Shown here in pieces: positions 1 through 64,000 of a DNA stretch of 64,000 nt. Within the stretch, counting starts at the first letter, position 1. Each line of letters opens with the position of its first letter. The stretch is taken from positions 310,001 through 374,000 of the forward strand of contig NZ_BANR01000005.1 of the NCBI RefSeq assembly GCF_000332975.1, in the 5' to 3' direction. A model generated the notes under the pieces. It was not told the origin of the DNA and did no database searches. It saw nothing but the letters and a program-made list of their open reading frames with translations. The position numbers and the translations under genes are program-made. The stretch comes from Gordonia aichiensis NBRC 108223. GTDB taxonomy: Bacteria > Actinomycetota > Actinomycetes > Mycobacteriales > Mycobacteriaceae.

Positions 1-3000
1 ACGAACGATGGTGTGTACGAACCTGAATCGTCGATGTTCCACAGGTAGTCGGCGTCGACGACAACGGTGGGACGCGCCTCGGCGAGTGTCGTGGTGATCC
101 GCTCGTGCGGATATGCGGGATCGATGGGCACATACGACGCTCCGCAGCGTAGGACACCGATGATCGCAGCGACGAGATCGGTTGAGCGGTCGATGATCAA
201 CGCCACGGAGTGTCCGCGTCGGACACCGTCTCGACGCAGACGTGCCGCGATCGACGTGCTTCTGGTGTCCAACTCGCGATAGGTGAGTGTCTGTGATCCG
301 GCGGATACGGCGCGACGATCGGCGAATCTGTCTGCTGTCCCGGCGAAGACGTCGACGAGGGTGCGCCGTTGCAGCGCCTCGCCGCTGCGGTACTCGGGTA
401 GGGGAATCGCGGGAAGATGCGCCGGTCGGTCGGCGCGCAACCGAGCCACCCGAGCGGTGGGGGTGTCGACGAGCGCATGCAGAACGGTGCGCACACGTGC
501 GGCGAGTTCGGTGACGGTCGCCTCGTCGAAGAGTGCTGTCGCATACTCGACGCGCAGCCGAATCCCGGCGGAGTCGGAGAGTTCCACGAACTCGAAGGTC
601 AGGTCGAACTTCGCCGTCCGGGATCGTGGGAAGACCGGTTGCGCACGCAGACCGTCGAACCCGGGTGCGATGATCGGATCGCGGTATTGCACCATCGTCT
701 GGAACAGCGGGTGACGGCTCAGAGCGCGTTCGGGCGCGAGAGCGGTGACGACCTCGTCGAATGGCACGTCCTGTGCGGCCAGTGCGTCGACATCGGTCGT
801 GCGTATGCGCTGCAGCACCTCGGCGAGTGTCGGATCGCCGGAGAGATCCGTGCGCAGCGTCAGGGTGTTGACGAACATGCCGATCAGCGACTCTGCAGCC
901 GCCGACGAACGGCCTGCCACAGGGGTTCCCACCACGATGTCGTTGCCCGCACCGGACGCGTTGAGTGCGACCGCCACGGCGGCGTGTGCTGCCATGAACA
1001 GCGTCGCATCGAGGGCACGGACCGCAGAGCGGAGACCTGCCAGGACCTCGCTGTCGACAACGATCTCGACCTGACCGCCCGACGGGTCGGGTTGTGACGG
1101 TCGTGGCCGGTCGTAGGGGAGGTCGAGTTCGGCGGGTGCGTCGGCGAGCTGCCCGCGCCAGTAGTCGAGTTGCCGTGACACCAGCGACCCGGGCTCCGCG
1201 ACGTTGCCGAGGCGGTCGATCTCCGCGAGGGTGTGATCGGCATAGGCGATGTCAGGGGCCGCGACCGGCTCGCCGTTGTAGCCTGCTGCGAGTTCGTCGA
1301 ACAGTGTGGTGGCCGACCACTCGTCAGCGGCGATGTGGTGAACGGTGAGCAGCAGCAGCGCTGAATCCTCGGAGGTTTTTAGCAGATCGGCACGCATCGG
1401 CAGGTCGGTGGACAATTCGAACGGTCTGCCGATCAGATCGTCGATCGTCTCGTCGAGGCGTGAGCGCTCGACCTCGTGATCGGCGATCAGGATTCTCGAG
1501 TCGACGGCCGGGTCGATGACCTGCGCGTCGTCGACGATGCGAGTGCGCAGTGCTTCGTGACGTCCGACGACACCATCGAGTGCGCGCTGAAGTCGCGCGC
1601 GGTCGAGCGGTCCGTCGAGGCGCACCGCGAACGGAATCGTGTATGCGGCATCGCCGATCCCGCTCTGGAAGGCCAGTCTCCGCTGTGCGGGCGAGAGCGG
1701 GATTCGTTCGGGCCGTGGTGCCCGGACGGCAGGGCCACTCGGGGCCGCGCCCACCGTCTCGGCGTCGTCGGCGAACAGCGATGCGAGGTCGGCGAGCACC
1801 GGATGAGCGAAGACGTCGGCGACGCCGACGACGCGTCCGGTGGCCACGCGCAATCTGGTCAGAACTCGTGTCGCCGACAGCGAGTGGCCGCCGAGGTCGA
1901 AGAAGTTGTCGTCGAGCCCCGGTTGCCGCGCGTCCGCCGTGTCGAGACCGAGAACCTCGGTCACGGTGTCGACGACGAGTCGTTCGAGGTCGGTACTCGG
2001 CTCGCGCAGCGACGCCGTACGTGGTGCCGACGGGGTCGGTAGCGCTCTGCGGTCTGTCTTGCCTCCCGGCGTCCGGGGCAGGCTGTCGAGGCGCGTCCAG
2101 GTGGCCGGGACCATCGCGGGGGGAACCGCGTCGAGGAGCGCCGGGGGGACGGCTTCGGGAGCATGTGCCCCGCTGACGTAGACGTCGAGGCGTGCACTTC
2201 CGTCGGCGGCGCGTCCGGCGGTCGCCACCGCGTCCTCGACGCCGGCGAGTTCGAGTACAGCCTGCTCCACTTCTCCCAGCTCGACACGTGCGCCGCGGAT
2301 CTTGACCTGTGAGTCGGTGCGCCCGAGAAGGCGTAGCTGCCCGTCCGCGGTGACCAGACCACGGTCGCCGGTGCGATACATGCGCTCGCCGGACCCGGTG
2401 GTGCTGGGCACGAATCGTGTTGCGGTCCAGTCGGGATGGCCGTGATAGCCACGAGCGAGTTGCACTCCGGTGACGTAGACCTCGCCGGGTCGTCCCATCG
2501 GCACCGGATTCAGGTGCCGATCGAGAACGACGACACCGCAACCGGGCACCGCGGTGCCCACGGTGACCTCCTCGAGCGAGTTGTCACCCGTCGGGGCACC
2601 GATGGTCGCAGTGGTGACGTCGCCCGCCACCTCCGAGGAGCCGTAAGAGTTGATCACCTCGTCGGCAGCGCGGGCGAGGAGTGCCGCGGTGCCTGTGGGG
2701 AGCGGTTCGCCGGACACGATCCAGCGTCGAATCGACGACCCGCCGGGCTCGCCTGCTTTCTCCTCGGTCCGGACATCGACGATGGTTCTCGCCAACGACG
2801 GGACCGCGGTGATCTGGTCGACGCAGTGGCGGTCGGCGAGGTCGACGAGGGCCGCTGCATCGCGGGCGGACTCGTCGTCGGCGACGACAACCGTTGCCCC
2901 CGCCGCCAGAGCGCCCAGGATCTCGGTGAGACCATCGATGAACGCGATGGCACTCTTGGCCAGCACAACCGAGCCGTCCCAGCACTGAGCGGCCCACGCG

Positions 3001-4802
3001 ACACGATTGGCGAGCGCGGCAGCGGTGCCGACGACGCCCTTGGGCGTGCCGGTCGATCCAGAGGTGTAGATCAGGTACGCGGCGGAAGCGGGATGCGGCG
3101 TGTACGGATCGGGTGCAACACCATCTGTCCCGGGCTCGTGGTCGCCGCCACGACAGATCTCGGTGAAGGTCTCGTCGTCGAGCACGAGGTCGGGAGCGGC
3201 GTCGTCGAGCATGAATCGGACTCGACGCTCCGGATAGGTCGGATCGATCGGCGCGATCACCGCGCCGAGTCGCGCGATCGCGAGGATGGCGACGACCATG
3301 TCGATTCCTCGTGGCAACGCCACCGCCACAATGGATTCGGCTCGGATGCCACGCGCGGCGAGCGCCCGCGCGGTCTGCCCGGCCAGAGCATCGAGTTCGC
3401 GGTATCCCACGCGACGATCCCCACACACCAGGGCCGTGCGCCGCGCGCGACGCTGCGCGGTGGCGCAGATCTGCTCGGCGACCGGTACATACGGAAGCGG
3501 GTGTTCCTCGTGAGAGTTCTTGACCGATCCGGTCGTCGCGACGGTGTTCAGCCGGCCGAGTGTGGTGTCACGTGACCGTGCCAGCACCGCCAGCCAGCGT
3601 ATGACCTCGTCGAGTAGACGCGCATCGGCACCACGGCGTTCGAGTACGAGTCCGATCCGCGGATCATCGTCGACGACAAGTGTTGCGGCGAAGTCGTTGT
3701 CGTCCTCGATGTGGGGGCGGACCTCTCCTCGCGGGAAGCTCTCGAACACGACGAGGGAGGTGATCGGACCGCCGAGGTCGACCGCCGACACGATGTCGGA
3801 CAGCGGTACATGGTGGCTGTCGAGCAGGGCAAGCTGTTCGCGCTGCAGGCGGGTGAGGGTATCTCCGACCGTCTCTGTCGGCTCCATTCGCACACGAACC
3901 GGAACCGTGTTGATGAGCATGCCGACCATCTCGTCGACACCCGGCACCGACGGATCACGCCCTGAAACGACTGTCGCGAAGACCACGTCGTCGCAGTCGT
4001 TGCGATCGGCGAGCACGAGCGCCCACGCCAACTGGATGACGGTGTTCAACGTCGCCGACGACTCTGTGGCCAGCGCGCGGAGCGCCGACGACAGTTCGAT
4101 GTCGAGCTCCGTACGCACGGGCGCACTCGGCGTGGTCGGCTCGACGACGTCGACGATCGTCGGTTCCTCGACACCGGCGAGTGCGTTCACCCACGGGCCG
4201 ACGTCACGGCCCCGCGACGAGAGCCAGCGCGCGTGGTCGCTGATCGGCCGTACCGCGGCGAGAGCGTCGCCCCGGTACGCGCGGACGATCTCTCCGAGCA
4301 TCAGGTGCAGCGACCATCCGTCGAGTGCGACATGATGAGCCACAACGAAGAGCCAACGGGGGCAATCGTTCTCGGTGAGGAGTGTGAACCGCAGTGGCGG
4401 TGGAGAGGTCAGCGGGATTCCGGCCGAGCGGGCCTCTGCACGCAGTGTGTCGAGCCCGCCGTCGAGCGTCGCGACGTCGATGACCGGCAACTCGACGTCG
4501 ACCCCGACGTGCACACGCGCCACCGGTTCGCCGGTCCGGCGGCGTGTGTACGACGTTCGCAGAGCGGCGTGCCGCGCGGCGACGGTGACGATCGCGGCTC
4601 GCAGGCGGTCAACGTCGACGTCGGCGCCGAGAACTGTGGTGAGGTCGAGGTCGGCGAGTATCAGGTACGGGTCCACATCGTCCGACGCACGGGGTGCGGT
4701 CGACCGGTAGATGATTGCTTCCTGGAGCCCGGTCAGGGGCAGGACGTCCTCCAGCGATTTCGCGTTGCCGCTCTGTGGTGTGTCGACGCGTGCCGCGGTC
4801 AC
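1..4802 (-). CDS. Siderophore NRPS, C-A-PCP-C-A (3' part outside the window)
   Basis: Non-ribosomal peptide synthetase read on the minus strand; about 1600 codons are visible and the frame is still open at base 1. Domains in order: condensation (HHVALDGW near residue 155), adenylation (YTSGSTGTPKG near 576), carrier protein (DNFFDLGGHSL near 965, Ser is the phosphopantetheine site), second condensation (HHIAADEW near 1155), then a second adenylation domain cut after its A2 region (GASYVPIDPAYP near 1555). The first A domain reads by eye as I-D-T-T-V-G-S-G-D at the specificity positions, so the usual Asp235 is not Asp and its substrate is unassigned. The GTG start overlaps the upstream NRPS stop by 4 nt (GTGA), so the two are translationally coupled. 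It probably elongates the chain started by the upstream module. No thioesterase or epimerase domain is visible in this part. Confidence 0.93.
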   Translation of the reverse strand, partial: MTAARVDTPQSGNAKSLEDVLPLTGLQEAIIYRSTAPRASDDVDPYLILADLDLTTVLGADVDVDRLRAAIVTVAARHAALRTSYTRRRTGEPVARVHVGVDVELPVIDVATLDGGLDTLRAEARSAGIPLTSPPPLRFTLLTENDCPRWLFVVAHHVALDGWSLHLMLGEIVRAYRGDALAAVRPISDHARWLSSRGRDVGPWVNALAGVEEPTIVDVVEPTTPSAPVRTELDIELSSALRALATESSATLNTVIQLAWALVLADRNDCDDVVFATVVSGRDPSVPGVDEMVGMLINTVPVRVRMEPTETVGDTLTRLQREQLALLDSHHVPLSDIVSAVDLGGPITSLVVFESFPRGEVRPHIEDDNDFAATLVVDDDPRIGLVLERRGADARLLDEVIRWLAVLARSRDTTLGRLNTVATTGSVKNSHEEHPLPYVPVAEQICATAQRRARRTALVCGDRRVGYRELDALAGQTARALAARGIRAESIVAVALPRGIDMVVAILAIARLGAVIAPIDPTYPERRVRFMLDDAAPDLVLDDETFTEICRGGDHEPGTDGVAPDPYTPHPASAAYLIYTSGSTGTPKGVVGTAAALANRVAWAAQCWDGSVVLAKSAIAFIDGLTEILGALAAGATVVVADDESARDAAALVDLADRHCVDQITAVPSLARTIVDVRTEEKAGEPGGSSIRRWIVSGEPLPTGTAALLARAADEVINSYGSSEVAGDVTTATIGAPTGDNSLEEVTVGTAVPGCGVVVLDRHLNPVPMGRPGEVYVTGVQLARGYHGHPDWTATRFVPSTTGSGERMYRTGDRGLVTADGQLRLLGRTDSQVKIRGARVELGEVEQAVLELAGVEDAVATAGRAADGSARLDVYVSGAHAPEAVPPALLDAVPPAMVPATWTRLDSLPRTPGGKTDRRALPTPSAPRTASLREPSTDLERLVVDTVTEVLGLDTADARQPGLDDNFFDLGGHSLSATRVLTRLRVATGRVVGVADVFAHPVLADLASLFADDAETVGAAPSGPAVRAPRPERIPLSPAQRRLAFQSGIGDAAYTIPFAVRLDGPLDRARLQRALDGVVGRHEALRTRIVDDAQVIDPAVDSRILIADHEVERSRLDETIDDLIGRPFELSTDLPMRADLLKTSEDSALLLLTVHHIAADEWSATTLFDELAAGYNGEPVAAPDIAYADHTLAEIDRLGNVAEPGSLVSRQLDYWRGQLADAPAELDLPYDRPRPSQPDPSGGQVEIVVDSEVLAGLRSAVRALDATLFMAAHAAVAVALNASGAGNDIVVGTPVAGRSSAAAESLIGMFVNTLTLRTDLSGDPTLAEVLQRIRTTDVDALAAQDVPFDEVVTALAPERALSRHPLFQTMVQYRDPIIAPGFDGLRAQPVFPRSRTAKFDLTFEFVELSDSAGIRLRVEYATALFDEATVTELAARVRTVLHALVDTPTARVARLRADRPAHLPAIPLPEYRSGEALQRRTLVDVFAGTADRFADRRAVSAGSQTLTYRELDTRSTSIAARLRRDGVRRGHSVALIIDRSTDLVAAIIGVLRCGASYVPIDPAYPHERITTTLAEARPTVVVDADYLWNIDDSGSYTPSF

Positions 4803-7800
4803 AGCAGGTCCCCCTCCATGAGTTCGGTCAGTTCGTCGTCATCGATGCCAGCGGTCGTCCCGGAGTCGGCGTCTGCCGCGGGCGCCGGGTCCGCAGGTCG
4901 TGCGGCGCCGCGGGGGCGCGCAACCGCCGCGAGAGCTTCGACAGTGGGGTGGTCGAAGATCTCCAGCGGCGTGAGGTCCCAGCCAACCGACGCCGCTGCG
5001 CTGACCGCACGAACTGCGACGATGCTGTCTCCGCCGAGCGTGAAGAAGTTGTCCTCCGCGCCGACGGCGGGCAGTCCGAGTACGGCTGCGAAGACATCCG
5101 CGAGTGCGGTTTCGCGCGGCCCTCTCGGGGAGCGGGACCGCGCGGCTCGGGCCGCGTAATCCGGTGCGGGCAACGCCCGCCGATCGACTTTGCCGTTGGG
5201 TGTCTGCGGGAACGCGTCGAGCACGACGAGCGCTGACGGCACCATGTAGTCGGGCAGGATGTCGGCGACCCTGCTCCGCCACGACTGTTCGAGTGCCTTC
5301 GAGTCCGTGTCGGGCCGGGCTGTCACGTAGCCGACGAGTCTCCCGCCCACCGAGGCCGCCACCGCGCCGGACACCTCGGGGAGCGAGGAGAGAGCCGTCT
5401 CGATGTCGCCGAGTTCGACCCGGAAGCCGCGGACCTTGACCTGGTGGTCGGTTCGGCCCAGGCAGTCCAGACGGCCATCGGGTCGGCGACGCGCCAGATC
5501 CCCGGTCCGATACATGGGGGCGCCGGCGGCGAAGGGGTCGGCCACGAATCTGGTCGCGGTGAGGCCTGGAAGGCCCCGGTATCCGCGAGCAAGTCCGGCA
5601 CCACCGATGTACAGCTCGCCCACGCGTCCCACTGGTACCGGATGCAGCGTCGAATCGAGCACGCGGACAACGGTATTCGAAATCGGACTGCCTATCGTGA
5701 TGTCGATGCCGCCCCGTCTGATCTCGGCCGACGTCGACCAGATCGTCGTCTCGGTCGGCCCGTACATATTGCGGACCGACCGCGCGGCGGCCGCCAGATC
5801 ATGTGCGAGGTCGACGGGCAGTTGCTCGCCCCCGACCAGCACATCGACCTCGGCGAGCGCGTCTGCGTGCCCGGCGCCGAGGAAGGCCGACCACAGCGAC
5901 GGGGTCGCCTGGACGAGGTCGGGACCGTGCTGGGAGATGAGTTCGGCCAGCCGCGCCGGATCGTGTACGTCGTCGTTGTCGGCGATGATCACGCACGCGC
6001 CGGCCGAGAGCGGCACCAGTGTCTCCAATAGTGCGATGTCGAAGGAGATCGTGGTGACCGAGAGGAGCGATCGGCCGGGACGTAGTCCGAGTTCGTCGAC
6101 CATGTGGTCGGCGAAGTTCCACAGGGCGCGGTGGGGAATGACCACGCCTTTCGGCGTTCCGGTCGAACCCGAGGTGTAGATCAGGTACGCGGCACTGTCA
6201 GCGCCCACAGGGGTCGGGCGGGCCGACGAGGTTCCTCGCCTGCCGTCGGACAGACGTCGCACGCGTATGCCGCCCGGTTCGGCGTCGGCGGGTTCGAGAA
6301 TGGCGACGGGTGCGGCGTCGGCGATGCTGGCGTCCAGGCGGTCGGCGGGAAACCCGGGATCCAGAGGGAGGAACGCTGCACCGGTGCGCATGACGGCGAT
6401 CAACGAGACGATGAGGTCGATGCCACGGGGGAGTGCCACGGCCACGACCGACTCGGCGTCAAGGGGGCCGAGATGCGCGACGAGGTCGTCGACCCGAGAC
6501 GTGAGTTCGCCGAAGTCGACCGCCTCGCCGCGGTGGCAGACGGCGACGGCATCGGGCGCAGCGGCGGCGATACGGACGTCGAGGGGTGTCGGATCTATCG
6601 ATGCTGTTCTGCCCGTGGGTTGCTCGCTGTCACCGGGCGAGTGGTGTCCCGTCGATTCGGATATCGCCGGCGCGGATTGCTCGACGTGCATGGCGCCGAC
6701 CCGACGGGTGGGCTCGCGGAGGAACTCATCGACGAACTCGGCGAGCGAGTGAGCAATTCGGGCCACGCGTGTCCGGCTGTAGATGGCTGCGTCGGCGTCG
6801 AGCGTGAGTTCGAGATCGGAACCGTCCGACGTCGGCGATCCGCGGTCGAGGGCCGTGATCGCCAGGTCGACGACCGGACCACGCCGCAGAGAGCGGATTC
6901 TGGCGATCAGCGAGTCGAACGCGACCGTGGAGCCGAAGGGTTTCACGTTCACCGTCGGCCCCACCACTCCGTCGACGCCTCGGCGTCGGGCATCCCGCAG
7001 GATGTGCTCGCCGCGGTACCGCGCGTGGGGCGCGATCCGACGAATTCTCGCCGCTGCATCAGCTGCGAGTTCCTCCGCTGTGGCTGCCGGGCCGACCGCG
7101 ACGCGTAACGGGACCACATTCACCGTTGTGCACGCGACATTGGCACTGGGAGAACCGAATCGGTTCATCATCGGAAATCCGATCACCACGTCGCCGGTGC
7201 CTGTGACGCGTGCGCAGTATGCCGCGACGGCAGCAACAAGACGATCGGGGGCCATCGCAGCATGGCCTGCGTCCGGCACCACGACACTCGTCGTGTGTGT
7301 GCTCGCCGCAATGCGGTGACCGCGGGGGGCGTCACCCAGTGTGAGAGGGCCTGCGACGCCGTCGAGTTCGCATTCCCAGAATCCTGCACTGGCATCGGCA
7401 TCGGACTCGGCGGGAAGCGTGACGATACTTCCGAGGCGGCGGGTATCTGCTGGATCGGCGTATAGGCGACCGATGCGTCGAATGAGTAGTCCGAGTCCGT
7501 ACGCGTCGAGCACGATGTGGTGTGCGACGACGAGTAGGGCCGTGCGGTCGCCGGAGGTGAGGATCTCGACGGCCGCGCACGGGTCGAGGGCGGGATCGAT
7601 TTCGCGTTCCACCGCCACACGGGCATACGCATCGATCGCATCGGCGGCGTCGCCGAGTTCTCGTTCGACGACACCGATCGGCTCGCCGAGAGTCACCTCG
7701 ACGTCGCCGTCGTGTTCGGTGAAGATCGACCGCAGGCCATCGGCCTCGTCGAGAGCGGCGCGAACCGCGCTGATCAGGCGGCGTCGATCCGGTGCACGGT

Positions 7801-7894
7801 CGAAGTCGACGAGCTGACCGATGGTGAACACATCCGGGTTGGGCGCGAGTTTGTGCGCGAACCACAATCCCAGTTGCGCCGACGTGGCGCGCAT
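4799..7894 (-). CDS. Siderophore NRPS module C-A(Gly)-PCP
   Basis: One complete NRPS module of 1031 residues. The N-terminal condensation domain (opening SAQLGLWFAHKL, active site HHIVLDA near residue 125) resembles those of EntF and DhbF, which accept an aryl acid from an aryl carrier protein. The adenylation domain (A3 motif near 570) gives by eye D-I-L-Q-V-G-M-I-W, close to the glycine code DILQLGLIWK. The carrier domain has LGGDS with Ser957. I chose ATG 7894 because GGAGGG lies 7 nt upstream and the protein then begins at the condensation domain; a TTG at 7951 is in frame but lacks support. It is transcribed from the divergent iron-box promoter and coupled to the following NRPS. The likely role is joining the aryl cap to glycine. 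Confidence 0.93.
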   Translation of the reverse strand: MRATSAQLGLWFAHKLAPNPDVFTIGQLVDFDRAPDRRRLISAVRAALDEADGLRSIFTEHDGDVEVTLGEPIGVVERELGDAADAIDAYARVAVEREIDPALDPCAAVEILTSGDRTALLVVAHHIVLDAYGLGLLIRRIGRLYADPADTRRLGSIVTLPAESDADASAGFWECELDGVAGPLTLGDAPRGHRIAASTHTTSVVVPDAGHAAMAPDRLVAAVAAYCARVTGTGDVVIGFPMMNRFGSPSANVACTTVNVVPLRVAVGPAATAEELAADAAARIRRIAPHARYRGEHILRDARRRGVDGVVGPTVNVKPFGSTVAFDSLIARIRSLRRGPVVDLAITALDRGSPTSDGSDLELTLDADAAIYSRTRVARIAHSLAEFVDEFLREPTRRVGAMHVEQSAPAISESTGHHSPGDSEQPTGRTASIDPTPLDVRIAAAAPDAVAVCHRGEAVDFGELTSRVDDLVAHLGPLDAESVVAVALPRGIDLIVSLIAVMRTGAAFLPLDPGFPADRLDASIADAAPVAILEPADAEPGGIRVRRLSDGRRGTSSARPTPVGADSAAYLIYTSGSTGTPKGVVIPHRALWNFADHMVDELGLRPGRSLLSVTTISFDIALLETLVPLSAGACVIIADNDDVHDPARLAELISQHGPDLVQATPSLWSAFLGAGHADALAEVDVLVGGEQLPVDLAHDLAAAARSVRNMYGPTETTIWSTSAEIRRGGIDITIGSPISNTVVRVLDSTLHPVPVGRVGELYIGGAGLARGYRGLPGLTATRFVADPFAAGAPMYRTGDLARRRPDGRLDCLGRTDHQVKVRGFRVELGDIETALSSLPEVSGAVAASVGGRLVGYVTARPDTDSKALEQSWRSRVADILPDYMVPSALVVLDAFPQTPNGKVDRRALPAPDYAARAARSRSPRGPRETALADVFAAVLGLPAVGAEDNFFTLGGDSIVAVRAVSAAASVGWDLTPLEIFDHPTVEALAAVARPRGAARPADPAPAADADSGTTAGIDDDELTELMEGDLL

Positions 7895-7965
7895 CAGCAA
7901 CCCTCCACGGGGGTCTGTGTTGCGGCGACTTCGACCAATCGACGACGGCAATCAACCATGGGTAT

Positions 7966-7984
7966 TTAGCTTACCCTAGCCTTA
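7966..7984 (-). promoter_or_regulatory. IdeR/DtxR-type iron box over the NRPS promoter
   Basis: TTAGCTTACCCTAGCCTTA matches 14 of 19 positions of the iron-box consensus TTAGGTTAGGCTAACCTAA. On the minus strand it contains TAGGGT (7973-7978), a good -10 hexamer for the NRPS operon, so iron-loaded IdeR would block RNA polymerase. The predicted leader to ATG 7894 is about 72 nt. Confidence 0.75.
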
Positions 7985-8015
7985 TCTAGACAGCGGGGTC
8001 GCCCGACGTTATCGA

Positions 8016-8034
8016 TTTGGTAAGCCTATGCTTA
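8016..8034 (+). promoter_or_regulatory. IdeR/DtxR-type iron box over the carrier-halogenase promoter
   Basis: TTTGGTAAGCCTATGCTTA matches 13 of 19 consensus positions and lies in a perfect inverted repeat TGGTAAGC-4-GCTTACCA (8018-8037). It covers TATGCT (8027-8032), a -10 hexamer for the aryl-carrier/halogenase genes. With the box at 7966 it gives each divergent operon its own iron-controlled promoter. Confidence 0.68.
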
Positions 8035-8089
8035 CCAGAGAACGAGCTCCGATGCTCGCCCATCACTGCAGGTCACGAGAGAGGACGGC

Positions 8090-8365
8090 ATGGCCACAAC
8101 GAACACGGTACTCACCCGAGAACGGATCATCGCCGACATCGCGGGCATCCTCGGCGTGGCCGAGCACGAAATAACCGATGACACAAACGTTCTCGACGTC
8201 GGTCTCGACTCGGTGCGACTGATGTCACTGATCGAGCGCTGGCGTGCAGCAGGCGCACACCAGGCGGATCTGGTGAGCATGGCCGCTGACCCCGTCGTGG
8301 GTTCGTGGATTCGGGAACTCACTACTGAGAGCGCATCCGTCGAGCACGGGGGAGGACAGCGGTGA
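8090..8365 (+). CDS. Free-standing aryl carrier protein (ArCP)
   Basis: A 91-residue protein with the fold and motif of an aryl carrier protein. GLDSVRLMSLIERW places the phosphopantetheinylated serine at residue 41 and closely resembles the C-terminal ArCP of EntB (GLDSVRMMALAARW). It lacks the isochorismatase domain normally fused to it in EntB or DhbB. It should hold salicylate or 2,3-dihydroxybenzoate as a thioester, both for the first NRPS condensation domain and, by context, for the halogenase next to it. The GAGAGGA ribosome site is well spaced from ATG 8090, and the stop overlaps the halogenase start (GTGA), implying coupled production of the two proteins. The AMP ligase that would load it is not in the window. 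Confidence 0.88.
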   Translation: MATTNTVLTRERIIADIAGILGVAEHEITDDTNVLDVGLDSVRLMSLIERWRAAGAHQADLVSMAADPVVGSWIRELTTESASVEHGGGQR

Positions 8366-9882
8366 GCCGCACAGCGCAACCCGCCACAGAGACCGCCGAC
8401 GTCGTCGTTGTCGGAGGCGGGCCGGGAGGTTCGACGGTCGCCACACTGCTGGCCCGCAGCGGGCACCGCGTCGTGCAACTGGAGAAGGAGTCGTTCCCGA
8501 GGTATCAGATCGGCGAATCCCTGCTTCCGTCAACGATTCACGGCGTCTGTCGGTTGCTCGGCGTCGACGAGGAGATCAAGAACGCAGGCTTCATGCACAA
8601 ACGCGGCGGCAGCTTCCGCTGGGGGAAAAATCCCGTGCCGTGGAACTTCCTCTTCGCCATCTCACCGGAATTCGCAGGGGAGGGGTCCTACGCGTACCAG
8701 GTCGAGCGCATGAAGTTCGACCAGATCCTGCTCGAGAACGCTGCCGATCAGGGTGTCGATGTGCGCCAGCGCAGCCGGGTGACCACAACGGTTACCGACC
8801 ATTCCGGACGGGTCACCGGCATTCGGTACGTCGACTCCGACCGGGTCGAGCATCAGATCAACGCAAGATTCGTCGTCGACGCCTCGGGCAACACCACACG
8901 ATTGTCGAAGTACGCAGGCTCAGAACGGATCTACTCCGACTTCTTCCAGAATGTCGCGGTGTTCGGGTACTTCGAGAACGGGAAGCGATTCCCCGCGCCG
9001 GACAGCGGCAACATCCTGTGCGCGGCATTCGACGAGGGCTGGATGTGGTATATCCCGTTGTCGGACACCCTCACCAGTGTTGGTGCAGTCATCTCGCGCG
9101 AGAAGGCAGAGCATGCGCTCAACGCGCAAGAAGAGACCCTGCTGCACTATGTCGATCGATGCGAGATCGTGAAGGACATGCTCGCCGACGCCACACGGGT
9201 CACCGAGGGCACCTACGGCCAGATCCGTATTCGCAAGGACTACTCGTATGCCAACACACGCTTCTGGGGCAACGGCATGGTCCTCGTCGGTGATGCGGCA
9301 TGCTTCATCGATCCCGTGTTCTCCACCGGAGTTCATCTCGCGACGTATTCCGGTGTACTGGCTGCACGGTCGATCAACAGCGTCCTGGCAGGTGCGCTGA
9401 CCGAGGAACGTGCGTTCACAGAATTCGAAGGCCGCTACCGCCGCGAATACGCCGTGTTCTACGAATTCCTGTCGGCCTTCTACGACATGGAGCAGTCGGA
9501 GGACTCGTACTTCTGGAAGGCGCGCAAGGTGACGAACTTCGATCGCAACGACATGACCGCGTTCGTCTCACTCGTCGCGGGTGCCTACTCTGGTGAACAA
9601 GCCCTGACCGACCCGGATCAGATCGTCGAGCGGTTCTCTGCATCGACTGCTGCTCTCACCGCGGCAGCCGAGCGAACCGGTGGCATGGACACCGACTCGG
9701 GCCAGCGGATGGGCCACCTCTTCGGCACTCCCGTCGTACGTGAGGTCATGGAGGAGATGAACGCGCTACAGGCGCGCGCAGCGATCGGCACCGACGGGAG
9801 CGAGCCGCCGTTGCTCGACGGCGGTCTGGTCCCGTCGGCAGACGGCCTGAGCTGGGCCGAACCGGCTTCGGCTCCCGTCTGA
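8362..9882 (+). CDS. Flavin-dependent halogenase, carrier-tethered phenol type
   Basis: A 506-residue FADH2-dependent halogenase. The FAD dinucleotide motif GGGPGGS is at residues 18-24, followed by FPRYQIGESLLPST. The halogenase signature WxWxIP is present as WMWYIP at 227-232, and GDAACFIDPVFSTGVHLATYS follows near 310. Overall the protein resembles BhaA/VhaA of glycopeptide clusters and, less closely, PltA. Those enzymes chlorinate phenol or pyrrole rings while the substrate is bound to a carrier protein. Here the partner is almost certainly the aryl carrier protein immediately upstream, with a 4-nt overlap. Predicted reaction: chlorination of the salicyl or dihydroxybenzoyl ring on the carrier, using FADH2 from a separate reductase. 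A non-halogenating flavin monooxygenase is possible but disfavoured by the intact signature. Confidence 0.88.
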   Translation: MSRTAQPATETADVVVVGGGPGGSTVATLLARSGHRVVQLEKESFPRYQIGESLLPSTIHGVCRLLGVDEEIKNAGFMHKRGGSFRWGKNPVPWNFLFAISPEFAGEGSYAYQVERMKFDQILLENAADQGVDVRQRSRVTTTVTDHSGRVTGIRYVDSDRVEHQINARFVVDASGNTTRLSKYAGSERIYSDFFQNVAVFGYFENGKRFPAPDSGNILCAAFDEGWMWYIPLSDTLTSVGAVISREKAEHALNAQEETLLHYVDRCEIVKDMLADATRVTEGTYGQIRIRKDYSYANTRFWGNGMVLVGDAACFIDPVFSTGVHLATYSGVLAARSINSVLAGALTEERAFTEFEGRYRREYAVFYEFLSAFYDMEQSEDSYFWKARKVTNFDRNDMTAFVSLVAGAYSGEQALTDPDQIVERFSASTAALTAAAERTGGMDTDSGQRMGHLFGTPVVREVMEEMNALQARAAIGTDGSEPPLLDGGLVPSADGLSWAEPASAPV

Positions 9883-9898
9883 CCGGCCAGGCCGCGCC

Positions 9899-11149
9899 AT
9901 GCTGACGGCACTGGCAGTGGTCCTCGGCACGGCGGTCGTGTGCGGCGCGATCGCGCGTCGACTCGGATTCCCATCGATGGCAGGCGAATTGGTTGCGGGT
10001 GTCCTGCTCGGACCCTCGGTGCTCGGCCTGATCGCCCCACACGTGACCGGAATGGTCGTCGATGCCGAGGGCACGCCGAACGTGGCGATATCCGCGGTCG
10101 GTACCCTCGCCGTCGTCCTGCTCGTCGGCCTCGCCGCGACAGAACTCGACGCCCGGTTCCTGCGCACCTACGCAGGCACGATCGGCACGGTGGGCATCGT
10201 CGCGTTCGTGATCCCACTCGCGGTCGGCATCGGTATCGGATTCGTCCTGCCATCCCGGTTTCTTGGAGATGGCGCGCACACAGCACAATTCGCGGTCCTG
10301 CTCGGCCTCGCGATGTCGGTCAGCGCGATCCCTGTCATCGCGAGCATTCTCGGCGAGCTGAGTCTGCTTCGCACGACGCTCGGTCGGCTCGTCCTGTCGG
10401 TGGGGACCGTGACCGACCTCGCGGCCTGGGTGGCACTCGCGGCGGTGTCGGCACTGGCGACGGTCGGCCTTCGTGGCTGGCACCTGCCTCTGACGCTTGT
10501 CGCCGTGGCGGGGTCGGTGGGGGTGGCGTTGATCGCACGGCCGATCCTCGGACACCTGATGACCCGATTCGAGACCGCGGGCCACGACACGCAATCGGCA
10601 GCAGTGATGGTGATCGCGATGATCGCAGGTGCCGCAGCGACCGACGCCATGCACCTCGATGCCGTTCTCGGTGCCGTACTGGCAGGCATCGCGTGTGGTC
10701 GGCGCCCGGAGCGGGTCGTTGCGCCGCTCCGGATGGTCACCGCGACGGTTCTGGCGCCGGTCTTTCTCGCCTCGGCAGGGCTGCACGTCGATCTGCGTGC
10801 TCTCGCATCCCCCGCGGTGGCGGGAATCGCCATCGGCGTCATCACCGCGGCTGTCGTCGCGAAGCTGGTCGGCGGCTACCTCGGTGCACGGCTTGCCCGC
10901 AGGCCCCGATGGGAGTCGGTGGCCATCGCTAGTGGACTCAATGCACGCGGTGTGGTCGAGATCATCATCGCGACAACCGCATTGGGTCTCGGCATCTTCA
11001 GCGAGGAGACCTACATGATCGTCGTCGTCATGGCGGTACTCACGTCGGTGATGGCGGGACCGATGGTCGCGGCGGCCGCGCGCCGATGGCGTCCGGGTGC
11101 CGGTGGGTCAGTCCTCGTCGGCGCCGAGCGCCCGCAGCACGGTACGTAG
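9899..11149 (+). CDS. CPA2-family cation/proton antiporter
   Basis: A polytopic membrane protein of 416 residues with about 12 hydrophobic segments. It is related to Kef/NapA-type monovalent cation:proton antiporters; the first segments contain GFPSMAGELVAGVLLGPSVLG, typical of the family. It starts 16 nt after the halogenase and so lies in the iron-regulated operon. Antiporters of this kind also accompany halogenase genes in some glycopeptide clusters, from memory. Possible jobs are ion or pH balance during siderophore export, or transport of the product itself; neither is shown by the sequence. Its last 42 nt overlap the 3' end of the convergent isochorismate synthase gene. Confidence 0.88.
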   Translation: MLTALAVVLGTAVVCGAIARRLGFPSMAGELVAGVLLGPSVLGLIAPHVTGMVVDAEGTPNVAISAVGTLAVVLLVGLAATELDARFLRTYAGTIGTVGIVAFVIPLAVGIGIGFVLPSRFLGDGAHTAQFAVLLGLAMSVSAIPVIASILGELSLLRTTLGRLVLSVGTVTDLAAWVALAAVSALATVGLRGWHLPLTLVAVAGSVGVALIARPILGHLMTRFETAGHDTQSAAVMVIAMIAGAAATDAMHLDAVLGAVLAGIACGRRPERVVAPLRMVTATVLAPVFLASAGLHVDLRALASPAVAGIAIGVITAAVVAKLVGGYLGARLARRPRWESVAIASGLNARGVVEIIIATTALGLGIFSEETYMIVVVMAVLTSVMAGPMVAAAARRWRPGAGGSVLVGAERPQHGT

Positions 11150-12367
11150 CTTGGCCGTCGTCTCGGTGACCTCGGCGTCGGGATCCGACTCGGCGACGAT
11201 GCCGCCCCCGGCCCAGGTCGTCACGTCGCCGGTGCGCGAATCGATCTCGGCACAGCGGATGGCGACCAGCCACTCGCCGTCTCCTGAGCTCAGCGTCCCG
11301 GCCATGTCCCGCCGATCCGACACGGTCGCGCCGTCCGCTCCGCGGTACTCGCCGGGGCGGGTACCGGGCGCGAGCTCTCCGAGACACCACCCGACGGCTC
11401 CGCCGTAGAAGCCGCGGTCGCCCTCCGTCGCGCGGATGTATTCGCGTGCGGTGTCGGTGGGTGTTCCGCACACGGCAGGCGTGGGGTGGACGGCGATCGC
11501 GAGATCCAGGGCGGTGGTCGAGGCGTCGGCAAGTTCACCGACGATGGGGGTCCCGAGGTGCCACATCGTCGACGTACGCACGATCGATGGTGCCTCGGGA
11601 ACATCGAGGTGGCTGCACAATGGCGTAAGTGCACTCCGCAGGGCTTCGATGACGAAGCTGTGCTCGCCGAGATCTTTGGCGGAGGAACTCAATGTTCTCG
11701 CTCGCTCGGTGTCGACGGTCGGATCGCGATGGCGAGCCGCCGAACCGGCAAGGGGGTGCGCGCTGACCCGTGTGCCACGCCTGCGGACGAGAACCTCGGG
11801 GCTCGCACCTACGAGATACCGGCCGTGGTAGGCCGCGCCTGCGGGAGCGAGGCTCGTGCGAAAGATGCCGGATTCGGGGTTTTGCGTGGCGAGGGCTGCA
11901 CACAACAGCTCGGGAGATAGGTCTGCGCTGTGTAACAACAGTTTTCGCGCCAACACCACCTTGGCGAGTGGACTCGCCGGATCAGCGAGTACCGCCACCG
12001 CCGCGTCGACGCGCTCGCGGTGCTCGGTGGGCCGCGGTTCCGCTGCGACGATGTTCGCGCTCACGGCCCCCTGTGTGGCTGTCCAGGTGGTGGGCCGCGG
12101 CTCGAAGCACACGTGCGCGGGAGCGGTCAGTGCGCTCGGTGTGCGTGAGTCGAATGCAAGCGCTCCGACGATGGCCGCGTGGTCGCCGCGCGCGAGCGAC
12201 TCGGCGGCGAGACGAGGATCGTCGAAAGACGGCAACCCGCCGCGTGCAGAGCACAGGTGATCCGAGCCGGCGAACGCGAAATGCTCGGCAGGGCCGGAGA
12301 ATTGCTCAGCACGCACGGCATGACGGGCAGAATCGTCCGACTGTTCTGTCGAACTCGAAAGAGTCAT
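11108..12367 (-). CDS. Isochorismate synthase (EntC/DhbC/MenF family)
   Basis: A 419-residue chorismate-utilising enzyme that converts chorismate to isochorismate, the precursor of 2,3-dihydroxybenzoate or salicylate. Family marks in order: AKVVLARKLLL, VRTSTMWHLGTPIVGEL, VHPTPAVCGTP, GFYGGAVGWC and a C-terminal GGGIVAESDP. It is closer by eye to EntC/DhbC than to the salicylate synthase MbtI. About 25-30 extra residues sit between GGAVGWC and the EWLVAIRCAE strand compared with EntC. ATG 12367 is preceded by GGAGG at a 12-nt spacing. It is divergent from the ornithine monooxygenase, so both may answer to the iron box at 12448. Isochorismatase, DHB dehydrogenase or pyruvate lyase genes needed to finish the aryl acid are not in the window. 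Confidence 0.9.
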   Translation of the reverse strand: MTLSSSTEQSDDSARHAVRAEQFSGPAEHFAFAGSDHLCSARGGLPSFDDPRLAAESLARGDHAAIVGALAFDSRTPSALTAPAHVCFEPRPTTWTATQGAVSANIVAAEPRPTEHRERVDAAVAVLADPASPLAKVVLARKLLLHSADLSPELLCAALATQNPESGIFRTSLAPAGAAYHGRYLVGASPEVLVRRRGTRVSAHPLAGSAARHRDPTVDTERARTLSSSAKDLGEHSFVIEALRSALTPLCSHLDVPEAPSIVRTSTMWHLGTPIVGELADASTTALDLAIAVHPTPAVCGTPTDTAREYIRATEGDRGFYGGAVGWCLGELAPGTRPGEYRGADGATVSDRRDMAGTLSSGDGEWLVAIRCAEIDSRTGDVTTWAGGGIVAESDPDAEVTETTAKLRTVLRALGADED

Positions 12368-12447
12368 GATGTCGGTCGTCCTCCTCATTCGAAACGGATT
12401 CGACGTGCGATGTGCGCCGTAGGGGGCACGTGATGGCGAACTAATGA

Positions 12448-12466
12448 TTAGGTTAGACTTACCTAG
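12448..12466 (+). promoter_or_regulatory. IdeR/DtxR-type iron box
   Basis: TTAGGTTAGACTTACCTAG matches 16 of 19 consensus positions, the best of the three boxes. It covers TAGACT (12455-12460), a -10 hexamer for the ornithine monooxygenase gene. It lies between that gene and the divergent isochorismate synthase gene and could repress both. Confidence 0.88.
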
Positions 12467-12518
12467 CATTACGTGCGGCGGTGGCCCACGGACATCAGGA
12501 CGATCTAGGGAGTGGCGC

Positions 12519-13832
12519 GTGTGTAGTGAGCGGAACTCCGAACTCGATATCGCTGGCATCGGATTCGGACCCTCGAACCTGGCCCTGGCCATCGCGGTCG
12601 AGGAACACAACACCTCGAGCACGACCCGTGAGCGCGGCATCACCGCCCGGTTCTTCGAGAAGAAGCCCCGGTTCGGATGGCACCCCGGAATGCTGCTTCC
12701 CGGCGCGACCATGCAGGTGTCTTTTCTCAAAGACCTGGTGACGCAACGGAACACATCGAGTTCGTATTCGTTTCTGAATTACCTCGCCGAGCATGACCGA
12801 CTCGGTCACTTCATCAATCGGCAGGACTTCTTCCCGCTGCGCGTCGAATTCCACGACTACCTGCGCTGGGCGGCCGACCGTCTGTCGATCCCGGTCGACT
12901 ACGGCTGCGAGATCACCTCGGTGACGTTCATGGACGGCGCGTTCGACATCACCTCCGCATCGGGCGAGCGGGTCCGCGCACGCAACCTGGTGCTCGGCGG
13001 AGGGCTTCGGGCCAAACTGCCCGCGGGCGTCGTCGCCGGCCGACGCGTGTTCCACAACCATCACGTACTGCCGAACCTCGCGCAGTTGCCGCCGCTGACG
13101 CATCGCAGATTCGCGGTGATCGGCGCGGGCCAGAGCGCCGCGGAGGTCGCGGCCCACCTACACGAGACGACGGACGCCGAGGTGCATGCCGTGTTCTCCA
13201 AGTACGGCTACACCCCTGCCGACGACAGTCCCTATGCGAACCGCATCTTCGACTCCGACGCCGTCGACGAGTACTTCTCGGCCGAGCCCGCCTGGCGCGA
13301 CCGACTCCTGCAGTACCACCGCAGCACCAATTACTCGGCCGTGGATCCGGTCCTGATCACCGATCTCTACGGGCGCGAGTACAGCGAACGCGTATCGGGG
13401 CGCCGCCGCCTGTTCGTGCACGGCGCCACCGAGGTCACCGATCTCGACGAGACCGCCGACGGCGCACGGTTGCGGATCGCACATCGCACGACCGGCGAAG
13501 AACTCGACCTCGAGTGCGATGCCGTGGTGTTCGCAACGGGATTCGAGCCGACGCCGGTCTCGGACATGCTCGGTGATCTCGCCGCGTACTGCGCGGCCGA
13601 CCAGCACGGTCGACCCGTACTCGACCGCGCGTACCGTCTGCAGACGTCACCGGAGATCACCGGGCAGATCTTCGTACAAGGAAACTCCGAACACACACAC
13701 GGACTCACGTCGACGCTACTGTCGAACGTGGCCATCCGATCGGGGGAGATCCTCGACGCTATCACTGACCGGGGGCTGCCCGAACCGATAAAGACGGCCG
13801 TACCAGCTGGCCAGAGCGCTGCCGGCGCCTAA
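12519..13832 (+). CDS. L-ornithine N5-monooxygenase
   Basis: A class B flavin monooxygenase of 437 residues that hydroxylates the side-chain amine of ornithine, making the hydroxamate precursor of the siderophore. FAD site GIGFGPSNLALA is near residue 16 and NADPH site VIGAGQSAAEVA near 198. The stretch MQVSFLKDLVTQRN followed by YSFLNYL is typical of PvdA/SidA-type ornithine enzymes rather than MbtG-type lysine enzymes. I chose GTG 12519 (AGGGAG 6 nt upstream); an ATG at 12444 lies upstream of the iron box and cannot be the start. The siderophore-interacting protein follows after 20 nt, probably in one operon. Confidence 0.92.
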   Translation: MCSERNSELDIAGIGFGPSNLALAIAVEEHNTSSTTRERGITARFFEKKPRFGWHPGMLLPGATMQVSFLKDLVTQRNTSSSYSFLNYLAEHDRLGHFINRQDFFPLRVEFHDYLRWAADRLSIPVDYGCEITSVTFMDGAFDITSASGERVRARNLVLGGGLRAKLPAGVVAGRRVFHNHHVLPNLAQLPPLTHRRFAVIGAGQSAAEVAAHLHETTDAEVHAVFSKYGYTPADDSPYANRIFDSDAVDEYFSAEPAWRDRLLQYHRSTNYSAVDPVLITDLYGREYSERVSGRRRLFVHGATEVTDLDETADGARLRIAHRTTGEELDLECDAVVFATGFEPTPVSDMLGDLAAYCAADQHGRPVLDRAYRLQTSPEITGQIFVQGNSEHTHGLTSTLLSNVAIRSGEILDAITDRGLPEPIKTAVPAGQSAAGA

Positions 13833-13852
13833 GTTTTGGAGAGGTGAGAATT

Positions 13853-14716
13853 GTGACCGGGTCACAGACCGTCGGTGGGCAGGACACCACACCCCACCCG
13901 ACCGAGATCACGTTGACCATGTACGACCTGCTGCCCCGGACGGTCGAGGTGATCGAGACAATCGATCTGAGTCCGGACATGCGTCGGGTGCGCTTCGCGA
14001 TCAGTGCGCCGGAGAGCTTCATCGTCGTGCACATGGCACCCGACGACCACATCAAGCTGTTCTTTCCCGACCCGGAGACCGGCGAGATCGTCATGCCCGG
14101 TGTCGGCGCCGACGGCATGCGGTTGCCGACCGAGGGAAGATTCCCCATCTATCGCGACTACACGATCCGCGCCTTCGACCGCGATCGCGGCGTGCTCGAC
14201 ATCGACTTCGTCCTGCATGATCACGGCGTCGCGGGGAAGTGGGCCGGACAGGCGGTCGCGGGCGATCGGCTCGGCATGCTCGGCCCGCGCGGTTCGCACA
14301 TCTATCCGACAGGTTATGACTGGTACCTGCTCGGCGCCGACGACACCGCGCTACCGGCACTTGCGCGCTGGCTCGAGGAGCTGCCCGCCGACAAGCCGGT
14401 GATCGCATTCGCCGAAGTCACGGGACCGGACACCGAGATCGAGCTTCCCGAACGTCCGAATGCCCGCGTCCACTTCGTCCACCGTGGCGCCGACCAGTCC
14501 GGCCGGGGAACCAACCTCTTGCGTGCTCTGCAGCAGCTGGATCTCCCCGAGGGCGACTTCTACAGCTGGTTCGCCGGTGAGGCGTTGTCGCTCAAGCCGA
14601 TCCGCCGTCACCTACGACGCGAACTCGGTCGGTCCAAGGGCTCCGTCAAGGTGGACGGCTACTGGCGCACAGGAACGGTCAACCTCGACCATCACGTCGA
14701 GGACGACGACTCGTAG
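13853..14716 (+). CDS. Siderophore-interacting protein (FAD-dependent ferric-siderophore reductase)
   Basis: A 287-residue flavoprotein of the SIP/ViuB family. These cytoplasmic enzymes reduce ferric siderophore to release iron. The N-terminal FAD-binding barrel contains FPIYRDYTIRAFD (near residue 98), the usual isoalloxazine-contact motif. The C-terminal NAD(P)H-like domain has YLLGADDTALPAL and ends with WFAGEALSLKPIRRHLRRELG. GTG 13853 is chosen because GGAGAGG ends 8 nt upstream; a GTG at 13844 overlaps that site. It lies 20 nt after the ornithine monooxygenase and shares its iron-box promoter, so synthesis and use of the siderophore are co-regulated. Confidence 0.92.
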   Translation: MTGSQTVGGQDTTPHPTEITLTMYDLLPRTVEVIETIDLSPDMRRVRFAISAPESFIVVHMAPDDHIKLFFPDPETGEIVMPGVGADGMRLPTEGRFPIYRDYTIRAFDRDRGVLDIDFVLHDHGVAGKWAGQAVAGDRLGMLGPRGSHIYPTGYDWYLLGADDTALPALARWLEELPADKPVIAFAEVTGPDTEIELPERPNARVHFVHRGADQSGRGTNLLRALQQLDLPEGDFYSWFAGEALSLKPIRRHLRRELGRSKGSVKVDGYWRTGTVNLDHHVEDDDS

Positions 14717-14778
14717 CGTCGGACGGCACGACTGGCACATGCCCCACCGGGCCTCGGCAACCGGAGTAGGCGCCGGTA

Positions 14779-15831
14779 CTACCTCGAACTCGACGTCTCG
14801 CTCGCTCCGCCCATCTGCCGGGCAAACGACGCGATCGTCTCGATGAGGTGATCGAACACGGCGTCGACGTCGGTGGCGGTGGCGATGCGGGCATTCGGCG
14901 GTCCACCCCACATGCCGCGTTCGTCGGACACGGTCATCCCGCGGGTGAGTGCACCGATGAGTTCGACGCCGACCTGGGCGGGGACGGTCTCGGCCAGCGA
15001 CGGATCGAGCGCGACCATCGCGGCGAACGGGTCGTGCAGGTGGGCCAGGTAACCCTCGTCGTGGGCATGGTGGAATTCCAGGTAGAAGCGCATCGCGTCG
15101 ACGAGGTGGCGCACGATCGGATTGTCGGCGACCGATCGGGTGCCCGGTTCGTCCGTCGGGTCGAGATATTCGACAGGACTACTACCTGCGGCCGCTGCGA
15201 GCCGCACGAGGTGATCGGGGAGTAGGGCGACCGTCTCGGTCAGGTCGAGCGGACACACGATCGGCGCAGGCGCTCCGTCGACGCCGAACGCCGCGAAGAC
15301 CTCGGCAGCCGCCTCGGGGTCGACGGCGACATTCCATTCCGCAACAGGCGTGGTGTTGCCGTGCGCATGGAACGCGCCGCCCATGATCACCAGTCGGCGG
15401 AGTCGTCGCGGGAGTGTCGGGTCCCGGCGGATCGCGGTGGCCAGTGACGTGAGTGGCCCTGTGACGAGTCCCACCAGCTCACCGTCGTAGGCGTGGGCGG
15501 CGTCGAGCCATGCGTCCGGCCCATCGGTGTCGGCGACGACGACGTCGGGTGTGGGAAGTTCTGCATACCCGACCCCGAGTGGTCCGTGGGTGTCCTCGGT
15601 GGTCATCAGCGCTGCCATCAGCGGGCCGTCCGGCCCTCGATGCACCGGGATGTCGCCGCGACCGCACAGCGACAGCCAGGCCAGGTTGTTGGCGGTCACC
15701 ACATCGACGGGAACATTGCCTGCGGTACTCGTGATGCCGACGATGTCGACGTCGGTGCGCGCAAGGAGATACAGCAGTGCGACGGAGTCGTCGATGCCGG
15801 TGTCGCAGTCGAAGAACAGTCGCTGAGTCAC
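14779..15831 (-). CDS. Inosine-uridine-type nucleoside hydrolase
   Basis: A 350-residue nucleoside hydrolase of the IunH family, which cleaves the N-glycosidic bond of ribonucleosides to free base and ribose. The calcium-binding DCDTGIDD motif is at residues 8-15, and VIMGGAF and the EWNVAVDPEAA segment follow as in the family. GTG 15831 puts the DxDxGxDD motif at the usual distance from the N-terminus; longer in-frame starts run into the divergent channel gene. Substrate preference cannot be read from sequence. It sits between the siderophore genes and the tRNA, 45 bp from the divergent mscS-like gene, and is probably for purine or pyrimidine salvage. Confidence 0.9.
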   Translation of the reverse strand: MTQRLFFDCDTGIDDSVALLYLLARTDVDIVGITSTAGNVPVDVVTANNLAWLSLCGRGDIPVHRGPDGPLMAALMTTEDTHGPLGVGYAELPTPDVVVADTDGPDAWLDAAHAYDGELVGLVTGPLTSLATAIRRDPTLPRRLRRLVIMGGAFHAHGNTTPVAEWNVAVDPEAAAEVFAAFGVDGAPAPIVCPLDLTETVALLPDHLVRLAAAAGSSPVEYLDPTDEPGTRSVADNPIVRHLVDAMRFYLEFHHAHDEGYLAHLHDPFAAMVALDPSLAETVPAQVGVELIGALTRGMTVSDERGMWGGPPNARIATATDVDAVFDHLIETIASFARQMGGASETSSSR

Positions 15832-15863
15832 GTCACAATTCTGGCGGATTCGTGTCGAATACG

Positions 15864-15869
15864 TACGGT
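15864..15869 (+). promoter_or_regulatory. -10 hexamer of a leaderless mscS-like transcript
   Basis: TACGGT lies 7 nt before ATG 15877, so transcription should begin at the start codon itself. Confidence 0.55.
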
Positions 15870-15876
15870 CGGGTTC

Positions 15877-16800
15877 ATGGCAACGTACACAACGGCTTTC
15901 GAATGGACGGAGACAAATCGAGAATGGCTGATCGAGAATCCGATCAGGATCGTCGGATACGTGATCGTCGCATTGGTGGTGCGGTTCGTCTGCAACCGGC
16001 TGATCGACCGCGTCACACGTCGGCAACCGGGCCCCAAGGGGTCGGTCCCACCGCTGCTACGGCACCTGCGTGACCGTGCGCCGTCGGGGGCCAGCAGGGC
16101 GGTGATCAACGAGCGACGCGCGCAGCGCGCCCGCACCATCGGGTCGGTACTGAAATCGGTCGTGTCCATCGTTCTGCTCACCTGGGTCGTGCTGGCCATT
16201 CTGTCGGTACTCGGGGTCAACATCGCCCCCTTCATCGCCTCCGCCGGGGTGATCGGTCTCGCGATCGGGTTCGGCGCGCAGAATCTGGTCCGTGACTTCG
16301 TCACGGGGATCTTCATGCTCCTCGAGGACCAGTACGGGGTGGGCGACGTCGTCGACCTGGGGGAGGCCGTCGGGGAGGTCGAGTCCGTCGGACTGCGGAT
16401 CACGACGATTCGCGACGTCGACGGCACGCTCTGGTACGTCCGCAACGGTGAGATCGCGCGTGTCGGCAACATGAGCCAGGAGTACGCCGTCGCCCGCGTG
16501 GAGGTGCCGGTCGCACTCACCGCCGACGTCGACAGGGCGCAGAAGGTCGCACTCGACGCCGCGAACGAGGCCGTCGAATCGGAGTCGCTCGCAGACGACG
16601 TCAGCGGAGAACCCGAGATGCTCGGTGTCCAGGAACTCTGTGCCGACCAGTTGACCCTGCGCATGACCGTGACGACGCGACCCAACTCGCAGTGGAAGGT
16701 CCAGCGCACCCTGCGTCGGGAGATCCTGCGGGCCTACGACGAGAACGGCATCGAACTGCCGTACCCGCGCGGCCAGCTGATCACCACCTCACCGAACTGA
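15877..16800 (+). CDS. MscS-family mechanosensitive ion channel
   Basis: A 307-residue inner-membrane channel. Hydrophobic segments lie near residues 25-43, 90-108 and 112-130. The pore-lining helix is recognisable as GLAIGFGAQNLVRDFVTG, followed by the MscS beta domain (DQYGVGDVVDLGEAVGEVE). Such channels open under membrane tension and release solutes during osmotic downshock. ATG 15877 is the only start that gives a sensible N-terminus, and TACGGT 7 nt upstream points to a leaderless mRNA. A 15-bp terminator hairpin follows 43 nt after the stop. Confidence 0.93.
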   Translation: MATYTTAFEWTETNREWLIENPIRIVGYVIVALVVRFVCNRLIDRVTRRQPGPKGSVPPLLRHLRDRAPSGASRAVINERRAQRARTIGSVLKSVVSIVLLTWVVLAILSVLGVNIAPFIASAGVIGLAIGFGAQNLVRDFVTGIFMLLEDQYGVGDVVDLGEAVGEVESVGLRITTIRDVDGTLWYVRNGEIARVGNMSQEYAVARVEVPVALTADVDRAQKVALDAANEAVESESLADDVSGEPEMLGVQELCADQLTLRMTVTTRPNSQWKVQRTLRREILRAYDENGIELPYPRGQLITTSPN

Positions 16801-16843
16801 CCCGCGTCCTCGCACGTAGGCAACACATGCGTGGAGAGACGAC

Positions 16844-16878
16844 AAGAGCCCGCCGGGACATTCTCCCGGCGGGCTCTT
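16844..16878. terminator. Intrinsic terminator, 15-bp stem
   Basis: Arms AAGAGCCCGCCGGGA (16844-16858) and its exact complement (16864-16878) enclose a 5-nt loop, CATTC. The right arm ends CTCTTT. It ends the mscS-like transcript and, being symmetric, can also stop transcripts of the convergent tRNA gene. Confidence 0.85.
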
Positions 16879-16882
16879 TCGG

Positions 16883-16968
16883 TGTCCGAGGGGGGACTTG
16901 AACCCCCACGCCCGTTAATAGGGCACTAGCACCTCAAGCTAGCGCGTCTGCCATTCCGCCACTCGGAC
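16883..16968 (-). tRNA. tRNA-Leu (anticodon GAG)
   Basis: Class II tRNA of 86 nt. The 7-bp acceptor stem is GTCCGAG (from 16968 leftward) with CTCGGAC (to 16884), with discriminator A at 16883. Anticodon stem CTAGC/GCTAG encloses loop TTGAGGT, giving anticodon GAG (decodes CUC and CUU). The long variable arm and the GGTTCAAGT T-loop are intact. CCA is not encoded. It marks the junction between the accessory siderophore side and the conserved core. Confidence 0.96.
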
Positions 16969-17065
16969 TCAGTGCTTCGGTACTCGCGGATTTCTCCGTT
17001 CCGCACCGGGCCGGATAACACTAACCGAGGTTGCCCCCGTATCCCAAATCCCGTAGGAGTGAGGG

Positions 17066-18424
17066 GTGACTTCGGAGCCCGAGAACCCCGCCGCGACCAT
17101 CAAAGCCGTCGACGAAGTCGTCGACATCGTGAGCTCACTGATTCGCTTCGACACCACCAACACCGGCGAGCCCGAGACGACGAAAGGCGAGGAAGACTGC
17201 GCCAAGTGGGTCGCGGGCATGCTCGAGGAGGTGGGCTACACCACCCAGTACGTGGAGTCCGGACGTCCCGGGCGGGGCAACGTCTTCGCACGCCTCGCCG
17301 GTCCGCCCGACTCCGACCGCGGAGCCCTGCTGGTACACGCGCACCTCGACGTGGTGCCGGCCGAACCGGCCGACTGGAGCGTCCATCCGTTCTCGGGTTC
17401 GATATCCGACGGATACATCTGGGGGCGTGGCGCCGTCGACATGAAGGACATGGCGGGCATGGCGCTCGCGCTGGCGCGACAGTTCAAACGAGACGGCACC
17501 GTACCCCCGCGCGAACTGGTCTTCGCATTCCTGGCAGACGAGGAGGCAGGCGGGACGTGGGGATCGCACTGGCTCGTCGAGCACCGGCCGGACCTGTTCG
17601 ATGGCATCACCGAGGCCGTCGGCGAGGTCGGTGGTTACTCGCTCACCGTTGATCGTCCCGATGGCACGCAGCGCCGCCTGTACCTGGTGGAGACGGCAGA
17701 GAAGGGCTTGTCGTGGATGCGGCTGACAGCAGAGGCCAGCGCTGGCCACGGGTCGTTTCTGCATTCGGACAACGCTGTCACCGAGATCGCCTCGGCGGTC
17801 GCGCGCATCGGCAATCACACGTTCCCGCTCGTCATCAGCGATTCGGTGGCCGAATTCCTCGAGGCCGTGTCAGAGGAGACCGGCTGGGATCTGGGCCCGG
17901 ACACGCCCGATCTCGAGACCGCGCTGTTCAAACTGGGCAGTCTCGCCCGGATCCTTGGTGCGACGCTGCGTGACACGGCGAACCCGACCATGCTCAAGGC
18001 CGGCTACAAGGCCAATGTCATCCCGCAGAAGGCCGAGGCCGTCGTCGACTGCCGCGTACTGCCGGGACGCCAGAAGGCGTTCGAGGCCGAGATCGACGAC
18101 CTGATCGGCCCCAACGTGCGTCGCGAGTGGATCACGCACCTCGACTCCTACGAGACGACCTTCGACGGACATCTCGTCGACGCGATGAACGACGCCATCC
18201 TCGCCTACGACGACGCCGGCCGGACCGTGCCCTACATGATGTCGGGCGGCACCGACGCCAAGGCCTTCGCCAAGCTGGGAATCCGATGCTTCGGCTTTGC
18301 GCCCCTGCAGCTGCCGCCCGAACTCGACTTCGCCGCGCTCTTCCACGGCGTCGACGAACGGGTGCCCGTGGAGTCGGTGCTGTTCGGCACCCGTGTGTTC
18401 GAGCACTTTCTGCATCACAGCTGA
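17066..18424 (+). CDS. M20-family metallopeptidase
   Basis: A 452-residue cytoplasmic metallohydrolase of the M20 family (ArgE/DapE/CPG2-like), matching the mycobacterial Rv2141c type. Zinc ligands can be seen in order: VHAHLDVVP, GRGAVDMKD, the catalytic ADEEAGG, and a C-terminal GGTDAKAF. An internal dimerisation domain separates the two catalytic halves. Substrate is unknown; members cleave dipeptides or N-acyl amino acids. The GTG start is preceded by a GAGG site very close to it and a TAGGAG sequence, so initiation may be near-leaderless. It is convergent with the lactone oxidase gene. Confidence 0.92.
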   Translation: MTSEPENPAATIKAVDEVVDIVSSLIRFDTTNTGEPETTKGEEDCAKWVAGMLEEVGYTTQYVESGRPGRGNVFARLAGPPDSDRGALLVHAHLDVVPAEPADWSVHPFSGSISDGYIWGRGAVDMKDMAGMALALARQFKRDGTVPPRELVFAFLADEEAGGTWGSHWLVEHRPDLFDGITEAVGEVGGYSLTVDRPDGTQRRLYLVETAEKGLSWMRLTAEASAGHGSFLHSDNAVTEIASAVARIGNHTFPLVISDSVAEFLEAVSEETGWDLGPDTPDLETALFKLGSLARILGATLRDTANPTMLKAGYKANVIPQKAEAVVDCRVLPGRQKAFEAEIDDLIGPNVRREWITHLDSYETTFDGHLVDAMNDAILAYDDAGRTVPYMMSGGTDAKAFAKLGIRCFGFAPLQLPPELDFAALFHGVDERVPVESVLFGTRVFEHFLHHS

Positions 18425-18468
18425 GCGGTCCCCCGACCTACTGTTCAGCTGCGAAGCAGAGCGTCGGT

Positions 18469-19779
18469 TCAGTCTCCGAGCACGCGCCGCAGGTAGTCGT
18501 TGCCGAAGACCCGCTCGGGATCGTACTTGTCCCGGATGGCGAGGAAGTCGGCGAACCGCGGGTACTCGCCGCGGAAGTACTCCGCGTCGCGGGTGTGCAG
18601 TTTGCCCCAGTGCGGGCGGCCGTGGTGGGCCACCATGATCTCCTCGACGTCGGCGAAGAAGGCCGAGATGTCTGCGGGATCGTCGCGATGGTAGCGATGA
18701 ACCGCGACGTAACCGGTCGTGCGGCCCGACGCGGTGGACAGCATCAGATCATCGGCCGCCGCCGCACGTACCTCTACCGGGAAGCTGACCCTGTATCCCT
18801 TCCGTGTGATGAGCTTGTCGATCTCGTTGAGCACCTCGGCGACGGCCGGCAGTTCGACGGCGTACTCCATCTCGCGGAAGCGCACATCACGGATCGACGC
18901 GAATACCTCCGCCGATGGTGCCGTGTACGTGCGCTCCGAGAGTGCCCGGCTGGCAACCCGATTGAGTGCCGGAACGACGGCGGGCACCCGGCGCCCCGCC
19001 TCGCAGACGACTCCGTAGACCTTGTTGCTGATCAGTTCGTCGTCGATGTATCTGCGTACCTTGCCGGGGCCGCTACGAGCCGTGTCTGCGGGAAGCCGGG
19101 TGTTCGTCTTGGCCAAGGCGCGACGGGTGTGGGGGAACCAGTAGAACTCATGATGGTCGAAGGATTCGACGCGGTCGAGGAACCCGCCGATGGCATCGTC
19201 GACGTCGAGCGGCTCGTCGTGTGCGCGAAGACTGAACGCATCGACGCAGTCGATGGTGACGTCGACGACGACCCCGAGAGCCCCCAGACCCAGTGCCACA
19301 GCGCGCAGTTCGTCGTCGTCCTCGGTCAGCGTGACCACGTCGCCGGTGCCTGTGACGAGTGTCGCACCGACAATCTGGGTCGAGATCCCACCGAAGCGCA
19401 GGCCCGTGCCGTGGGTGCCCGTCGAGGTTGCTCCGGTGATCGTCTGGCGGTCGATGTCGCCGAGATTGCGCATCCCCAGTCCGTGTGAAGCGAGCAGTGC
19501 CGGGATCTCGTGCAGCCGCGTTCCCGCGCGCAACGTGACCCGATGCCCGTCGACGGCGACCACCCCGCGCAGGGCAGACATATCGAGCTGGATGCCTTCG
19601 GGCACACCGATCGCGGTGAAGCTGTGGCCGGAACCGATGGGCTTCACGCGGGTGCCGTCGCCGGCAGCGCCTGCGATGAGCTCCGCGATGGCGTCGACGC
19701 TCTCCGGTCTCGCCACAGTTGTTGTGGCGGACTGGTTTCCGCTCCAATTGCGCCACTGCGTGCGCGTCTGTGTTGTCAC
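18469..19779 (-). CDS. FAD-linked sugar 1,4-lactone oxidase (gulonolactone/arabinonolactone oxidase family)
   Basis: A 436-residue vanillyl-alcohol-oxidase-type flavoprotein. The N-terminal FAD domain contains the SVDAIAELI and PIGSGHSFTAIG segments (the His in GSGHS is the covalent FAD site in animal enzymes) and TITGATSTGTHGTG. The C-terminal domain carries GRPHWGKLHT, the HWxK active-site motif of aldonolactone oxidases. Members oxidise L-gulono- or D-arabinono-1,4-lactone; which one here is unknown. The GTG start overlaps the stop of the upstream PLP enzyme (GTGA), so the pair is translationally coupled; GTG 19788 is an alternative. The mycobacterial counterpart would be Rv1771, from memory, which is not in this neighbourhood in M. 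tuberculosis. Confidence 0.9.
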   Translation of the reverse strand: MTTQTRTQWRNWSGNQSATTTVARPESVDAIAELIAGAAGDGTRVKPIGSGHSFTAIGVPEGIQLDMSALRGVVAVDGHRVTLRAGTRLHEIPALLASHGLGMRNLGDIDRQTITGATSTGTHGTGLRFGGISTQIVGATLVTGTGDVVTLTEDDDELRAVALGLGALGVVVDVTIDCVDAFSLRAHDEPLDVDDAIGGFLDRVESFDHHEFYWFPHTRRALAKTNTRLPADTARSGPGKVRRYIDDELISNKVYGVVCEAGRRVPAVVPALNRVASRALSERTYTAPSAEVFASIRDVRFREMEYAVELPAVAEVLNEIDKLITRKGYRVSFPVEVRAAAADDLMLSTASGRTTGYVAVHRYHRDDPADISAFFADVEEIMVAHHGRPHWGKLHTRDAEYFRGEYPRFADFLAIRDKYDPERVFGNDYLRRVLGD

Positions 19780-21065
19780 AGGTAGCACTTTCCTTCCCCT
19801 CGATATGTCGGAACAAGATCGACGACGCGAGCACGTCCGTTCTCTTCGCGCCCGATCAGCGCGACGGTTCTCGCGCGCTCGCACACCTCGCCGGACTTGG
19901 TGTGGCGGAACCAGACTCGATCGCCCGGAACGAGACTCGACGCTGCGTCGCCGGTCAGGGGCGTCTGCACCTCGCCCGCCGCTTCGGTGCCGATGTACGA
20001 CAGTCCTGCGGGCCACACCGGCCGCGGCAGCCGGTCGGGTGCAGGCGGTCCCGACGCGATCCACCCTCCGCCCGCGCAGGTGATGATCCTCCGCGCAGGC
20101 CTGCGCGTCACGTCGAGACCGAACGTCAGCGCCGGAGCGGGCTGGAAGCGCCGATAGCCGTCGAACAGGTGGCCGCCGAAAAGCCCACTGCCCGCGGCGA
20201 TATCGGTGACCGATGAGTCGCGTGCGGTCTCCTCGAGGGAGCCGGTCCCGCCTGCGTTGACGATCTCGATGTCGGCGAGTTCTCGCAGCGACGAGATGAT
20301 CGCACCCCTGCGGCGCCGCAGCTCGATCATCGACACCCGTTGCATCGCGCGGGTCGCCGCGTTCATCAGCGGTGTGCCGTCGACGTCGTCGGCAACACCC
20401 GCGACCTGGGCCTCGTACGACATCACGCCGACGAGTGCGAAACCCCTGCGCGCGACGATCGCGCGCGCAAGGGTCAACGCCGCAGCACGATCGTGGACGG
20501 GGGAGCGTCGTACACCGAGGTGAATGCGACCTCGCAGCAGCCGAAGCGACGCGTCGAGGTCGATGGCGACGCGGACCGGGCGACGGCGTTCGGGGGAGCA
20601 GACGGAATCGATGAGATCGAGCTGGGCGATGTCGTCGACGAGAAGGGTGACCCGGGTCAGCGCCACCTCGTCGGCGAGCAGCTCGGCGAGCGCGGAGCGT
20701 CGCACCGTCGGATACCCGAGAAGCACGTCGGAGATGTTCGACTCGGTGGCCAACCAGCGCGCTTCGGCGACGTCGTAGGCGAGTACGCCCGCGAAGCCGT
20801 CGCGGGCGACCACGTCGTCGATGATCGACCGCACCCGAAGTGACTTGCTGGCCAGCCGGATCGGGACGCCGCCGGAGCGGGCACGCAGGTCGGCGATGTT
20901 GTGCTCGAGCGCCACGAGATCCAGCGCGAGTACCGGGGCGTCGAGCCCGGCATCGCGCACCGCGGCGTCGATCTCCCTGTGGTATCCGGCCGGATCAGTC
21001 AACCACGGTTGCGGCACCGTGGCCGGGGTCGACGAGGGGGTTGCCACCTGCTCCAGCTTGCCCAT
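19776..21065 (-). CDS. PLP-dependent amino acid aldolase/deaminase-like protein (alanine racemase-fold)
   Basis: A 429-residue protein with the N-terminal barrel of alanine racemase and D-threonine aldolase. VLALDLVALEHNIADLR then RLASKSLRVRSI place the PLP lysine within ASKS near residue 78. The C-terminal part (HTKSGEVCERARTVALIG) matches the D-threonine-aldolase-like group annotated as amino acid deaminase/aldolase. The reaction is not known with certainty; cleavage or deamination of D-3-hydroxy amino acids is the best guess. ATG 21065 has GGGAG 8 nt upstream; a longer start at 21134 would lie inside the operator palindrome. It forms an operon with the lactone oxidase, an association that hints at one shared, undescribed pathway. 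Confidence 0.82.
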   Translation of the reverse strand: MGKLEQVATPSSTPATVPQPWLTDPAGYHREIDAAVRDAGLDAPVLALDLVALEHNIADLRARSGGVPIRLASKSLRVRSIIDDVVARDGFAGVLAYDVAEARWLATESNISDVLLGYPTVRRSALAELLADEVALTRVTLLVDDIAQLDLIDSVCSPERRRPVRVAIDLDASLRLLRGRIHLGVRRSPVHDRAAALTLARAIVARRGFALVGVMSYEAQVAGVADDVDGTPLMNAATRAMQRVSMIELRRRRGAIISSLRELADIEIVNAGGTGSLEETARDSSVTDIAAGSGLFGGHLFDGYRRFQPAPALTFGLDVTRRPARRIITCAGGGWIASGPPAPDRLPRPVWPAGLSYIGTEAAGEVQTPLTGDAASSLVPGDRVWFRHTKSGEVCERARTVALIGREENGRARVVDLVPTYRGEGKCYL

Positions 21066-21116
21066 GTGTGCTGCTCCCAGTGATGTCGTCGGGTGGGCTC
21101 GCTCCGTGACGCCCAA

Positions 21117-21136
21117 AGTTGACCATTTGGTCAACT
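21117..21136. promoter_or_regulatory. Inverted-repeat operator
   Basis: AGTTGACCATTTGGTCAACT has perfect 8-bp arms with a 4-nt spacer, in the form expected for a TetR- or GntR-family site. It lies 52 bp before the PLP-enzyme start and probably governs that two-gene operon. No regulator gene is adjacent. Confidence 0.6.
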
Positions 21137-21311
21137 GACGGTACTACACACCGGTCGACCGCGAGAGGCGAAGATGGATCTGTGTCTCCTGGCTCGATCC
21201 GACGTCGTGACGGGGCGAGGTCGACCTCGGCGGCAGCGCAGCGGATTAGACTCGCGAACGAGTCCACGCACGCTCGGCCATCCGGCCGCACTCGCGAGAG
21301 AAAGGTGTTCG

Positions 21312-21857
21312 ATGACCTCGTACGATCCCTACGCAGACCTCCCGAGCCTGCCGACGTTCACGCTGACGTCGGAGAATGTCACCGACGGTGCGCCGTTGGC
21401 GAGCCCCCAGGTGAGCGGAATCATGGGCGCAGGCGGTGAGGATACGTCGCCGCAACTCTCGTGGTCCGGATTTCCTTCGGAGACAAAGAGTTTTGCGGTC
21501 ACGGTCTATGATCCCGACGCCCCGACCGCTGCCGGTTTCTGGCACTGGGCGGTCGCCGACATCCCGGCTTCGGTGACCAGCCTCGTCGAAGGTGCGGGAG
21601 ACGAGTCAGGCAGCGGCATCCCGTCGGGGGCGGTGACCCTGGCCAACGACGCCTCGCTGAAGCGATTCGTCGGAGCGGCTCCGCCGCCCGGGCACGGACC
21701 GCACCGCTACATGATCGTGGTGCACGCCGTCGACGTCGAGTCGCTCGAACTGCCCGAGAACGCGACGCCTGCGTACCTCGGCTTCAATCTGTTCTCCCAT
21801 GCGATCGGACGCGCCCGCATCATCGGCACCCACGAGCAGCCCGCCGAGAACGTCTGA
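21312..21857 (+). CDS. YbhB/YbcL-type phosphatidylethanolamine-binding protein family
   Basis: A 181-residue protein of the PEBP family, counterpart of mycobacterial Rv2140c (TB18.6). The two ligand-pocket motifs are present: [16 protein letters not shown] near residue 65 and [13 protein letters not shown] near 130. Members bind anionic ligands such as phosphoryl groups; the cellular role in actinobacteria is unsettled. No signal peptide is seen. ATG 21312 follows GAGAGAAAGG. A likely -10, TAGACT, is at 21247-21252. The gene is convergent with pyrD, with only 8 bp between them. Confidence 0.92.
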
Positions 21858-21865
21858 GTCGACGA

Positions 21866-22969
21866 TCAACCGCGTGTCGCGCTGCCGACCGCCTCGGAGA
21901 TGCTCGCGAATCCGGCGGCGCGCACGCGGGCTGCGAGTCCCTCGTGGATCTCTCGCAGCCGGACCGGCCCGCCGTAGATGAAGCCGGTGTAGATCTGCAC
22001 AAGGTCGGCGCCCGCGCAGATGCGTTCCCACGCCTGGTCGGTCGTTTCGATGCCGCCGACGCTGATCAGCGCCAGCCGGCCGCCGACGCGAAAGTGTAAG
22101 CGACGCAAGACGTCCAGGGACCTGTCGGCGAGCGGCGCTCCGGAGAGCCCACCGGGTCCCATCGCCGCCACCTCGTCGGCCGGGGTTCGCAGACCGTCCC
22201 GCGAGATCGTCGTGTTGGTCGCGACGATGCCCGCCAACCCCAGATCGACGGCCAGATCGGCGACCGCGTCGATATCGGCGTCGGCGAGGTCGGGGGCGAT
22301 CTTGACGAGGACGGGGACCGATACCTCGTCGAGCACCGCGGCGAGGATGGGACGCAGCGAGTCGACGGCCTGCAGGTCACGCAGTCCCGGCGTATTCGGG
22401 GAACTCACATTGACGACGACGAAATCGGCATGCGGACCCAGCAGACGAGCCGAGAAGCGGTAGTCGTCCACGGCGCCGTCGAGCGGGACCACCTTGGTCT
22501 TTCCGATGTTCGCCCCGACCGGGACCGCCAGACCCCGCGCGTGCGCTGCGATGAGGTTGTCAGCGGCCGCTGCGGCGCCCGGGTTGTTGAACCCCATCCG
22601 GTTGATGAGCGCACGGTCGGCGGGCAACCGAAACAACCGAGGTGGGGGATTACCCGGTTGCGCCTGGCCGGTGACGGTGCCGACCTCGGCGTAACCGAAA
22701 CCCAGCAGTCCCCAGGCGTCGGCGGCAGCCGCCGACTTGTCGAAGCCCGCCGCCAGCCCCACCGGACCCGGAAAGGTGACCCCGAAAACGTTCTGGCGCA
22801 ACACCGGGTCGGGGACTGCGAACATCCGCGCGAAGAGGGTTCGTGCGACGCCGAGCCGCGTGGTGGCCCGAATCGAGGCCATGATGATCGAGTGGATGCG
22901 CTCGGGCGAGAGCAGGAACATCACCTTCAGCGCGAGCGGATAGGCAGCCCGGTTGATGCGGGTCAGCAT
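21866..22969 (-). CDS. pyrD: Dihydroorotate dehydrogenase, class 2 (quinone)
   Basis: A 367-residue FMN enzyme that oxidises dihydroorotate to orotate in pyrimidine synthesis, passing electrons to menaquinone. It has the class 2 N-terminal membrane-associating helix (residues 1-40) and then the barrel: [40 protein letters not shown] with the catalytic Ser, GLSGAPL and [15 protein letters not shown] with [10 protein letters not shown] binding the FMN phosphate. ATG 22969 begins the typical [12 protein letters not shown]. It overlaps the DUF5703 gene by 7 nt and matches Rv2139. Confidence 0.97.
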
Positions 22970-23271
22970 GCCTGGGCGCTCCCGCCGGTGAAGTCCTCGC
23001 CGCCTCGGCCCCGTGGCGGCTTCTTCCGTCGCAACAGCACCTTGCGGGTGCCGTCTGTGTAGAGCCTCACCCGGGACAGTTCCCACCCGCCGAACTCCGC
23101 TTCGAGCGACAACCGCATCGACGCGGTGACCCTGGTGATGTCGGGCGGAAGCTTGATCAACATGGTCTCGACATCCTCCGAGGTGACCTCCCAGCCACGC
23201 GGGTAGCGCGCTCCGATACGCGCGCTGGTGCGGTGATGTCGGGGAATGCCGTGACGGCCCGGACCCGACAT
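22963..23271 (-). CDS. DUF5703 family protein
   Basis: A small protein of 102 residues matching the Rv2137c-type DUF5703 family. The body contains [21 protein letters not shown] and a basic stretch [14 protein letters not shown] near the C-terminus. No enzyme motif, signal peptide or membrane segment is visible and the function is unknown. The start ATG shares one base with the stop of the lipoprotein gene (TGATG) and its end overlaps pyrD by 7 nt, so the three are one coupled operon. Confidence 0.85.
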
Positions 23272-24389
23272 CAGCGTCCCGCCTCGCGCGGCGCTGCGGA
23301 AGGGCTACTCACCGGAACACCTTGGGCGTACGGCGGACCGACGACCTGTACGCCACCATCGCGAGCCGACAGGACGTAGACGGTGCCGGACGCATCGTCG
23401 ACGGTGAGAGCGTCGGGTTGGGCAACAGAGGCGAAGCGATGCTTTTCGACGGGCTCACCACCGGCAAGGTCATACGCCACCACCTCGTTGTTCGCCGTCG
23501 TCGAGACCCACAGGAGATTGTGGATGTCGTCGTAGTCTACGGCGTACGGCCCGTTGGGGACGGGATAGCGGAAGCGCATCACCAGCGGCGACCCGAAGAA
23601 TCCGATGATCTCGTTGTCGCGCGTGTTGGCCACGAGTATCCGTCCGTAACGATCGACCGTGGCCTGCGTCGCACCGTTACCCGCACGCAGCGCCGCACCG
23701 AACTCGCCGGTGGAGATGTCGACCGGGGTGACCGACGACTGCGCTTTGTCGAGGACGACGACCTGCTCGCCGGGCAGATCGGCGCCTGCGGGCGAGACCG
23801 TGATGGCGTCGACGCCGACGAACCCACCGATGTCACGGAGTTGCTTGAAGGCCTCGTCGAAGACCACGAGGTGGCCATTGCCGGTACCGACCAGGATCTT
23901 CCCGGCCTTGGTACGAGCCAGAGCGGTCGGCTCCGAGATCGAGGTACTCGCCGACGTGACTGCGCCGTCGCCGCCGATGCGTACGAGCGTCTCGGGCCCC
24001 GCGCCGACGAACTCACCGTCGCCCGACCCGATCAGGCGGGTGAGGCGGGGGGTCCGGATGGTGCTCGGCGCACGGGTGAGCGCATCGGTCGACAGTGTCA
24101 ACACGGATGTGCCGTCGGCACCGAGGACGCCAAGGGATCCGCCCGACGCCGCGAGCGACGTGCTCCCGGCAGGCGTGGGTACGACGGTGCCGGCCGGTGC
24201 CGCGGCGGGACCGGCCGGGGAGACACTCGCACTTGCAGGCGCCACGGTTTCCTTCTTGGCGCCGTCGTCGCTGGACGACCCGCAGCCTGAGAGCACCAGC
24301 GACACTGCCACGAGTACGGCGACACCGCCGACCGACGCCGAGAGTCGGCGAGCAGTGGCGGTGTTCTCGACGAGCCGGAGTGAGCGCAT
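23271..24389 (-). CDS. LppL-like lipoprotein with beta-propeller repeats
   Basis: A 372-residue exported lipoprotein. The signal peptide ends in the lipobox LVLSGC near residue 36, followed by a Ser/Ala/Pro-rich linker. The body has repeated segments such as [39 protein letters not shown] and [19 protein letters not shown], the pattern of an NHL/YncE-like beta-propeller. It corresponds to mycobacterial Rv2138 (lppL). Function is unknown; a protein- or ligand-binding scaffold on the outer face of the membrane is likely. It is divergent from uppP and leads the lipoprotein-DUF5703-pyrD operon. Confidence 0.88.
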
Positions 24390-24492
24390 GTGACCATCTT
24401 GCGCGACGCAGATCCGGCGCCGTTCGACAGGTCGGCCCCGTCGTTCGCCGAATCACACCCGGCACGACGCCGTCGGTGGGCCCGACGACCGG

Positions 24493-24498
24493 TAGCAT
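24493..24498 (+). promoter_or_regulatory. -10 hexamer of a probably leaderless uppP transcript
   Basis: TAGCAT lies 8 nt before GTG 24507. No ribosome site is visible, so transcription probably starts at or next to that GTG. Confidence 0.45.
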
Positions 24499-24506
24499 CG
24501 TCGCCC

Positions 24507-25349
24507 GTGACCGAGACCATGACCTGGGCCCAGTCGATCGTGCTGGGAATCATCCAGGGCCTCACCGAGTTTCTGCCCATCTCGTCGTCGGCCCACCTGC
24601 GTATCGCCTCGGAGTTGATGTTCGGCGGCGACGCCGGGGCGTCGTTCACCGCGGTGATCCAGCTCGGAACCGAGGCAGCGGTCCTGGTGTTCTTCGCCCG
24701 CGACATCGGCCGGATCATCGCCGCCTGGTTTCGCGGACTGTTCAACGAACACGAGCGCAACCTCGACTACCGGATCGGATGGTATGTGATCTTCGCAACC
24801 ATCCCGATCGGCATCATCGGTTTCCTGCTCAAAGACGAGATCCGCACAGCAGCACGCAATCTCTGGATCACCGCCATCGTGCTCATCGTGTTCTCGGGCG
24901 TGTTCTGGCTTGCCGAGCGTTTCGCCACCCAGTCACGCTCGATCGAGCAGCTCACGCTGCGAGACGGCCTGGTCATGGGACTCGCACAGTGTCTGGCACT
25001 GGTGCCGGGTGTCTCGCGGTCGGGTGCGACAGCCAGTGCCGGCCTGTTCCTCGGCCTCGAGCGCGAGGCGGCCTTCCGATTCTCATTCCTGCTCGCGATA
25101 CCGGCTGTGCTGGCGTCGGGACTGTTCAGTCTTCCCGACGCTTTTCACCCGTCGGGGGACGGCATGGAGGCGACAGGCGCACAACTCGCGGTGGCGACAC
25201 TCATCTCCTTCATCGTCGGCTACATCTCGATCGCGTGGTTGTTGCGCTTCGTCAGCGGTCATTCGCTCAACTGGTTCGGCGTCTACCGCGTGGCCCTCGG
25301 CCTCGTCGTCATCGGGCTGCTGTCAGCAGGTGTCATCAGCGCGACGTGA
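24507..25349 (+). CDS. uppP: Undecaprenyl-diphosphatase
   Basis: A 280-residue polytopic membrane enzyme that dephosphorylates undecaprenyl diphosphate to recycle the lipid carrier of peptidoglycan and other wall polymers. [18 protein letters not shown] (residues 12-29) and [14 protein letters not shown] hold the conserved Glu, Ser and Arg of the active site. About eight membrane helices are seen. GTG 24507 is favoured by a -10 hexamer just upstream; ATG 24519, four codons later, is equally compatible with the protein family. It is the first gene of a cluster with the phosphatase, DUF3090 and SCO1664 genes, as in mycobacteria (Rv2136c-Rv2133c). Confidence 0.96.
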
Positions 25350-25380
25350 CCTGGGCTGTGCCGTGACGCGCACAAGTGCC

Positions 25381-25386
25381 TATGGT
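25381..25386 (+). promoter_or_regulatory. -10 hexamer of a leaderless phosphatase transcript
   Basis: TATGGT lies 6 nt before ATG 25393. The intervening TTGAGGA is too close to the start to act as a ribosome site. Confidence 0.5.
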
Positions 25387-25392
25387 TGAGGA

Positions 25393-26235
25393 ATGACCGT
25401 GATCTTGGTGCGCCATGGCCGGTCGGTTGCCAACACCTCGGGCGTACTCGCCGGCCGCTCGCCGGGAGTCGCCCTCGACGACAAGGGACGCGCGCAGGCA
25501 GCGGAACTAGTGACGCGACTCGGCACATGCGTCGAGCAGATCACCGCGGTCGCCCGCTCACCGCTGCAACGGTGCGGTGAAACGGTCGCCCCGCTGCTCG
25601 CGGCCATCGCGGAGCAGACAGGTCGTGAGGTTCCCGAGGTGGTCGTCGACGACCTCGCCGAGGTCGACTACGGCAGTTGGACCAACCGACCGCTCAAAGA
25701 CCTACTCACCGAACCGCTGTGGAAGGTGGTCCAACAGCACCCGTCTGCGGCTGTCTTTCCCGACGGCGAGGGGCTCTCCCAGGTGCAGTCCCGCGCCGTC
25801 GCCGCGATCAGAAGGCTCGATCGTGAACTCGGCGGGCCCGATGGCTCTGGCGTCTGGGTCGCCTGCTCGCACGGCGACGTGATCAAGTCGGTGATCTCCG
25901 ACGCCATGGGCGCCCACCTCGACACCTTCCAGCGGATCGTGGTCGAGCCCGCATCGATCAGCATCATCCGGTACGGCGCAACACGCCCGTACGTGCAGAC
26001 CGTCAACAACACCGCCGTCATCTCGATACCCTCGCCCCCGTCCACCACGAACGGCGCGGCAACCTCGGACGACGCGACGATCGGCGGAGAAACCGGGACC
26101 GACGAGGCCCGAGCACGACCCGCGGACGGTGTCGGGTCGTCGTCCGCGGACGCCGACGACGCCACCGCCCGAGGTGCCGATGGCACCGCCCGGAGACCTG
26201 CAACTTCTGCACAGGCTCCCGCCGGGCGCGGATAA
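25393..26235 (+). CDS. Histidine phosphatase family protein (MSMEG_4193-type putative phosphomutase)
   Basis: A 280-residue member of the histidine phosphatase superfamily, matching Rv2135c. The phosphorylated His is in LVRHGRSVAN at the N-terminus; ARSPLQRCGET and ACSHGDVIKS supply the other catalytic Arg, Glu and His residues. The last 65 or so residues form an Ala/Thr/Asp-rich tail without predicted structure. Substrate is unknown; the family has been annotated as phosphoglycerate mutase without proof. The DUF3090 gene starts 25 nt downstream, so an operon is likely. Confidence 0.9.
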   Translation: MTVILVRHGRSVANTSGVLAGRSPGVALDDKGRAQAAELVTRLGTCVEQITAVARSPLQRCGETVAPLLAAIAEQTGREVPEVVVDDLAEVDYGSWTNRPLKDLLTEPLWKVVQQHPSAAVFPDGEGLSQVQSRAVAAIRRLDRELGGPDGSGVWVACSHGDVIKSVISDAMGAHLDTFQRIVVEPASISIIRYGATRPYVQTVNNTAVISIPSPPSTTNGAATSDDATIGGETGTDEARARPADGVGSSSADADDATARGADGTARRPATSAQAPAGRG

Positions 26236-26260
26236 TGAACACACGAGAAGAGGAGGTGTG

Positions 26261-26995
26261 ATGTCTCGAGCGATCCATGTCTTCCGCAGCCCGGACCGAT
26301 TTGTCGCCGGTACCGTCGGGCAACCGGGCGACCGGACGTTCTACCTCCAGGCCGTCCACGAGGCGCGCATCATCAGCGTGCTGCTCGAGAAGCAGCAGGT
26401 ACAGATCCTCGCCGACCGCATCGGTGCGCTCCTCGACGAGATCCACCGCAGGTTCGGTACCCCGATCCCGCCGCCGTCCGACCGCGTCGGCGACCTCAGC
26501 CCGCTCGTGATGCCGGTCGACGCCGAGTTCCGTGTCGGAACGATGGGGCTCGGGTGGGATGCAGAATCCGAGGCCGTCGTCGTCGAATTGCTTGCGATCA
26601 CCGAGGGTGAGTTCGACGAGAGCGTCGTCCTCGACGACACCGATGAGGGACCAGATGCCGTGCGAGTGTTTCTCACCACGGAGGCGGCCCGGGAATTCGC
26701 AGCGCGGTCGTCGAGGGTCATCTCCGCGGGGCGCCCGCCGTGCCCGCTGTGCGCTGAGCCTCTCGACCCCGCAGGTCACCTCTGCGTCCGCACGAACGGT
26801 TTCAAACGCGACGCCGAGTTGAGCAAGTCCATCGAGTTCGTCGACCCCGAGGTGTTCCGCGACCTGTCACTCGGAGATGACAGCGGCCTCTACGACACCG
26901 ACTCCGACAACGACACCGACTCCGACAACGACCAGACGGGCGGGGACGATCAGACAGGCGGGGGACCGAACCCCGACGACCCCGGGCGGGAGTGA
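26261..26995 (+). CDS. DUF3090 family protein
   Basis: A 244-residue actinobacterial protein of unknown function, counterpart of Rv2134c. The main domain begins MSRAIHVFRSPDRFVAGTVG and contains a C-terminal CPLCAEPLDPAGHLCVRTNG segment that looks like a small zinc-binding knuckle. The last 30 residues are an acidic Asp/Ser/Asn/Gly tail encoded by a tandem 18-bp repeat. AGGAGG 4 nt before ATG 26261 fixes the start. It overlaps the next gene by 4 nt (GTGA), a coupling kept across the order, so the two proteins probably act together. Confidence 0.88.
   Translation: MSRAIHVFRSPDRFVAGTVGQPGDRTFYLQAVHEARIISVLLEKQQVQILADRIGALLDEIHRRFGTPIPPPSDRVGDLSPLVMPVDAEFRVGTMGLGWDAESEAVVVELLAITEGEFDESVVLDDTDEGPDAVRVFLTTEAAREFAARSSRVISAGRPPCPLCAEPLDPAGHLCVRTNGFKRDAELSKSIEFVDPEVFRDLSLGDDSGLYDTDSDNDTDSDNDQTGGDDQTGGGPNPDDPGRE
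26894..26929 (+). repeat. Tandem 18-bp repeat in the DUF3090 coding tail
   Basis: GACACCGACTCCGACAAC occurs twice without mismatch (26894-26911, 26912-26929) and encodes the acidic repeat DTDSDN. Being in multiples of three, changes in copy number would keep the frame. Confidence 0.9.
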
Positions 26996-27855
26996 GCGGG
27001 ATGCCGGCGGGGCAGGCCGCTGACGAGCCCGAGACGGGTGGCATCGCATCCGGGGATGCGCTCCGCGAGGGCGAGCTGGTGATCGTCGGCCGCATTCCGA
27101 CGGCGAGCAACGCGACCCTCGTCTGTGACGCCACGCTCGACGGTGCCGCGGCGCGATGTGTGTACAAGCCGGTTCGCGGTGAGGTACCGCTCTGGGACTT
27201 TCCCGACGGCACCCTGGCCGGCCGCGAGGTGGCCTCCTACCTCATCTCCGAGGCGCTCGGTTGGCACACCATCCCCACCACGGTCATGCGCGACGGCCCG
27301 CTCGGCCCCGGCATGGTCCAGCGCTGGATCGACACTCCCGACCCCGACTCAGGCGCTCTGCCCGCGACGCGCATCGACCTCGTGGACCTCTGCCCACCCG
27401 ACACGGTTCCCGACAACTACCGCCCCATTTTGAGGGCCCTCGACCCGCTCGGCGAGCAAGTCGTGTTGGTCCACGCAGATGATCCGCGACTGCTGCGGAT
27501 GGCAGTGCTCGACGTGATCATCAACAACGCCGACCGCAAGGGCGGACACGTACTCGAAGGCGTCGATGGCAATGTCTACGGCGTCGACCACGGAATCTGC
27601 CTGCACTCCGACGACAAGCTGCGAACCGTGCTGTGGGGATGGGCGGGTGAACCCATACCCGGCCACCTCATCGCGGATGTCGTCGACCTCGCCGAGGCAT
27701 TGGAGTCCGACGACTCGCCCCTGCGTCGAGAACTCGCAACACACATCACCGACGACGAGATCGACGCCCTCACGCTGCGCGCCATCATCCTCGCCGAATC
27801 CGGAAGGCTCCCCATGCCGCCGCCTCATCGACCGATTCCGTGGCCGCCCTTCTGA
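26992..27855 (+). CDS. SCO1664 family protein (phosphatidylinositol kinase-like fold)
   Basis: A 287-residue protein matching Rv2133c and the SCO1664 family. An ATP-grasp or lipid-kinase-like core is suggested by CVYKPVRGEVPLWDF (lysine region), VLDVIINNADRKGGHVL (catalytic loop-like) and VYGVDHGICLH (metal-binding DHG). Function is unknown, and a small-molecule or protein kinase is inferred only. GTG 26992 overlaps the DUF3090 stop; ATG 27001 is an alternative with GGGAG upstream. It is the last gene of the uppP-linked cluster. Confidence 0.85.
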   Translation: MSGMPAGQAADEPETGGIASGDALREGELVIVGRIPTASNATLVCDATLDGAAARCVYKPVRGEVPLWDFPDGTLAGREVASYLISEALGWHTIPTTVMRDGPLGPGMVQRWIDTPDPDSGALPATRIDLVDLCPPDTVPDNYRPILRALDPLGEQVVLVHADDPRLLRMAVLDVIINNADRKGGHVLEGVDGNVYGVDHGICLHSDDKLRTVLWGWAGEPIPGHLIADVVDLAEALESDDSPLRRELATHITDDEIDALTLRAIILAESGRLPMPPPHRPIPWPPF

Positions 27856-27941
27856 CGTGGCGCTCGACAGTTCTCGAAGCGCCTGAGGAGAGTCGACACC
27901 TGCACGCACAACCCCTGTTCGGTCGCTGTCACGGCGGCCAA

Positions 27942-27947
27942 TACAGT
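27942..27947 (+). promoter_or_regulatory. -10 hexamer of a leaderless mshC transcript
   Basis: TACAGT lies 7 nt before ATG 27955. It overlaps an in-frame GTG at 27946, which argues against that GTG as the start. Confidence 0.6.
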
Positions 27948-27954
27948 GGGACAT

Positions 27955-29208
27955 ATGCATTCGTGGCCTGAACCGGCTGTGCCCACCGTCGACGGATCCG
28001 GGCCCGCGCTCCGCCTGTACGACACCTCGAGTCGCGCTGTCCGCCCTGTCTCGCCAGGGGCGACGGCGACGATGTACGTCTGCGGCATCACGCCTTACGA
28101 CGCAACGCATCTCGGCCACGCGGCCACGTACCTCACTTTTGACATCGTCAACCGGGTGTTACGCGACCAGGGGCACGACGTGCACTACGTGCAGAACATC
28201 ACCGACGTCGACGACCCGTTGTTCGAGCGTGCCGCTCGCGACGGCGTCGACTGGCGCGCACTCGGATCCGAACAGATCCAGCTCTTCCGTGACGACATGA
28301 CGGCACTGCGTGTCCTGCCTCCGCGTGACTACATCGGCGCGATGGAGTCTGTCGACGAGGTCGTCGAGATGGTGGGAACACTGCTCGAATCCGGTGCGGC
28401 ATACGTCGTCGATGACCCCGAGTTCCCGGATGTGTACTTCCGCTCCAACGCGACCGAGCAGTTCGGCTACGAGTCGGGTTATGACCGGGCGACAATGGAA
28501 CGCTTCTTCGCCGAGCGCGGCGGCGATCCGGACCGACCCGGCAAACGTGACCGCCTCGACCCGGTGCTGTGGCGCGCAAAGCGTCCCGACGAACCGTCGT
28601 GGGAGTCGCCGTTCGGACCCGGGCGTCCGGGCTGGCACGTCGAATGCTCGGCAATCGCACTCAACCGCCTCGGCGTGGAATTCGACATCCAGGGCGGCGG
28701 AAACGACCTCATCTTCCCTCACCACGAGTTCTCCGCGGCGCATGGTGAGGCGTACACCGGTGAGCGACGCTTCGCGCGCCACTATGTGCACACCGGCATG
28801 GTCGGACTCGACGGCGAGAAGATGTCGAAGAGTCGGGGAAACCTGGTATTCGTGTCCGTCCTGCGACGCGCCGGTGAGAACCCGGCCGCCATCCGGCTGG
28901 CGTTGCTCGCCGAGCACTATCGCGCCGACCGCATGTGGAGCGATGCGGTTCTCGATGAGGGACGAGCCCGCCTGGGTCGCTGGCAGGCGGCAACGTCGGC
29001 CGAGACCGGACCCGACGCCGCGCCGATCATCGCGCGTGTACGCGAGCATCTCGCCGACGACCTCGACACTCCGAAAGCCCTCGATGCGATCGACGGGTGG
29101 TGTCGCGACGTCGAGCAGGGAATCGGGTTGTCGCCGACGGCCCCCCGTGACATCGCCACCGCCGTCGACGCACTCCTCGGCGTCCAATTGAACGACGGGA
29201 CACAATGA
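27955..29208 (+). CDS. mshC: Cysteine:glucosaminyl inositol ligase of mycothiol synthesis
   Basis: A 417-residue ligase that joins cysteine to 1-O-(2-amino-2-deoxy-glucopyranosyl)-myo-inositol using ATP, the third stage of mycothiol synthesis. It is a class I tRNA-synthetase relative of Cys[16 protein letters not shown] (near residue 40-54) holds the zinc Cys and HIGH-like motif, [10 protein letters not shown] and [10 protein letters not shown] supply other zinc ligands, and EKMSKSRGN (near 288) is the KMSKS loop. ATG 27955 gives MHSWPEP, aligned with the MQSW start of the M. tuberculosis enzyme. It marks the organism as a mycothiol producer. Confidence 0.96.
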
Positions 29209-29243
29209 TCCGACTCGATTCGTAGGGCTGCGGCGACGCTTAG

Positions 29244-29249
29244 TAGAGT
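29244..29249 (+). promoter_or_regulatory. -10 hexamer of a leaderless transcript for the 102-residue protein
   Basis: TAGAGT lies 7 nt before GTG 29257, supporting both the reality of this small gene and its start. Confidence 0.55.
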
Positions 29250-29256
29250 TCTCCGG

Positions 29257-29565
29257 GTGGCCCGCGTTCAGGAGATCCGACCCAGCACCGAATCCGGCGT
29301 GTACACCGTGATCACACGGACCTCGACGTATCTGCTCGACTTCAACGACATGACGCTGCTGCGGGCTCCCGGTGTGGGTGGCACCGACAGCGAGGAGTGG
29401 GCGGTCAGCAGGTTGCGTCGCGACTCGGAAGACATCCCGCTTCTGGGCGTGAAGTCGTGCCGTGTCGGCGAGTCCGCGCAGTTCTGGGTACGAGCCGCCG
29501 ACGACCCGGATGTGCGCACCTGGCGCATCACGACGCCGGTTGTCTCGATAGAACGGATCGACTGA
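29257..29565 (+). CDS. Hypothetical protein, 102 residues
   Basis: I do not recognise a named family. The sequence is compact and looks like a small beta-rich domain: VYTVITRTSTYLLDFNDMTLLR, then a polar loop, LLGVKSCRVGESAQFWVR and a final RTWRITTPVVSIERID strand pair. There is no signal peptide or membrane segment. Evidence that it is real is actinobacterial codon use, a good -10 hexamer 7 nt upstream of the GTG, and a position that cleanly fills the gap between mshC and the PAC2 gene. The convergent PAC2 gene ends 49 nt away. Confidence 0.75.
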   Translation: MARVQEIRPSTESGVYTVITRTSTYLLDFNDMTLLRAPGVGGTDSEEWAVSRLRRDSEDIPLLGVKSCRVGESAQFWVRAADDPDVRTWRITTPVVSIERID

Positions 29566-29614
29566 ACTTTGTGCCCGACGTCGGTCGGGTCGGGGGTGCG
29601 TCGTGGTGCGGGTC

Positions 29615-30493
29615 TCAGGCCCCGAAGGGGCCAGGGCGACGCCGTTTGAGATATCGCTCGAACTCCGCAGCCAAGGCGTCGCCGTCGATCTTCGCCATCG
29701 CCTCGTCGGTGTCGAGTTCGGCGTCGCCACGCTCCTCGAGGCCGCGGACGTACTCGGCGATCTCCTCGTCGTCCTCGGTCATCTCGGTGACCGCCTCTTC
29801 CCACTCTTCAGCCTGCTCGGGGAGAGTGCCGAGCGGAACCTCGATGTCGAGAACCTCCTCGACCCGGTTGAGCAGCGCCACCGTCGCCTTCGGATTCGGC
29901 GGCGTCGACACGTAGTGGGGAACCGCGGCCCAGAAGGAGACCGCGGGCATGCCCGCCTGCACAAACAGATCCTGGAGCACGCCGGTGATGCCGGTCGGCC
30001 CCTCGTAGCGGTTCTCGGCGAGGTTGTAGCGCTCTGCCGCCTCACTGCTGTAAGCACTTCCGGTGACGGGGACCGGACGGGTATGGGGGGTGTCGGCGAG
30101 CAACGCGCCGAGCATCACCGTCGTCTCCACGCCCAGCTCATGCGCGAGGTCGACGATCTCGGCGCAGAAGGCACGCCAGCGCATGTTGGGTTCGATCCCG
30201 CGCACCAGTACGATGTCACGGTCGGTCCCGTCGGGGCTGCAATATGAGATGGACGTCGTCGGCCAGTCGATCCGACGGGTGACGCCGTCAACTTGCTTCA
30301 CCGTGGGCCGATTGACCTGGAAGTCGTAGTAGTCGTCGGCGTCGATGTCGACGAGGGGGCGCGCATCCCAGGTCAACGCGAGATGCTCGACAGCACTGCT
30401 GGCCGCGTCTCCTGCATCGTTCCACCCCTCGAAGGCAGCCAGCAGGATCGGCCGGCGCAACCGGGGAAGGTTCGACAACTGCTCTGCGTTCAC
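29615..30493 (-). CDS. PAC2 family protein
   Basis: A 292-residue protein of the PAC2 family (Rv2125 type), with the fold of eukaryotic proteasome assembly chaperone 2. Recognisable segments are ILLAAFEGWNDAGDAASSAVEHL at the N-terminus, VLVRGIEPNMRW and a C-terminal acidic helix region rich in Glu. The bacterial function is unproven; linkage to the proteasome rests only on the fold and on the Pup locus 13 kb away. The GTG start is supported by TAGGCT 6 nt upstream. It is divergent from metH across a 51-bp gap. Confidence 0.9.
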   Translation of the reverse strand: MNAEQLSNLPRLRRPILLAAFEGWNDAGDAASSAVEHLALTWDARPLVDIDADDYYDFQVNRPTVKQVDGVTRRIDWPTTSISYCSPDGTDRDIVLVRGIEPNMRWRAFCAEIVDLAHELGVETTVMLGALLADTPHTRPVPVTGSAYSSEAAERYNLAENRYEGPTGITGVLQDLFVQAGMPAVSFWAAVPHYVSTPPNPKATVALLNRVEEVLDIEVPLGTLPEQAEEWEEAVTEMTEDDEEIAEYVRGLEERGDAELDTDEAMAKIDGDALAAEFERYLKRRRPGPFGA

Positions 30494-30499
30494 TGAACC

Positions 30500-30505
30500 A
30501 GCCTA
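30500..30505 (-). promoter_or_regulatory. -10 hexamer of a leaderless PAC2 transcript
   Basis: On the minus strand TAGGCT lies 6 nt before GTG 30493. It is back to back with the metH hexamer at 30532. Confidence 0.55.
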
Positions 30506-30531
30506 CGACCTGATCACAAGAGAGAGCGAAC

Positions 30532-30537
30532 TACGCT
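30532..30537 (+). promoter_or_regulatory. -10 hexamer of a leaderless metH transcript
   Basis: TACGCT lies 7 nt before ATG 30545. No ribosome site is correctly placed; GAGAGAG ends 17 nt or more upstream. Confidence 0.55.
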
Positions 30538-30544
30538 GAGAACC

Positions 30545-33500
30545 ATGTCCAACCCCATCCGCACCGACACCGACTTCGACACGACCTTCCTCACGGACAT
30601 GTCGCGTCGCGTACTGATCGGCGACGGGGCCATGGGCACCATGTTGCAGGCCGCCGACCTGACGCTCGACGATTTCGACAACCTCGAAGGTTGCAACGAA
30701 ATCCTCAACGACACCAGGCCCGACGTCCTCGCAGACATCCACCGGGCCTACTTCGAGGCAGGCGCCGATGCGGTGGAGACGAACACCTTCGGCTGCAATC
30801 TCTCGAACCTCGGCGACTACGACATCGCAGACCGCATCCGTGAACTGGCCTTCAAGGGCACCTCCATCGCCCGCGGTGTCGCCGACGAGATGGGTCCCTC
30901 GAGCGACGGGACCGGGCGTTTCGTGCTCGGATCGATCGGCCCGGGCACCAAACTGCCGAGCCTGGGCCACACCACGTTCGAAGCGATCCGCGACGCCTAC
31001 GTCGAATGTGTCTCCGGGATGCTCGACGGCGGCGCCGACGCGATCCTCGTCGAGACCTCCCAGGACCTCCTGCAGGTCAAGGCAGCGGTCCTCGCCGCCA
31101 AGCGGGCGATGGCGCAACTGGGGCGTCGAATCCCGATCATCTCGCACGTCACGGTCGAGACGACCGGGACCATGCTGCTCGGTTCCGAGATCGGCGCCGC
31201 CCTGACCGCCATCGAGCCGCTCGGCGTCGACATGATGGGACTCAACTGCGCCACCGGGCCTGCCGAGATGAGCGAGCATCTGCGTTACCTGTCCCGGCAC
31301 GCCAGAATCCCGGTGTCGGTCATGCCCAACGCCGGTCTGCCAGAACTCGGCCCCAACGGGGCGGTGTATCCGCTACAACCCGACGAGCTGGCGGAGTCGT
31401 TGGCGACCTTCGTCGGCGAGTTCGGACTGTCCTTCGTCGGGGGGTGCTGCGGTACGACGCCCGACCACATCCGCGAGGTCGCCGCCGCGGTCGCGGATGT
31501 GACGAAAGCCAGCCGGGCGCCGCAGCACGAGGCGGAGACCTCGTCGCTGTACACCGCTGTCCCGTTCGATCAGGACTCCAGCTTCCTGGTGATCGGAGAG
31601 CGCACCAATTCCAACGGCTCCAAGGCGTTTCGCGAGGCGATGATCGCCGAGGACTACCAGCGCTGCCTCGACATCGCCAAGGACCAGACGCGCGACGGCG
31701 CACACATGCTCGACCTGAACGTCGACTATGTCGGTCGCGACGGTGCCGCGGACATGACAGCGCTCGCCAGTAGGCTCGCGACGTCGTCGACGTTGCCGAT
31801 CATGCTCGACTCCACCGAACCCGACGTGATTCGCGCAGGGTTGGAGACGCTTGGCGGTCGGTGCGCCGTGAACTCGGTCAATTACGAGGACGGCGACGGC
31901 CCCGACTCGCGGTTCGCGCGCATCATGCGACTGGTCGTCGAACATGGGGCCGCGGTGGTCGCGCTGACCATCGACGAGGAAGGCCAGGCGCGTACCGCCG
32001 ACTGGAAAGTCCGTGTGGCGGAACGACTCATCGCCGACATCACCGGCAACTGGGGACTCGCCGAGGAGGACATCATCCTCGACACGCTGACCTTCCCGAT
32101 CTCGACAGGCCAGGAAGAAGTCCGCAAGGACGGGATCGAGACCATCGAGGCGATCCGTCGTCTGCACGAGTCCCATCCGGAGGTGCACTTCACCCTCGGT
32201 ATCTCCAACATCTCGTTCGGCCTCAATCCCGCTGCGCGACAGGTGCTCAACTCGGTCTTCCTGCACGAATGCGTGCAGGCGGGACTCGACACGGCGATCG
32301 TGCACGCGTCGAAGATCCTGCCGATGGCGCGAATCCCAGAGGAACAGCGTGAGGTGGCGCTCGACCTCGTCTACGACCGCAGACGGGCGCGCGGGACGAA
32401 CGGGGAGGACGATCCGGGCTACGACCCGCTCCAGAAGCTCATGGAACTCTTCGAAGGCGTGTCGGCGGCGTCGGCGCGCGAGTCTCGTGCAGCCGAACTG
32501 GCGAAGCTGCCGCTCTTCGAGCGTCTCGAGCGCCGCATCGTCGACGGCGAGCGCAACGGGCTCGAGGCCGACCTCGACGAGGCGATGACCCAGAAGCCGC
32601 CGTTGGAGATCATCAACGAGACCCTGCTGTCGGGAATGAAGACCGTCGGCGAGCTCTTCGGCTCCGGTCAGATGCAGTTGCCGTTCGTGTTGCAGTCGGC
32701 CGAGGTCATGAAAACCGCTGTGGCACACCTTGAACCGCACATGGAGGCCACCGGCGAGGACGGCAAGGGGCGCATCGTCCTGGCCACGGTGAAGGGTGAC
32801 GTCCACGACATCGGCAAGAACCTCGTCGACATCATCCTGAGCAACAACGGTTACGAGGTCGTCAACATCGGTATCAAACAACCGATCTCGACGATCCTCG
32901 AAGTGGCCGAGGACAAGCGTGCCGACGTGATCGGTATGTCGGGACTGCTCGTGAAGTCGACGGTCGTGATGAAGGAGAACCTCGAGGAGATCAACGCCAG
33001 AGGACTCGCCGACAACTATCCCGTGCTGCTCGGCGGAGCCGCACTGACGCGCTCCTACGTCGAGAACGATCTGTCGGAGACCTACGAGGGCGACGTGCAC
33101 TACGCGCGCGACGCGTTCGAGGGTCTGCGACTGATGGACGACATCATGGCGCTCAAACGCGGCGGGGGATCGGTGCCGGAGAGCGCCGACTCGATTGCAG
33201 CCGCTCAGAAAGCCGCCGAACGCAAGGCACGCCACGAGCGCTCGAAGCGCATCGCCGCCAAGCGCAAGGCCGCCGAGACACCCATCGAGGTCCCAGCGCG
33301 CTCGGACGTGGCCGCCGACAACGACGTTCCGACCCCGCCGTTCTGGGGGACGCGCATCATCAAGGGCGTGCCGGTCGCCGACTACCGCCAGTTACTCGAC
33401 GAACGGGCGCTCTTCCTCGGCCAATGGGGGTTGCGCGGCGCACGCGGCGGCAACGGTCCGTCGTACGAGGAGCTCGTCGAGACCGAGGGCCGCCCCCGGT

Positions 33501-34156
33501 TGCGGTACTGGATCGACAGACTCTCCACCGAGGGCATCCTGCAGCACGCGGCCGTCGTCTACGGGTATTTCCCGGCGGTCAGCGAGGGCGACACCGTGCA
33601 TGTGTTGACCGAACCGCGCCCGGATGCGCCTGTGCGCCACAGTTTCTCGTTCCCGCGGCAGCAACGCCCGAACTTCCTCTGCGTCGCAGACTTCATCCGT
33701 TCACGCGAGGATGCCGTTGCCAAGGGGCAGGTCGACGTCCTGCCGTTCCAGCTCGTCACGATGGGGCAGCCGATCGCCGACTTCGCCAACAAGCTCTTCG
33801 CCGACGACGCCTATCGCGACTACCTCGAGGTCCACGGAATCGGTGTCCAGCTCACCGAGGCTCTGGCCGAGTACTGGCACCAGCGGGTGCGCAGCGAACT
33901 GATGGTGGGCGACAGGTCGCTGGGAGCCGAGGACCCCGACGCCGCGCAGGGCTTCTTCGACCTCGAATACCGCGGGGCCCGGTTCTCCTTCGGATACGGC
34001 GCCTGCCCGAACCTCGACGACCGCGCGACGATGATGGAGTTGCTCGAACCCGAGCGTATCGGCGTCGAACTATCGGAGGAGTTGCAGCTGCATCCCGAGC
34101 AGTCGACCGACGCCTTCGTGCTGCATCACCCGGAGGCCAAGTACTTCAACGTGTGA
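30545..34156 (+). CDS. metH: Cobalamin-dependent methionine synthase
   Basis: A full-length, 1203-residue enzyme that transfers a methyl group from methyltetrahydrofolate to homocysteine through methylcobalamin. The homocysteine domain carries zinc cysteines in MGLNCATGP (near 233) and GGCCGTT (near 300). The pterin-binding domain follows (FLVIGERTNSNGSKAF near 345). The cobalamin module has the lower-axial His in DVHDIGKN (near 753), and the reactivation domain occupies about 930-1190. A Lys/Arg/Ala-rich linker near 895-930 precedes it. No cobalamin riboswitch fits in the 51-bp upstream gap, so B12 control, if any, is not by that route here. Confidence 0.97.
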   Translation: MSNPIRTDTDFDTTFLTDMSRRVLIGDGAMGTMLQAADLTLDDFDNLEGCNEILNDTRPDVLADIHRAYFEAGADAVETNTFGCNLSNLGDYDIADRIRELAFKGTSIARGVADEMGPSSDGTGRFVLGSIGPGTKLPSLGHTTFEAIRDAYVECVSGMLDGGADAILVETSQDLLQVKAAVLAAKRAMAQLGRRIPIISHVTVETTGTMLLGSEIGAALTAIEPLGVDMMGLNCATGPAEMSEHLRYLSRHARIPVSVMPNAGLPELGPNGAVYPLQPDELAESLATFVGEFGLSFVGGCCGTTPDHIREVAAAVADVTKASRAPQHEAETSSLYTAVPFDQDSSFLVIGERTNSNGSKAFREAMIAEDYQRCLDIAKDQTRDGAHMLDLNVDYVGRDGAADMTALASRLATSSTLPIMLDSTEPDVIRAGLETLGGRCAVNSVNYEDGDGPDSRFARIMRLVVEHGAAVVALTIDEEGQARTADWKVRVAERLIADITGNWGLAEEDIILDTLTFPISTGQEEVRKDGIETIEAIRRLHESHPEVHFTLGISNISFGLNPAARQVLNSVFLHECVQAGLDTAIVHASKILPMARIPEEQREVALDLVYDRRRARGTNGEDDPGYDPLQKLMELFEGVSAASARESRAAELAKLPLFERLERRIVDGERNGLEADLDEAMTQKPPLEIINETLLSGMKTVGELFGSGQMQLPFVLQSAEVMKTAVAHLEPHMEATGEDGKGRIVLATVKGDVHDIGKNLVDIILSNNGYEVVNIGIKQPISTILEVAEDKRADVIGMSGLLVKSTVVMKENLEEINARGLADNYPVLLGGAALTRSYVENDLSETYEGDVHYARDAFEGLRLMDDIMALKRGGGSVPESADSIAAAQKAAERKARHERSKRIAAKRKAAETPIEVPARSDVAADNDVPTPPFWGTRIIKGVPVADYRQLLDERALFLGQWGLRGARGGNGPSYEELVETEGRPRLRYWIDRLSTEGILQHAAVVYGYFPAVSEGDTVHVLTEPRPDAPVRHSFSFPRQQRPNFLCVADFIRSREDAVAKGQVDVLPFQLVTMGQPIADFANKLFADDAYRDYLEVHGIGVQLTEALAEYWHQRVRSELMVGDRSLGAEDPDAAQGFFDLEYRGARFSFGYGACPNLDDRATMMELLEPERIGVELSEELQLHPEQSTDAFVLHHPEAKYFNV

Positions 34157-34174
34157 TCGCGCGAGACCCTCGAG

Positions 34175-35113
34175 TCAGTTCTCGCGTAAGGCCTCGGTCA
34201 GCTGCGGCACCACCTGCTTCTTGCGCGAGACGATGCCCGGGGCGCTCGCGTGGCCGTCGTGCACGCTGACTCCGAGTGCCTTCTCGACCGCCTCAAGGGG
34301 CTCGCCGACGACCAGGAGGTCGGAGTCGACCTCGAGTACGTCGGTGATCAGGAGCAGGAAGAGGCCGTAGCCTGCCTGCTGGGCCTCCGCCTTCATCGCA
34401 GCGAGGAACTCGTCGCGGCGTGCGAGCAGAGGGCCGGTTCCGACGGTGTTGATCTGGGCGACCCGCACCGTCGTCGATCCCATCGTGTAGCTCTTGGCGT
34501 CGCGGTCGATGAGTTCGGTGGCCGACAGGTCGCCGACGTCGGTTCCGGCGCGCAGGAGGTCCGTCCCGTAACGCTGGAGGTCGATTCCGGCCCGTCCGGC
34601 GAGGTCGGAGGCGGCGCGTCGGTCGTATTCGGTCGTCGTGGGGGAGCGCAGCAGCAGGGTGTCGGAGATGATGGCCGAGGCCATGAGCCCCGCGAGGTCG
34701 GCGGGAATCGGTACGTCGTTCTCGTCGTACATCCGCCACAGAATCGTGCACGTGCACCCCAGCGGCTCGGCGCGAAACCACAACGGGGCCGACGTCTCGA
34801 AGTTGGCGATGCGATGGTGATCGACGACCTTGGTGATGACGACCTCGTCGATATCTCTCACGCTCTGCTGGCGCTCGTTGTGGTCGACGAGGATCACCTG
34901 TTCGGCGTCCGGTCGCGCGGTCTCGATCACACGGGGTGCAACGATTCCGAAATGCTCAAGCGCATAACGGGTTTCAGAACTCGGGTCGCCAAGCGCGACG
35001 GCCTCGATCTGCGCGTCAGGAGACAATTGACTCTCGAGGTGCGCCATCACGATGGCCGACGCGATCGCGTCGGTGTCGGGATTCCGGTGGCCGAATACGA
35101 ATGTCTTCGACAT
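34175..35113 (-). CDS. ppaC: Manganese-dependent inorganic pyrophosphatase (family II)
   Basis: A 312-residue DHH-superfamily enzyme that hydrolyses pyrophosphate. Metal and catalytic motifs are FGHRNPDTDAIASA at the N-terminus, LVDHNE near 75 and the DHH motif as VVDHHRIANF near 97. The C-terminal DHHA2 domain ends LLVVGEPL through VSRKKQVVPQL, where the Arg-Lys-Lys binds substrate. There is no CBS insertion, so nucleotide regulation is not expected. M. tuberculosis relies on a family I enzyme, so this gene interrupts the otherwise mycobacterial gene order. It is convergent with metH, 18 bp away. Confidence 0.94.
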   Translation of the reverse strand: MSKTFVFGHRNPDTDAIASAIVMAHLESQLSPDAQIEAVALGDPSSETRYALEHFGIVAPRVIETARPDAEQVILVDHNERQQSVRDIDEVVITKVVDHHRIANFETSAPLWFRAEPLGCTCTILWRMYDENDVPIPADLAGLMASAIISDTLLLRSPTTTEYDRRAASDLAGRAGIDLQRYGTDLLRAGTDVGDLSATELIDRDAKSYTMGSTTVRVAQINTVGTGPLLARRDEFLAAMKAEAQQAGYGLFLLLITDVLEVDSDLLVVGEPLEAVEKALGVSVHDGHASAPGIVSRKKQVVPQLTEALREN

Positions 35114-35242
35114 GAGTCCTCCAACTGTCTGCGAGTTTCGCGTCCCTCCTCGAGCCTACGACGCCGTGGGCGTGGCGCAGCTCGTCTGAACCCCGCAGCT
35201 TCCGTCCACCGATCTCCCAGACTCGCCGCGCACTGTGGGACC

Positions 35243-36751
35243 GTGACCTCAAGCCTGACCCACCGCCGTCCCGTCGAGTCGCGTCCTGCCGACCCGCAGT
35301 CCACGCACCTCGACACTCGACGACCCGTCGCCCGTTGGGTGCGCTGGTCGGTGCTCGCCGTCGTTCTCGTCGCGGGACTTCTCGCGCGCTGGTACTTCCT
35401 CGACCGCGAAACCATGGACTACCAGAACTTCCTCAGCCGCTGGTACGACACGCTCGATTCCGGCGGGTTCGGAGCTTTCCGCGAGCAGTTCGCCGACTAC
35501 AACTACCCGTATCTGTACCTGATCTGGTTGCTCACGGTCGTCAACGTGCCGTCGCTGGTGGGTATCAAGGCGCTCTCGATCATCTTCGATGTCGTGCTCG
35601 CGGTATGTGCCTATCGGATCGTTGGGCTGCGGACCGAACGGTTCCTGTTACGAGCCTCGGCATTCGGTGTGGTGTTCCTGCTGCCATCGGCCATCCTGAA
35701 CAGCGCGTGGTGGGGTCAGGCCGACGCCATTTACACCGCATGCGTGCTCGCCGGTCTCTACTTCCTGCTCCGCGCACAGTCCGGCGGGGCACGGCGTGGC
35801 GATCCGAGGCATCGCGCCTACGTGTGGAACTCGCTGATCGCCTGCGCCTGCTTCGGTCTGGCACTCGGGTTCAAACTGCAGGCGATCTTCGTGTTCCCGG
35901 TATTGCTGTGGTTACTGGTCCGCCGTCGACTTCCGTGGTACACGCTGGCAGCGATCCCCGCCGTGTACCTGCTGCTCGACGTCCCGGCGGTACTCGCTGG
36001 GGCCTCGTGGTCGACGGCGCTCTCGGTGTACGTGAATCAGACCGACTCGTACAAGCAGCTCACGCTCGGTGCGGCCAACCTTTATCAACTCATCCCGATC
36101 TCCGGTGACGCCACGTGGCTCGCTCACCTGGGGATAGCCCTCGCCGTCGGCGTTGTGCTGGCATTCCTCGGCTGGTCGCTGTGGAAGAAACCTGCCGTGA
36201 CCCCGGCGTCGCTTCTGGTCGTGGCGACGGCGAGCGCAGCGATCGTGCCCTTCCTTCTTCCCGCCATGCACGACAGGTACTTCTATACCGTCGAGATCCT
36301 CAGCGTCGTCGCGGCATTCTTCCTGCCGCTGTGGTTCGTCGCGATACCGGTCCTGATCCAGGCGTCGGCAATCGGTATCTACCACTCGTCGCTGACCGGC
36401 GAACAGGGCCGGGCCATGGGATCGGGCGCCGAGCAGGGTCTCGCAGGTCAACACGGATCCGCAGGGCAGCGGGGCGCCCCGGAACACGCCGGCCCGGCGA
36501 GCGGTGTCACCAGGCCCGGCGTTTTCGGTGGCCCGAGGGGAGCCGACGGCGCCGACCACCCTGCAGGCAGGGCGCAGGGCATCCACGGTGGTCAAGACGG
36601 ATCCGGGGGCTATACCTCGGGACGGGGCGATACCGCGCTGACCGTCTACGCATCGTTTCTGGCCGCCGCCGTGGCGGGCTTGATCTACTCGATCATTCGG
36701 ATCGTCGGCTCCGGTGTTCACCGCACGTTCGCGCCGGGGTCAGGCACCTGA
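35243..36751 (+). CDS. Polytopic membrane glycosyltransferase-like protein (GT-C fold)
   Basis: A 502-residue integral membrane protein with about 10-11 helices, resembling mannosyltransferases related to Gpi18 and GT87/GT39 enzymes. The first loop holds DRETMDYQNFLSRWYDTL, where acidic residues are typical of the GT-C active site, and later SAWWGQADAIYT. A hydrophilic Gly/Gln/His/Pro-rich insertion (residues about 390-462) separates the last two helices. It probably uses polyprenyl-phospho-mannose on the outer face of the membrane to modify wall glycolipids or proteins; the acceptor is unknown. GTG 35243 starts just before the hydrophilic N-terminus; longer in-frame starts run antisense through ppaC. 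Confidence 0.8.
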   Translation: MTSSLTHRRPVESRPADPQSTHLDTRRPVARWVRWSVLAVVLVAGLLARWYFLDRETMDYQNFLSRWYDTLDSGGFGAFREQFADYNYPYLYLIWLLTVVNVPSLVGIKALSIIFDVVLAVCAYRIVGLRTERFLLRASAFGVVFLLPSAILNSAWWGQADAIYTACVLAGLYFLLRAQSGGARRGDPRHRAYVWNSLIACACFGLALGFKLQAIFVFPVLLWLLVRRRLPWYTLAAIPAVYLLLDVPAVLAGASWSTALSVYVNQTDSYKQLTLGAANLYQLIPISGDATWLAHLGIALAVGVVLAFLGWSLWKKPAVTPASLLVVATASAAIVPFLLPAMHDRYFYTVEILSVVAAFFLPLWFVAIPVLIQASAIGIYHSSLTGEQGRAMGSGAEQGLAGQHGSAGQRGAPEHAGPASGVTRPGVFGGPRGADGADHPAGRAQGIHGGQDGSGGYTSGRGDTALTVYASFLAAAVAGLIYSIIRIVGSGVHRTFAPGSGT

Positions 36752-36829
36752 CCCCACGGCATCACTGTCGACAAGTGAGCGTGCTCACCGGATTCGCACC
36801 GCTACGCCCCGGTCGGGAATGATGCCCCT

Positions 36830-37498
36830 GTGACCAGCCAACCCGTAACGCCCGCTGCAGTCCTCTGGGACATGGACGGCACCCTGCTCGATTCCGAGAA
36901 GCTGTGGGACATCGCCGTCGCAGAACTCTCCGCCCGGCATGGCTATGCGATGACGCCGGAACTGCGCGAATCGACGCTCGGGAACTCGATGACGGACGCG
37001 CTGACCAAGGTCTTCGACGCATCGGGCGTCTCACCCGACGCGCGCGACTACGCCGCCGACGAGAGGTGGCTGCTCGACCGCGTCGCGCAACTGTTCGCCG
37101 ACGACCTGCCCTGGCGACCTGGTGCGCAGGAGGCGTTGACCACGATCGCCGACGCCGGCATCCCCATGGCGCTCGTCACCAACACCGTCCGCGAGCTCAC
37201 CGACCAGGCACTCGAAACGATCGGAGCACATTTCTTCGCGGCGACGGTGTGCGGCGACGAGGTCGAGAACGGGAAGCCGGCGCCCGACCCCTATCTGCGG
37301 GCAGCGAGCCTGCTCGGCGTCGACGCGAGCGCATGTGTCGCGGTGGAGGATTCGCCGACGGGTGCGCAGTCGGCCACCGCTGCGGGATGCACGACGATCG
37401 TCGTACCGTCGACCGCCGACGTTCCACAGGCTGGTCGACGAGTGTTCCGCGGTAGCCTCGAGGGTCTCGCACTCGCTGATCTTCAGACTCGTGCGTAG
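36830..37498 (+). CDS. HAD-family phosphatase (beta-phosphoglucomutase-like subgroup)
   Basis: A 222-residue HAD hydrolase. Motif I LWDMDGTLLDSEKLWD contains the nucleophilic Asp, motif II is VTNT, and motif III/IV is GKPAPDPYL then VEDSPTGAQSATAAG. The helical cap between motifs I and II is of the C1 type. Substrate is a small phosphorylated metabolite that cannot be specified. It begins with GTG and lies upstream of hisE-hisG by 39 nt, so co-transcription with histidine genes is plausible; a role in the histidinol-phosphate step is only a guess from position. Confidence 0.88.
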   Translation: MTSQPVTPAAVLWDMDGTLLDSEKLWDIAVAELSARHGYAMTPELRESTLGNSMTDALTKVFDASGVSPDARDYAADERWLLDRVAQLFADDLPWRPGAQEALTTIADAGIPMALVTNTVRELTDQALETIGAHFFAATVCGDEVENGKPAPDPYLRAASLLGVDASACVAVEDSPTGAQSATAAGCTTIVVPSTADVPQAGRRVFRGSLEGLALADLQTRA

Positions 37499-37537
37499 AC
37501 CCTTGCACGATCCCGTGAGTCGAACGGGACGGCACAC

Positions 37538-37819
37538 ATGGGAGAATGGACACCTGTGAAGACCTTCGATGAGTTGTTCGCCGAGCTGACCGAGAAGGCG
37601 ACCACGCGCCCGCAGGGCAGTGGCACCGTCGCAGCGCTCGATTCCGGCGTCCACACACTGGGGAAGAAGATCATCGAAGAGGCCGGCGAGGTCTGGCTGG
37701 CCGCCGAATACGAGTCCGACGAGTCGCTCGGCGAAGAGATCTCGCAGCTTCTCTACTGGCTGCAGGTGATGATGATCAAACGAGGCCTGTCGCTCGAGGA
37801 TGTCTACCGCCATCTGTAG
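37538..37819 (+). CDS. hisE: Phosphoribosyl-ATP diphosphatase
   Basis: A 93-residue enzyme of histidine synthesis that hydrolyses phosphoribosyl-ATP to phosphoribosyl-AMP. The metal-binding helix motif is [15 protein letters not shown] (residues 46-60), followed by [14 protein letters not shown]. The start at ATG 37538 gives the same length as the M. tuberculosis protein; GTG 37556 is an alternative. It is followed by hisG after 74 nt, the actinobacterial arrangement that pairs the first two steps of the pathway. Confidence 0.96.
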
Positions 37820-37893
37820 GCCGTGACCGCATCGGTCGCGGCCCGACGATCCCGCCCTCAGACACCTCTCATCACCACACCTCAGGAGTGACC

Positions 37894-38739
37894 ATGCTGC
37901 GCGTTGCAGTCCCCAACAAAGGTGCCCTGTCCGAGTCCGCAGCCGCCGTGCTGGCCGAGGCCGGTTACCGCAAACGATCCGATTCGAAGGATCTCACCGT
38001 CCTCGACATCGGCAACGACGTCGAATTCTTCTTTCTGCGTCCCAAAGACGTCGCGATCTACGTCGGGGCGGGGACACTCGATCTGGGCATCACCGGGCGC
38101 GACCTCGCCCGCGATTCCGGTGCCCACGTCGACGAGGAACTGGCAATGGGCTTCGGGTCCTCGACATTTCGCTACGCGGCACCCGCCGGACAGAAGTGGA
38201 CCGTCGCCGACCTCGCGGGCAAGCGCATTGCCACGTCGTATCCGAACCTGGTCCGCGACGACCTCGCGTCGCGGGGGATGACCGCCGAGATCATCCGGCT
38301 CGACGGCGCGGTGGAGATCTCGATCCAGCTGGGGGTTGCCGACGCCATCGCTGACGTTGTCGGTTCAGGACGCACGCTGCGCCAGCACAATCTCGAGGCT
38401 TTCGGCGAGTCGTTGTGCGACTCGGAAGGCGTACTGATCAGCCGCGCGGGCGTCGACCCCGACAAGAAGGCGACCCAGTTCATCAAACGTGTCCAGGGCG
38501 TCGTCTTCGGCCAGCAATACGTGATGATCGACTACGACTGCCCACGATCACTGCTCGACCAGGCGACGGCCATCACGCCGGGCCTGGAGTCACCGACCGT
38601 GGCACCCATGGCCGATCCCGACTGGGCGGCCGTGCGCGCGATGGTGCCGCGCCGTGATCACCAGAACCTGATGGACGAGCTGTCGGAGCTGGGAGCGCGC
38701 GCGATTCTCGCCTCCGACATCCGCTCCTGCCGATTCTGA
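37894..38739 (+). CDS. hisG: ATP phosphoribosyltransferase (long form)
   Basis: A 281-residue enzyme catalysing the first committed step of histidine synthesis from ATP and PRPP. It starts [14 protein letters not shown], and carries [26 protein letters not shown] and a PRPP site within [20 protein letters not shown]. The C-terminal 75 residues form the regulatory domain for histidine feedback inhibition. AGGAG 5 nt before ATG 37894 decides the start over GTG 37888. It ends the HAD-hisE-hisG run. Confidence 0.97.
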
Positions 38740-38777
38740 GCGGCTGTGGGCCGACCCGACAGCTGTCGGCGCGACGG

Positions 38778-39620
38778 TCAGCGCGGGCCGAGCAGAACGG
38801 TCTGCGCTGATCGGCCGAGGAACCCGCCGACGTCGTAGAGATCGGCGAATGTCGCACCGTATCCGTGCCTCCCCGACGCCATGTCGGCGTCGATACCCAG
38901 CCACGGGCTCGTCGGCTGAGCGACCAGGTGCGCCGTGGTGTCGGTGTTCATCCAGGTCCACTCGTCGGGCCGCAATGTGGTGCCGAGACCGTTCGCCACG
39001 TCCAGGACGGTGAATACGGACTCCATGTTCGACATCGTTTCGCCCTCGACGAGGTCGATCGCGGGACGGATCCACACCGCCGGGGTCTGGCCGTGCAGCC
39101 CGGGCGTCGTCGCTGTCTCCGTGGTGCCGATGAATCCGACCGTGCCCCAGTCGACGCCGAGATCGCTGTCGGCGGTGACCCCGCGAACAACAGGGAGTGT
39201 CTCCGGCGAGGGCAGCGGGTCACGCGGAGTGCGGGTGATGGTGGTCGAATCCGTCGTGCGCATCCGCCAGCCGACGCTCTGCGCAGCGAGTCGATACGTG
39301 CCGTCCGGCTGTCTGACCTCGAGGTCGGCCTCGATGAGCGCGATCTGTCGTCCCGGCCGAACAGCCCTGGCACGAACCCGATTGAGGCCCAATCCGATCG
39401 GCCCGAGAATCTCGGTGGTCACGCGCGTGAACTCCTGAGCGGGATCCGGAGCGCATCGCAACAGACTTCGCATCAACAGCCCCGCCGGCGGTCCGCCGTG
39501 CTGGATATCGGGCGCCCACACGCTCAGTGTCGCCGCGGTCGGTGAGAAGTACTCGAAATCGTCTGCATCGTCGTCGGCGCCGGGGATGTCGACGACCCGT
39601 TCGTAGTAGCAACTCTCCAC
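38778..39620 (-). CDS. Acyl-CoA thioesterase-like protein (double hotdog)
   Basis: A 280-residue protein of the thioesterase superfamily (TesB-like). The N-terminal hotdog contains DIQHGGPPAGLLMRSLLRC, with the conserved His-Gly-Gly-Pro of the active-site helix, and the second hotdog contains VEGETMSNMESVFTVLDVANG and WTWMNTDTTAHL. It likely hydrolyses acyl-CoA of unknown chain length in lipid turnover. The GTG start is supported by TAGGGT 6 nt upstream. It is convergent with hisG and divergent from the secreted esterase gene. Confidence 0.85.
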   Translation of the reverse strand: MESCYYERVVDIPGADDDADDFEYFSPTAATLSVWAPDIQHGGPPAGLLMRSLLRCAPDPAQEFTRVTTEILGPIGLGLNRVRARAVRPGRQIALIEADLEVRQPDGTYRLAAQSVGWRMRTTDSTTITRTPRDPLPSPETLPVVRGVTADSDLGVDWGTVGFIGTTETATTPGLHGQTPAVWIRPAIDLVEGETMSNMESVFTVLDVANGLGTTLRPDEWTWMNTDTTAHLVAQPTSPWLGIDADMASGRHGYGATFADLYDVGGFLGRSAQTVLLGPR

Positions 39621-39626
39621 GGCCTG

Positions 39627-39632
39627 ACCCTA
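39627..39632 (-). promoter_or_regulatory. -10 hexamer of a leaderless thioesterase transcript
   Basis: On the minus strand TAGGGT lies 6 nt before GTG 39620, with no ribosome site between. Confidence 0.55.
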
Positions 39633-39852
39633 GATCATGCTGCCGGCAGACTCCCGCACAGGTTCGTGTCATCCGATCAGACGCTTTTACTCGTACGTTC
39701 GGATCAATGTCGGCGTTGGACACCCCACACAACGGGTCAAACGACCAGAATGACCACTGTTCGCGACGTCGATCACAGCAATCGGCATCGTGAAGTCCAC
39801 TGTGGTTTCCCTGTGTCCTCGCTCACGAGGGCACTGACACGCGAGGTTGCCT

Positions 39853-41430
39853 GTGTATCGAATCCGGAAGTCTGTCGGCAGCGCCGCCGTCGGTTGCGCG
39901 TTGTGCCTGGGCACCGTGGTCCCGCTGGCCCTCTCGTCGGCGGCCGCACAGGCTGGCGTGCCGTCTGCTGAGGAAACTCAGGCGACCGTGAACGGACTTG
40001 GTGCCGATCACGTATTTCGTACAGCCGAACCCGACGACGGCGCCGAGAAGGACTGGTTGACCGAGGTACTCAAGCCCGGCGAAGGTGAACTCTTGGTCGT
40101 GGTCACGCCGGGCACCGACGACGGATCGCTCTACCCGCGCATCAAGGGCCTCCGCTTCAATGACCGGCCGACCTACATCATCGACTATCCCGAATCCATC
40201 GGGCCGATCATCAGCGGGCGCTCCGGGGCGGTTCTGCCCTTCTTCGCGCCCTCCTACGATCAGTCGCGGGACGTGGCGGTCGATAAGAACTTGACGGCCA
40301 TGAAAGCGTTCGCAACGCAGAACGGTGAGAACCCTTTCGTCGTCTACACCGGCTATTCACAGGGCGCCGAAGCCCTCGGCAATGCTGCCGAGCAGGCGAT
40401 TGCCCAGAACGGCGACGGCACGGCGATCGACGTCAACAAGTCGCACATTCTGCTGGTCTCGGACCCGCGCAGCCCGTGGGGGCTCAAGGCGTGGGTGGCC
40501 GACCATGCGGTTGTCGCGGGAATGATGGAGTTCTTCGGTGCCGAATCGAACGGCGCCCGTGATCCGGGCGCCACGGGCGACGAACTGCCGGTGACGTCCG
40601 TGATCGTGGTCGGCGACCCGGTCGCGAACTTCCAGTGGGTCTGGTACCGACCGGTGAGTTCGCTCCTCGTCGACGCGGCAGGCTTCATCACCATCCACTC
40701 CGGCCTCGGTGAACAGAATTACGGCAACCTGATCGACTACGGCGAGACCCCGACGACCCCCAAGAGCAAGGACGGCAACACCACCTACGTGGTCTACACG
40801 CCGAAGCACCATCCGCTGACCGCGCTTGCCGTGCTGGTCAACACCCGGTTGGGCATTCCCTTCGATGCCGCCGACGTGGATCGATGGGACCAGGTGAACA
40901 ATGCGTTCTACCCGCTGCAGGCGCCCGGCGCAGACAACGCGGCCGTCGACGTCGTCGAATCAGAGGCCGCCGCGACGCCGCCCGCGACGACCTCACCCCT
41001 GACCGCGCAGTCTCGCGCCGTCCCGGAGAAGGCCGCCGACACCACCGGCCGGCCCGCTTCGCCCGCGGGCGCATCAACCACCGCGCCGCAGGTCGTAGAG
41101 CAGCACGCCGGCGGTGACGATGCGCCGACGCCGTCCACCGGCCGCCACCGCGCACCCGAGGCCGTGCCGGAGGCCGCACCTGCACCATCGACGGCAACGA
41201 CTGCGTCTGATCCGCAGACCCCGCAGCCGCCTGCGGAGACCGCGCCACCCGTGCAGGAGTCCTCGCCCGATCAGTCGGAGTCCGACGACGCCTCCACCGG
41301 CGGCAGGCACCGCGTCACCGGGCAGGGGCGCCACGCCGCGGACAGTGGCGACGCAGACAGTCACGCCGTAGGCAGTGGCGATGCGACGGGGACGGCACCT
41401 ACGGGGACTGCGACAGCGGCTGCCGCGTAG
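39853..41430 (+). CDS. Secreted PE-PPE-domain serine esterase
   Basis: A 525-residue exported protein. A signal peptide (RIRKSVGSAAVG to SSAAAQA, about residues 2-34) is followed by a PE-PPE (PF08237-type) alpha/beta-hydrolase domain. The nucleophile elbow is GYSQGA with Ser near 169; ADDGA-type loop and the HSGLGEQNYGNLIDYG segment with a candidate catalytic His follow. The last 160 residues are a Pro/Ala/Thr-rich tail with two copies of a TGRHR motif (STGRHRAPE and TGGRHRVTG). It probably acts on wall or envelope lipids. GTG 39853 has GAGG 6 nt upstream; a TTG two codons earlier is less likely. No PE or PPE N-terminal module is present. Confidence 0.85.
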   Translation: MYRIRKSVGSAAVGCALCLGTVVPLALSSAAAQAGVPSAEETQATVNGLGADHVFRTAEPDDGAEKDWLTEVLKPGEGELLVVVTPGTDDGSLYPRIKGLRFNDRPTYIIDYPESIGPIISGRSGAVLPFFAPSYDQSRDVAVDKNLTAMKAFATQNGENPFVVYTGYSQGAEALGNAAEQAIAQNGDGTAIDVNKSHILLVSDPRSPWGLKAWVADHAVVAGMMEFFGAESNGARDPGATGDELPVTSVIVVGDPVANFQWVWYRPVSSLLVDAAGFITIHSGLGEQNYGNLIDYGETPTTPKSKDGNTTYVVYTPKHHPLTALAVLVNTRLGIPFDAADVDRWDQVNNAFYPLQAPGADNAAVDVVESEAAATPPATTSPLTAQSRAVPEKAADTTGRPASPAGASTTAPQVVEQHAGGDDAPTPSTGRHRAPEAVPEAAPAPSTATTASDPQTPQPPAETAPPVQESSPDQSESDDASTGGRHRVTGQGRHAADSGDADSHAVGSGDATGTAPTGTATAAAA

Positions 41431-41464
41431 CTGCCTCCAGATGTCGGGCCCGTGTGCGGTCCGA

Positions 41465-42394
41465 TCAGGAGGCTGTGAAGCCGGGCGGGGGACCGGGGTA
41501 GACCGGGATCTCGCCGCCGAACTCCGGGCACCGGGACTTGTGTTCACACGTCCGGCACAACGCCGAACGCCGAGGTCGGAAGTCACCGGACGCCACCGCT
41601 GCTCGGATGGCTCGCCAGATCGCCGATAGCGTACGTCCGAAGCGTTCGAGTTCGTCGCGGTCGGGGGTGTAGCTGAGTACCTGGCCGTCCGAGAGGTACA
41701 TCAGCTGCAGGCGATGCGGCACGACGCCGCGTATCCGAAGAACGGCCAGCGCATAGAACTTCATCTGGAACAGGGCCTTGGCCTCGAAACCCTCACTCGG
41801 CGACCGACCCGTCTTGTAGTCGACGATGCGTATCTCACCCGTCGGCGCGACGTCGATGCGATCGATGAATCCGCGCATCAACACATCGTCGGACTCGATC
41901 TCGACGTGCTCCTCGACCGCCTGTGGAGTGAAGGCGGTCGGGTTCTCGAGCCGGTAGTAGTTGCCGATCAATGCGGATGCCTTGGCGAGGAACTTCTCCT
42001 CCTCGCCGTCGAGCAGCGCGGCCAGTGACGGATCGGCCTCGCACATCGCGGCCCAGGCACCCTCGACGAGGAACTCCGCCGATTCGCGTGTGCGGAGTTC
42101 GGCGGGCAGCTCGAAGAGGTTCTCCAGCGCCGCATGCACCACGGTCCCGCGCGTTTGCGCCTGGGTGGGCGTCTCGGGGAAGCGATCGATCGCCCGGTAG
42201 CGGTAGAGCAGCGGGCACTGCTTGAAGTCGGCGGCCCTCGAAGGCGAGAGGGCGAGAGGACGACCCACCAGGCCCCTCGCGCCCGCCCCGCCGGCCGGGG
42301 AAGCCGCGGGCACAGCGTCGGACGCGGCCACCGATTCGGCAGGGGCGCCCGGTGCAGCGGCGGTGTCGGTGGTGGACCCGGGGTACGCAGTCAT
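41465..42394 (-). CDS. RecB-like PD-(D/E)XK exonuclease with Fe-S cysteines
   Basis: A 309-residue nuclease of the Cas4/AddB-like RecB family, counterpart of Rv2119. FKQCPLLYRYRAIDR gives the first Cys, GEIRIVDYKTGRSPSEGFE is the catalytic D-x(n)-YK motif, and the C-terminal CRTCEHKSRC supplies the other Cys residues expected to bind a 4Fe-4S cluster. A flexible Ala/Gly/Ser N-terminus precedes the domain. ATG 42394 is my choice; ATG 42430 adds 12 residues. It is divergent from trmI. A role in DNA repair is likely; it stands alone, without cas genes. Confidence 0.9.
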   Translation of the reverse strand: MTAYPGSTTDTAAAPGAPAESVAASDAVPAASPAGGAGARGLVGRPLALSPSRAADFKQCPLLYRYRAIDRFPETPTQAQTRGTVVHAALENLFELPAELRTRESAEFLVEGAWAAMCEADPSLAALLDGEEEKFLAKASALIGNYYRLENPTAFTPQAVEEHVEIESDDVLMRGFIDRIDVAPTGEIRIVDYKTGRSPSEGFEAKALFQMKFYALAVLRIRGVVPHRLQLMYLSDGQVLSYTPDRDELERFGRTLSAIWRAIRAAVASGDFRPRRSALCRTCEHKSRCPEFGGEIPVYPGPPPGFTAS

Positions 42395-42457
42395 GCTCAC
42401 ATTTGGCAGGGTAGGGCGCGGCAGTGACATAGCGACTGCCCGACATGCGCAGGCTGA

Positions 42458-43345
<888 letters not shown>

Positions 43346-43473
43346 CGACACAACTGAGCGGTGAACAAAGCGTGGGCTGGTCGGAGAAACACCGCGAATA
43401 CGTTGCGAAGACTCACATTTAACACGCCGTCAACACCGCGTAGCGCGCGGTGCTCAGCGTTATCTGCCGCCTG

Positions 43474-43485
43474 CCGGTAGCGTGG
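43474..43485 (+). promoter_or_regulatory. Possible mpa promoter element
   Basis: CCGGTAGCGTGG contains a TAGCGT -10 hexamer 49 nt before the mpa ATG. The same 12-mer with one change (T for C) lies before pup at 49621, so the two may share expression control. Confidence 0.4.
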
Positions 43486-43533
43486 TGTTACGGCGCAACC
43501 CACTGGGGTCGTCGCCGGGGAGAGGAGTCAGCA

Positions 43534-45330
43534 ATGACCGAATCTGATCGCCATGAAGCCTCCGGTGAGAATGTGGCGCACGAGACCGCCAGCCACGCCC
43601 TCGATTCGTCCGGGGACCAATTCACTCCTGCTTACACGCCCCCGTTGCGCGCGGGTGCCGACCGCCCGTCCTTCGGACGCCCGGCCGACACCGCGGACCT
43701 CCAGGAGCGTGTCGACAACCTGACGACACGCAACGCGAAACTCTTGGAGACCCTCAAGGAAGCACGCCAGCAACTCGTCGCCCTCCGCGAAGAGGTCGAC
43801 CGTCTCGGACAACCGCCGAGCGGGTACGGCGTACTCCTCGAGATCTACCCCGACCAGACCGTCGACGTCTTCACCTCGGGCCGCAAGATGCGGTTGACAT
43901 GCTCGCCGAACATCGATCTCGACGCGCTGAGCAAGGGCCAGACCCTGCGCCTAAACGAGGCCCTCACCATCGTCGAGGCGTGCGAATTCGACTCGGTCGG
44001 CGAGATCAGCACGCTGCGCGAGGTCCTCGGCGACGGCCAACGCGCGCTCGTCGTCGGACATGCCGACGAGGAGCGGGTCGTGTGGCTCGCCGAACCATTG
44101 CTCGGCGACGTCGACGGCGAGGATGGCAAGCGTCGCAAGCTGCGCCCCGGTGATTCACTCCTCATCGACACCAAGGCGGGCTTCGCCTTCGAGCGCGTTC
44201 CCAAGGCCGAGGTCGAGGATCTCGTCCTCGAAGAGGTGCCCGACGTCGGCTACGAGGACATCGGTGGTCTGGGTCGCCAGATCGAGCAGATCCGCGATGC
44301 GGTCGAGCTCCCGTTCCTGCACAAGGACCTCTTCCGCGACTACGCACTGCGCCCGCCGAAGGGCGTGCTGCTCTACGGACCGCCCGGTTGCGGTAAGACG
44401 CTCATCGCCAAGGCCGTCGCCAATTCGCTGGCGAAGAAGATCGCTCTGGCCCGTGGCGACGATGCGAAGGAAGCGAAGTCGTACTTCCTGAACATCAAGG
44501 GCCCCGAGCTGCTCAACAAGTTCGTCGGCGAGACCGAGCGCCACATCCGACTGATCTTCCAGCGCGCACGGGAGAAGGCGTCGGAGGGCACGCCGGTGAT
44601 CGTGTTCTTCGATGAGATGGACTCGATCTTCCGCACTCGCGGCTCCGGTGTCTCCTCCGACGTCGAGACCACCGTCGTGCCCCAGTTGCTCAGCGAGATC
44701 GACGGTGTCGAAGGCCTCGAGAACGTGATCGTGATCGGCGCATCCAACCGCGAGGACATGATCGACCCGGCGATTTTGCGGCCGGGACGTCTGGACGTGA
44801 AGATCAAGATCGAGCGTCCCGACGCCGAATCGGCGATCGACATCTTCTCCAAGTACCTGGTCGAGGAGTTGCCCGTCCACGCCGACGATCTCAACGAGTT
44901 CGGTGGCGACCGCACGGCATGTGTCAACGCGATGATCGAGAAGGTCGTCGAGCGGATGTACGCCGAGAGCGACGAGAACCGCTTCCTCGAGGTCACCTAC
45001 GCCAACGGCGACAAGGAGATCATGTACTTCAAGGACTTCAACTCCGGCGCGATGATCCAGAACGTCGTCGACCGGGCCAAGAAGTACGCGATCAAATCGC
45101 AGTTGGAGACCGGCGCACCCGGTCTGCGGGTTCAGCACCTGTTCGATTCGATCCTCGACGAGTTCGCCGAGAACGAAGACCTTCCGAACACCACGAACCC
45201 CGACGACTGGGCGCGTATCTCGGGCAAGAAGGGCGAGCGGATCGTGTACATCCGCACGCTGGTCACCGGCAAGAGTGCAGGCGCGAGCCGCGCGATCGAC
45301 ACGGAGACCAACACCGGGCAGTACCTGTAA
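43534..45330 (+). CDS. mpa: Proteasomal AAA ATPase Mpa/ARC
   Basis: A 598-residue hexameric unfoldase that recognises Pup and feeds pupylated proteins into the 20S core. The N-terminal coiled coil (about residues 52-95, [20 protein letters not shown]) binds Pup, and two OB domains follow (100-245). Walker A GPPGCGKT lies near 284 and Walker [10 protein letters not shown] near 360. The extreme C-terminus NTGQYL carries the Gln-Tyr-Leu tail that docks into the PrcA ring and opens its gate. AGAGGAG upstream fixes ATG 43534. A strong terminator hairpin follows, separating it from the convergent glgP. Confidence 0.97.
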
Positions 45331-45336
45331 ACCTCC

Positions 45337-45391
45337 ACTCACGACGACTGCGGCCGACTCCCGAATGGGGTCGGCCGCAGTCGTCGTGAGT
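45337..45391. terminator. Bidirectional terminator, 21-bp perfect stem
   Basis: The arm 45337-45357 (begins ACTCACGACGACTGCGG) is the exact reverse complement of 45371-45391, and the 13-nt loop contains a further CCC/GGG pairing. It lies between the convergent mpa and glgP genes and should end both transcripts. Confidence 0.85.
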
Positions 45392-45408
45392 GTGGAGACG
45401 CGTGCTCC

Positions 45409-47982
45409 CTATGCGGGCATCGCGGGAGGCTCGCCTGCCGACGCCGGGTAGCGCACCAGGCCGAGTTCGGCGTCGTCGGTGAGCAGCGGGTGCTTGGGGA
45501 GCACCCGGGCGGTGTAGCCGAGCACGCCCGACCGATACGGCAGGACTGCGGCCCGGTAGCGCGTTCGGCCCGAAAGGTCGGTCCCGTCGAGCGGTTCCAT
45601 CGGCGCATGCACCGTGTCGTAGAGGTCGCCGTCGTCGGTCACCCGTCCTAGCACGGCCTGAACCGTCACCTCGTCCGGCGCGAGTTCGCCAAGGGAGACA
45701 TGGGCGGTGAGATCGAGTTCGTCGTCGGGTGTGGTCTCCTCGTCGATCCCGGCGATCGCCACCGACTTCCACGACGACGCGAGCGCCGAGCGGTAGGTGG
45801 CGAGTGACCTGGCTTCCGCGTAGTCGTCAGCACACGCCTCGTGATACGAGATCCCCGCAGGTACATAGAGTTCCAGTGTGTAGTCACGAACCATCCGCGA
45901 GGCGAGCACCTTCGGTCCGAGGATGGCGAGTGTGTGCCGAACCATCTCCACCCACCGCGTCGGAACGCCGTCCTCACGCGAATAGAACAGCGGCACAACG
46001 GTTTCCTCGAGCAACGAATAGAGCGCTTCGGCCTCGAGGTCGTCGCGGCGGTTCTCGTCCAGAACTTCCTCTGCGGACGGAATCGCCCAGCCGTTCTCAC
46101 CGTCGGCCATCTCGTCCCACCACCCGTCGAGGATCGACAGGTTCAAGCCGCCGTTGAGCGCCGACTTCATACCCGATGTTCCGCACGCCTCCATCGGACG
46201 CACCGGATTGTTGAGCCAGACGTCGCAACCGGCGTAGATGTGTCGCGCCATCGAGATGTCGTAGTCGGGCAGGAAGACGATGCGGTCGCGGAGTTCGGGA
46301 TCCTCGGTGAACTTCACGATCTGCTGGATGAGCGCCTTGCCACCATCGTCGGCCGGATGTGCCTTGCCCGCGACGACGAGCTGTACCGGCCGCTCCGGGT
46401 CGGTGAGAATCCGACGCATGCGGTCGGGATCGCGCAGCATCAGGGTGAGTCGCTTGTACGTCGCCGCGCGTCGGGCGAATCCGATCGTCAGCGAGTCGGG
46501 ATCGAACAGGTCGGCGGTCCAACCGAGTTCGGCGTCGGTGAAGTCGCGGTCGCGGCCGCTGGTGTATGCGCGTCGACGCACCTCGTCGACGAGCCCTGCG
46601 CGCAGTTCCGAGCGAACTGCCCAGAGATCGGACGCGGGCATCGCCTCGTACACCGCGGGCGCTGCGTCCTCGTTGCCCGCGCTGAGATCCTGCCAGCGCC
46701 GTGCGACCCACGTCGGACCGTGCACGCCGTTGGTGACGGCGCCGATCGGCACCTCGTCAGCGTCGAAGCCCGGCCACAGGTCGGCGAACATCTCGCGACT
46801 GACAGCGCCGTGGAGCTGCGAGACACCGTTGGACCGCTGGCCCAGTCGAAAACCCATGTGCGCCATGTTGAACACGCCTGGATCGGCCTCGTCGCCGAGT
46901 TCGAGCACCGTGGTCGACGACAATCCGGGAAGCAGATTCGACGCTCCGTCGGGTCCCGGGTCGAGATAGAAGCGGACCAGGTCGTCCGGGAAGCGGTCGA
47001 TCCCCGCTGGTACCGGTGTGTGGGTCGTGAAGATGGTCGACGCGCGGACGACCGACTCCGCGGAGTCGAAGTCGAGTCCCGATGCCTCGACGAGTTCGCG
47101 AATTCGCTCCACACCGAGGAAGCCGGCGTGGCCCTCGTTCATGTGGAAGACCGTCGGCTGGGCGCGGTTCTCGATGCGGACATACTCGCGCAGTGCGCGG
47201 ACCCCGCCGATACCGAGAAGGATCTCCTGCTTGATCCGGTGGTCCTGGTCACCGCCGTAGAGGCGATCGGTGATGCCCCGCAACTCGTCGTCGTTCGCCG
47301 CGATATCGGAATCGAGCAGCAGCAACGGGATTCGTCCCACGGTGGCCACCCACACCTGGGCGTGCAGGGTCCGCCCGCCGGGCATCGAGATCTTGATGAT
47401 GACCGGCTTGTCGGCAGCGTCGACAAGCAGTGTGAGCGGTAGTGCGCCGGGATCGTTCACCGGGTACCGCTCGATCTGCCATCCGTCGTGCGACAGGCTC
47501 TGTCGAAAGTATCCGCAGCGATAGAACAGACCCACTCCGATGAGCGGCAGACCGAGATCCGACGCCGCCTTCAGATGGTCTCCGGCGAGGATGCCGAGCC
47601 CACCCGAGTAGATCGGCAGCACCTCCGAGATGCCGAATTCCATGGAGAAGTAGGCGATTCCTTCCGGCATCGGATTGCCCGACGCGGCGTGGTCGCCGTA
47701 CCACTGTGGCGCCGTGCAGTACTCGTCGAGGTCGGCGCGCAGCGCGGTGAGTCGGACAAGGAATTCTGTGTCGGCGGACAACTCGGCGAGTCGGTCTGGC
47801 GACACCTCGGCGAGCAACCGAAGGGGGTCGCCGGTCGCTTTCCAACGCTCGGGGTCGACGAGGGCGAACAGATCCTGGGTCGGCGCGTGCCATACCCATC
47901 GCAGATTGTGGGCGAGAACGGCGAGATCGGACAGGGGAGCGGGCAGCGGAACCCGAACGGTGAACCGGCGGAATGCTTTCAC
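45409..47982 (-). CDS. glgP: Alpha-glucan (glycogen) phosphorylase
   Basis: An 857-residue PLP enzyme releasing glucose-1-phosphate from glycogen or maltodextrin. It belongs to the actinobacterial alpha-glucan phosphorylase family: N-terminal DUF3417-like region ([20 protein letters not shown]), [34 protein letters not shown] near residue 110, [14 protein letters not shown], and the PLP-lysine region [16 protein letters not shown] near 600. GTG 47982 begins [14 protein letters not shown] as in the mycobacterial enzyme. It is inverted between mpa and dop; in M. tuberculosis the homologue lies elsewhere (Rv1328, from memory). Confidence 0.94.
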
Positions 47983-48060
47983 GTGTAGAAGGTCCCACAG
48001 GAGCGACGTCGGTGCGAGCGATGCGCGGTGGTGGGTCCGACCTTTCATCCGACCGACATC

Positions 48061-48066
48061 TAGTCT
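48061..48066 (+). promoter_or_regulatory. -10 hexamer of a leaderless dop transcript
   Basis: TAGTCT lies 7 nt before ATG 48074, with no ribosome site between. Confidence 0.55.
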
Positions 48067-48073
48067 CAATACC

Positions 48074-49573
48074 ATGCAGCGAATCATCGGCACCGAGGTC
48101 GAGTACGGGATCTCCGCGCCCGGCGACCCGACCGCGAATCCGATCATGACGTCGACACAGGCGGTGCTCGCCTATGCCGCGGCCGCCGGGGTACCACGCG
48201 CCAAACGCACCCGCTGGGACTACGAGGTCGAATCACCGCTTCGCGATGCCAGGGGTTTCGACCTCGGCCGCGGAACCGGACCGGCACCGATCATCGACGC
48301 CGACGAGATCGGTGCCGCCAACATGATCCTCACCAACGGGGCGCGTCTCTACGTCGACCACGCTCATCCCGAGTATTCGGCACCTGAGGTCACCGACCCC
48401 CTCGACGCCGTGATCTGGGACAAGGCAGGGGAGCGCGTGATGGAGGCCGCCGCCAGGCACGTCGCGAGCGTGCCCGGCGCACCACGTCTGCAGTTGTACA
48501 AGAACAACATCGACGGCAAGGGCGCCTCCTACGGCACGCACGAGAACTACCTGATGAACCGCGACACCCCGTTCACCGCGGTCATCGGGGGTCTCACCAC
48601 GTTCTTCGCCTCGCGTCAGGTCATCACCGGCTCCGGCCGCGTGGGAATCGGCCAATCCGGCGACGAAGCCGGATATCAGCTGTCGCAGCGGTCGGACTAC
48701 ATCGAGGTCGAGGTGGGACTCGAGACCACACTCAAACGCGGCATCATCAACACCCGCGACGAGCCGCACGCCGATCCCGAGCGCTACCGCAGACTCCACG
48801 TGATCATCGGCGACGCCAACCTCGCCGAGACCGCCACCTATCTGAAGGTCGGCACGACCTCGCTGGTTCTCGACCTGATCGAGGCAGGCGTCGACTTCTC
48901 CGACATCGAGTTGGCACGACCGGTGTCTGCCGTTCACGCGATCAGTCACGATCCGACGCTGCAGGCGACCGTCGCACTGACCGACGGGCGCGAACTGACA
49001 GCCCTGGCGTTGCAGCGTGAGTACCTGGAGCGGTGTACGAAGTTCCACGAGCGCGAGAACTCCGACGATGCCCGTGCCATGGACGTGTTGCGAACCTGGG
49101 CCGACGTCCTCGACCGCCTCGAGCGCGATCCGATGGAGTGCGCGGACATCCTCGACTGGCCGGCGAAACTACGGATCCTCGAGGGATTCCGGCAGCGCGA
49201 GGGACTCGGCTGGTCGGCGCCGAGACTGCAGTTGATCGACCTGCAGTACTCCGACGTGCGACTCGACAAGGGCCTCTACAACCGGCTGGTGGCGCGCGGC
49301 TCGATGAAACGTCTCGTCGACGAGGCGGACGTGACCCGCGCGATCACCGAGCCACCCGAGAACACGCGCGCCTACTTCCGTGGCGAATGCCTGCGTCGTT
49401 TCGGCGCCGACGTTGCGGCCGCGAGCTGGGATTCGGTGATCTTCGACCTGGGCGGCGACTCGCTGGTGCGCATTCCGACCCTCGAACCCCTGCGGGGAAG
49501 CAGGGCACATGTGGGCAAACTGCTCGACTCGGTGCACTCCGCATCCGAGCTGGTCGATCAGCTCACCACCTGA
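48074..49573 (+). CDS. dop: Pup deamidase/depupylase Dop
   Basis: A 499-residue carboxylate-amine ligase-like enzyme. It converts the C-terminal Gln of Pup to Glu and also removes Pup from substrates. It starts [23 protein letters not shown]; the Glu residues of GTEVEYG bind magnesium-ATP. The Dop-specific loop (residues about 40-78, rich in Arg and Gly) distinguishes it from PafA. The catalytic Asp lies in [17 protein letters not shown] near residue 92. The protein ends in VDQLTT. pup follows after 208 bp. It is divergent from glgP. Confidence 0.97.
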
Positions 49574-49620
49574 TCCGATCTCGACGCGACACGTGTTCAA
49601 CCTCCTTTTCGCAGTCCGCA

Positions 49621-49632
49621 CCGGTAGTGTGG
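49621..49632 (+). promoter_or_regulatory. Possible pup-prcBA promoter element
   Basis: CCGGTAGTGTGG contains a TAGTGT -10 hexamer 150 bp before the pup ATG and nearly repeats the element before mpa at 43474. The implied leader is about 145 nt and would include the rest of the gap. Confidence 0.35.
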
Positions 49633-49781
49633 ATTCACGAGCTGGATTTGTCTGCGCCGCACCGCGATGCAGCTGAACGCGACACGCGAGTCCGACGAAC
49701 GTCGTCGCTGATGTGCACGAACGGTGAGCAGCGACGCAGACACGCGGAGCCTGAGGCTTCGTGACGAACAAGGGAGTGCAC

Positions 49782-49973
49782 ATGGCGCAGGAACAGACCA
49801 CGCGTGGCGGCGGTGGCGACGACGGCGAACTCGGCTCGGACGGCAGTGCAGGCCAGGAGCGCCGCGAAAAGCTCGCCGAGGACACCGATGACCTGCTCGA
49901 CGAGATCGACGACGTCCTCGAAGAGAATGCCGAGGACTTCGTGCGCGCGTACGTGCAGAAGGGCGGCCAGTGA
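49782..49973 (+). CDS. pup: Prokaryotic ubiquitin-like protein Pup
   Basis: A 63-residue, mostly disordered modifier. The N-terminal half is Gly/Asp/Glu/Gln-rich. The C-terminal half ([34 protein letters not shown] region) forms the helix that pairs with the Mpa coiled coil and docks on PafA. It ends Gly-Gly-Gln, so Dop must deamidate it before ligation. ATG 49782 is preceded by AGGGAG 7 nt upstream; GTG 49761 in frame would add seven residues and is less likely. The stop overlaps the prcB GTG by 4 nt. Confidence 0.97.
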
Positions 49974-50851
49974 GCGAGACGTTCGGTTCACTGTCCCCGA
50001 CCGGTCCGTCCAGGAGTTCCCATCCCACATTCGGCGCCGACATCTCGTCGTTCACCGATTTTCTGAGGGTCCACGCACCCGATCAGTTGCCGCAGGCAAG
50101 GGCTGAACGCATGGGCACCTTCACCTCGAACACCGATGCCTCGGAGATCCCGCACGGCACCACCATCGTCGCGGTCAGTTTTCCCGGTGGTGTGGTGCTC
50201 GCCGGTGATCGGCGAGCGACGATGGGCAACATCATCGCGACCCGTGACGTGCAGAAGGTCTACGTCACCGACGAGTACTCCGCTGCGGGCATCGCGGGCA
50301 CCGCGGGTATCGCCATCGAGATGGTGAGGCTATTCACCGTCGAACTCGAGCACTACGAGAAGATCGAGGGCGTTCCGCTGACGCTCGACGGCAAGGTCAG
50401 CAGACTGGCCTCGATGGTCCGCGGCAACCTGGGCGCCGCGATGCAGGGACTGGCAGCCATCCCGCTGCTCGTCGGCTACGACATCGATCACGACAGCCCC
50501 ACCGAGCGCGGTCGGATCTTCTCCTTCGACGTCGCCGGCGACCGACACGAGGAGTTCGGCGGCTACCAGGCCATCGGCTCTGGCTCGGTCTTCGCGAAGT
50601 CGTCGTTGAAGAAGCTCTACCGTCCCGATCTGGACGCAGATTCGGCGCTCGCGATCGCCGTCGAATCGCTCTACGATGCCGCCGACGACGATTCCGCGAC
50701 CGGCGGCCCCGACATCGTCCGCAAGATCTTCCCGACCGCGGTTGTCGTGAGCGCAGGAGGCGCGCGCGAGGTCGCGCCCGCCGATATCGAGTCGGCTGCA
50801 CGCGCGATCATCGAGAGACGGGCAGCAGAGCATGAGGAGGCGCCGCGATGA
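49970..50851 (+). CDS. prcB: Proteasome beta subunit PrcB
   Basis: A 293-residue catalytic subunit of the 20S core. A 63-residue propeptide is removed autocatalytically; the mature protein begins at Thr64 in [24 protein letters not shown], the N-terminal nucleophile. Asp and Lys/Arg partners of the active site lie in [12 protein letters not shown]. It forms the inner two rings of the barrel. GTG 49970 overlaps the pup stop and its own stop overlaps the prcA ATG (ATGA), so pup-prcB-prcA are tightly coupled. Confidence 0.97.
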
Positions 50852-51636
50852 CCTTCCCGTATTACGCAAGTGCCGAGCAGATCATGCGCGATCGCTCGGA
50901 TCTTGCGCGCAAGGGAATCGCCCGTGGCCGAAGCGTGGTCATTCTGACCTACGCCGACGGTGTGCTCTTCGTGGCGGAGAATCCGTCGAACACGCTGCGC
51001 AAGACGAGCGAGATCTACGATCGGATCGGTTTCGCCGCCGTGGGCAAGTACAACGAGTTCGAGAGTCTACGCAAGGCGGGCATCCAACTCGCGGACATGC
51101 GTGGGTACTCCTACGACCGCGCAGACGTATCCGCGCTGTCGCTGGCCAACACGTACGCGAATGCCCTGGGATCGGTGTTCACCGAGCAGGCCAAGCCGTA
51201 TGAGGTCGAGCTGTGTGTCGCCGAGGTCGCGCGATTCGGAAAGCCGAAGCCGTCGCAGTTGTTTCGTATCAGCTACGACGGCTCGATCGCGGACGAGACC
51301 CGGTTCATCGTGATGGGCGGTGCGACGGATGCCATTTCCGCAGCGCTCAAGGACAGCTATGAGTCGGATCTGCCGCTGGCCGACGCCCTCAAGATCGCGG
51401 TGGATGCACTGTCGTCCCCGGTCGAGGGTGCAAACGGAACACCTTCTGCGGCACGCGAACTCAGTCCCGGCGACCTCGAGGTCGCGATTCTCGACCGCAA
51501 CCGTCCGCGTCGTGCGTTCCGGCGATTGCCTGCCGCGACGGTCGCCGACCTCCTGCCGGCCGCCTCGCCTCCGTCGAACGGATCCGACGACGGCGCCACC
51601 ACCGACGACGCCCAGACGGATTCGGGCGCGTCCTGA
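50848..51636 (+). CDS. prcA: Proteasome alpha subunit PrcA
   Basis: A 262-residue non-catalytic subunit forming the outer rings of the 20S core. The N-terminal [23 protein letters not shown] forms the gate and the H0 helix on which Mpa docks through its C-terminal tail. The typical alpha-subunit core follows: [35 protein letters not shown]. The C-terminal 50 residues are Ser/Asp/Thr-rich and probably disordered. It overlaps prcB by 4 nt. pafA begins 45 nt after the stop but has its own -10 hexamer. Confidence 0.97.
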
Positions 51637-51668
51637 TCGCGCAACCGGTCGGCACCGGATTCCGCGGG

Positions 51669-51674
51669 TAGGGT
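51669..51674 (+). promoter_or_regulatory. -10 hexamer of a leaderless pafA transcript
   Basis: TAGGGT lies 6 nt before GTG 51681, which gives pafA a start independent of prcBA read-through. The GAGGGG next to the GTG is too close for a normal ribosome site. Confidence 0.55.
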
Positions 51675-51680
51675 TGAGGG

Positions 51681-53039
51681 GTGCAACGTCGAATCATGGG
51701 CATCGAAACTGAATTCGGTGTCACCTGCACCTTCCATGGCCATCGTCGGCTCAGTCCCGACGAGGTCGCGCGGTACCTGTTCCGACGGGTCGTGTCATGG
51801 GGGCGCTCATCGAATGTCTTTCTCCAGAACGGCGCGCGGCTCTACCTCGATGTGGGCTCGCACCCGGAGTACGCGACCGCCGAGTGCGACAGCCTCATCC
51901 AGCTGATCAACCACGACAGGGCGGGTGAGCTGGTCCTCGAGGATCTGCTCGTCGACGCAGAACAGCGGCTCGCCGACGAGGGCATCGGTGGCGATATCTA
52001 TCTGTTCAAGAACAACACCGATTCGGCGGGCAACTCGTACGGATGCCACGAGAACTACCTCGTCGTCCGTGCCGGCGAGTTCTCCCGTATCTCCGATGTC
52101 CTGCTGCCGTTCCTGGTCACTCGTCAGCTGATCTGCGGCGCGGGAAAGGTGCTCGCCACGCCGAAGGCCGCGACGTTCTGCCTCTCCCAACGCGCCGAGC
52201 ACATTTGGGAAGGTGTGTCGTCGGCGACGACACGCTCGCGTCCGATCATCAACACGCGCGACGAACCGCACGCCGACGCCGAGAAGTACCGTCGCCTGCA
52301 CGTGATCGTCGGCGACTCCAACATGTCTGAGATGACCACCCTGCTCAAGGTCGGATCGGCGGCACTCGTGCTCGAGATGATCGAGGCGGGCGTGGCCTTC
52401 CGCGACTTCGCGCTCGACAACCCGATCCGGGCGATCCGCGAGGTCAGCCACGATCCCACGGGCCGACGACCGGTTCGCCTCGCAGGCGGACGCCAGGCCA
52501 CGGCTCTGGAGATCCAGCGGGAGTACCACGCGCGCGCCGTCGAGCATCTCGTCAACCGCGCGCCCGACCCCGAGATGGACATGGTGGTCGATCTATGGGG
52601 ACGCATGCTCGATGCCGTCGAGAGTGACGACTTCTCCAAGGTCGACACCGAAGTCGACTGGGTCATCAAGCGCAAGCTCTTCCAGCGGTACCAGGACAAG
52701 TACTCGATGGAGCTGTCGGATCCGAAGATCGCGCAACTCGACCTCGCCTATCACGACATCAAGCGGGGTCGCGGGGTCTTCGATCTCCTGTCCCGCAAGG
52801 GTCTCGTCACCCGCGCGACAACGGACGAGGCGATCAAGACAGCGGTCAACGAGCCGCCGCAGACCACGCGGGCAAAACTGCGCGGCGACTTCATCTCGGC
52901 AGCACAGAAGGCCGGGCGCGACTTCACCGTCGATTGGGTTCACCTGAAGCTCAACGATCAAGCCCAGCGAACGGTCTTGTGCAAGGACCCGTTCCGCAGT
53001 GTCGACGAGCGCGTCGATCGCTTGATCGCCTCCATGTAG
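51681..53039 (+). CDS. pafA: Pup-protein ligase PafA
   Basis: A 452-residue ligase that attaches deamidated Pup, through its C-terminal Glu, to lysines of target proteins, using ATP. It opens [18 protein letters not shown], with the magnesium-binding Glu residues, and the catalytic Asp lies in [19 protein letters not shown] near residue 57. It lacks the long Dop loop. The C-terminal domain ([28 protein letters not shown]) completes the Pup-binding groove. It is followed directly by pafB and pafC. Confidence 0.97.
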
Positions 53040-53055
53040 TCGTAAGGTGCAGGGC

Positions 53056-54042
53056 GTGGCCACGTCGAAAGTAGAGCGTCAGCTCAATCTGGTGATCTGT
53101 CTCCTCTCGACCAAGCAGTACGTCACCGCTGAGTACATCCGGCGCAACGTCTTCGGCTATCAGGACCAGGAGCGCTCCGCGGAGGCGTTCAATCGGATGT
53201 TCGAGCGGGACAAGAATGATCTGCGCGACCTGGGAGTGCCCCTGGTCACCGGTCCCTCGCCCGAGAGCGGCGTCGAGGGTTACCGCATCGACCCCGATTC
53301 GTACTCGCTGCCCGACATCACGCTCGATGAGGAAGAGGCGGCGGCGATCGCGATGGCAGCAGCACTCTGGGACAACTCCGACGTCTCGACGATCTCGCAG
53401 ACCGCCGTGCTCAAACTCCAGGCCGCCGGAATCGATGTCCGCTCCGACGACGAGGTCGGCGTGGCTGCGGTGTCGCAGCGTTCGCTCGGAGGTGAGCATT
53501 CGCTCGCGCCGACGCTCGCGGCGATCGACGCGGGTCAGGCGATCACCTTCACCTATCGTGCAGGCGCGACGTCGTCAGGCGAGACCCGGACACTGGAGCC
53601 GTGGGGCGTGGTGACCCACCGGGGGCGTTGGTATGTCGTGGGCCACGACCGTGGGCGCGGCGCGACGCGAACGTTCCGACTGAGCAGGATCTCCGACGTC
53701 GCTACCACCGGGGCCGCCGGGACGGTGCATCGGCCCGAGGACACCGACCTGCAACAGATCGTCGCCGACGCGGTCGATTCCGCCTCGGGTTCCGACGGTC
53801 GCGCGGCTCGAGTCTGGGTGGCTCGCGGTCGGGCAGCGGGGCTTCGTAGGGTCGCGTCGTCGAGCACGCCAGCACTCTTCGACGGTGAGGACGGCGACGA
53901 TCTCGTCATCGAGATCAGGTCACTGACCACTCTGGCCCGGATGATTCTCGGCGTCGGACCCGACGCCGTCGTCCGTGAACCGGCCGAACTGCGGGAGCTC
54001 GTCATCGCCGGTCTCGATCGGATCGCCGGGGTGAATGTCTGA
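53056..54042 (+). CDS. pafB: WYL-domain transcription regulator PafB
   Basis: A 328-residue protein with an N-terminal winged helix-turn-helix (VERQLNLVICLLSTKQYVTAEYIR) and a WYL domain (GVVTHRGRWYVVGHDRGRGATRTFRLSRI), then a WCX extension. With PafC it forms the heterodimeric activator of the LexA/RecA-independent DNA-damage response in mycobacteria. GTG 53056 is chosen because AAGG lies 8 nt upstream and overlaps the earlier GTG at 53047. The stop shares one base with the pafC ATG (TGATG). Confidence 0.95.
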   Translation: MATSKVERQLNLVICLLSTKQYVTAEYIRRNVFGYQDQERSAEAFNRMFERDKNDLRDLGVPLVTGPSPESGVEGYRIDPDSYSLPDITLDEEEAAAIAMAAALWDNSDVSTISQTAVLKLQAAGIDVRSDDEVGVAAVSQRSLGGEHSLAPTLAAIDAGQAITFTYRAGATSSGETRTLEPWGVVTHRGRWYVVGHDRGRGATRTFRLSRISDVATTGAAGTVHRPEDTDLQQIVADAVDSASGSDGRAARVWVARGRAAGLRRVASSSTPALFDGEDGDDLVIEIRSLTTLARMILGVGPDAVVREPAELRELVIAGLDRIAGVNV

Positions 54043-55004
54043 TGTCGACGGCACAGTCACAGCGCTTGAGTCGGCTGCTCGCATTGGTTCCATACTTCTC
54101 CACACGCGGGGGGATCTCGCTCGACAAGGCGGCGAGCGACCTCGGTGTGACGCCCACACAGCTCCGCAGAGACCTCGAGCAACTCTTCGTCTGCGGCCTG
54201 CCCGGCTACTACCCCGACGATCTGATCGAACTCGAATTCTCCGAAGGTTACGTGGATGTCGGGTTCACAGCGGGAATGGACCGTCCCCTGCGGCTGACCG
54301 GTGCCGAGGCGAGCGTGCTGCTGGTGGCACTGCAGGCCCTGGTCGACATGGCCGGGATGCTCGACCAGCAGGCTGCGCGACGCGCGATTGCGAAGATCGA
54401 GCAGGCGGTCGGCACATCGCTTCCTGCCGTGGCAGCGGTCTCCGACGACGAGGACGAGCAGAACCCGACGTACGCGGCGGTTCGTCAGGCGGTGACACAG
54501 CGACGAGCGCTCGATCTGACCTACTACTCGGCGACGCGTGATTCGGTCAGCCAGCGCGTTGTCGACCCGATCCGCCTGCAGGGATTGAACTCCAACACCT
54601 ACCTCGAGGCGTGGTGCCGTGGAAGCGAAGGTGTACGCCTGTTCCGGTTCGACCGGATCGAGGCGGCGGGGCTGCGCGACGAGCCGTCGTCACCACCCGA
54701 ATCCGTGGCAGGGACGCAGCAATCGGTGCTGCTCGGCGACGACCCGGAGCATAGATCGGTCGACATCGACATCGATCCGGGGCAGGCCTGGATTCTCGAC
54801 TACTACCGGATCGATCCGCTCGACGAGTGGCCGACGGACCACGATGCCGGTGCGCCGATCAGAGGCCGACTCGCATACGGCTCACCGGAGTGGCTGACAC
54901 GATTCCTCCTGGGGTTCGGCGGTTCCGTACGCGTCGTCGGAGATCAGGAGATCGACGCCGCCGTCACCGGAGCTGCGCGGGCGGCTCTGGCGCGCTATCG
55001 CTGA
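54042..55004 (+). CDS. pafC: WYL-domain transcription regulator PafC
   Basis: A 320-residue partner of PafB with the same layout. The N-terminal helix-turn-helix is RLSRLLALVPYFSTRGGISLDKAASDLGVT; the WYL domain contains ALDLTYYSATRDSVSQRVVDPIRLQGLNSNTYLEAWC and RLFRFDRIEAAGL. The C-terminal WCX-like region is SPEWLTRFLLGFGGSVRVV. It is translationally coupled to pafB. A -10-like TACGAT at 55014-55019 just after the stop probably starts a separate tat transcript. Confidence 0.95.
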   Translation: MSTAQSQRLSRLLALVPYFSTRGGISLDKAASDLGVTPTQLRRDLEQLFVCGLPGYYPDDLIELEFSEGYVDVGFTAGMDRPLRLTGAEASVLLVALQALVDMAGMLDQQAARRAIAKIEQAVGTSLPAVAAVSDDEDEQNPTYAAVRQAVTQRRALDLTYYSATRDSVSQRVVDPIRLQGLNSNTYLEAWCRGSEGVRLFRFDRIEAAGLRDEPSSPPESVAGTQQSVLLGDDPEHRSVDIDIDPGQAWILDYYRIDPLDEWPTDHDAGAPIRGRLAYGSPEWLTRFLLGFGGSVRVVGDQEIDAAVTGAARAALARYR

Positions 55005-55049
55005 GTGTCGCGGTACGATGACGATGAATCCAAGTGGAAGGTAATCCTG

Positions 55050-55340
55050 ATGGGTGCAATGTCGTGGTGGCACTGGCTGATCGTGCTGGTGGTGGTGCTG
55101 CTGCTGTTCGGCTCGAAGAAGCTTCCCGATGCGGCGCGTGGCCTCGGTCAGTCGCTTCGAATCTTCAAGAGTGAGGTGCAGGAGATGCAACGCGAAGGCG
55201 ATTCCAAAGCCCCCGCGAGTCCGTCGTCTCCAGATGAGGCGACACCTCAGCGCGAACTGCCGTCCTCGGATTCGAACGCGACGGGCGAGACATCCACCGC
55301 TGCGCACACCTCCCCGGATCAGACCAAGAAGTCGGCGTAG
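55050..55340 (+). CDS. tatA: Twin-arginine translocase subunit TatA
   Basis: A 96-residue membrane protein that forms the protein-conducting assembly of the Tat pathway. The N-terminal helix is MSWWHWLIVLVVVLLLFGSKKLPDAARGLGQSLRIFKSE, with the FG hinge and the amphipathic helix characteristic of TatA. The C-terminal half is Ser/Pro/Asp/Thr-rich and disordered. ATG 55050 follows GGAAGG 8 nt upstream; a promoter-like TACGAT is at 55014. tatC follows after 20 nt; TatB must be encoded elsewhere, as in mycobacteria. Confidence 0.96.
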   Translation: MGAMSWWHWLIVLVVVLLLFGSKKLPDAARGLGQSLRIFKSEVQEMQREGDSKAPASPSSPDEATPQRELPSSDSNATGETSTAAHTSPDQTKKSA

Positions 55341-55360
55341 CCGCGCACCGGGACACCTGA

Positions 55361-56371
55361 GTGCGGATTCCATTCGACCCGAGGTACCGCAAGCGCAAAC
55401 TCAACCCCGACGGCACGATGCCGTTGGTGGAGCATCTTTTCGAGCTGCGTACCCGACTGCTCATCTCGATGGCCGCGATCGTCGTCACGACGATCCTCGG
55501 CTTCGTCTGGTATTCCTACGGCATCTTCGGGCTTCCCACGCTCGGCGACCTGCTTCGAGATCCGTACTGCTCCCTTCCCGCCTCGTCTCGTGCAACGCTG
55601 ACCCCCGACGACTCCTGTCGACTGCTGGCGACCGGGCCGTTCGACCAATTCATGCTCCGGCTCAAGGTCGCCTTGACCGCCGGAATCGTGCTGGCCTGCC
55701 CGGTATGGCTCTACCAGATCTGGCAGTTCGTCACGCCGGGACTGCTGGAGAAGGAGCGCAAGTATGCGGTCTCGTTCGTATCCGCGGCAGCGGTGCTCTT
55801 CATCGCGGGTGCAGTCCTGGCCTATCTCGTCGTCGCCAAGGCCTTCCACTTCCTGCTGACCGTCGGCAACAACGTGCAGGTGACCGCGCTCGCGGGCGAT
55901 CAGTACTTCGGATTCATGATCCATCTGCTGATCATCTTCGGGGTGAGCTTCGAACTGCCGCTGCTGATCGTCGCGCTGAATACCGTGGGAGTGCTGCGCT
56001 ATCCACGGCTCAAGGCATGGCGCCGTGGGCTGATCTTCGCACTCTTCGTCTTCGCGGCCATCGTGACACCTGGCCAGGATCCGTTCACGATGCTCGCACT
56101 CGCGCTCGCCTTGACCGTTCTCCTCGAGGTGGCCATCCAATTCGCGCGTTTCAACGATCGGCGTCGAGCACGCAACGAACCCGACTGGGCCTCGATACCC
56201 GACGATCAGGCCAGCCCGCTGCCCGACGCCTCTCCTCGGCCGCAGCCGTCCGCGGTCGGAGCGCCGTCGCCGGTGCCCTCGTCGTCGAGAAGCGCGGGGA
56301 CGATGCACACCACGACAGCGCAGGGGCGCACGTCCGTACGCGACTCATCAACCTTCGACGACGTGCTCTGA
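55361..56371 (+). CDS. tatC: Twin-arginine translocase subunit TatC
   Basis: A 336-residue membrane protein with six helices that recognises twin-arginine signal peptides. It contains [17 protein letters not shown] (the conserved Glu and first cytoplasmic contact), [29 protein letters not shown] and [18 protein letters not shown]. The Asp/Pro motif [16 protein letters not shown] precedes the last helices. The final 70 residues form a Pro/Ser-rich cytoplasmic tail. It starts with GTG and is co-transcribed with tatA. Confidence 0.96.
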
Positions 56372-56425
56372 GTCACATGCCCACACAGTCGCGTCACGCT
56401 ACAACGTTGATCTCCACTCACTGCG

Positions 56426-59233
56426 ATGGCTGCTGACCACCGCGAGTTCGACCGCTTCGCGGCGAGCCTCTCATTTCACCTCGACGACTTCCAGCGGCGG
56501 GCCTGCCACGCACTCGAAGACGGGCGAGGGGTACTCGTGTGCGCGCCAACCGGTGCGGGCAAGACGATCGTCGGCGAGTTTGCGGTGCATCTCGCGCTGG
56601 CCGACGGGACCAAGTGCTTCTACACGACGCCCATCAAGGCCCTCAGCAACCAGAAGTACGCCGATCTCGTCGCTGTCCACGGCAAAGAGAATGTCGGCCT
56701 GCTCACCGGCGACAGCTCGATAAACTCCGACGCACCTGTGGTTGTGATGACCACCGAAGTGGTCCGCAACATGATCTACGCGAATTCGCCTGCACTACGC
56801 GGTCTTTCGCATGTCGTCATGGACGAGGTCCACTTTCTTGCCGACCGCTTCCGCGGCGCGGTCTGGGAGGAGGTGATCCTGGGGCTCGATCCGTCGGTGC
56901 GTGTGGTGAGTCTGTCGGCGACAGTCAGCAATGCCGAGGAGTTCGGTGACTGGATACAGACCGTGCGCGGCGAGGTCACGGTCATCGTCGACGAACATCG
57001 CCCGGTACCGCTCCAGCAGCACATGCTCGTGGGTTCGCGCATGTTCGACCTGTTCGACCCCCACCGGGACGGCGGTGGCAAGCCTCAGGTCAACCCCGAA
57101 CTGAAGCGGTACATACGTCACCGCATGCTGCTGGCCGACGAGCACGACAGTGGTCGCGGACGCGATCGGCGTTCCGGACGGGGACGCCCGCGATCAACGC
57201 GTGGCAGGGGCCCCGGAGCATTGTCACGGCCTCAGCTTGTCTCTCGCCTTGACCGCGAGGGACTGCTTCCCGCGATCGGATTCATCTTCTCGCGGGTCGG
57301 TTGCGACGCCGCGTTGGCCCAGTGCCTCCGGTCGGGGCTGACGCTGCTGACCCCCGAGGAGTCCGCAGCCGTCGACGAGGTCGTCGACCGGCACCTCACG
57401 GAGATCTCACCCGGTGATGCCGACGTCCTCGGGGTCGACGAGTGGCGCGCGGGTCTGCGACGCGGCTTCGCCGCCCATCACGCAGGCCTGCTCCCGACGT
57501 TCCGTCACACCGTGGAAGAACTCTTCGTTCTGGGCCTGGTACGGATGGTCTTCGCCACCGAGACCCTGGCTCTCGGGATCAACATGCCTGCTCGCTCGGT
57601 CGTGCTCGAACGCTTGGTGAAGTTCAACGGGGAGTCGCACGTCGACCTGACGCCCGGTGAATTCACCCAGCTCACCGGACGTGCCGGACGGCGGGGCATC
57701 GACGTCGAAGGCCACGCCGTCGTGGTGTGGACTCCTGAGCTGGTACCCGAACAGGTCGCGGGCCTTGCTGGGGCCCGGACGTTTCCGCTGCGCAGTTCGT
57801 TCGCGCCCGAGTACAACATGGCCGTCAACCTCATCGGTCGTCGAGGACTCGCCGGGTCACGCGAACTGCTCAACAGATCGTTCGCACAGTTCCAGGCCGA
57901 CCGCTCCGTCGTCGGGCAATCCCGCAAGGTCGACGACATGTACCGCCGACTGCGCAAGCTCGATGTCGAGCTCGCGGCGGCCGCGAACAGGCGCGGGATC
58001 GACCCCGGCACCATCACCGGGCTCGACGACGATCCCGACGCAAGCCCCTCGGACCCATACGGCGGCTTTCTCGGATACGTGACGCTCCGCGAGGAGATCC
58101 GTAGGCGCGAGCGTGATCTCAAATTCCGCAGCCGTGTCGCGTCACACGAGTCGACGGTCGCCGACCTTGCGAGCCTCAAACGCGGGCACGTCATCGGCGT
58201 GCACTCGGGGCGTCATCGTGGACTCGCCGTCGTGCTCGAACCCGCAACCCAGCCGACCGACCCCAAACCCCTGGTGCTGAGCGAGGACGCCTGGTGCGGA
58301 CGGGTGGGCACCCGCGATTTTGTCAACCCACCCGAAGTGCTCGGCCATATGCGACTTCCCAAGAATCCCGATCGCCGCACCGGTCGAGGCCGGCGCGATC
58401 TGGCATCGGCATTGCGGTCGACCGGTATCGAGATGCCGCGGGGTCGCCAGAAAAAGAAGGCGTTGGCGGCCGACGACACCGAACTGGCGCGGATGCGCCA
58501 CGAGCTGAGGGCACACCCCGCGCATCAGCTCGACAACGGCGACGACTTGTTCCGACTCGCCGAAGGGCGTAACCGACTGGTGCGCGACATCGTCTCCGCA
58601 GAACGTTCGATCAGCGAGCGCACCTCCACCCTCGGCGTGACCTTCGACAGGATCGTCGGGGTGCTCACCGAACTCGGATACGTCGAGCAGGAGCGCAACG
58701 AGGTCGTGGTGACCCCGACAGGTCAGCTGCTCAGCAGGATCTACAGCGAGAGCGACCTTCTCGTCACCGAGTGCATCCGCGCAGCGATCTGGGACACACT
58801 CGGACCTCCGCAACTCGCGGCCGTGGTCGCCGCGATGGTATTCGAGTCACGCCGCGACAGTCACGCAGGCGCCGACGCCATGCCGGGAAACGTCGAGCTG
58901 CGCACAGCGATCGCCGCGACGCTCGATATCTGGCATCAGGTCTCCGACGTCGAGCGACGTCACGGCGTATCACCGACACGCGAGCCGGATACGGGTTTCT
59001 CTGTGGCTGTATCGCTCTGGGCGGCGGGTCGCTCGCTGACCGAATCGCTTGCTGCTGCGGGCGAACGGGGCACCCTGCTCTCACCCGGCGACTTCGTGCG
59101 ATGGAACCGGCAGATCGTCGATTTGCTCGAACAGATCCGACTCGGTGTCGGCGACGACGCTCCGCTCGCTCGCTCGGCTCGCGCAGCGGTGAAAGCGATT
59201 CGACGCGGCGTGGTTGCCGCAGAACTGGGCTGA
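56426..59233 (+). CDS. helY: Ski2-like DEAD/DEAH-box helicase HelY
   Basis: A 935-residue superfamily 2 helicase of the Ski2/Mtr4 group, counterpart of Rv2092c. Walker A is APTGAGKT (near residue 43), the DEVH box is MDEVHFL (near 132), SAT follows near 160, and motif VI is QLTGRAGRRGID near 414. Mtr4-like C-terminal domains follow (arch-like and winged helix, then a DSH-like helical region to the end). An Arg/Gly-rich insertion at about residues 239-270 lies between the two RecA domains. It is probably an RNA helicase; the substrate is unproven. It ends the tat-linked run. Confidence 0.94.
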   Translation: MAADHREFDRFAASLSFHLDDFQRRACHALEDGRGVLVCAPTGAGKTIVGEFAVHLALADGTKCFYTTPIKALSNQKYADLVAVHGKENVGLLTGDSSINSDAPVVVMTTEVVRNMIYANSPALRGLSHVVMDEVHFLADRFRGAVWEEVILGLDPSVRVVSLSATVSNAEEFGDWIQTVRGEVTVIVDEHRPVPLQQHMLVGSRMFDLFDPHRDGGGKPQVNPELKRYIRHRMLLADEHDSGRGRDRRSGRGRPRSTRGRGPGALSRPQLVSRLDREGLLPAIGFIFSRVGCDAALAQCLRSGLTLLTPEESAAVDEVVDRHLTEISPGDADVLGVDEWRAGLRRGFAAHHAGLLPTFRHTVEELFVLGLVRMVFATETLALGINMPARSVVLERLVKFNGESHVDLTPGEFTQLTGRAGRRGIDVEGHAVVVWTPELVPEQVAGLAGARTFPLRSSFAPEYNMAVNLIGRRGLAGSRELLNRSFAQFQADRSVVGQSRKVDDMYRRLRKLDVELAAAANRRGIDPGTITGLDDDPDASPSDPYGGFLGYVTLREEIRRRERDLKFRSRVASHESTVADLASLKRGHVIGVHSGRHRGLAVVLEPATQPTDPKPLVLSEDAWCGRVGTRDFVNPPEVLGHMRLPKNPDRRTGRGRRDLASALRSTGIEMPRGRQKKKALAADDTELARMRHELRAHPAHQLDNGDDLFRLAEGRNRLVRDIVSAERSISERTSTLGVTFDRIVGVLTELGYVEQERNEVVVTPTGQLLSRIYSESDLLVTECIRAAIWDTLGPPQLAAVVAAMVFESRRDSHAGADAMPGNVELRTAIAATLDIWHQVSDVERRHGVSPTREPDTGFSVAVSLWAAGRSLTESLAAAGERGTLLSPGDFVRWNRQIVDLLEQIRLGVGDDAPLARSARAAVKAIRRGVVAAELG

Positions 59234-59437
59234 CGCAGGACGTGGTTCGAAGTGACGCAGCTGCCGCTATCGGAGTCCTGTACTGCTTGACCGACGATTC
59301 GACCCTGCTGAGGTAACGTTCACTTCGCATAACGGTCGGGGACGACGGCAGGGGAGACACGCGTCGGCCGCGACACCGTGACCGTTCACCACTGCGTACC
59401 ACGTATCACTGCCGTGGGCTGAGTGAAAGAGAGACGT

Positions 59438-60292
59438 ATGAGCCATCCGTACGACCCCAGCAACCCCGGTGACCAGACGTCGGCCGGCGCCCGGTCGAAC
59501 GAGGGGAGCCAGCAGGGGGGTAACCAGCCCGGGCAGGATCCGCAGCAGCCTCCCCAGTATGGGCAGCCCGGCCAGTTCGGCCAGCCACAGGCCCCCCAGT
59601 ATGGCCAGCCAGGTCAGTACGGCCAGCCACAGGCCCCCCAGTATGGCCAGCCAGGTCAGTACGGCCAGCCGTCGCAGCAGGGCTACTTCGGGCAGGCACC
59701 GCAGTCCGGTCAACCTCCCCTGTACGGCCAGCCCCCACAGCAGGGCCAGCCGGGACAACCTCAGTACGGCCAACCGGGACAATACGGACAGCAGCAGAGC
59801 CCTCAGCCCGGCCAGTACGGACAGCCCGGCCAGTACGGACAGCCCGGCCAGTACGGACAACCCGGCCAGTACGGCCAGGCGGCCGGGTTCGGAGAGGCGA
59901 ACACCCAGCCGGGTCAATTCGGTCAGGCCGGTGACCAGTTCTCGAACATGACCGTCACGTCCGGATCGTCGAACCGTAAGCGCGCGGCCATCTTCGGCGG
60001 TATCGGGGCCGTGGTCGTGATTGCCGCGGTCATCCTCATCACCGCGTTCGCGTGGCCAGGGTGGGCGCCGAAGTCACTCGACCAGAATGCAGTTCAGGAC
60101 GGGGTCAAGCAGGTCCTCACCAAGGACTACCAGGCCACTGACGTCTCGAACGTCTCGTGCCCCTCGGGTCAGAGCGTCGAGAAAGGCAGCTCGTTCACCT
60201 GCTCGGTCACGGTGGGCGGTCAGAAGCAACAGGTCAAGGTGACCATTCTCGACGACGACGGGAAGTACGAAGTCTCGCGCCCGACGAGCTGA
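59438..60292 (+). CDS. DUF4333 membrane protein with Gln/Pro/Gly/Tyr repeats
   Basis: A 284-residue protein matching the Rv2091c position. The first 150 or so residues are a low-complexity cytoplasmic region built from units such as QPGQYGQP and [12 protein letters not shown]. One membrane helix ([20 protein letters not shown], near 183-205) follows. The outer domain ([42 protein letters not shown]) is DUF4333 with its two cysteines. The domain occurs in cell-envelope proteins; its function is unknown. The gene abuts the convergent exonuclease gene with no gap. Confidence 0.88.
59581..59664 (+). repeat. Tandem 42-bp repeat, two exact copies
   Basis: Units at 59581-59622 and 59623-59664 are identical and encode 14 residues each ([14 protein letters not shown] in phase). 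Identity at the DNA level suggests recent duplication inside the coding sequence. Confidence 0.9.
59812..59865 (+). repeat. Tandem 18-bp repeat, three copies
   Basis: CAGTACGGACAGCCCGGC occurs at 59812 and 59830, and with one base change at 59848. Each unit encodes QYGQPG. All units keep the reading frame. Confidence 0.88.
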
Positions 60293-61276
60293 TCAGCGGG
60301 GCGTCAGCTCCCATCCGAGCGCGTCGGCGAGTCGGCCCACCGAGGCACCGATCCGTAGTTCGTCGATGAGGTCGGCCAGTCGTTCGGGATCGGCGGGCGC
60401 CGACGGCAGATGGTCGTCGGCGGTGCTCTCGACCGTCTGCGCGTCGGTGCGCACGGTCACCACGGTGCGTGCGGCACGGAGATACTCAGCGGAGTCGCGC
60501 AGTGACGAGCGAACGCGCGGGGTCAAAGTCGACGTCGGGTCGTCGACCGCCCCCTCCAGGGCGTCCAGGTCGCCGTAGGCGGTGATCAGTTTCGCAGCAG
60601 TCTTCTCGCCGATCCCCGGTACACCCGGCAAACCGTCGGATGGGTCCCCACGCAGCATCGACATCTCCGCGTACGCGGTGCCCGCACGACCGACGGGGAC
60701 CCCGTACCGGTCAGCGACCTCGGTCGGACCCATCAACTCGGCTCTGGCGAGTCCGTGGCCTACGTAGAGCACGCGCACCGGCACGGGATCATCTGCGACC
60801 ACCTGGAGCAGGTCACGATCGCCGCTGACCACAAGTACGTCGTCGACGGCTTCGGTGGCGGCGAGCGTGCCGATCACGTCGTCTGCCTCGCAACCCACCG
60901 CTCCGGATGTCATGAGTCCTGCCGCGGCAAGCACCTCGAGAATCATGTCGACCTGCGGTGTGAGGGTGTCGGGGACCTCCTCGACGTCGATCCCGGTGCG
61001 GGCGTCGTCGGCTCCGGAGTGCGGTGCCTCCTGTGCGACTCGGTGCGCCTTGTACGACGGCAGCAGCTCCGTGCGGAACGCCGGCCGCCAGTCGAGGTCG
61101 AGGCAGACGACGAGGCGTGTCGGATGGTGCTGGGACACCAGTGAGGCGATGGTGTCGATGAACCCGCGCACCGCGTTCACCGGCCGCCCGTCGGCTGCGG
61201 TGAGCTTTTCGGGCAGTGCATGAAAGGAGCGGAACCACAGGCTTGCGCCATCGAGAAGCATCACAGATCCGGCCAT
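60293..61276 (-). CDS. 5'-3' exonuclease (polymerase I N-terminal-like, FEN family)
   Basis: A 327-residue stand-alone relative of the 5'-nuclease domain of DNA polymerase I, counterpart of Rv2090. Acidic metal ligands are visible in [16 protein letters not shown] (start), [24 protein letters not shown] and [10 protein letters not shown]. The helix-hairpin-helix is [18 protein letters not shown] near 205. It likely removes RNA primers or 5' flaps. ATG 61276 is chosen; an ATG at 61261 is also possible. The gene is divergent from the M24 peptidase across 34 bp, and its stop abuts the DUF4333 stop. Confidence 0.9.
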
Positions 61277-61297
61277 GTCCCAACTGTGCCATCCGCG

Positions 61298-61303
61298 TAG
61301 GCT
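61298..61303 (+). promoter_or_regulatory. -10 hexamer of a leaderless M24 peptidase transcript
   Basis: TAGGCT lies 7 nt before GTG 61311, which supports that start over earlier in-frame codons that overlap the divergent exonuclease gene. Confidence 0.58.
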
Positions 61304-61310
61304 TCGACTC

Positions 61311-62435
61311 GTGACCGCCACTGCAGAAGAGCGATTCGACGCCGAGGTGTACCGACGTCGCCTTGCGCGGGCCGCGATGCTGACCGGTAAGGCAGCACTC
61401 GACGCCCTGATCGTTTCACCCGGACCTGATCTGCGTTATCTGACCGGATCGCGCGCCGACACATTCGAGCGGCTGACGGCATTGGTCATCCCGGCCGCGG
61501 GAACTCCCCGGCTCGTGGTCGCCCGGCTAGAACTCGCCTCGGTACGCGATTCGGCGGTCAGCGAACTCGACATCGACGTCGTCGATTGGGTCGACGGCGA
61601 CGACGCACACGCCCTGGCGCTCGCGGGATTGCCCGACAACGCCGCGGTCGCGGTCTCCGAGTCGATGCCCGCGCTTCATCTCGTTCCGATCGCAGATCGC
61701 CTGGGCAGAACCCCGGCACTGGCGACGCCGGTGCTGCGTCAGATGCGAATGATCAAGGATGACAACGAGATCGACGCTCTTCGCCGCGCCGGTGCTGCGA
61801 TCGACCGGGTCCATGCACGCATGGGCGAGTGGTTGCGCCCGGGACGAACCGAAGCCGACGTCGCGGCCGACATCGCCGAGGCGATCGTGGCCGAGGGGCA
61901 TACGGCGCCGGAATTCATCATCGTCGGATCGGGTCCCAACGGCGCCGATCCGCATCACGAGCAGTCCGATCGCGTGATCGAATCCGACGACATCGTCGTC
62001 ATCGACATCGGCGGTCCCGTGGAACCTGGCTACAACTCCGACTCCACCCGCACGTATTGCTTCGCCCACCCGTCCGACGAACAGACGCGCGCCTACGCAG
62101 CGCTCGAAGCAGCCCAACGCAGGGCGGTCGCCGCAGTCCGTCCCGGGGTCACCGCGCAGGAGGTCGACTCCGCCGCACGCAAGGTACTCGTCGACGCCGG
62201 GTTCGGGGAGAACTTCATCCACCGCACCGGGCACGGTATCGGACTCTCGGTGCACGAGGAGCCCTACATCGTCGGCGGCAATGACCTCGTTCTCGAGGCG
62301 GGTATGGCCTTCTCGATCGAGCCGGGGGTGTACTTTCCCGGGCAGTGGGGCGCACGGATCGAGGACATCGTGATCGTCACCGACGACGGTTGTGAGCCGG
62401 TCAATCGACGCCCCCACGAACTACTGATGTTGTGA
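61311..62435 (+). CDS. M24-family Xaa-Pro dipeptidase (PepE-like)
   Basis: A 374-residue metallopeptidase with the creatinase/prolidase layout: an N-terminal non-catalytic domain (to about residue 150) and a C-terminal pita-bread domain. Metal ligands appear in [23 protein letters not shown] (two Asp), [15 protein letters not shown] (His), FSIEPGVY (Glu) and [10 protein letters not shown] (Glu). It should cleave Xaa-Pro dipeptides during peptide turnover and corresponds to Rv2089c (pepE). The GTG start agrees with the -10 hexamer just upstream. Confidence 0.92.
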
Positions 62436-62477
62436 GCTGACACCGTCGACCGGTCACACGACCACCGCAGGCTGAGG

Positions 62478-62879
62478 TCAGTCGAGAAGCGAATGCGAGC
62501 CGAGCACGCGACGAACGGCGATCTCGATCACCACGCGCTGCGGATTCGGCTTCGGCTCGCGATACCGCTGGGCATAGCGGCGCTCTGCCTCCGCGACGCG
62601 ATCACGATCGCGATGCACTGTGGCCGTGCCCTCGAGTGTCAGCCACCGCGGGCCGTCGACATTGCTCACCGCTGCGTAGCCCCCGCGTTCGGCGTTGCGC
62701 ACCTTTTGACTGCCGTCGCGGGTGATGACACGCGCAATCCGGGTGTCGGGGTCGTAGGTGAATCCGACTGCCACCACGTGAGGTGTGCCGTCTGGTCGCA
62801 GCGTCGCAAGTGTTGCAAGATGTCGCTCGCTCAAGAAGTCGAGCGCAGCGGAACCTAGGTTGTCCGGGGTGCGCGGCAT
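62478..62879 (-). CDS. F420-dependent biliverdin reductase-like flavin/deazaflavin oxidoreductase
   Basis: A 133-residue split-barrel protein very close to Rv2074, which reduces biliverdin with F420H2. Shared segments include [47 protein letters not shown] and [20 protein letters not shown]. It fits the FDOR-B group rather than pyridoxamine oxidases. ATG 62879 is preferred over ATG 62891 because TATGGT sits 7 nt before it. It would use the deazaflavin cofactor common in this order, probably for redox protection. Confidence 0.88.
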
Positions 62880-62886
62880 GTCGCCA

Positions 62887-62892
62887 ACCATA
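62887..62892 (-). promoter_or_regulatory. -10 hexamer of a leaderless Rv2074-like transcript
   Basis: On the minus strand TATGGT lies 7 nt before ATG 62879 and overlaps the in-frame ATG at 62891, which argues against that earlier start. Confidence 0.5.
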
Positions 62893-62976
62893 GGTCACAG
62901 GCCTTCATGCTCCCGAGGCCCCCGACGGTGAGGCGCCGCTGTGGGCCTCCGGTCCGCCGGTGGAATACTGCGTGTC

Positions 62977-63753
62977 ATGGCGCGCATGCACTCACACGAG
63001 GATCTGGGAACGATCGTTGTCTTCGGTGGACGCAGCGAGATCGGAATCGCACTCGCGAAGCGACTCGTCGAGGGCCGCAGCGTCGTTCTCGCAGCGCGTC
63101 GCTCCGACGACCTCGTCGACGAGATGGCCGGGATGCGCGCAGCGGGGGCCACCGACGTCACCACACTCGAGTTCGACGCCGACGCAACGGACACACATCC
63201 CGCGCTCATCGACACCATATTCAACGTGCACGGTCCAGTCGGCGCGGCGATCGTCGCGTTCGGCATTCTCGGCGATCAACGTCGCGCCGAGACAGACGTC
63301 GCGCACGCACTCCGGATCGCACAGACCGACTATGTCGGTCAGATCAGTGTGCTGACGCCGCTGGCGAATGCGCTACGCAGCCAGGGGTCCGGCACGATGA
63401 TCGTGTTCTCGTCAATCGCCGGGGTGCGGGTCCGACGCGGCAACTATGTGTACGGCTCAGCAAAGGCGGGGCTCGACGGCTTCGCCAGCGGACTGGCCGA
63501 CGCCCTGCACGGATCCGGAGTCCGTCTACTGCTCGCACGCCCTGGTTTCGTCATCGGCAACATGACCGCCGACCTCATGGCCGCGGGAACCAAGCCCGCA
63601 CCCATGTCGGTCGACGCCGAGCAGGTCGCAGACGCAGTGGCACGGGCGTACCACAGTGGCCGATGGGAGGTCTGGATTCCCGGAGCGTTACGTGTCGTCG
63701 GGTTCGCCATGCGTTTCGTTCCGCGCGCGATCTGGCGCAGGTTGCCCCGATGA
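62977..63753 (+). CDS. Short-chain dehydrogenase, DprE2-like
   Basis: A 258-residue NAD(P)-dependent reductase matching Rv2073c, a paralogue of the arabinan-precursor enzyme DprE2. The cofactor site is FGGRSEIGIALAKRL, then VAIVAFGILGDQ-type residues, the catalytic Ser in MIVFSSIAGVRVRRGNYVYGSAKAGLDGF with Tyr-x-x-x-Lys, and a C-terminal RFVPRAIWRRLPR that resembles the membrane-associating end of DprE2. The substrate is unknown. ATG 62977 has AATACT 7 nt upstream. The stop overlaps the cobL ATG (ATGA). Confidence 0.9.
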   Translation: MARMHSHEDLGTIVVFGGRSEIGIALAKRLVEGRSVVLAARRSDDLVDEMAGMRAAGATDVTTLEFDADATDTHPALIDTIFNVHGPVGAAIVAFGILGDQRRAETDVAHALRIAQTDYVGQISVLTPLANALRSQGSGTMIVFSSIAGVRVRRGNYVYGSAKAGLDGFASGLADALHGSGVRLLLARPGFVIGNMTADLMAAGTKPAPMSVDAEQVADAVARAYHSGRWEVWIPGALRVVGFAMRFVPRAIWRRLPR

Positions 63754-64000
63754 CTGCCGAGGCGACGGATGTGCCACGGTTCGTCGTCGTCGGGATAGGC
63801 GCCGATGGCTGGGCCGGATTGACCGATCGGGCCCGCGACGAACTGCGCGGTGCGACAGTGGTCTACGGTTCGACACGACAACTCGCGCTCCTGCCCGCGC
63901 TCGATGCGACGACAGTCGCATGGACGTCACCGATGTCCGAGCACCTGCATCGGGTGGTGTCCGAGGCGACCGCCGCCGAGGTGCATGTGCTCGCCAGCGG
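63750..64000 (+). CDS. cobL: Precorrin-6Y C5,15-methyltransferase, N-terminal part (cut by the window edge)
   Basis: The first 83 residues of a cobalamin-synthesis enzyme. FVVVGIGADGWAGLTDRARDEL is the opening strand and glycine-rich loop of the CbiE-type methyltransferase domain, and VVYGSTRQLALLPA follows as in CobL/CbiE. The full protein would add the CbiT decarboxylase domain. ATG 63750 overlaps the SDR stop by 4 nt, as in mycobacteria (Rv2073c-Rv2072c). It supports endogenous B12 synthesis, needed by metH upstream. Confidence 0.88.
   Translation, partial: MTAEATDVPRFVVVGIGADGWAGLTDRARDELRGATVVYGSTRQLALLPALDATTVAWTSPMSEHLHRVVSEATAAEVHVLAS

Follow-up and report, generated by a model that had tools for sequence, protein, structure and literature searches.

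The window, a 64,000-nt stretch of a 5.09-Mb Gordonia genome (C74:310001-374000), contains part of a siderophore gene cluster of about 36 kb, which runs from a gene for a FepB-like binding protein (C74:288297) to one for a siderophore-interacting protein (SIP; window position 14716), with its left edge about 22 kb outside the window. In order, the genes encode the FepB-like protein (-), EntA (-), an isochorismatase (-), EntE (+), an EntS-like exporter (-), the nonribosomal peptide synthetases NRPS3 (-), NRPS2 (-) and NRPS1 (-), a free-standing aryl carrier protein (ArCP, +), a halogenase (+), an antiporter (+), EntC (-), an ornithine N-hydroxylase (+) and SIP (+). The genes, their order, the motifs, the boxes and their conservation are read directly from the sequence; the main features are as follows (window coordinates unless marked C74).

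C74:293630-307249, minus strand: NRPS3, 4539 aa
1..4802 in the window, whole gene C74:307195-314802, minus strand: NRPS2, 2535 aa, C-A-T-C-A(Thr code)-T plus a C-terminal domain read as epimerisation (open frame; Pfam: 3 Condensation, 2 AMP-binding, 2 PP-binding)
4799..7951, minus strand: NRPS1, 1050 aa, C-A(Gly code)-T, EntF-like starter module (Pfam; alignment with EntF 5ja1, residues 23-1010; code DILQLGMIW)
7966..7984, no strand assigned: IdeR/DmdR-like iron box in the NRPS1/ArCP divergent promoter, 4 mismatches
8016..8034, no strand assigned: weaker second iron-box-like site, 5 mismatches
8090..8365, plus strand: ArCP, 91 aa, Ser41 in GLDSVR (Pfam PP-binding, E 3.6e-8)
8362..9882, plus strand: flavin-dependent halogenase, 506 aa, GTG start, Lys80, WMWYIP at 227-232 (Pfam Trp_halogenase, E 2.7e-70)
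9899..11149, plus strand: Na_H_Exchanger antiporter (Pfam, E 2.2e-45; neighbour counts)
11108..12415, minus strand: isochorismate synthase of the EntC/DhbC type (Chorismate_bind, E 2.4e-60; start chosen by us)
12444..13832, plus strand: ornithine/lysine N-monooxygenase (Pfam PF13434, E 1.9e-97)
12448..12466, no strand assigned: IdeR/DmdR-like iron box, EntC/N-hydroxylase, 3 mismatches
13844..14716, plus strand: SIP, ferric-siderophore reductase type (Pfam SIP, E 5.4e-34)

A split EntB and a complete route to dihydroxybenzoate

The initial annotation had described an aryl carrier with Ser41 in GLDSVR whose gene overlaps that of the halogenase by 4 nt, and the two frames (8090-8365 and 8362-9882) bear this out. 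All five PDB matches of ArCP at E <= 0.001 (EntB, two EntE-EntB fusions, dihydroaeruginoic acid synthetase and HMWP2) are siderophore enzymes, and the top one covers residues 232-285 of the 287-aa EntB chain 2fq1, so that ArCP combines the phosphopantetheine serine with an EntB-like carrier match, as expected of an EntB-type aryl carrier. A carrier HMM, made with the best 80 of 539 halogenase loci described below, was run over C74:270001-330000; ArCP scored 113 bits and the only other matches were the T domains of NRPS3, at 23 bits. The isochorismatase is a single-domain protein of 226 aa that lacks a carrier and aligns with EntB residues 3-211 (2fq1); since it and ArCP match these two different parts of the protein, EntB is split here into two genes about 27 kb apart.

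The cluster has the complete 2,3-dihydroxybenzoate (DHB) set of isochorismate synthase, isochorismatase, DHB dehydrogenase and DHB ligase, and the ligase has the pocket motif SSPG, as do three aligned DHB ligases, whereas two aligned salicylate ligases have ACPG/CCPG. Because of the gene set and the pocket motif we take the aryl unit to be 2,3-DHB, which settles an earlier choice between a salicyl and a dihydroxybenzoyl cap in favour of the latter and rules out salicylate as the substrate. We count against our main reading that EntA, EntC and EntE all fall below the NCBIfam equivalog cut-offs, even though no other models fit them better (for EntC, DhbC with 300 bits against a cut-off of 486); the EntS-like exporter scores above its cut-off.

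The synthetases and the iron boxes

Using what we take to be the A-domain specificity codes, NRPS1 would activate Gly, NRPS2 a residue without assignment and then Thr, and NRPS3 hydroxy-Orn followed by two residues without assignment; in two of the NRPS3 A domains position 239 is Glu and Gln when read by eye but Trp in the alignment. Aligned with one another, the leading C domains of NRPS1 and NRPS3 score 85-86 bits, whereas against the other C or E domains of the cluster they reach 45 or less, and because both synthetases open with the same kind of C domain, EntF-like in NRPS1, the product could carry two aryl caps. No thioesterase was matched across NRPS1, NRPS2 and NRPS3. The start of NRPS3 is unusual for an NRPS: its EntF-like C domain is followed, at residues ~490-900, by a stretch with weak likeness to the epimerisation domain of NRPS2 and without the HH motif.

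A scan over 104 kb with what we take to be the IdeR/DmdR box consensus gave three sites with at most 4 mismatches and eight, some of them overlapping, with at most 6, compared with means of 0.0 and 0.45 in 20 Markov-1 simulations. The three best predicted boxes lie in the NRPS1/ArCP, EntB/EntE and EntC/N-hydroxylase gaps, in agreement with the iron-boxed siderophore setting first proposed for the pair. Taken at its longest, the N-hydroxylase frame has the last of these boxes in its opening codons, and the true start of that gene is therefore probably downstream of 12444.

The halogenase and its relatives

The halogenase has the FAD-binding fold family, catalytic Lys and WxWxIP motif of flavin-dependent halogenases and matches CndH (3e1t) with 583 bits over residues 10-500. 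In its own genome it is the sole gene above the Pfam family cut-off, with one further place just short of it (20.4 against 21 bits). Relatives were collected in one scan of a genome collection, with a 26-sequence alignment as query, and the best 80 of 539 confirmed loci were taken, a choice that biases the sample towards close relatives. Lys80, Trp227, Trp229, Ile231 and Pro232 are identical in 81/81 sequences (the window and the best 80 of 539 loci); both the WxWxIP signature given in the initial annotation and the conserved lysine whose loss it had named as a refutation are therefore present.

In a quick maximum-likelihood tree (96 rows, LG+G4, SH-aLRT support alone), a branch with support 100 sets 46 loci, CndH and one Amycolatopsis protein apart from the window and the other 34 of the best 80 of 539 loci. 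Among these loci, those on the window side have halogenases 61-93% identical to that of the window and those on the opposite side 54-61%; the avoparcin producer A. coloradensis, on the opposite side, has one of 58%. The loci of A. coloradensis and A. bartoniae are labelled as glycopeptide type following excerpts of a published paper (PMC11727664). The proposed resemblance to BhaA/VhaA thus holds loosely, as likeness to the A. coloradensis enzyme, but the phylogeny that had been suggested as a check places the halogenase apart from the glycopeptide-type enzymes, and a grouping with them is ruled out. Rooting on CmlS does not leave the carrier-paired side as one clade; its end branch of 4.7 makes the position of the root unsure.

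Two alignment columns also follow the tree: residue 322 is Thr in 35/35 own-side and Ser in 46/46 opposite-side halogenases, and residue 95 is Asn in 35/35 and Thr in 41/46, respectively (best 80 of 539 plus the window). A halogenase in a record titled Rhodococcus rhodnii NRRL B-16535 (L070) groups with the A. coloradensis type, and that record may be misnamed. For one locus considered as the C-1027 halogenase SgcC3 (L099), a scan of six neighbours gave one sugar-nucleotide enzyme and no diagnostic family.

Pairing with a carrier across genomes

A carrier lies directly upstream of the halogenase in 28 of the best 80 of 539 loci, and these pairs come, going by record titles, from at least 12 genera: Gordonia, Nocardia, Actinoplanes, Paractinoplanes, Dactylosporangium, Streptomonospora, Actinomadura, Streptosporangium, Amycolatopsis, Saccharothrix, Pseudonocardia and the myxobacterium Hyalangium. 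All of them fall on the window side of the tree (28/34, against 0/46 opposite; best 80 of 539), and in at least 11 of the 28 the last 4 nt of the carrier frame are shared with the halogenase frame when starts are set by script. Within 10 kb, DHB genes were found at 13/28 carrier-positive and 0/52 carrier-negative loci of the same best 80 of 539. The pair of Hyalangium versicolor (L048; 64% identity) suggests, from sequence, a transfer between phyla.

A ligase match at E <= 1e-130 was present in 27/27 non-Gordonia window-side genomes and in 13/23 on the opposite side, where the search covered 23 of the 46 loci (best 80 of 539). The ligase lies on the halogenase contig and within 40 kb in 15 of those 27 window-side genomes. 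Three observations from the best 80 of 539 loci count against our reading: the remaining 12 of the 27 have the ligase more than 100 kb away or on a different contig; 13/23 antibiotic-side genomes also have a ligase somewhere; and six of the 34 window-side loci (R. rhodnii, R. triatomae and four Nocardiopsis) have no adjacent carrier. The R. rhodnii and R. triatomae loci (L026, L028) have a halogenase-antiporter pair, with the DHB ligase on another contig.

Gordonia genomes with and without the halogenase

The halogenase occurs in 12/59 Gordonia genomes and, among the best 80 of 539 loci, also in Rhodococcus and Nocardia; the initial annotation knew of no chlorinated catechol siderophore assigned to this order, in which the halogenase itself is therefore not unique. 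A ligase of at least 73% identity is present in 12/12 halogenase-bearing Gordonia, against 12/47 of the others at 70% or more (hypergeometric 2.4e-6, uncorrected for kinship). In 10/12 the ligase is on the same contig as the halogenase, no more than 28 kb away; in the other two, both draft genomes, the two genes lie on different contigs.

We took 40 kb around the ligase from eight of the 12 halogenase-free, ligase-bearing Gordonia, and found neither halogenase nor antiporter homologues in these stretches. ArCP is present in six of the eight, after the ligase in four, which rules out ArCP as a partner that exists with the halogenase alone. Two of these genomes (G018 and G048) have ArCP next to EntC and the N-hydroxylase, the arrangement of the window minus halogenase and antiporter, and they are, as far as gene content can tell, a natural before/after comparison, in clusters whose NRPSs differ too. 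Only the halogenase separates ArCP from EntC in G. polyisoprenivorans (L024, L123) and G031 (L124).

The antiporter

The antiporter is the least explained part of the cluster. A homologue lies less than 250 bp from the halogenase, in several relative orientations, in 27 of the best 80 of 539 loci, and 17 of these 27 are on the antibiotic side of the tree; since many halogenase loci have no antiporter, it is not essential. In Gordonia it adjoins the halogenase in 10/12 genomes, with a 48% homologue elsewhere in the remaining two, and 1/47 halogenase-free genomes has one at 45% identity or more. Co-occurrence even when unlinked is a weakened proposition: the neighbours of the G030 antiporter are Rv2466c-like and DUF1801 genes and the arrangement in G031 is like-sized, and these unlinked copies may be paralogues. 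At L125 (~6109, G053) the homologue is broken across two frames, by gene damage or assembly error. Excerpts of the literature describe antiporter genes in the clusters for chloramphenicol (cmlN, whose deletion leaves ~40% of the yield), cladoniamide (ClaT) and glycopeptides (PMC11727664).

Proposed role of the pair

Because halogenase and ArCP are paired inside a siderophore cluster, this Gordonia most likely makes a chlorinated siderophore, of a type described to date in few other actinomycetes. We propose, with a probability of roughly 0.7, that the pair is the chlorination step in the synthesis of a catecholate-hydroxamate siderophore. EntC, the single-domain EntB and EntA would make 2,3-DHB, which EntE would activate and the free ArCP, as EntB's missing carrier half, would take up. 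The halogenase would then chlorinate DHB-S-ArCP, with a reductase from elsewhere providing the FADH2; the ring carbon concerned is most likely C4, by analogy with chlorodactyloferrin. The EntF-like C domain of NRPS1 would couple the chloro-DHB to glycine; the initial C domain of NRPS3, being of the same kind, may attach a second cap. The chlorination of a carrier-bound cap proposed at the outset remains the best reading of the DHB genes, the carrier pairing and the intact motifs, while chlorination itself, its timing on the carrier, the ring position and the peptide are predictions from the gene content.

The same chlorinated cap would also arise if the halogenase acted on free DHB or DHB-AMP and EntE then loaded chloro-DHB onto ArCP, an order that we consider unlikely but worth taking seriously. 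It is what was proposed for the halogenase DafH of the chlorodactyloferrin pathway, and a non-chlorinated dactyloferrin by-product indicates that the later enzymes tolerate both acids, according to excerpts of that work (PMC10683483); the 6/34 window-side loci without an adjoining carrier (best 80 of 539) would fit it as well. DHB-S-ArCP is nevertheless favoured, since a carrier adjoins in 28/34 of these loci and at least 11 of those 28 show the 4-nt overlap (script-chosen starts; best 80 of 539), and since the pocket segments of EntE are unchanged. Moreover, glycopeptide halogenases accept aminoacyl-carrier substrates in the parts of the literature consulted (PMC5620994), and SgcC3, judging from paper titles, uses a beta-tyrosyl carrier. 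The pocket segments show no consistent difference between 10 halogenase-positive and eight halogenase-negative loci, which as a sign of chloro-DHB loading is not decisive and is neutral on chlorination before loading.

It is improbable that the halogenase targets another carrier-bound peptide residue or a phenol of some other pathway, its location reflecting synteny. Such a role would suit R. rhodnii and R. triatomae, which keep halogenase and antiporter without an adjoining carrier, all the more as in R. rhodnii the ligase maps to a different contig and the scanned neighbours included no recognised DHB gene; residues could be assigned to three of the six A-domain codes and no more, which leaves room for it. 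Against this, none of those three codes, as we take them to be, is of the tyrosine type, and the halogenase is linked to the carrier and, in 10/12 Gordonia halogenase genomes, to the ligase within 28 kb. A flavin monooxygenase that does not halogenate, or an inactive enzyme, is a very improbable reading: its Pfam/NCBIfam neighbours do include monooxygenases (e.g. QhpG, 170 bits, below cut-off), and StaK, a halogenase of a glycopeptide cluster, is called inactive in excerpts of one paper (PMC11727664), but Lys80 and WxWxIP are intact in 81/81 sequences (best 80 of 539 plus the window) and the match to CndH is full-length.

The reading that we prefer, chlorination of DHB on ArCP, might apply to the whole siderophore-halogenase group of at least 12 genera, one of them myxobacterial. 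The halogenase, often with the antiporter, could then be a plug-in cassette between EntC and an ArCP that is the split-off half of EntB, producing chlorocatechol siderophores; we offer this tentatively, at somewhat less than even odds. Few chlorinated catechol siderophores have been reported, whereas the carrier-halogenase pair is present in those 12 genera or more, and a search of titles and abstract openings, with most subscription journals outside its scope, found no report of one from Gordonia. As some related Gordonia clusters have the halogenase and others do not, what chlorination of an iron chelator costs and what it gains could be tested in similar backgrounds, and the recurrent halogenase-antiporter pairing is a separate testable question. 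Finally, the chlorocatechol of chlorodactyloferrin couples to pyridine-bearing drugs, according to excerpts of its description (PMC10683483), and a new natural source would therefore be of practical interest.

Comparison with known systems

In common with enterobactin synthesis (EntB/EntE/EntF), the Gordonia cluster has DHB activation, an aryl carrier and an EntF-like C domain; it differs in having EntB split over ~27 kb, a halogenase inserted and three NRPSs in which no thioesterase was matched. The glycopeptide halogenases (A. coloradensis) and CndH share its halogenase's fold family, catalytic Lys and WxWxIP, and the glycopeptide types take carrier-bound amino acids as far as the excerpted literature goes, but these enzymes are set apart by identities of at most 58% and by the support-100 branch, and the loci on their side of the tree by the absence of an upstream free carrier (46/46) and Ser at 322 (46/46), among the best 80 of 539 loci.

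Chlorinated DHB siderophores are already known, so the chlorocatechelin precedent cited initially stands as to kind, and chlorodactyloferrin adds a second one with a named halogenase, DafH. Chlorocatechelins A and B from Streptomyces are described in excerpts as chlorinated catecholate siderophores with a mirubactin-like skeleton (PMC9609785); at the level of the product, they share chlorinated catecholate groups with the siderophore proposed here. Chlorodactyloferrin, from Dactylosporangium fulvum, is in the excerpts available a linear octamer with one catechol and two hydroxamates, its 4-chloro-DHB shown by NMR (PMC10683483). The same source describes the expression of its cluster as not iron-regulated, which, given the boxes here, we count against our main reading.

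Our halogenase may be akin to DafH, which we liken to it by description rather than by its sequence. Among the seven Dactylosporangium genomes searched, two have a halogenase of 72% identity. A D. sucinum locus among the best 80 of 539 has a halogenase 71% identical, a carrier upstream and, by the codes as we take them to be, a Gly code followed by one fitting Arg, an order that is also that of chlorodactyloferrin in its excerpted description. On the same partial basis, the chlorodactyloferrin cluster resembles that of Gordonia in its enterobactin-type DHB genes, Gly next to the cap, hydroxy-Orn, large NRPSs and lack of a last-module thioesterase, whereas the Gordonia cluster is distinguished by its predicted residues (Gly, one unassigned, Thr, hydroxy-Orn and two unassigned), two EntF-like C domains, iron boxes and an antiporter.
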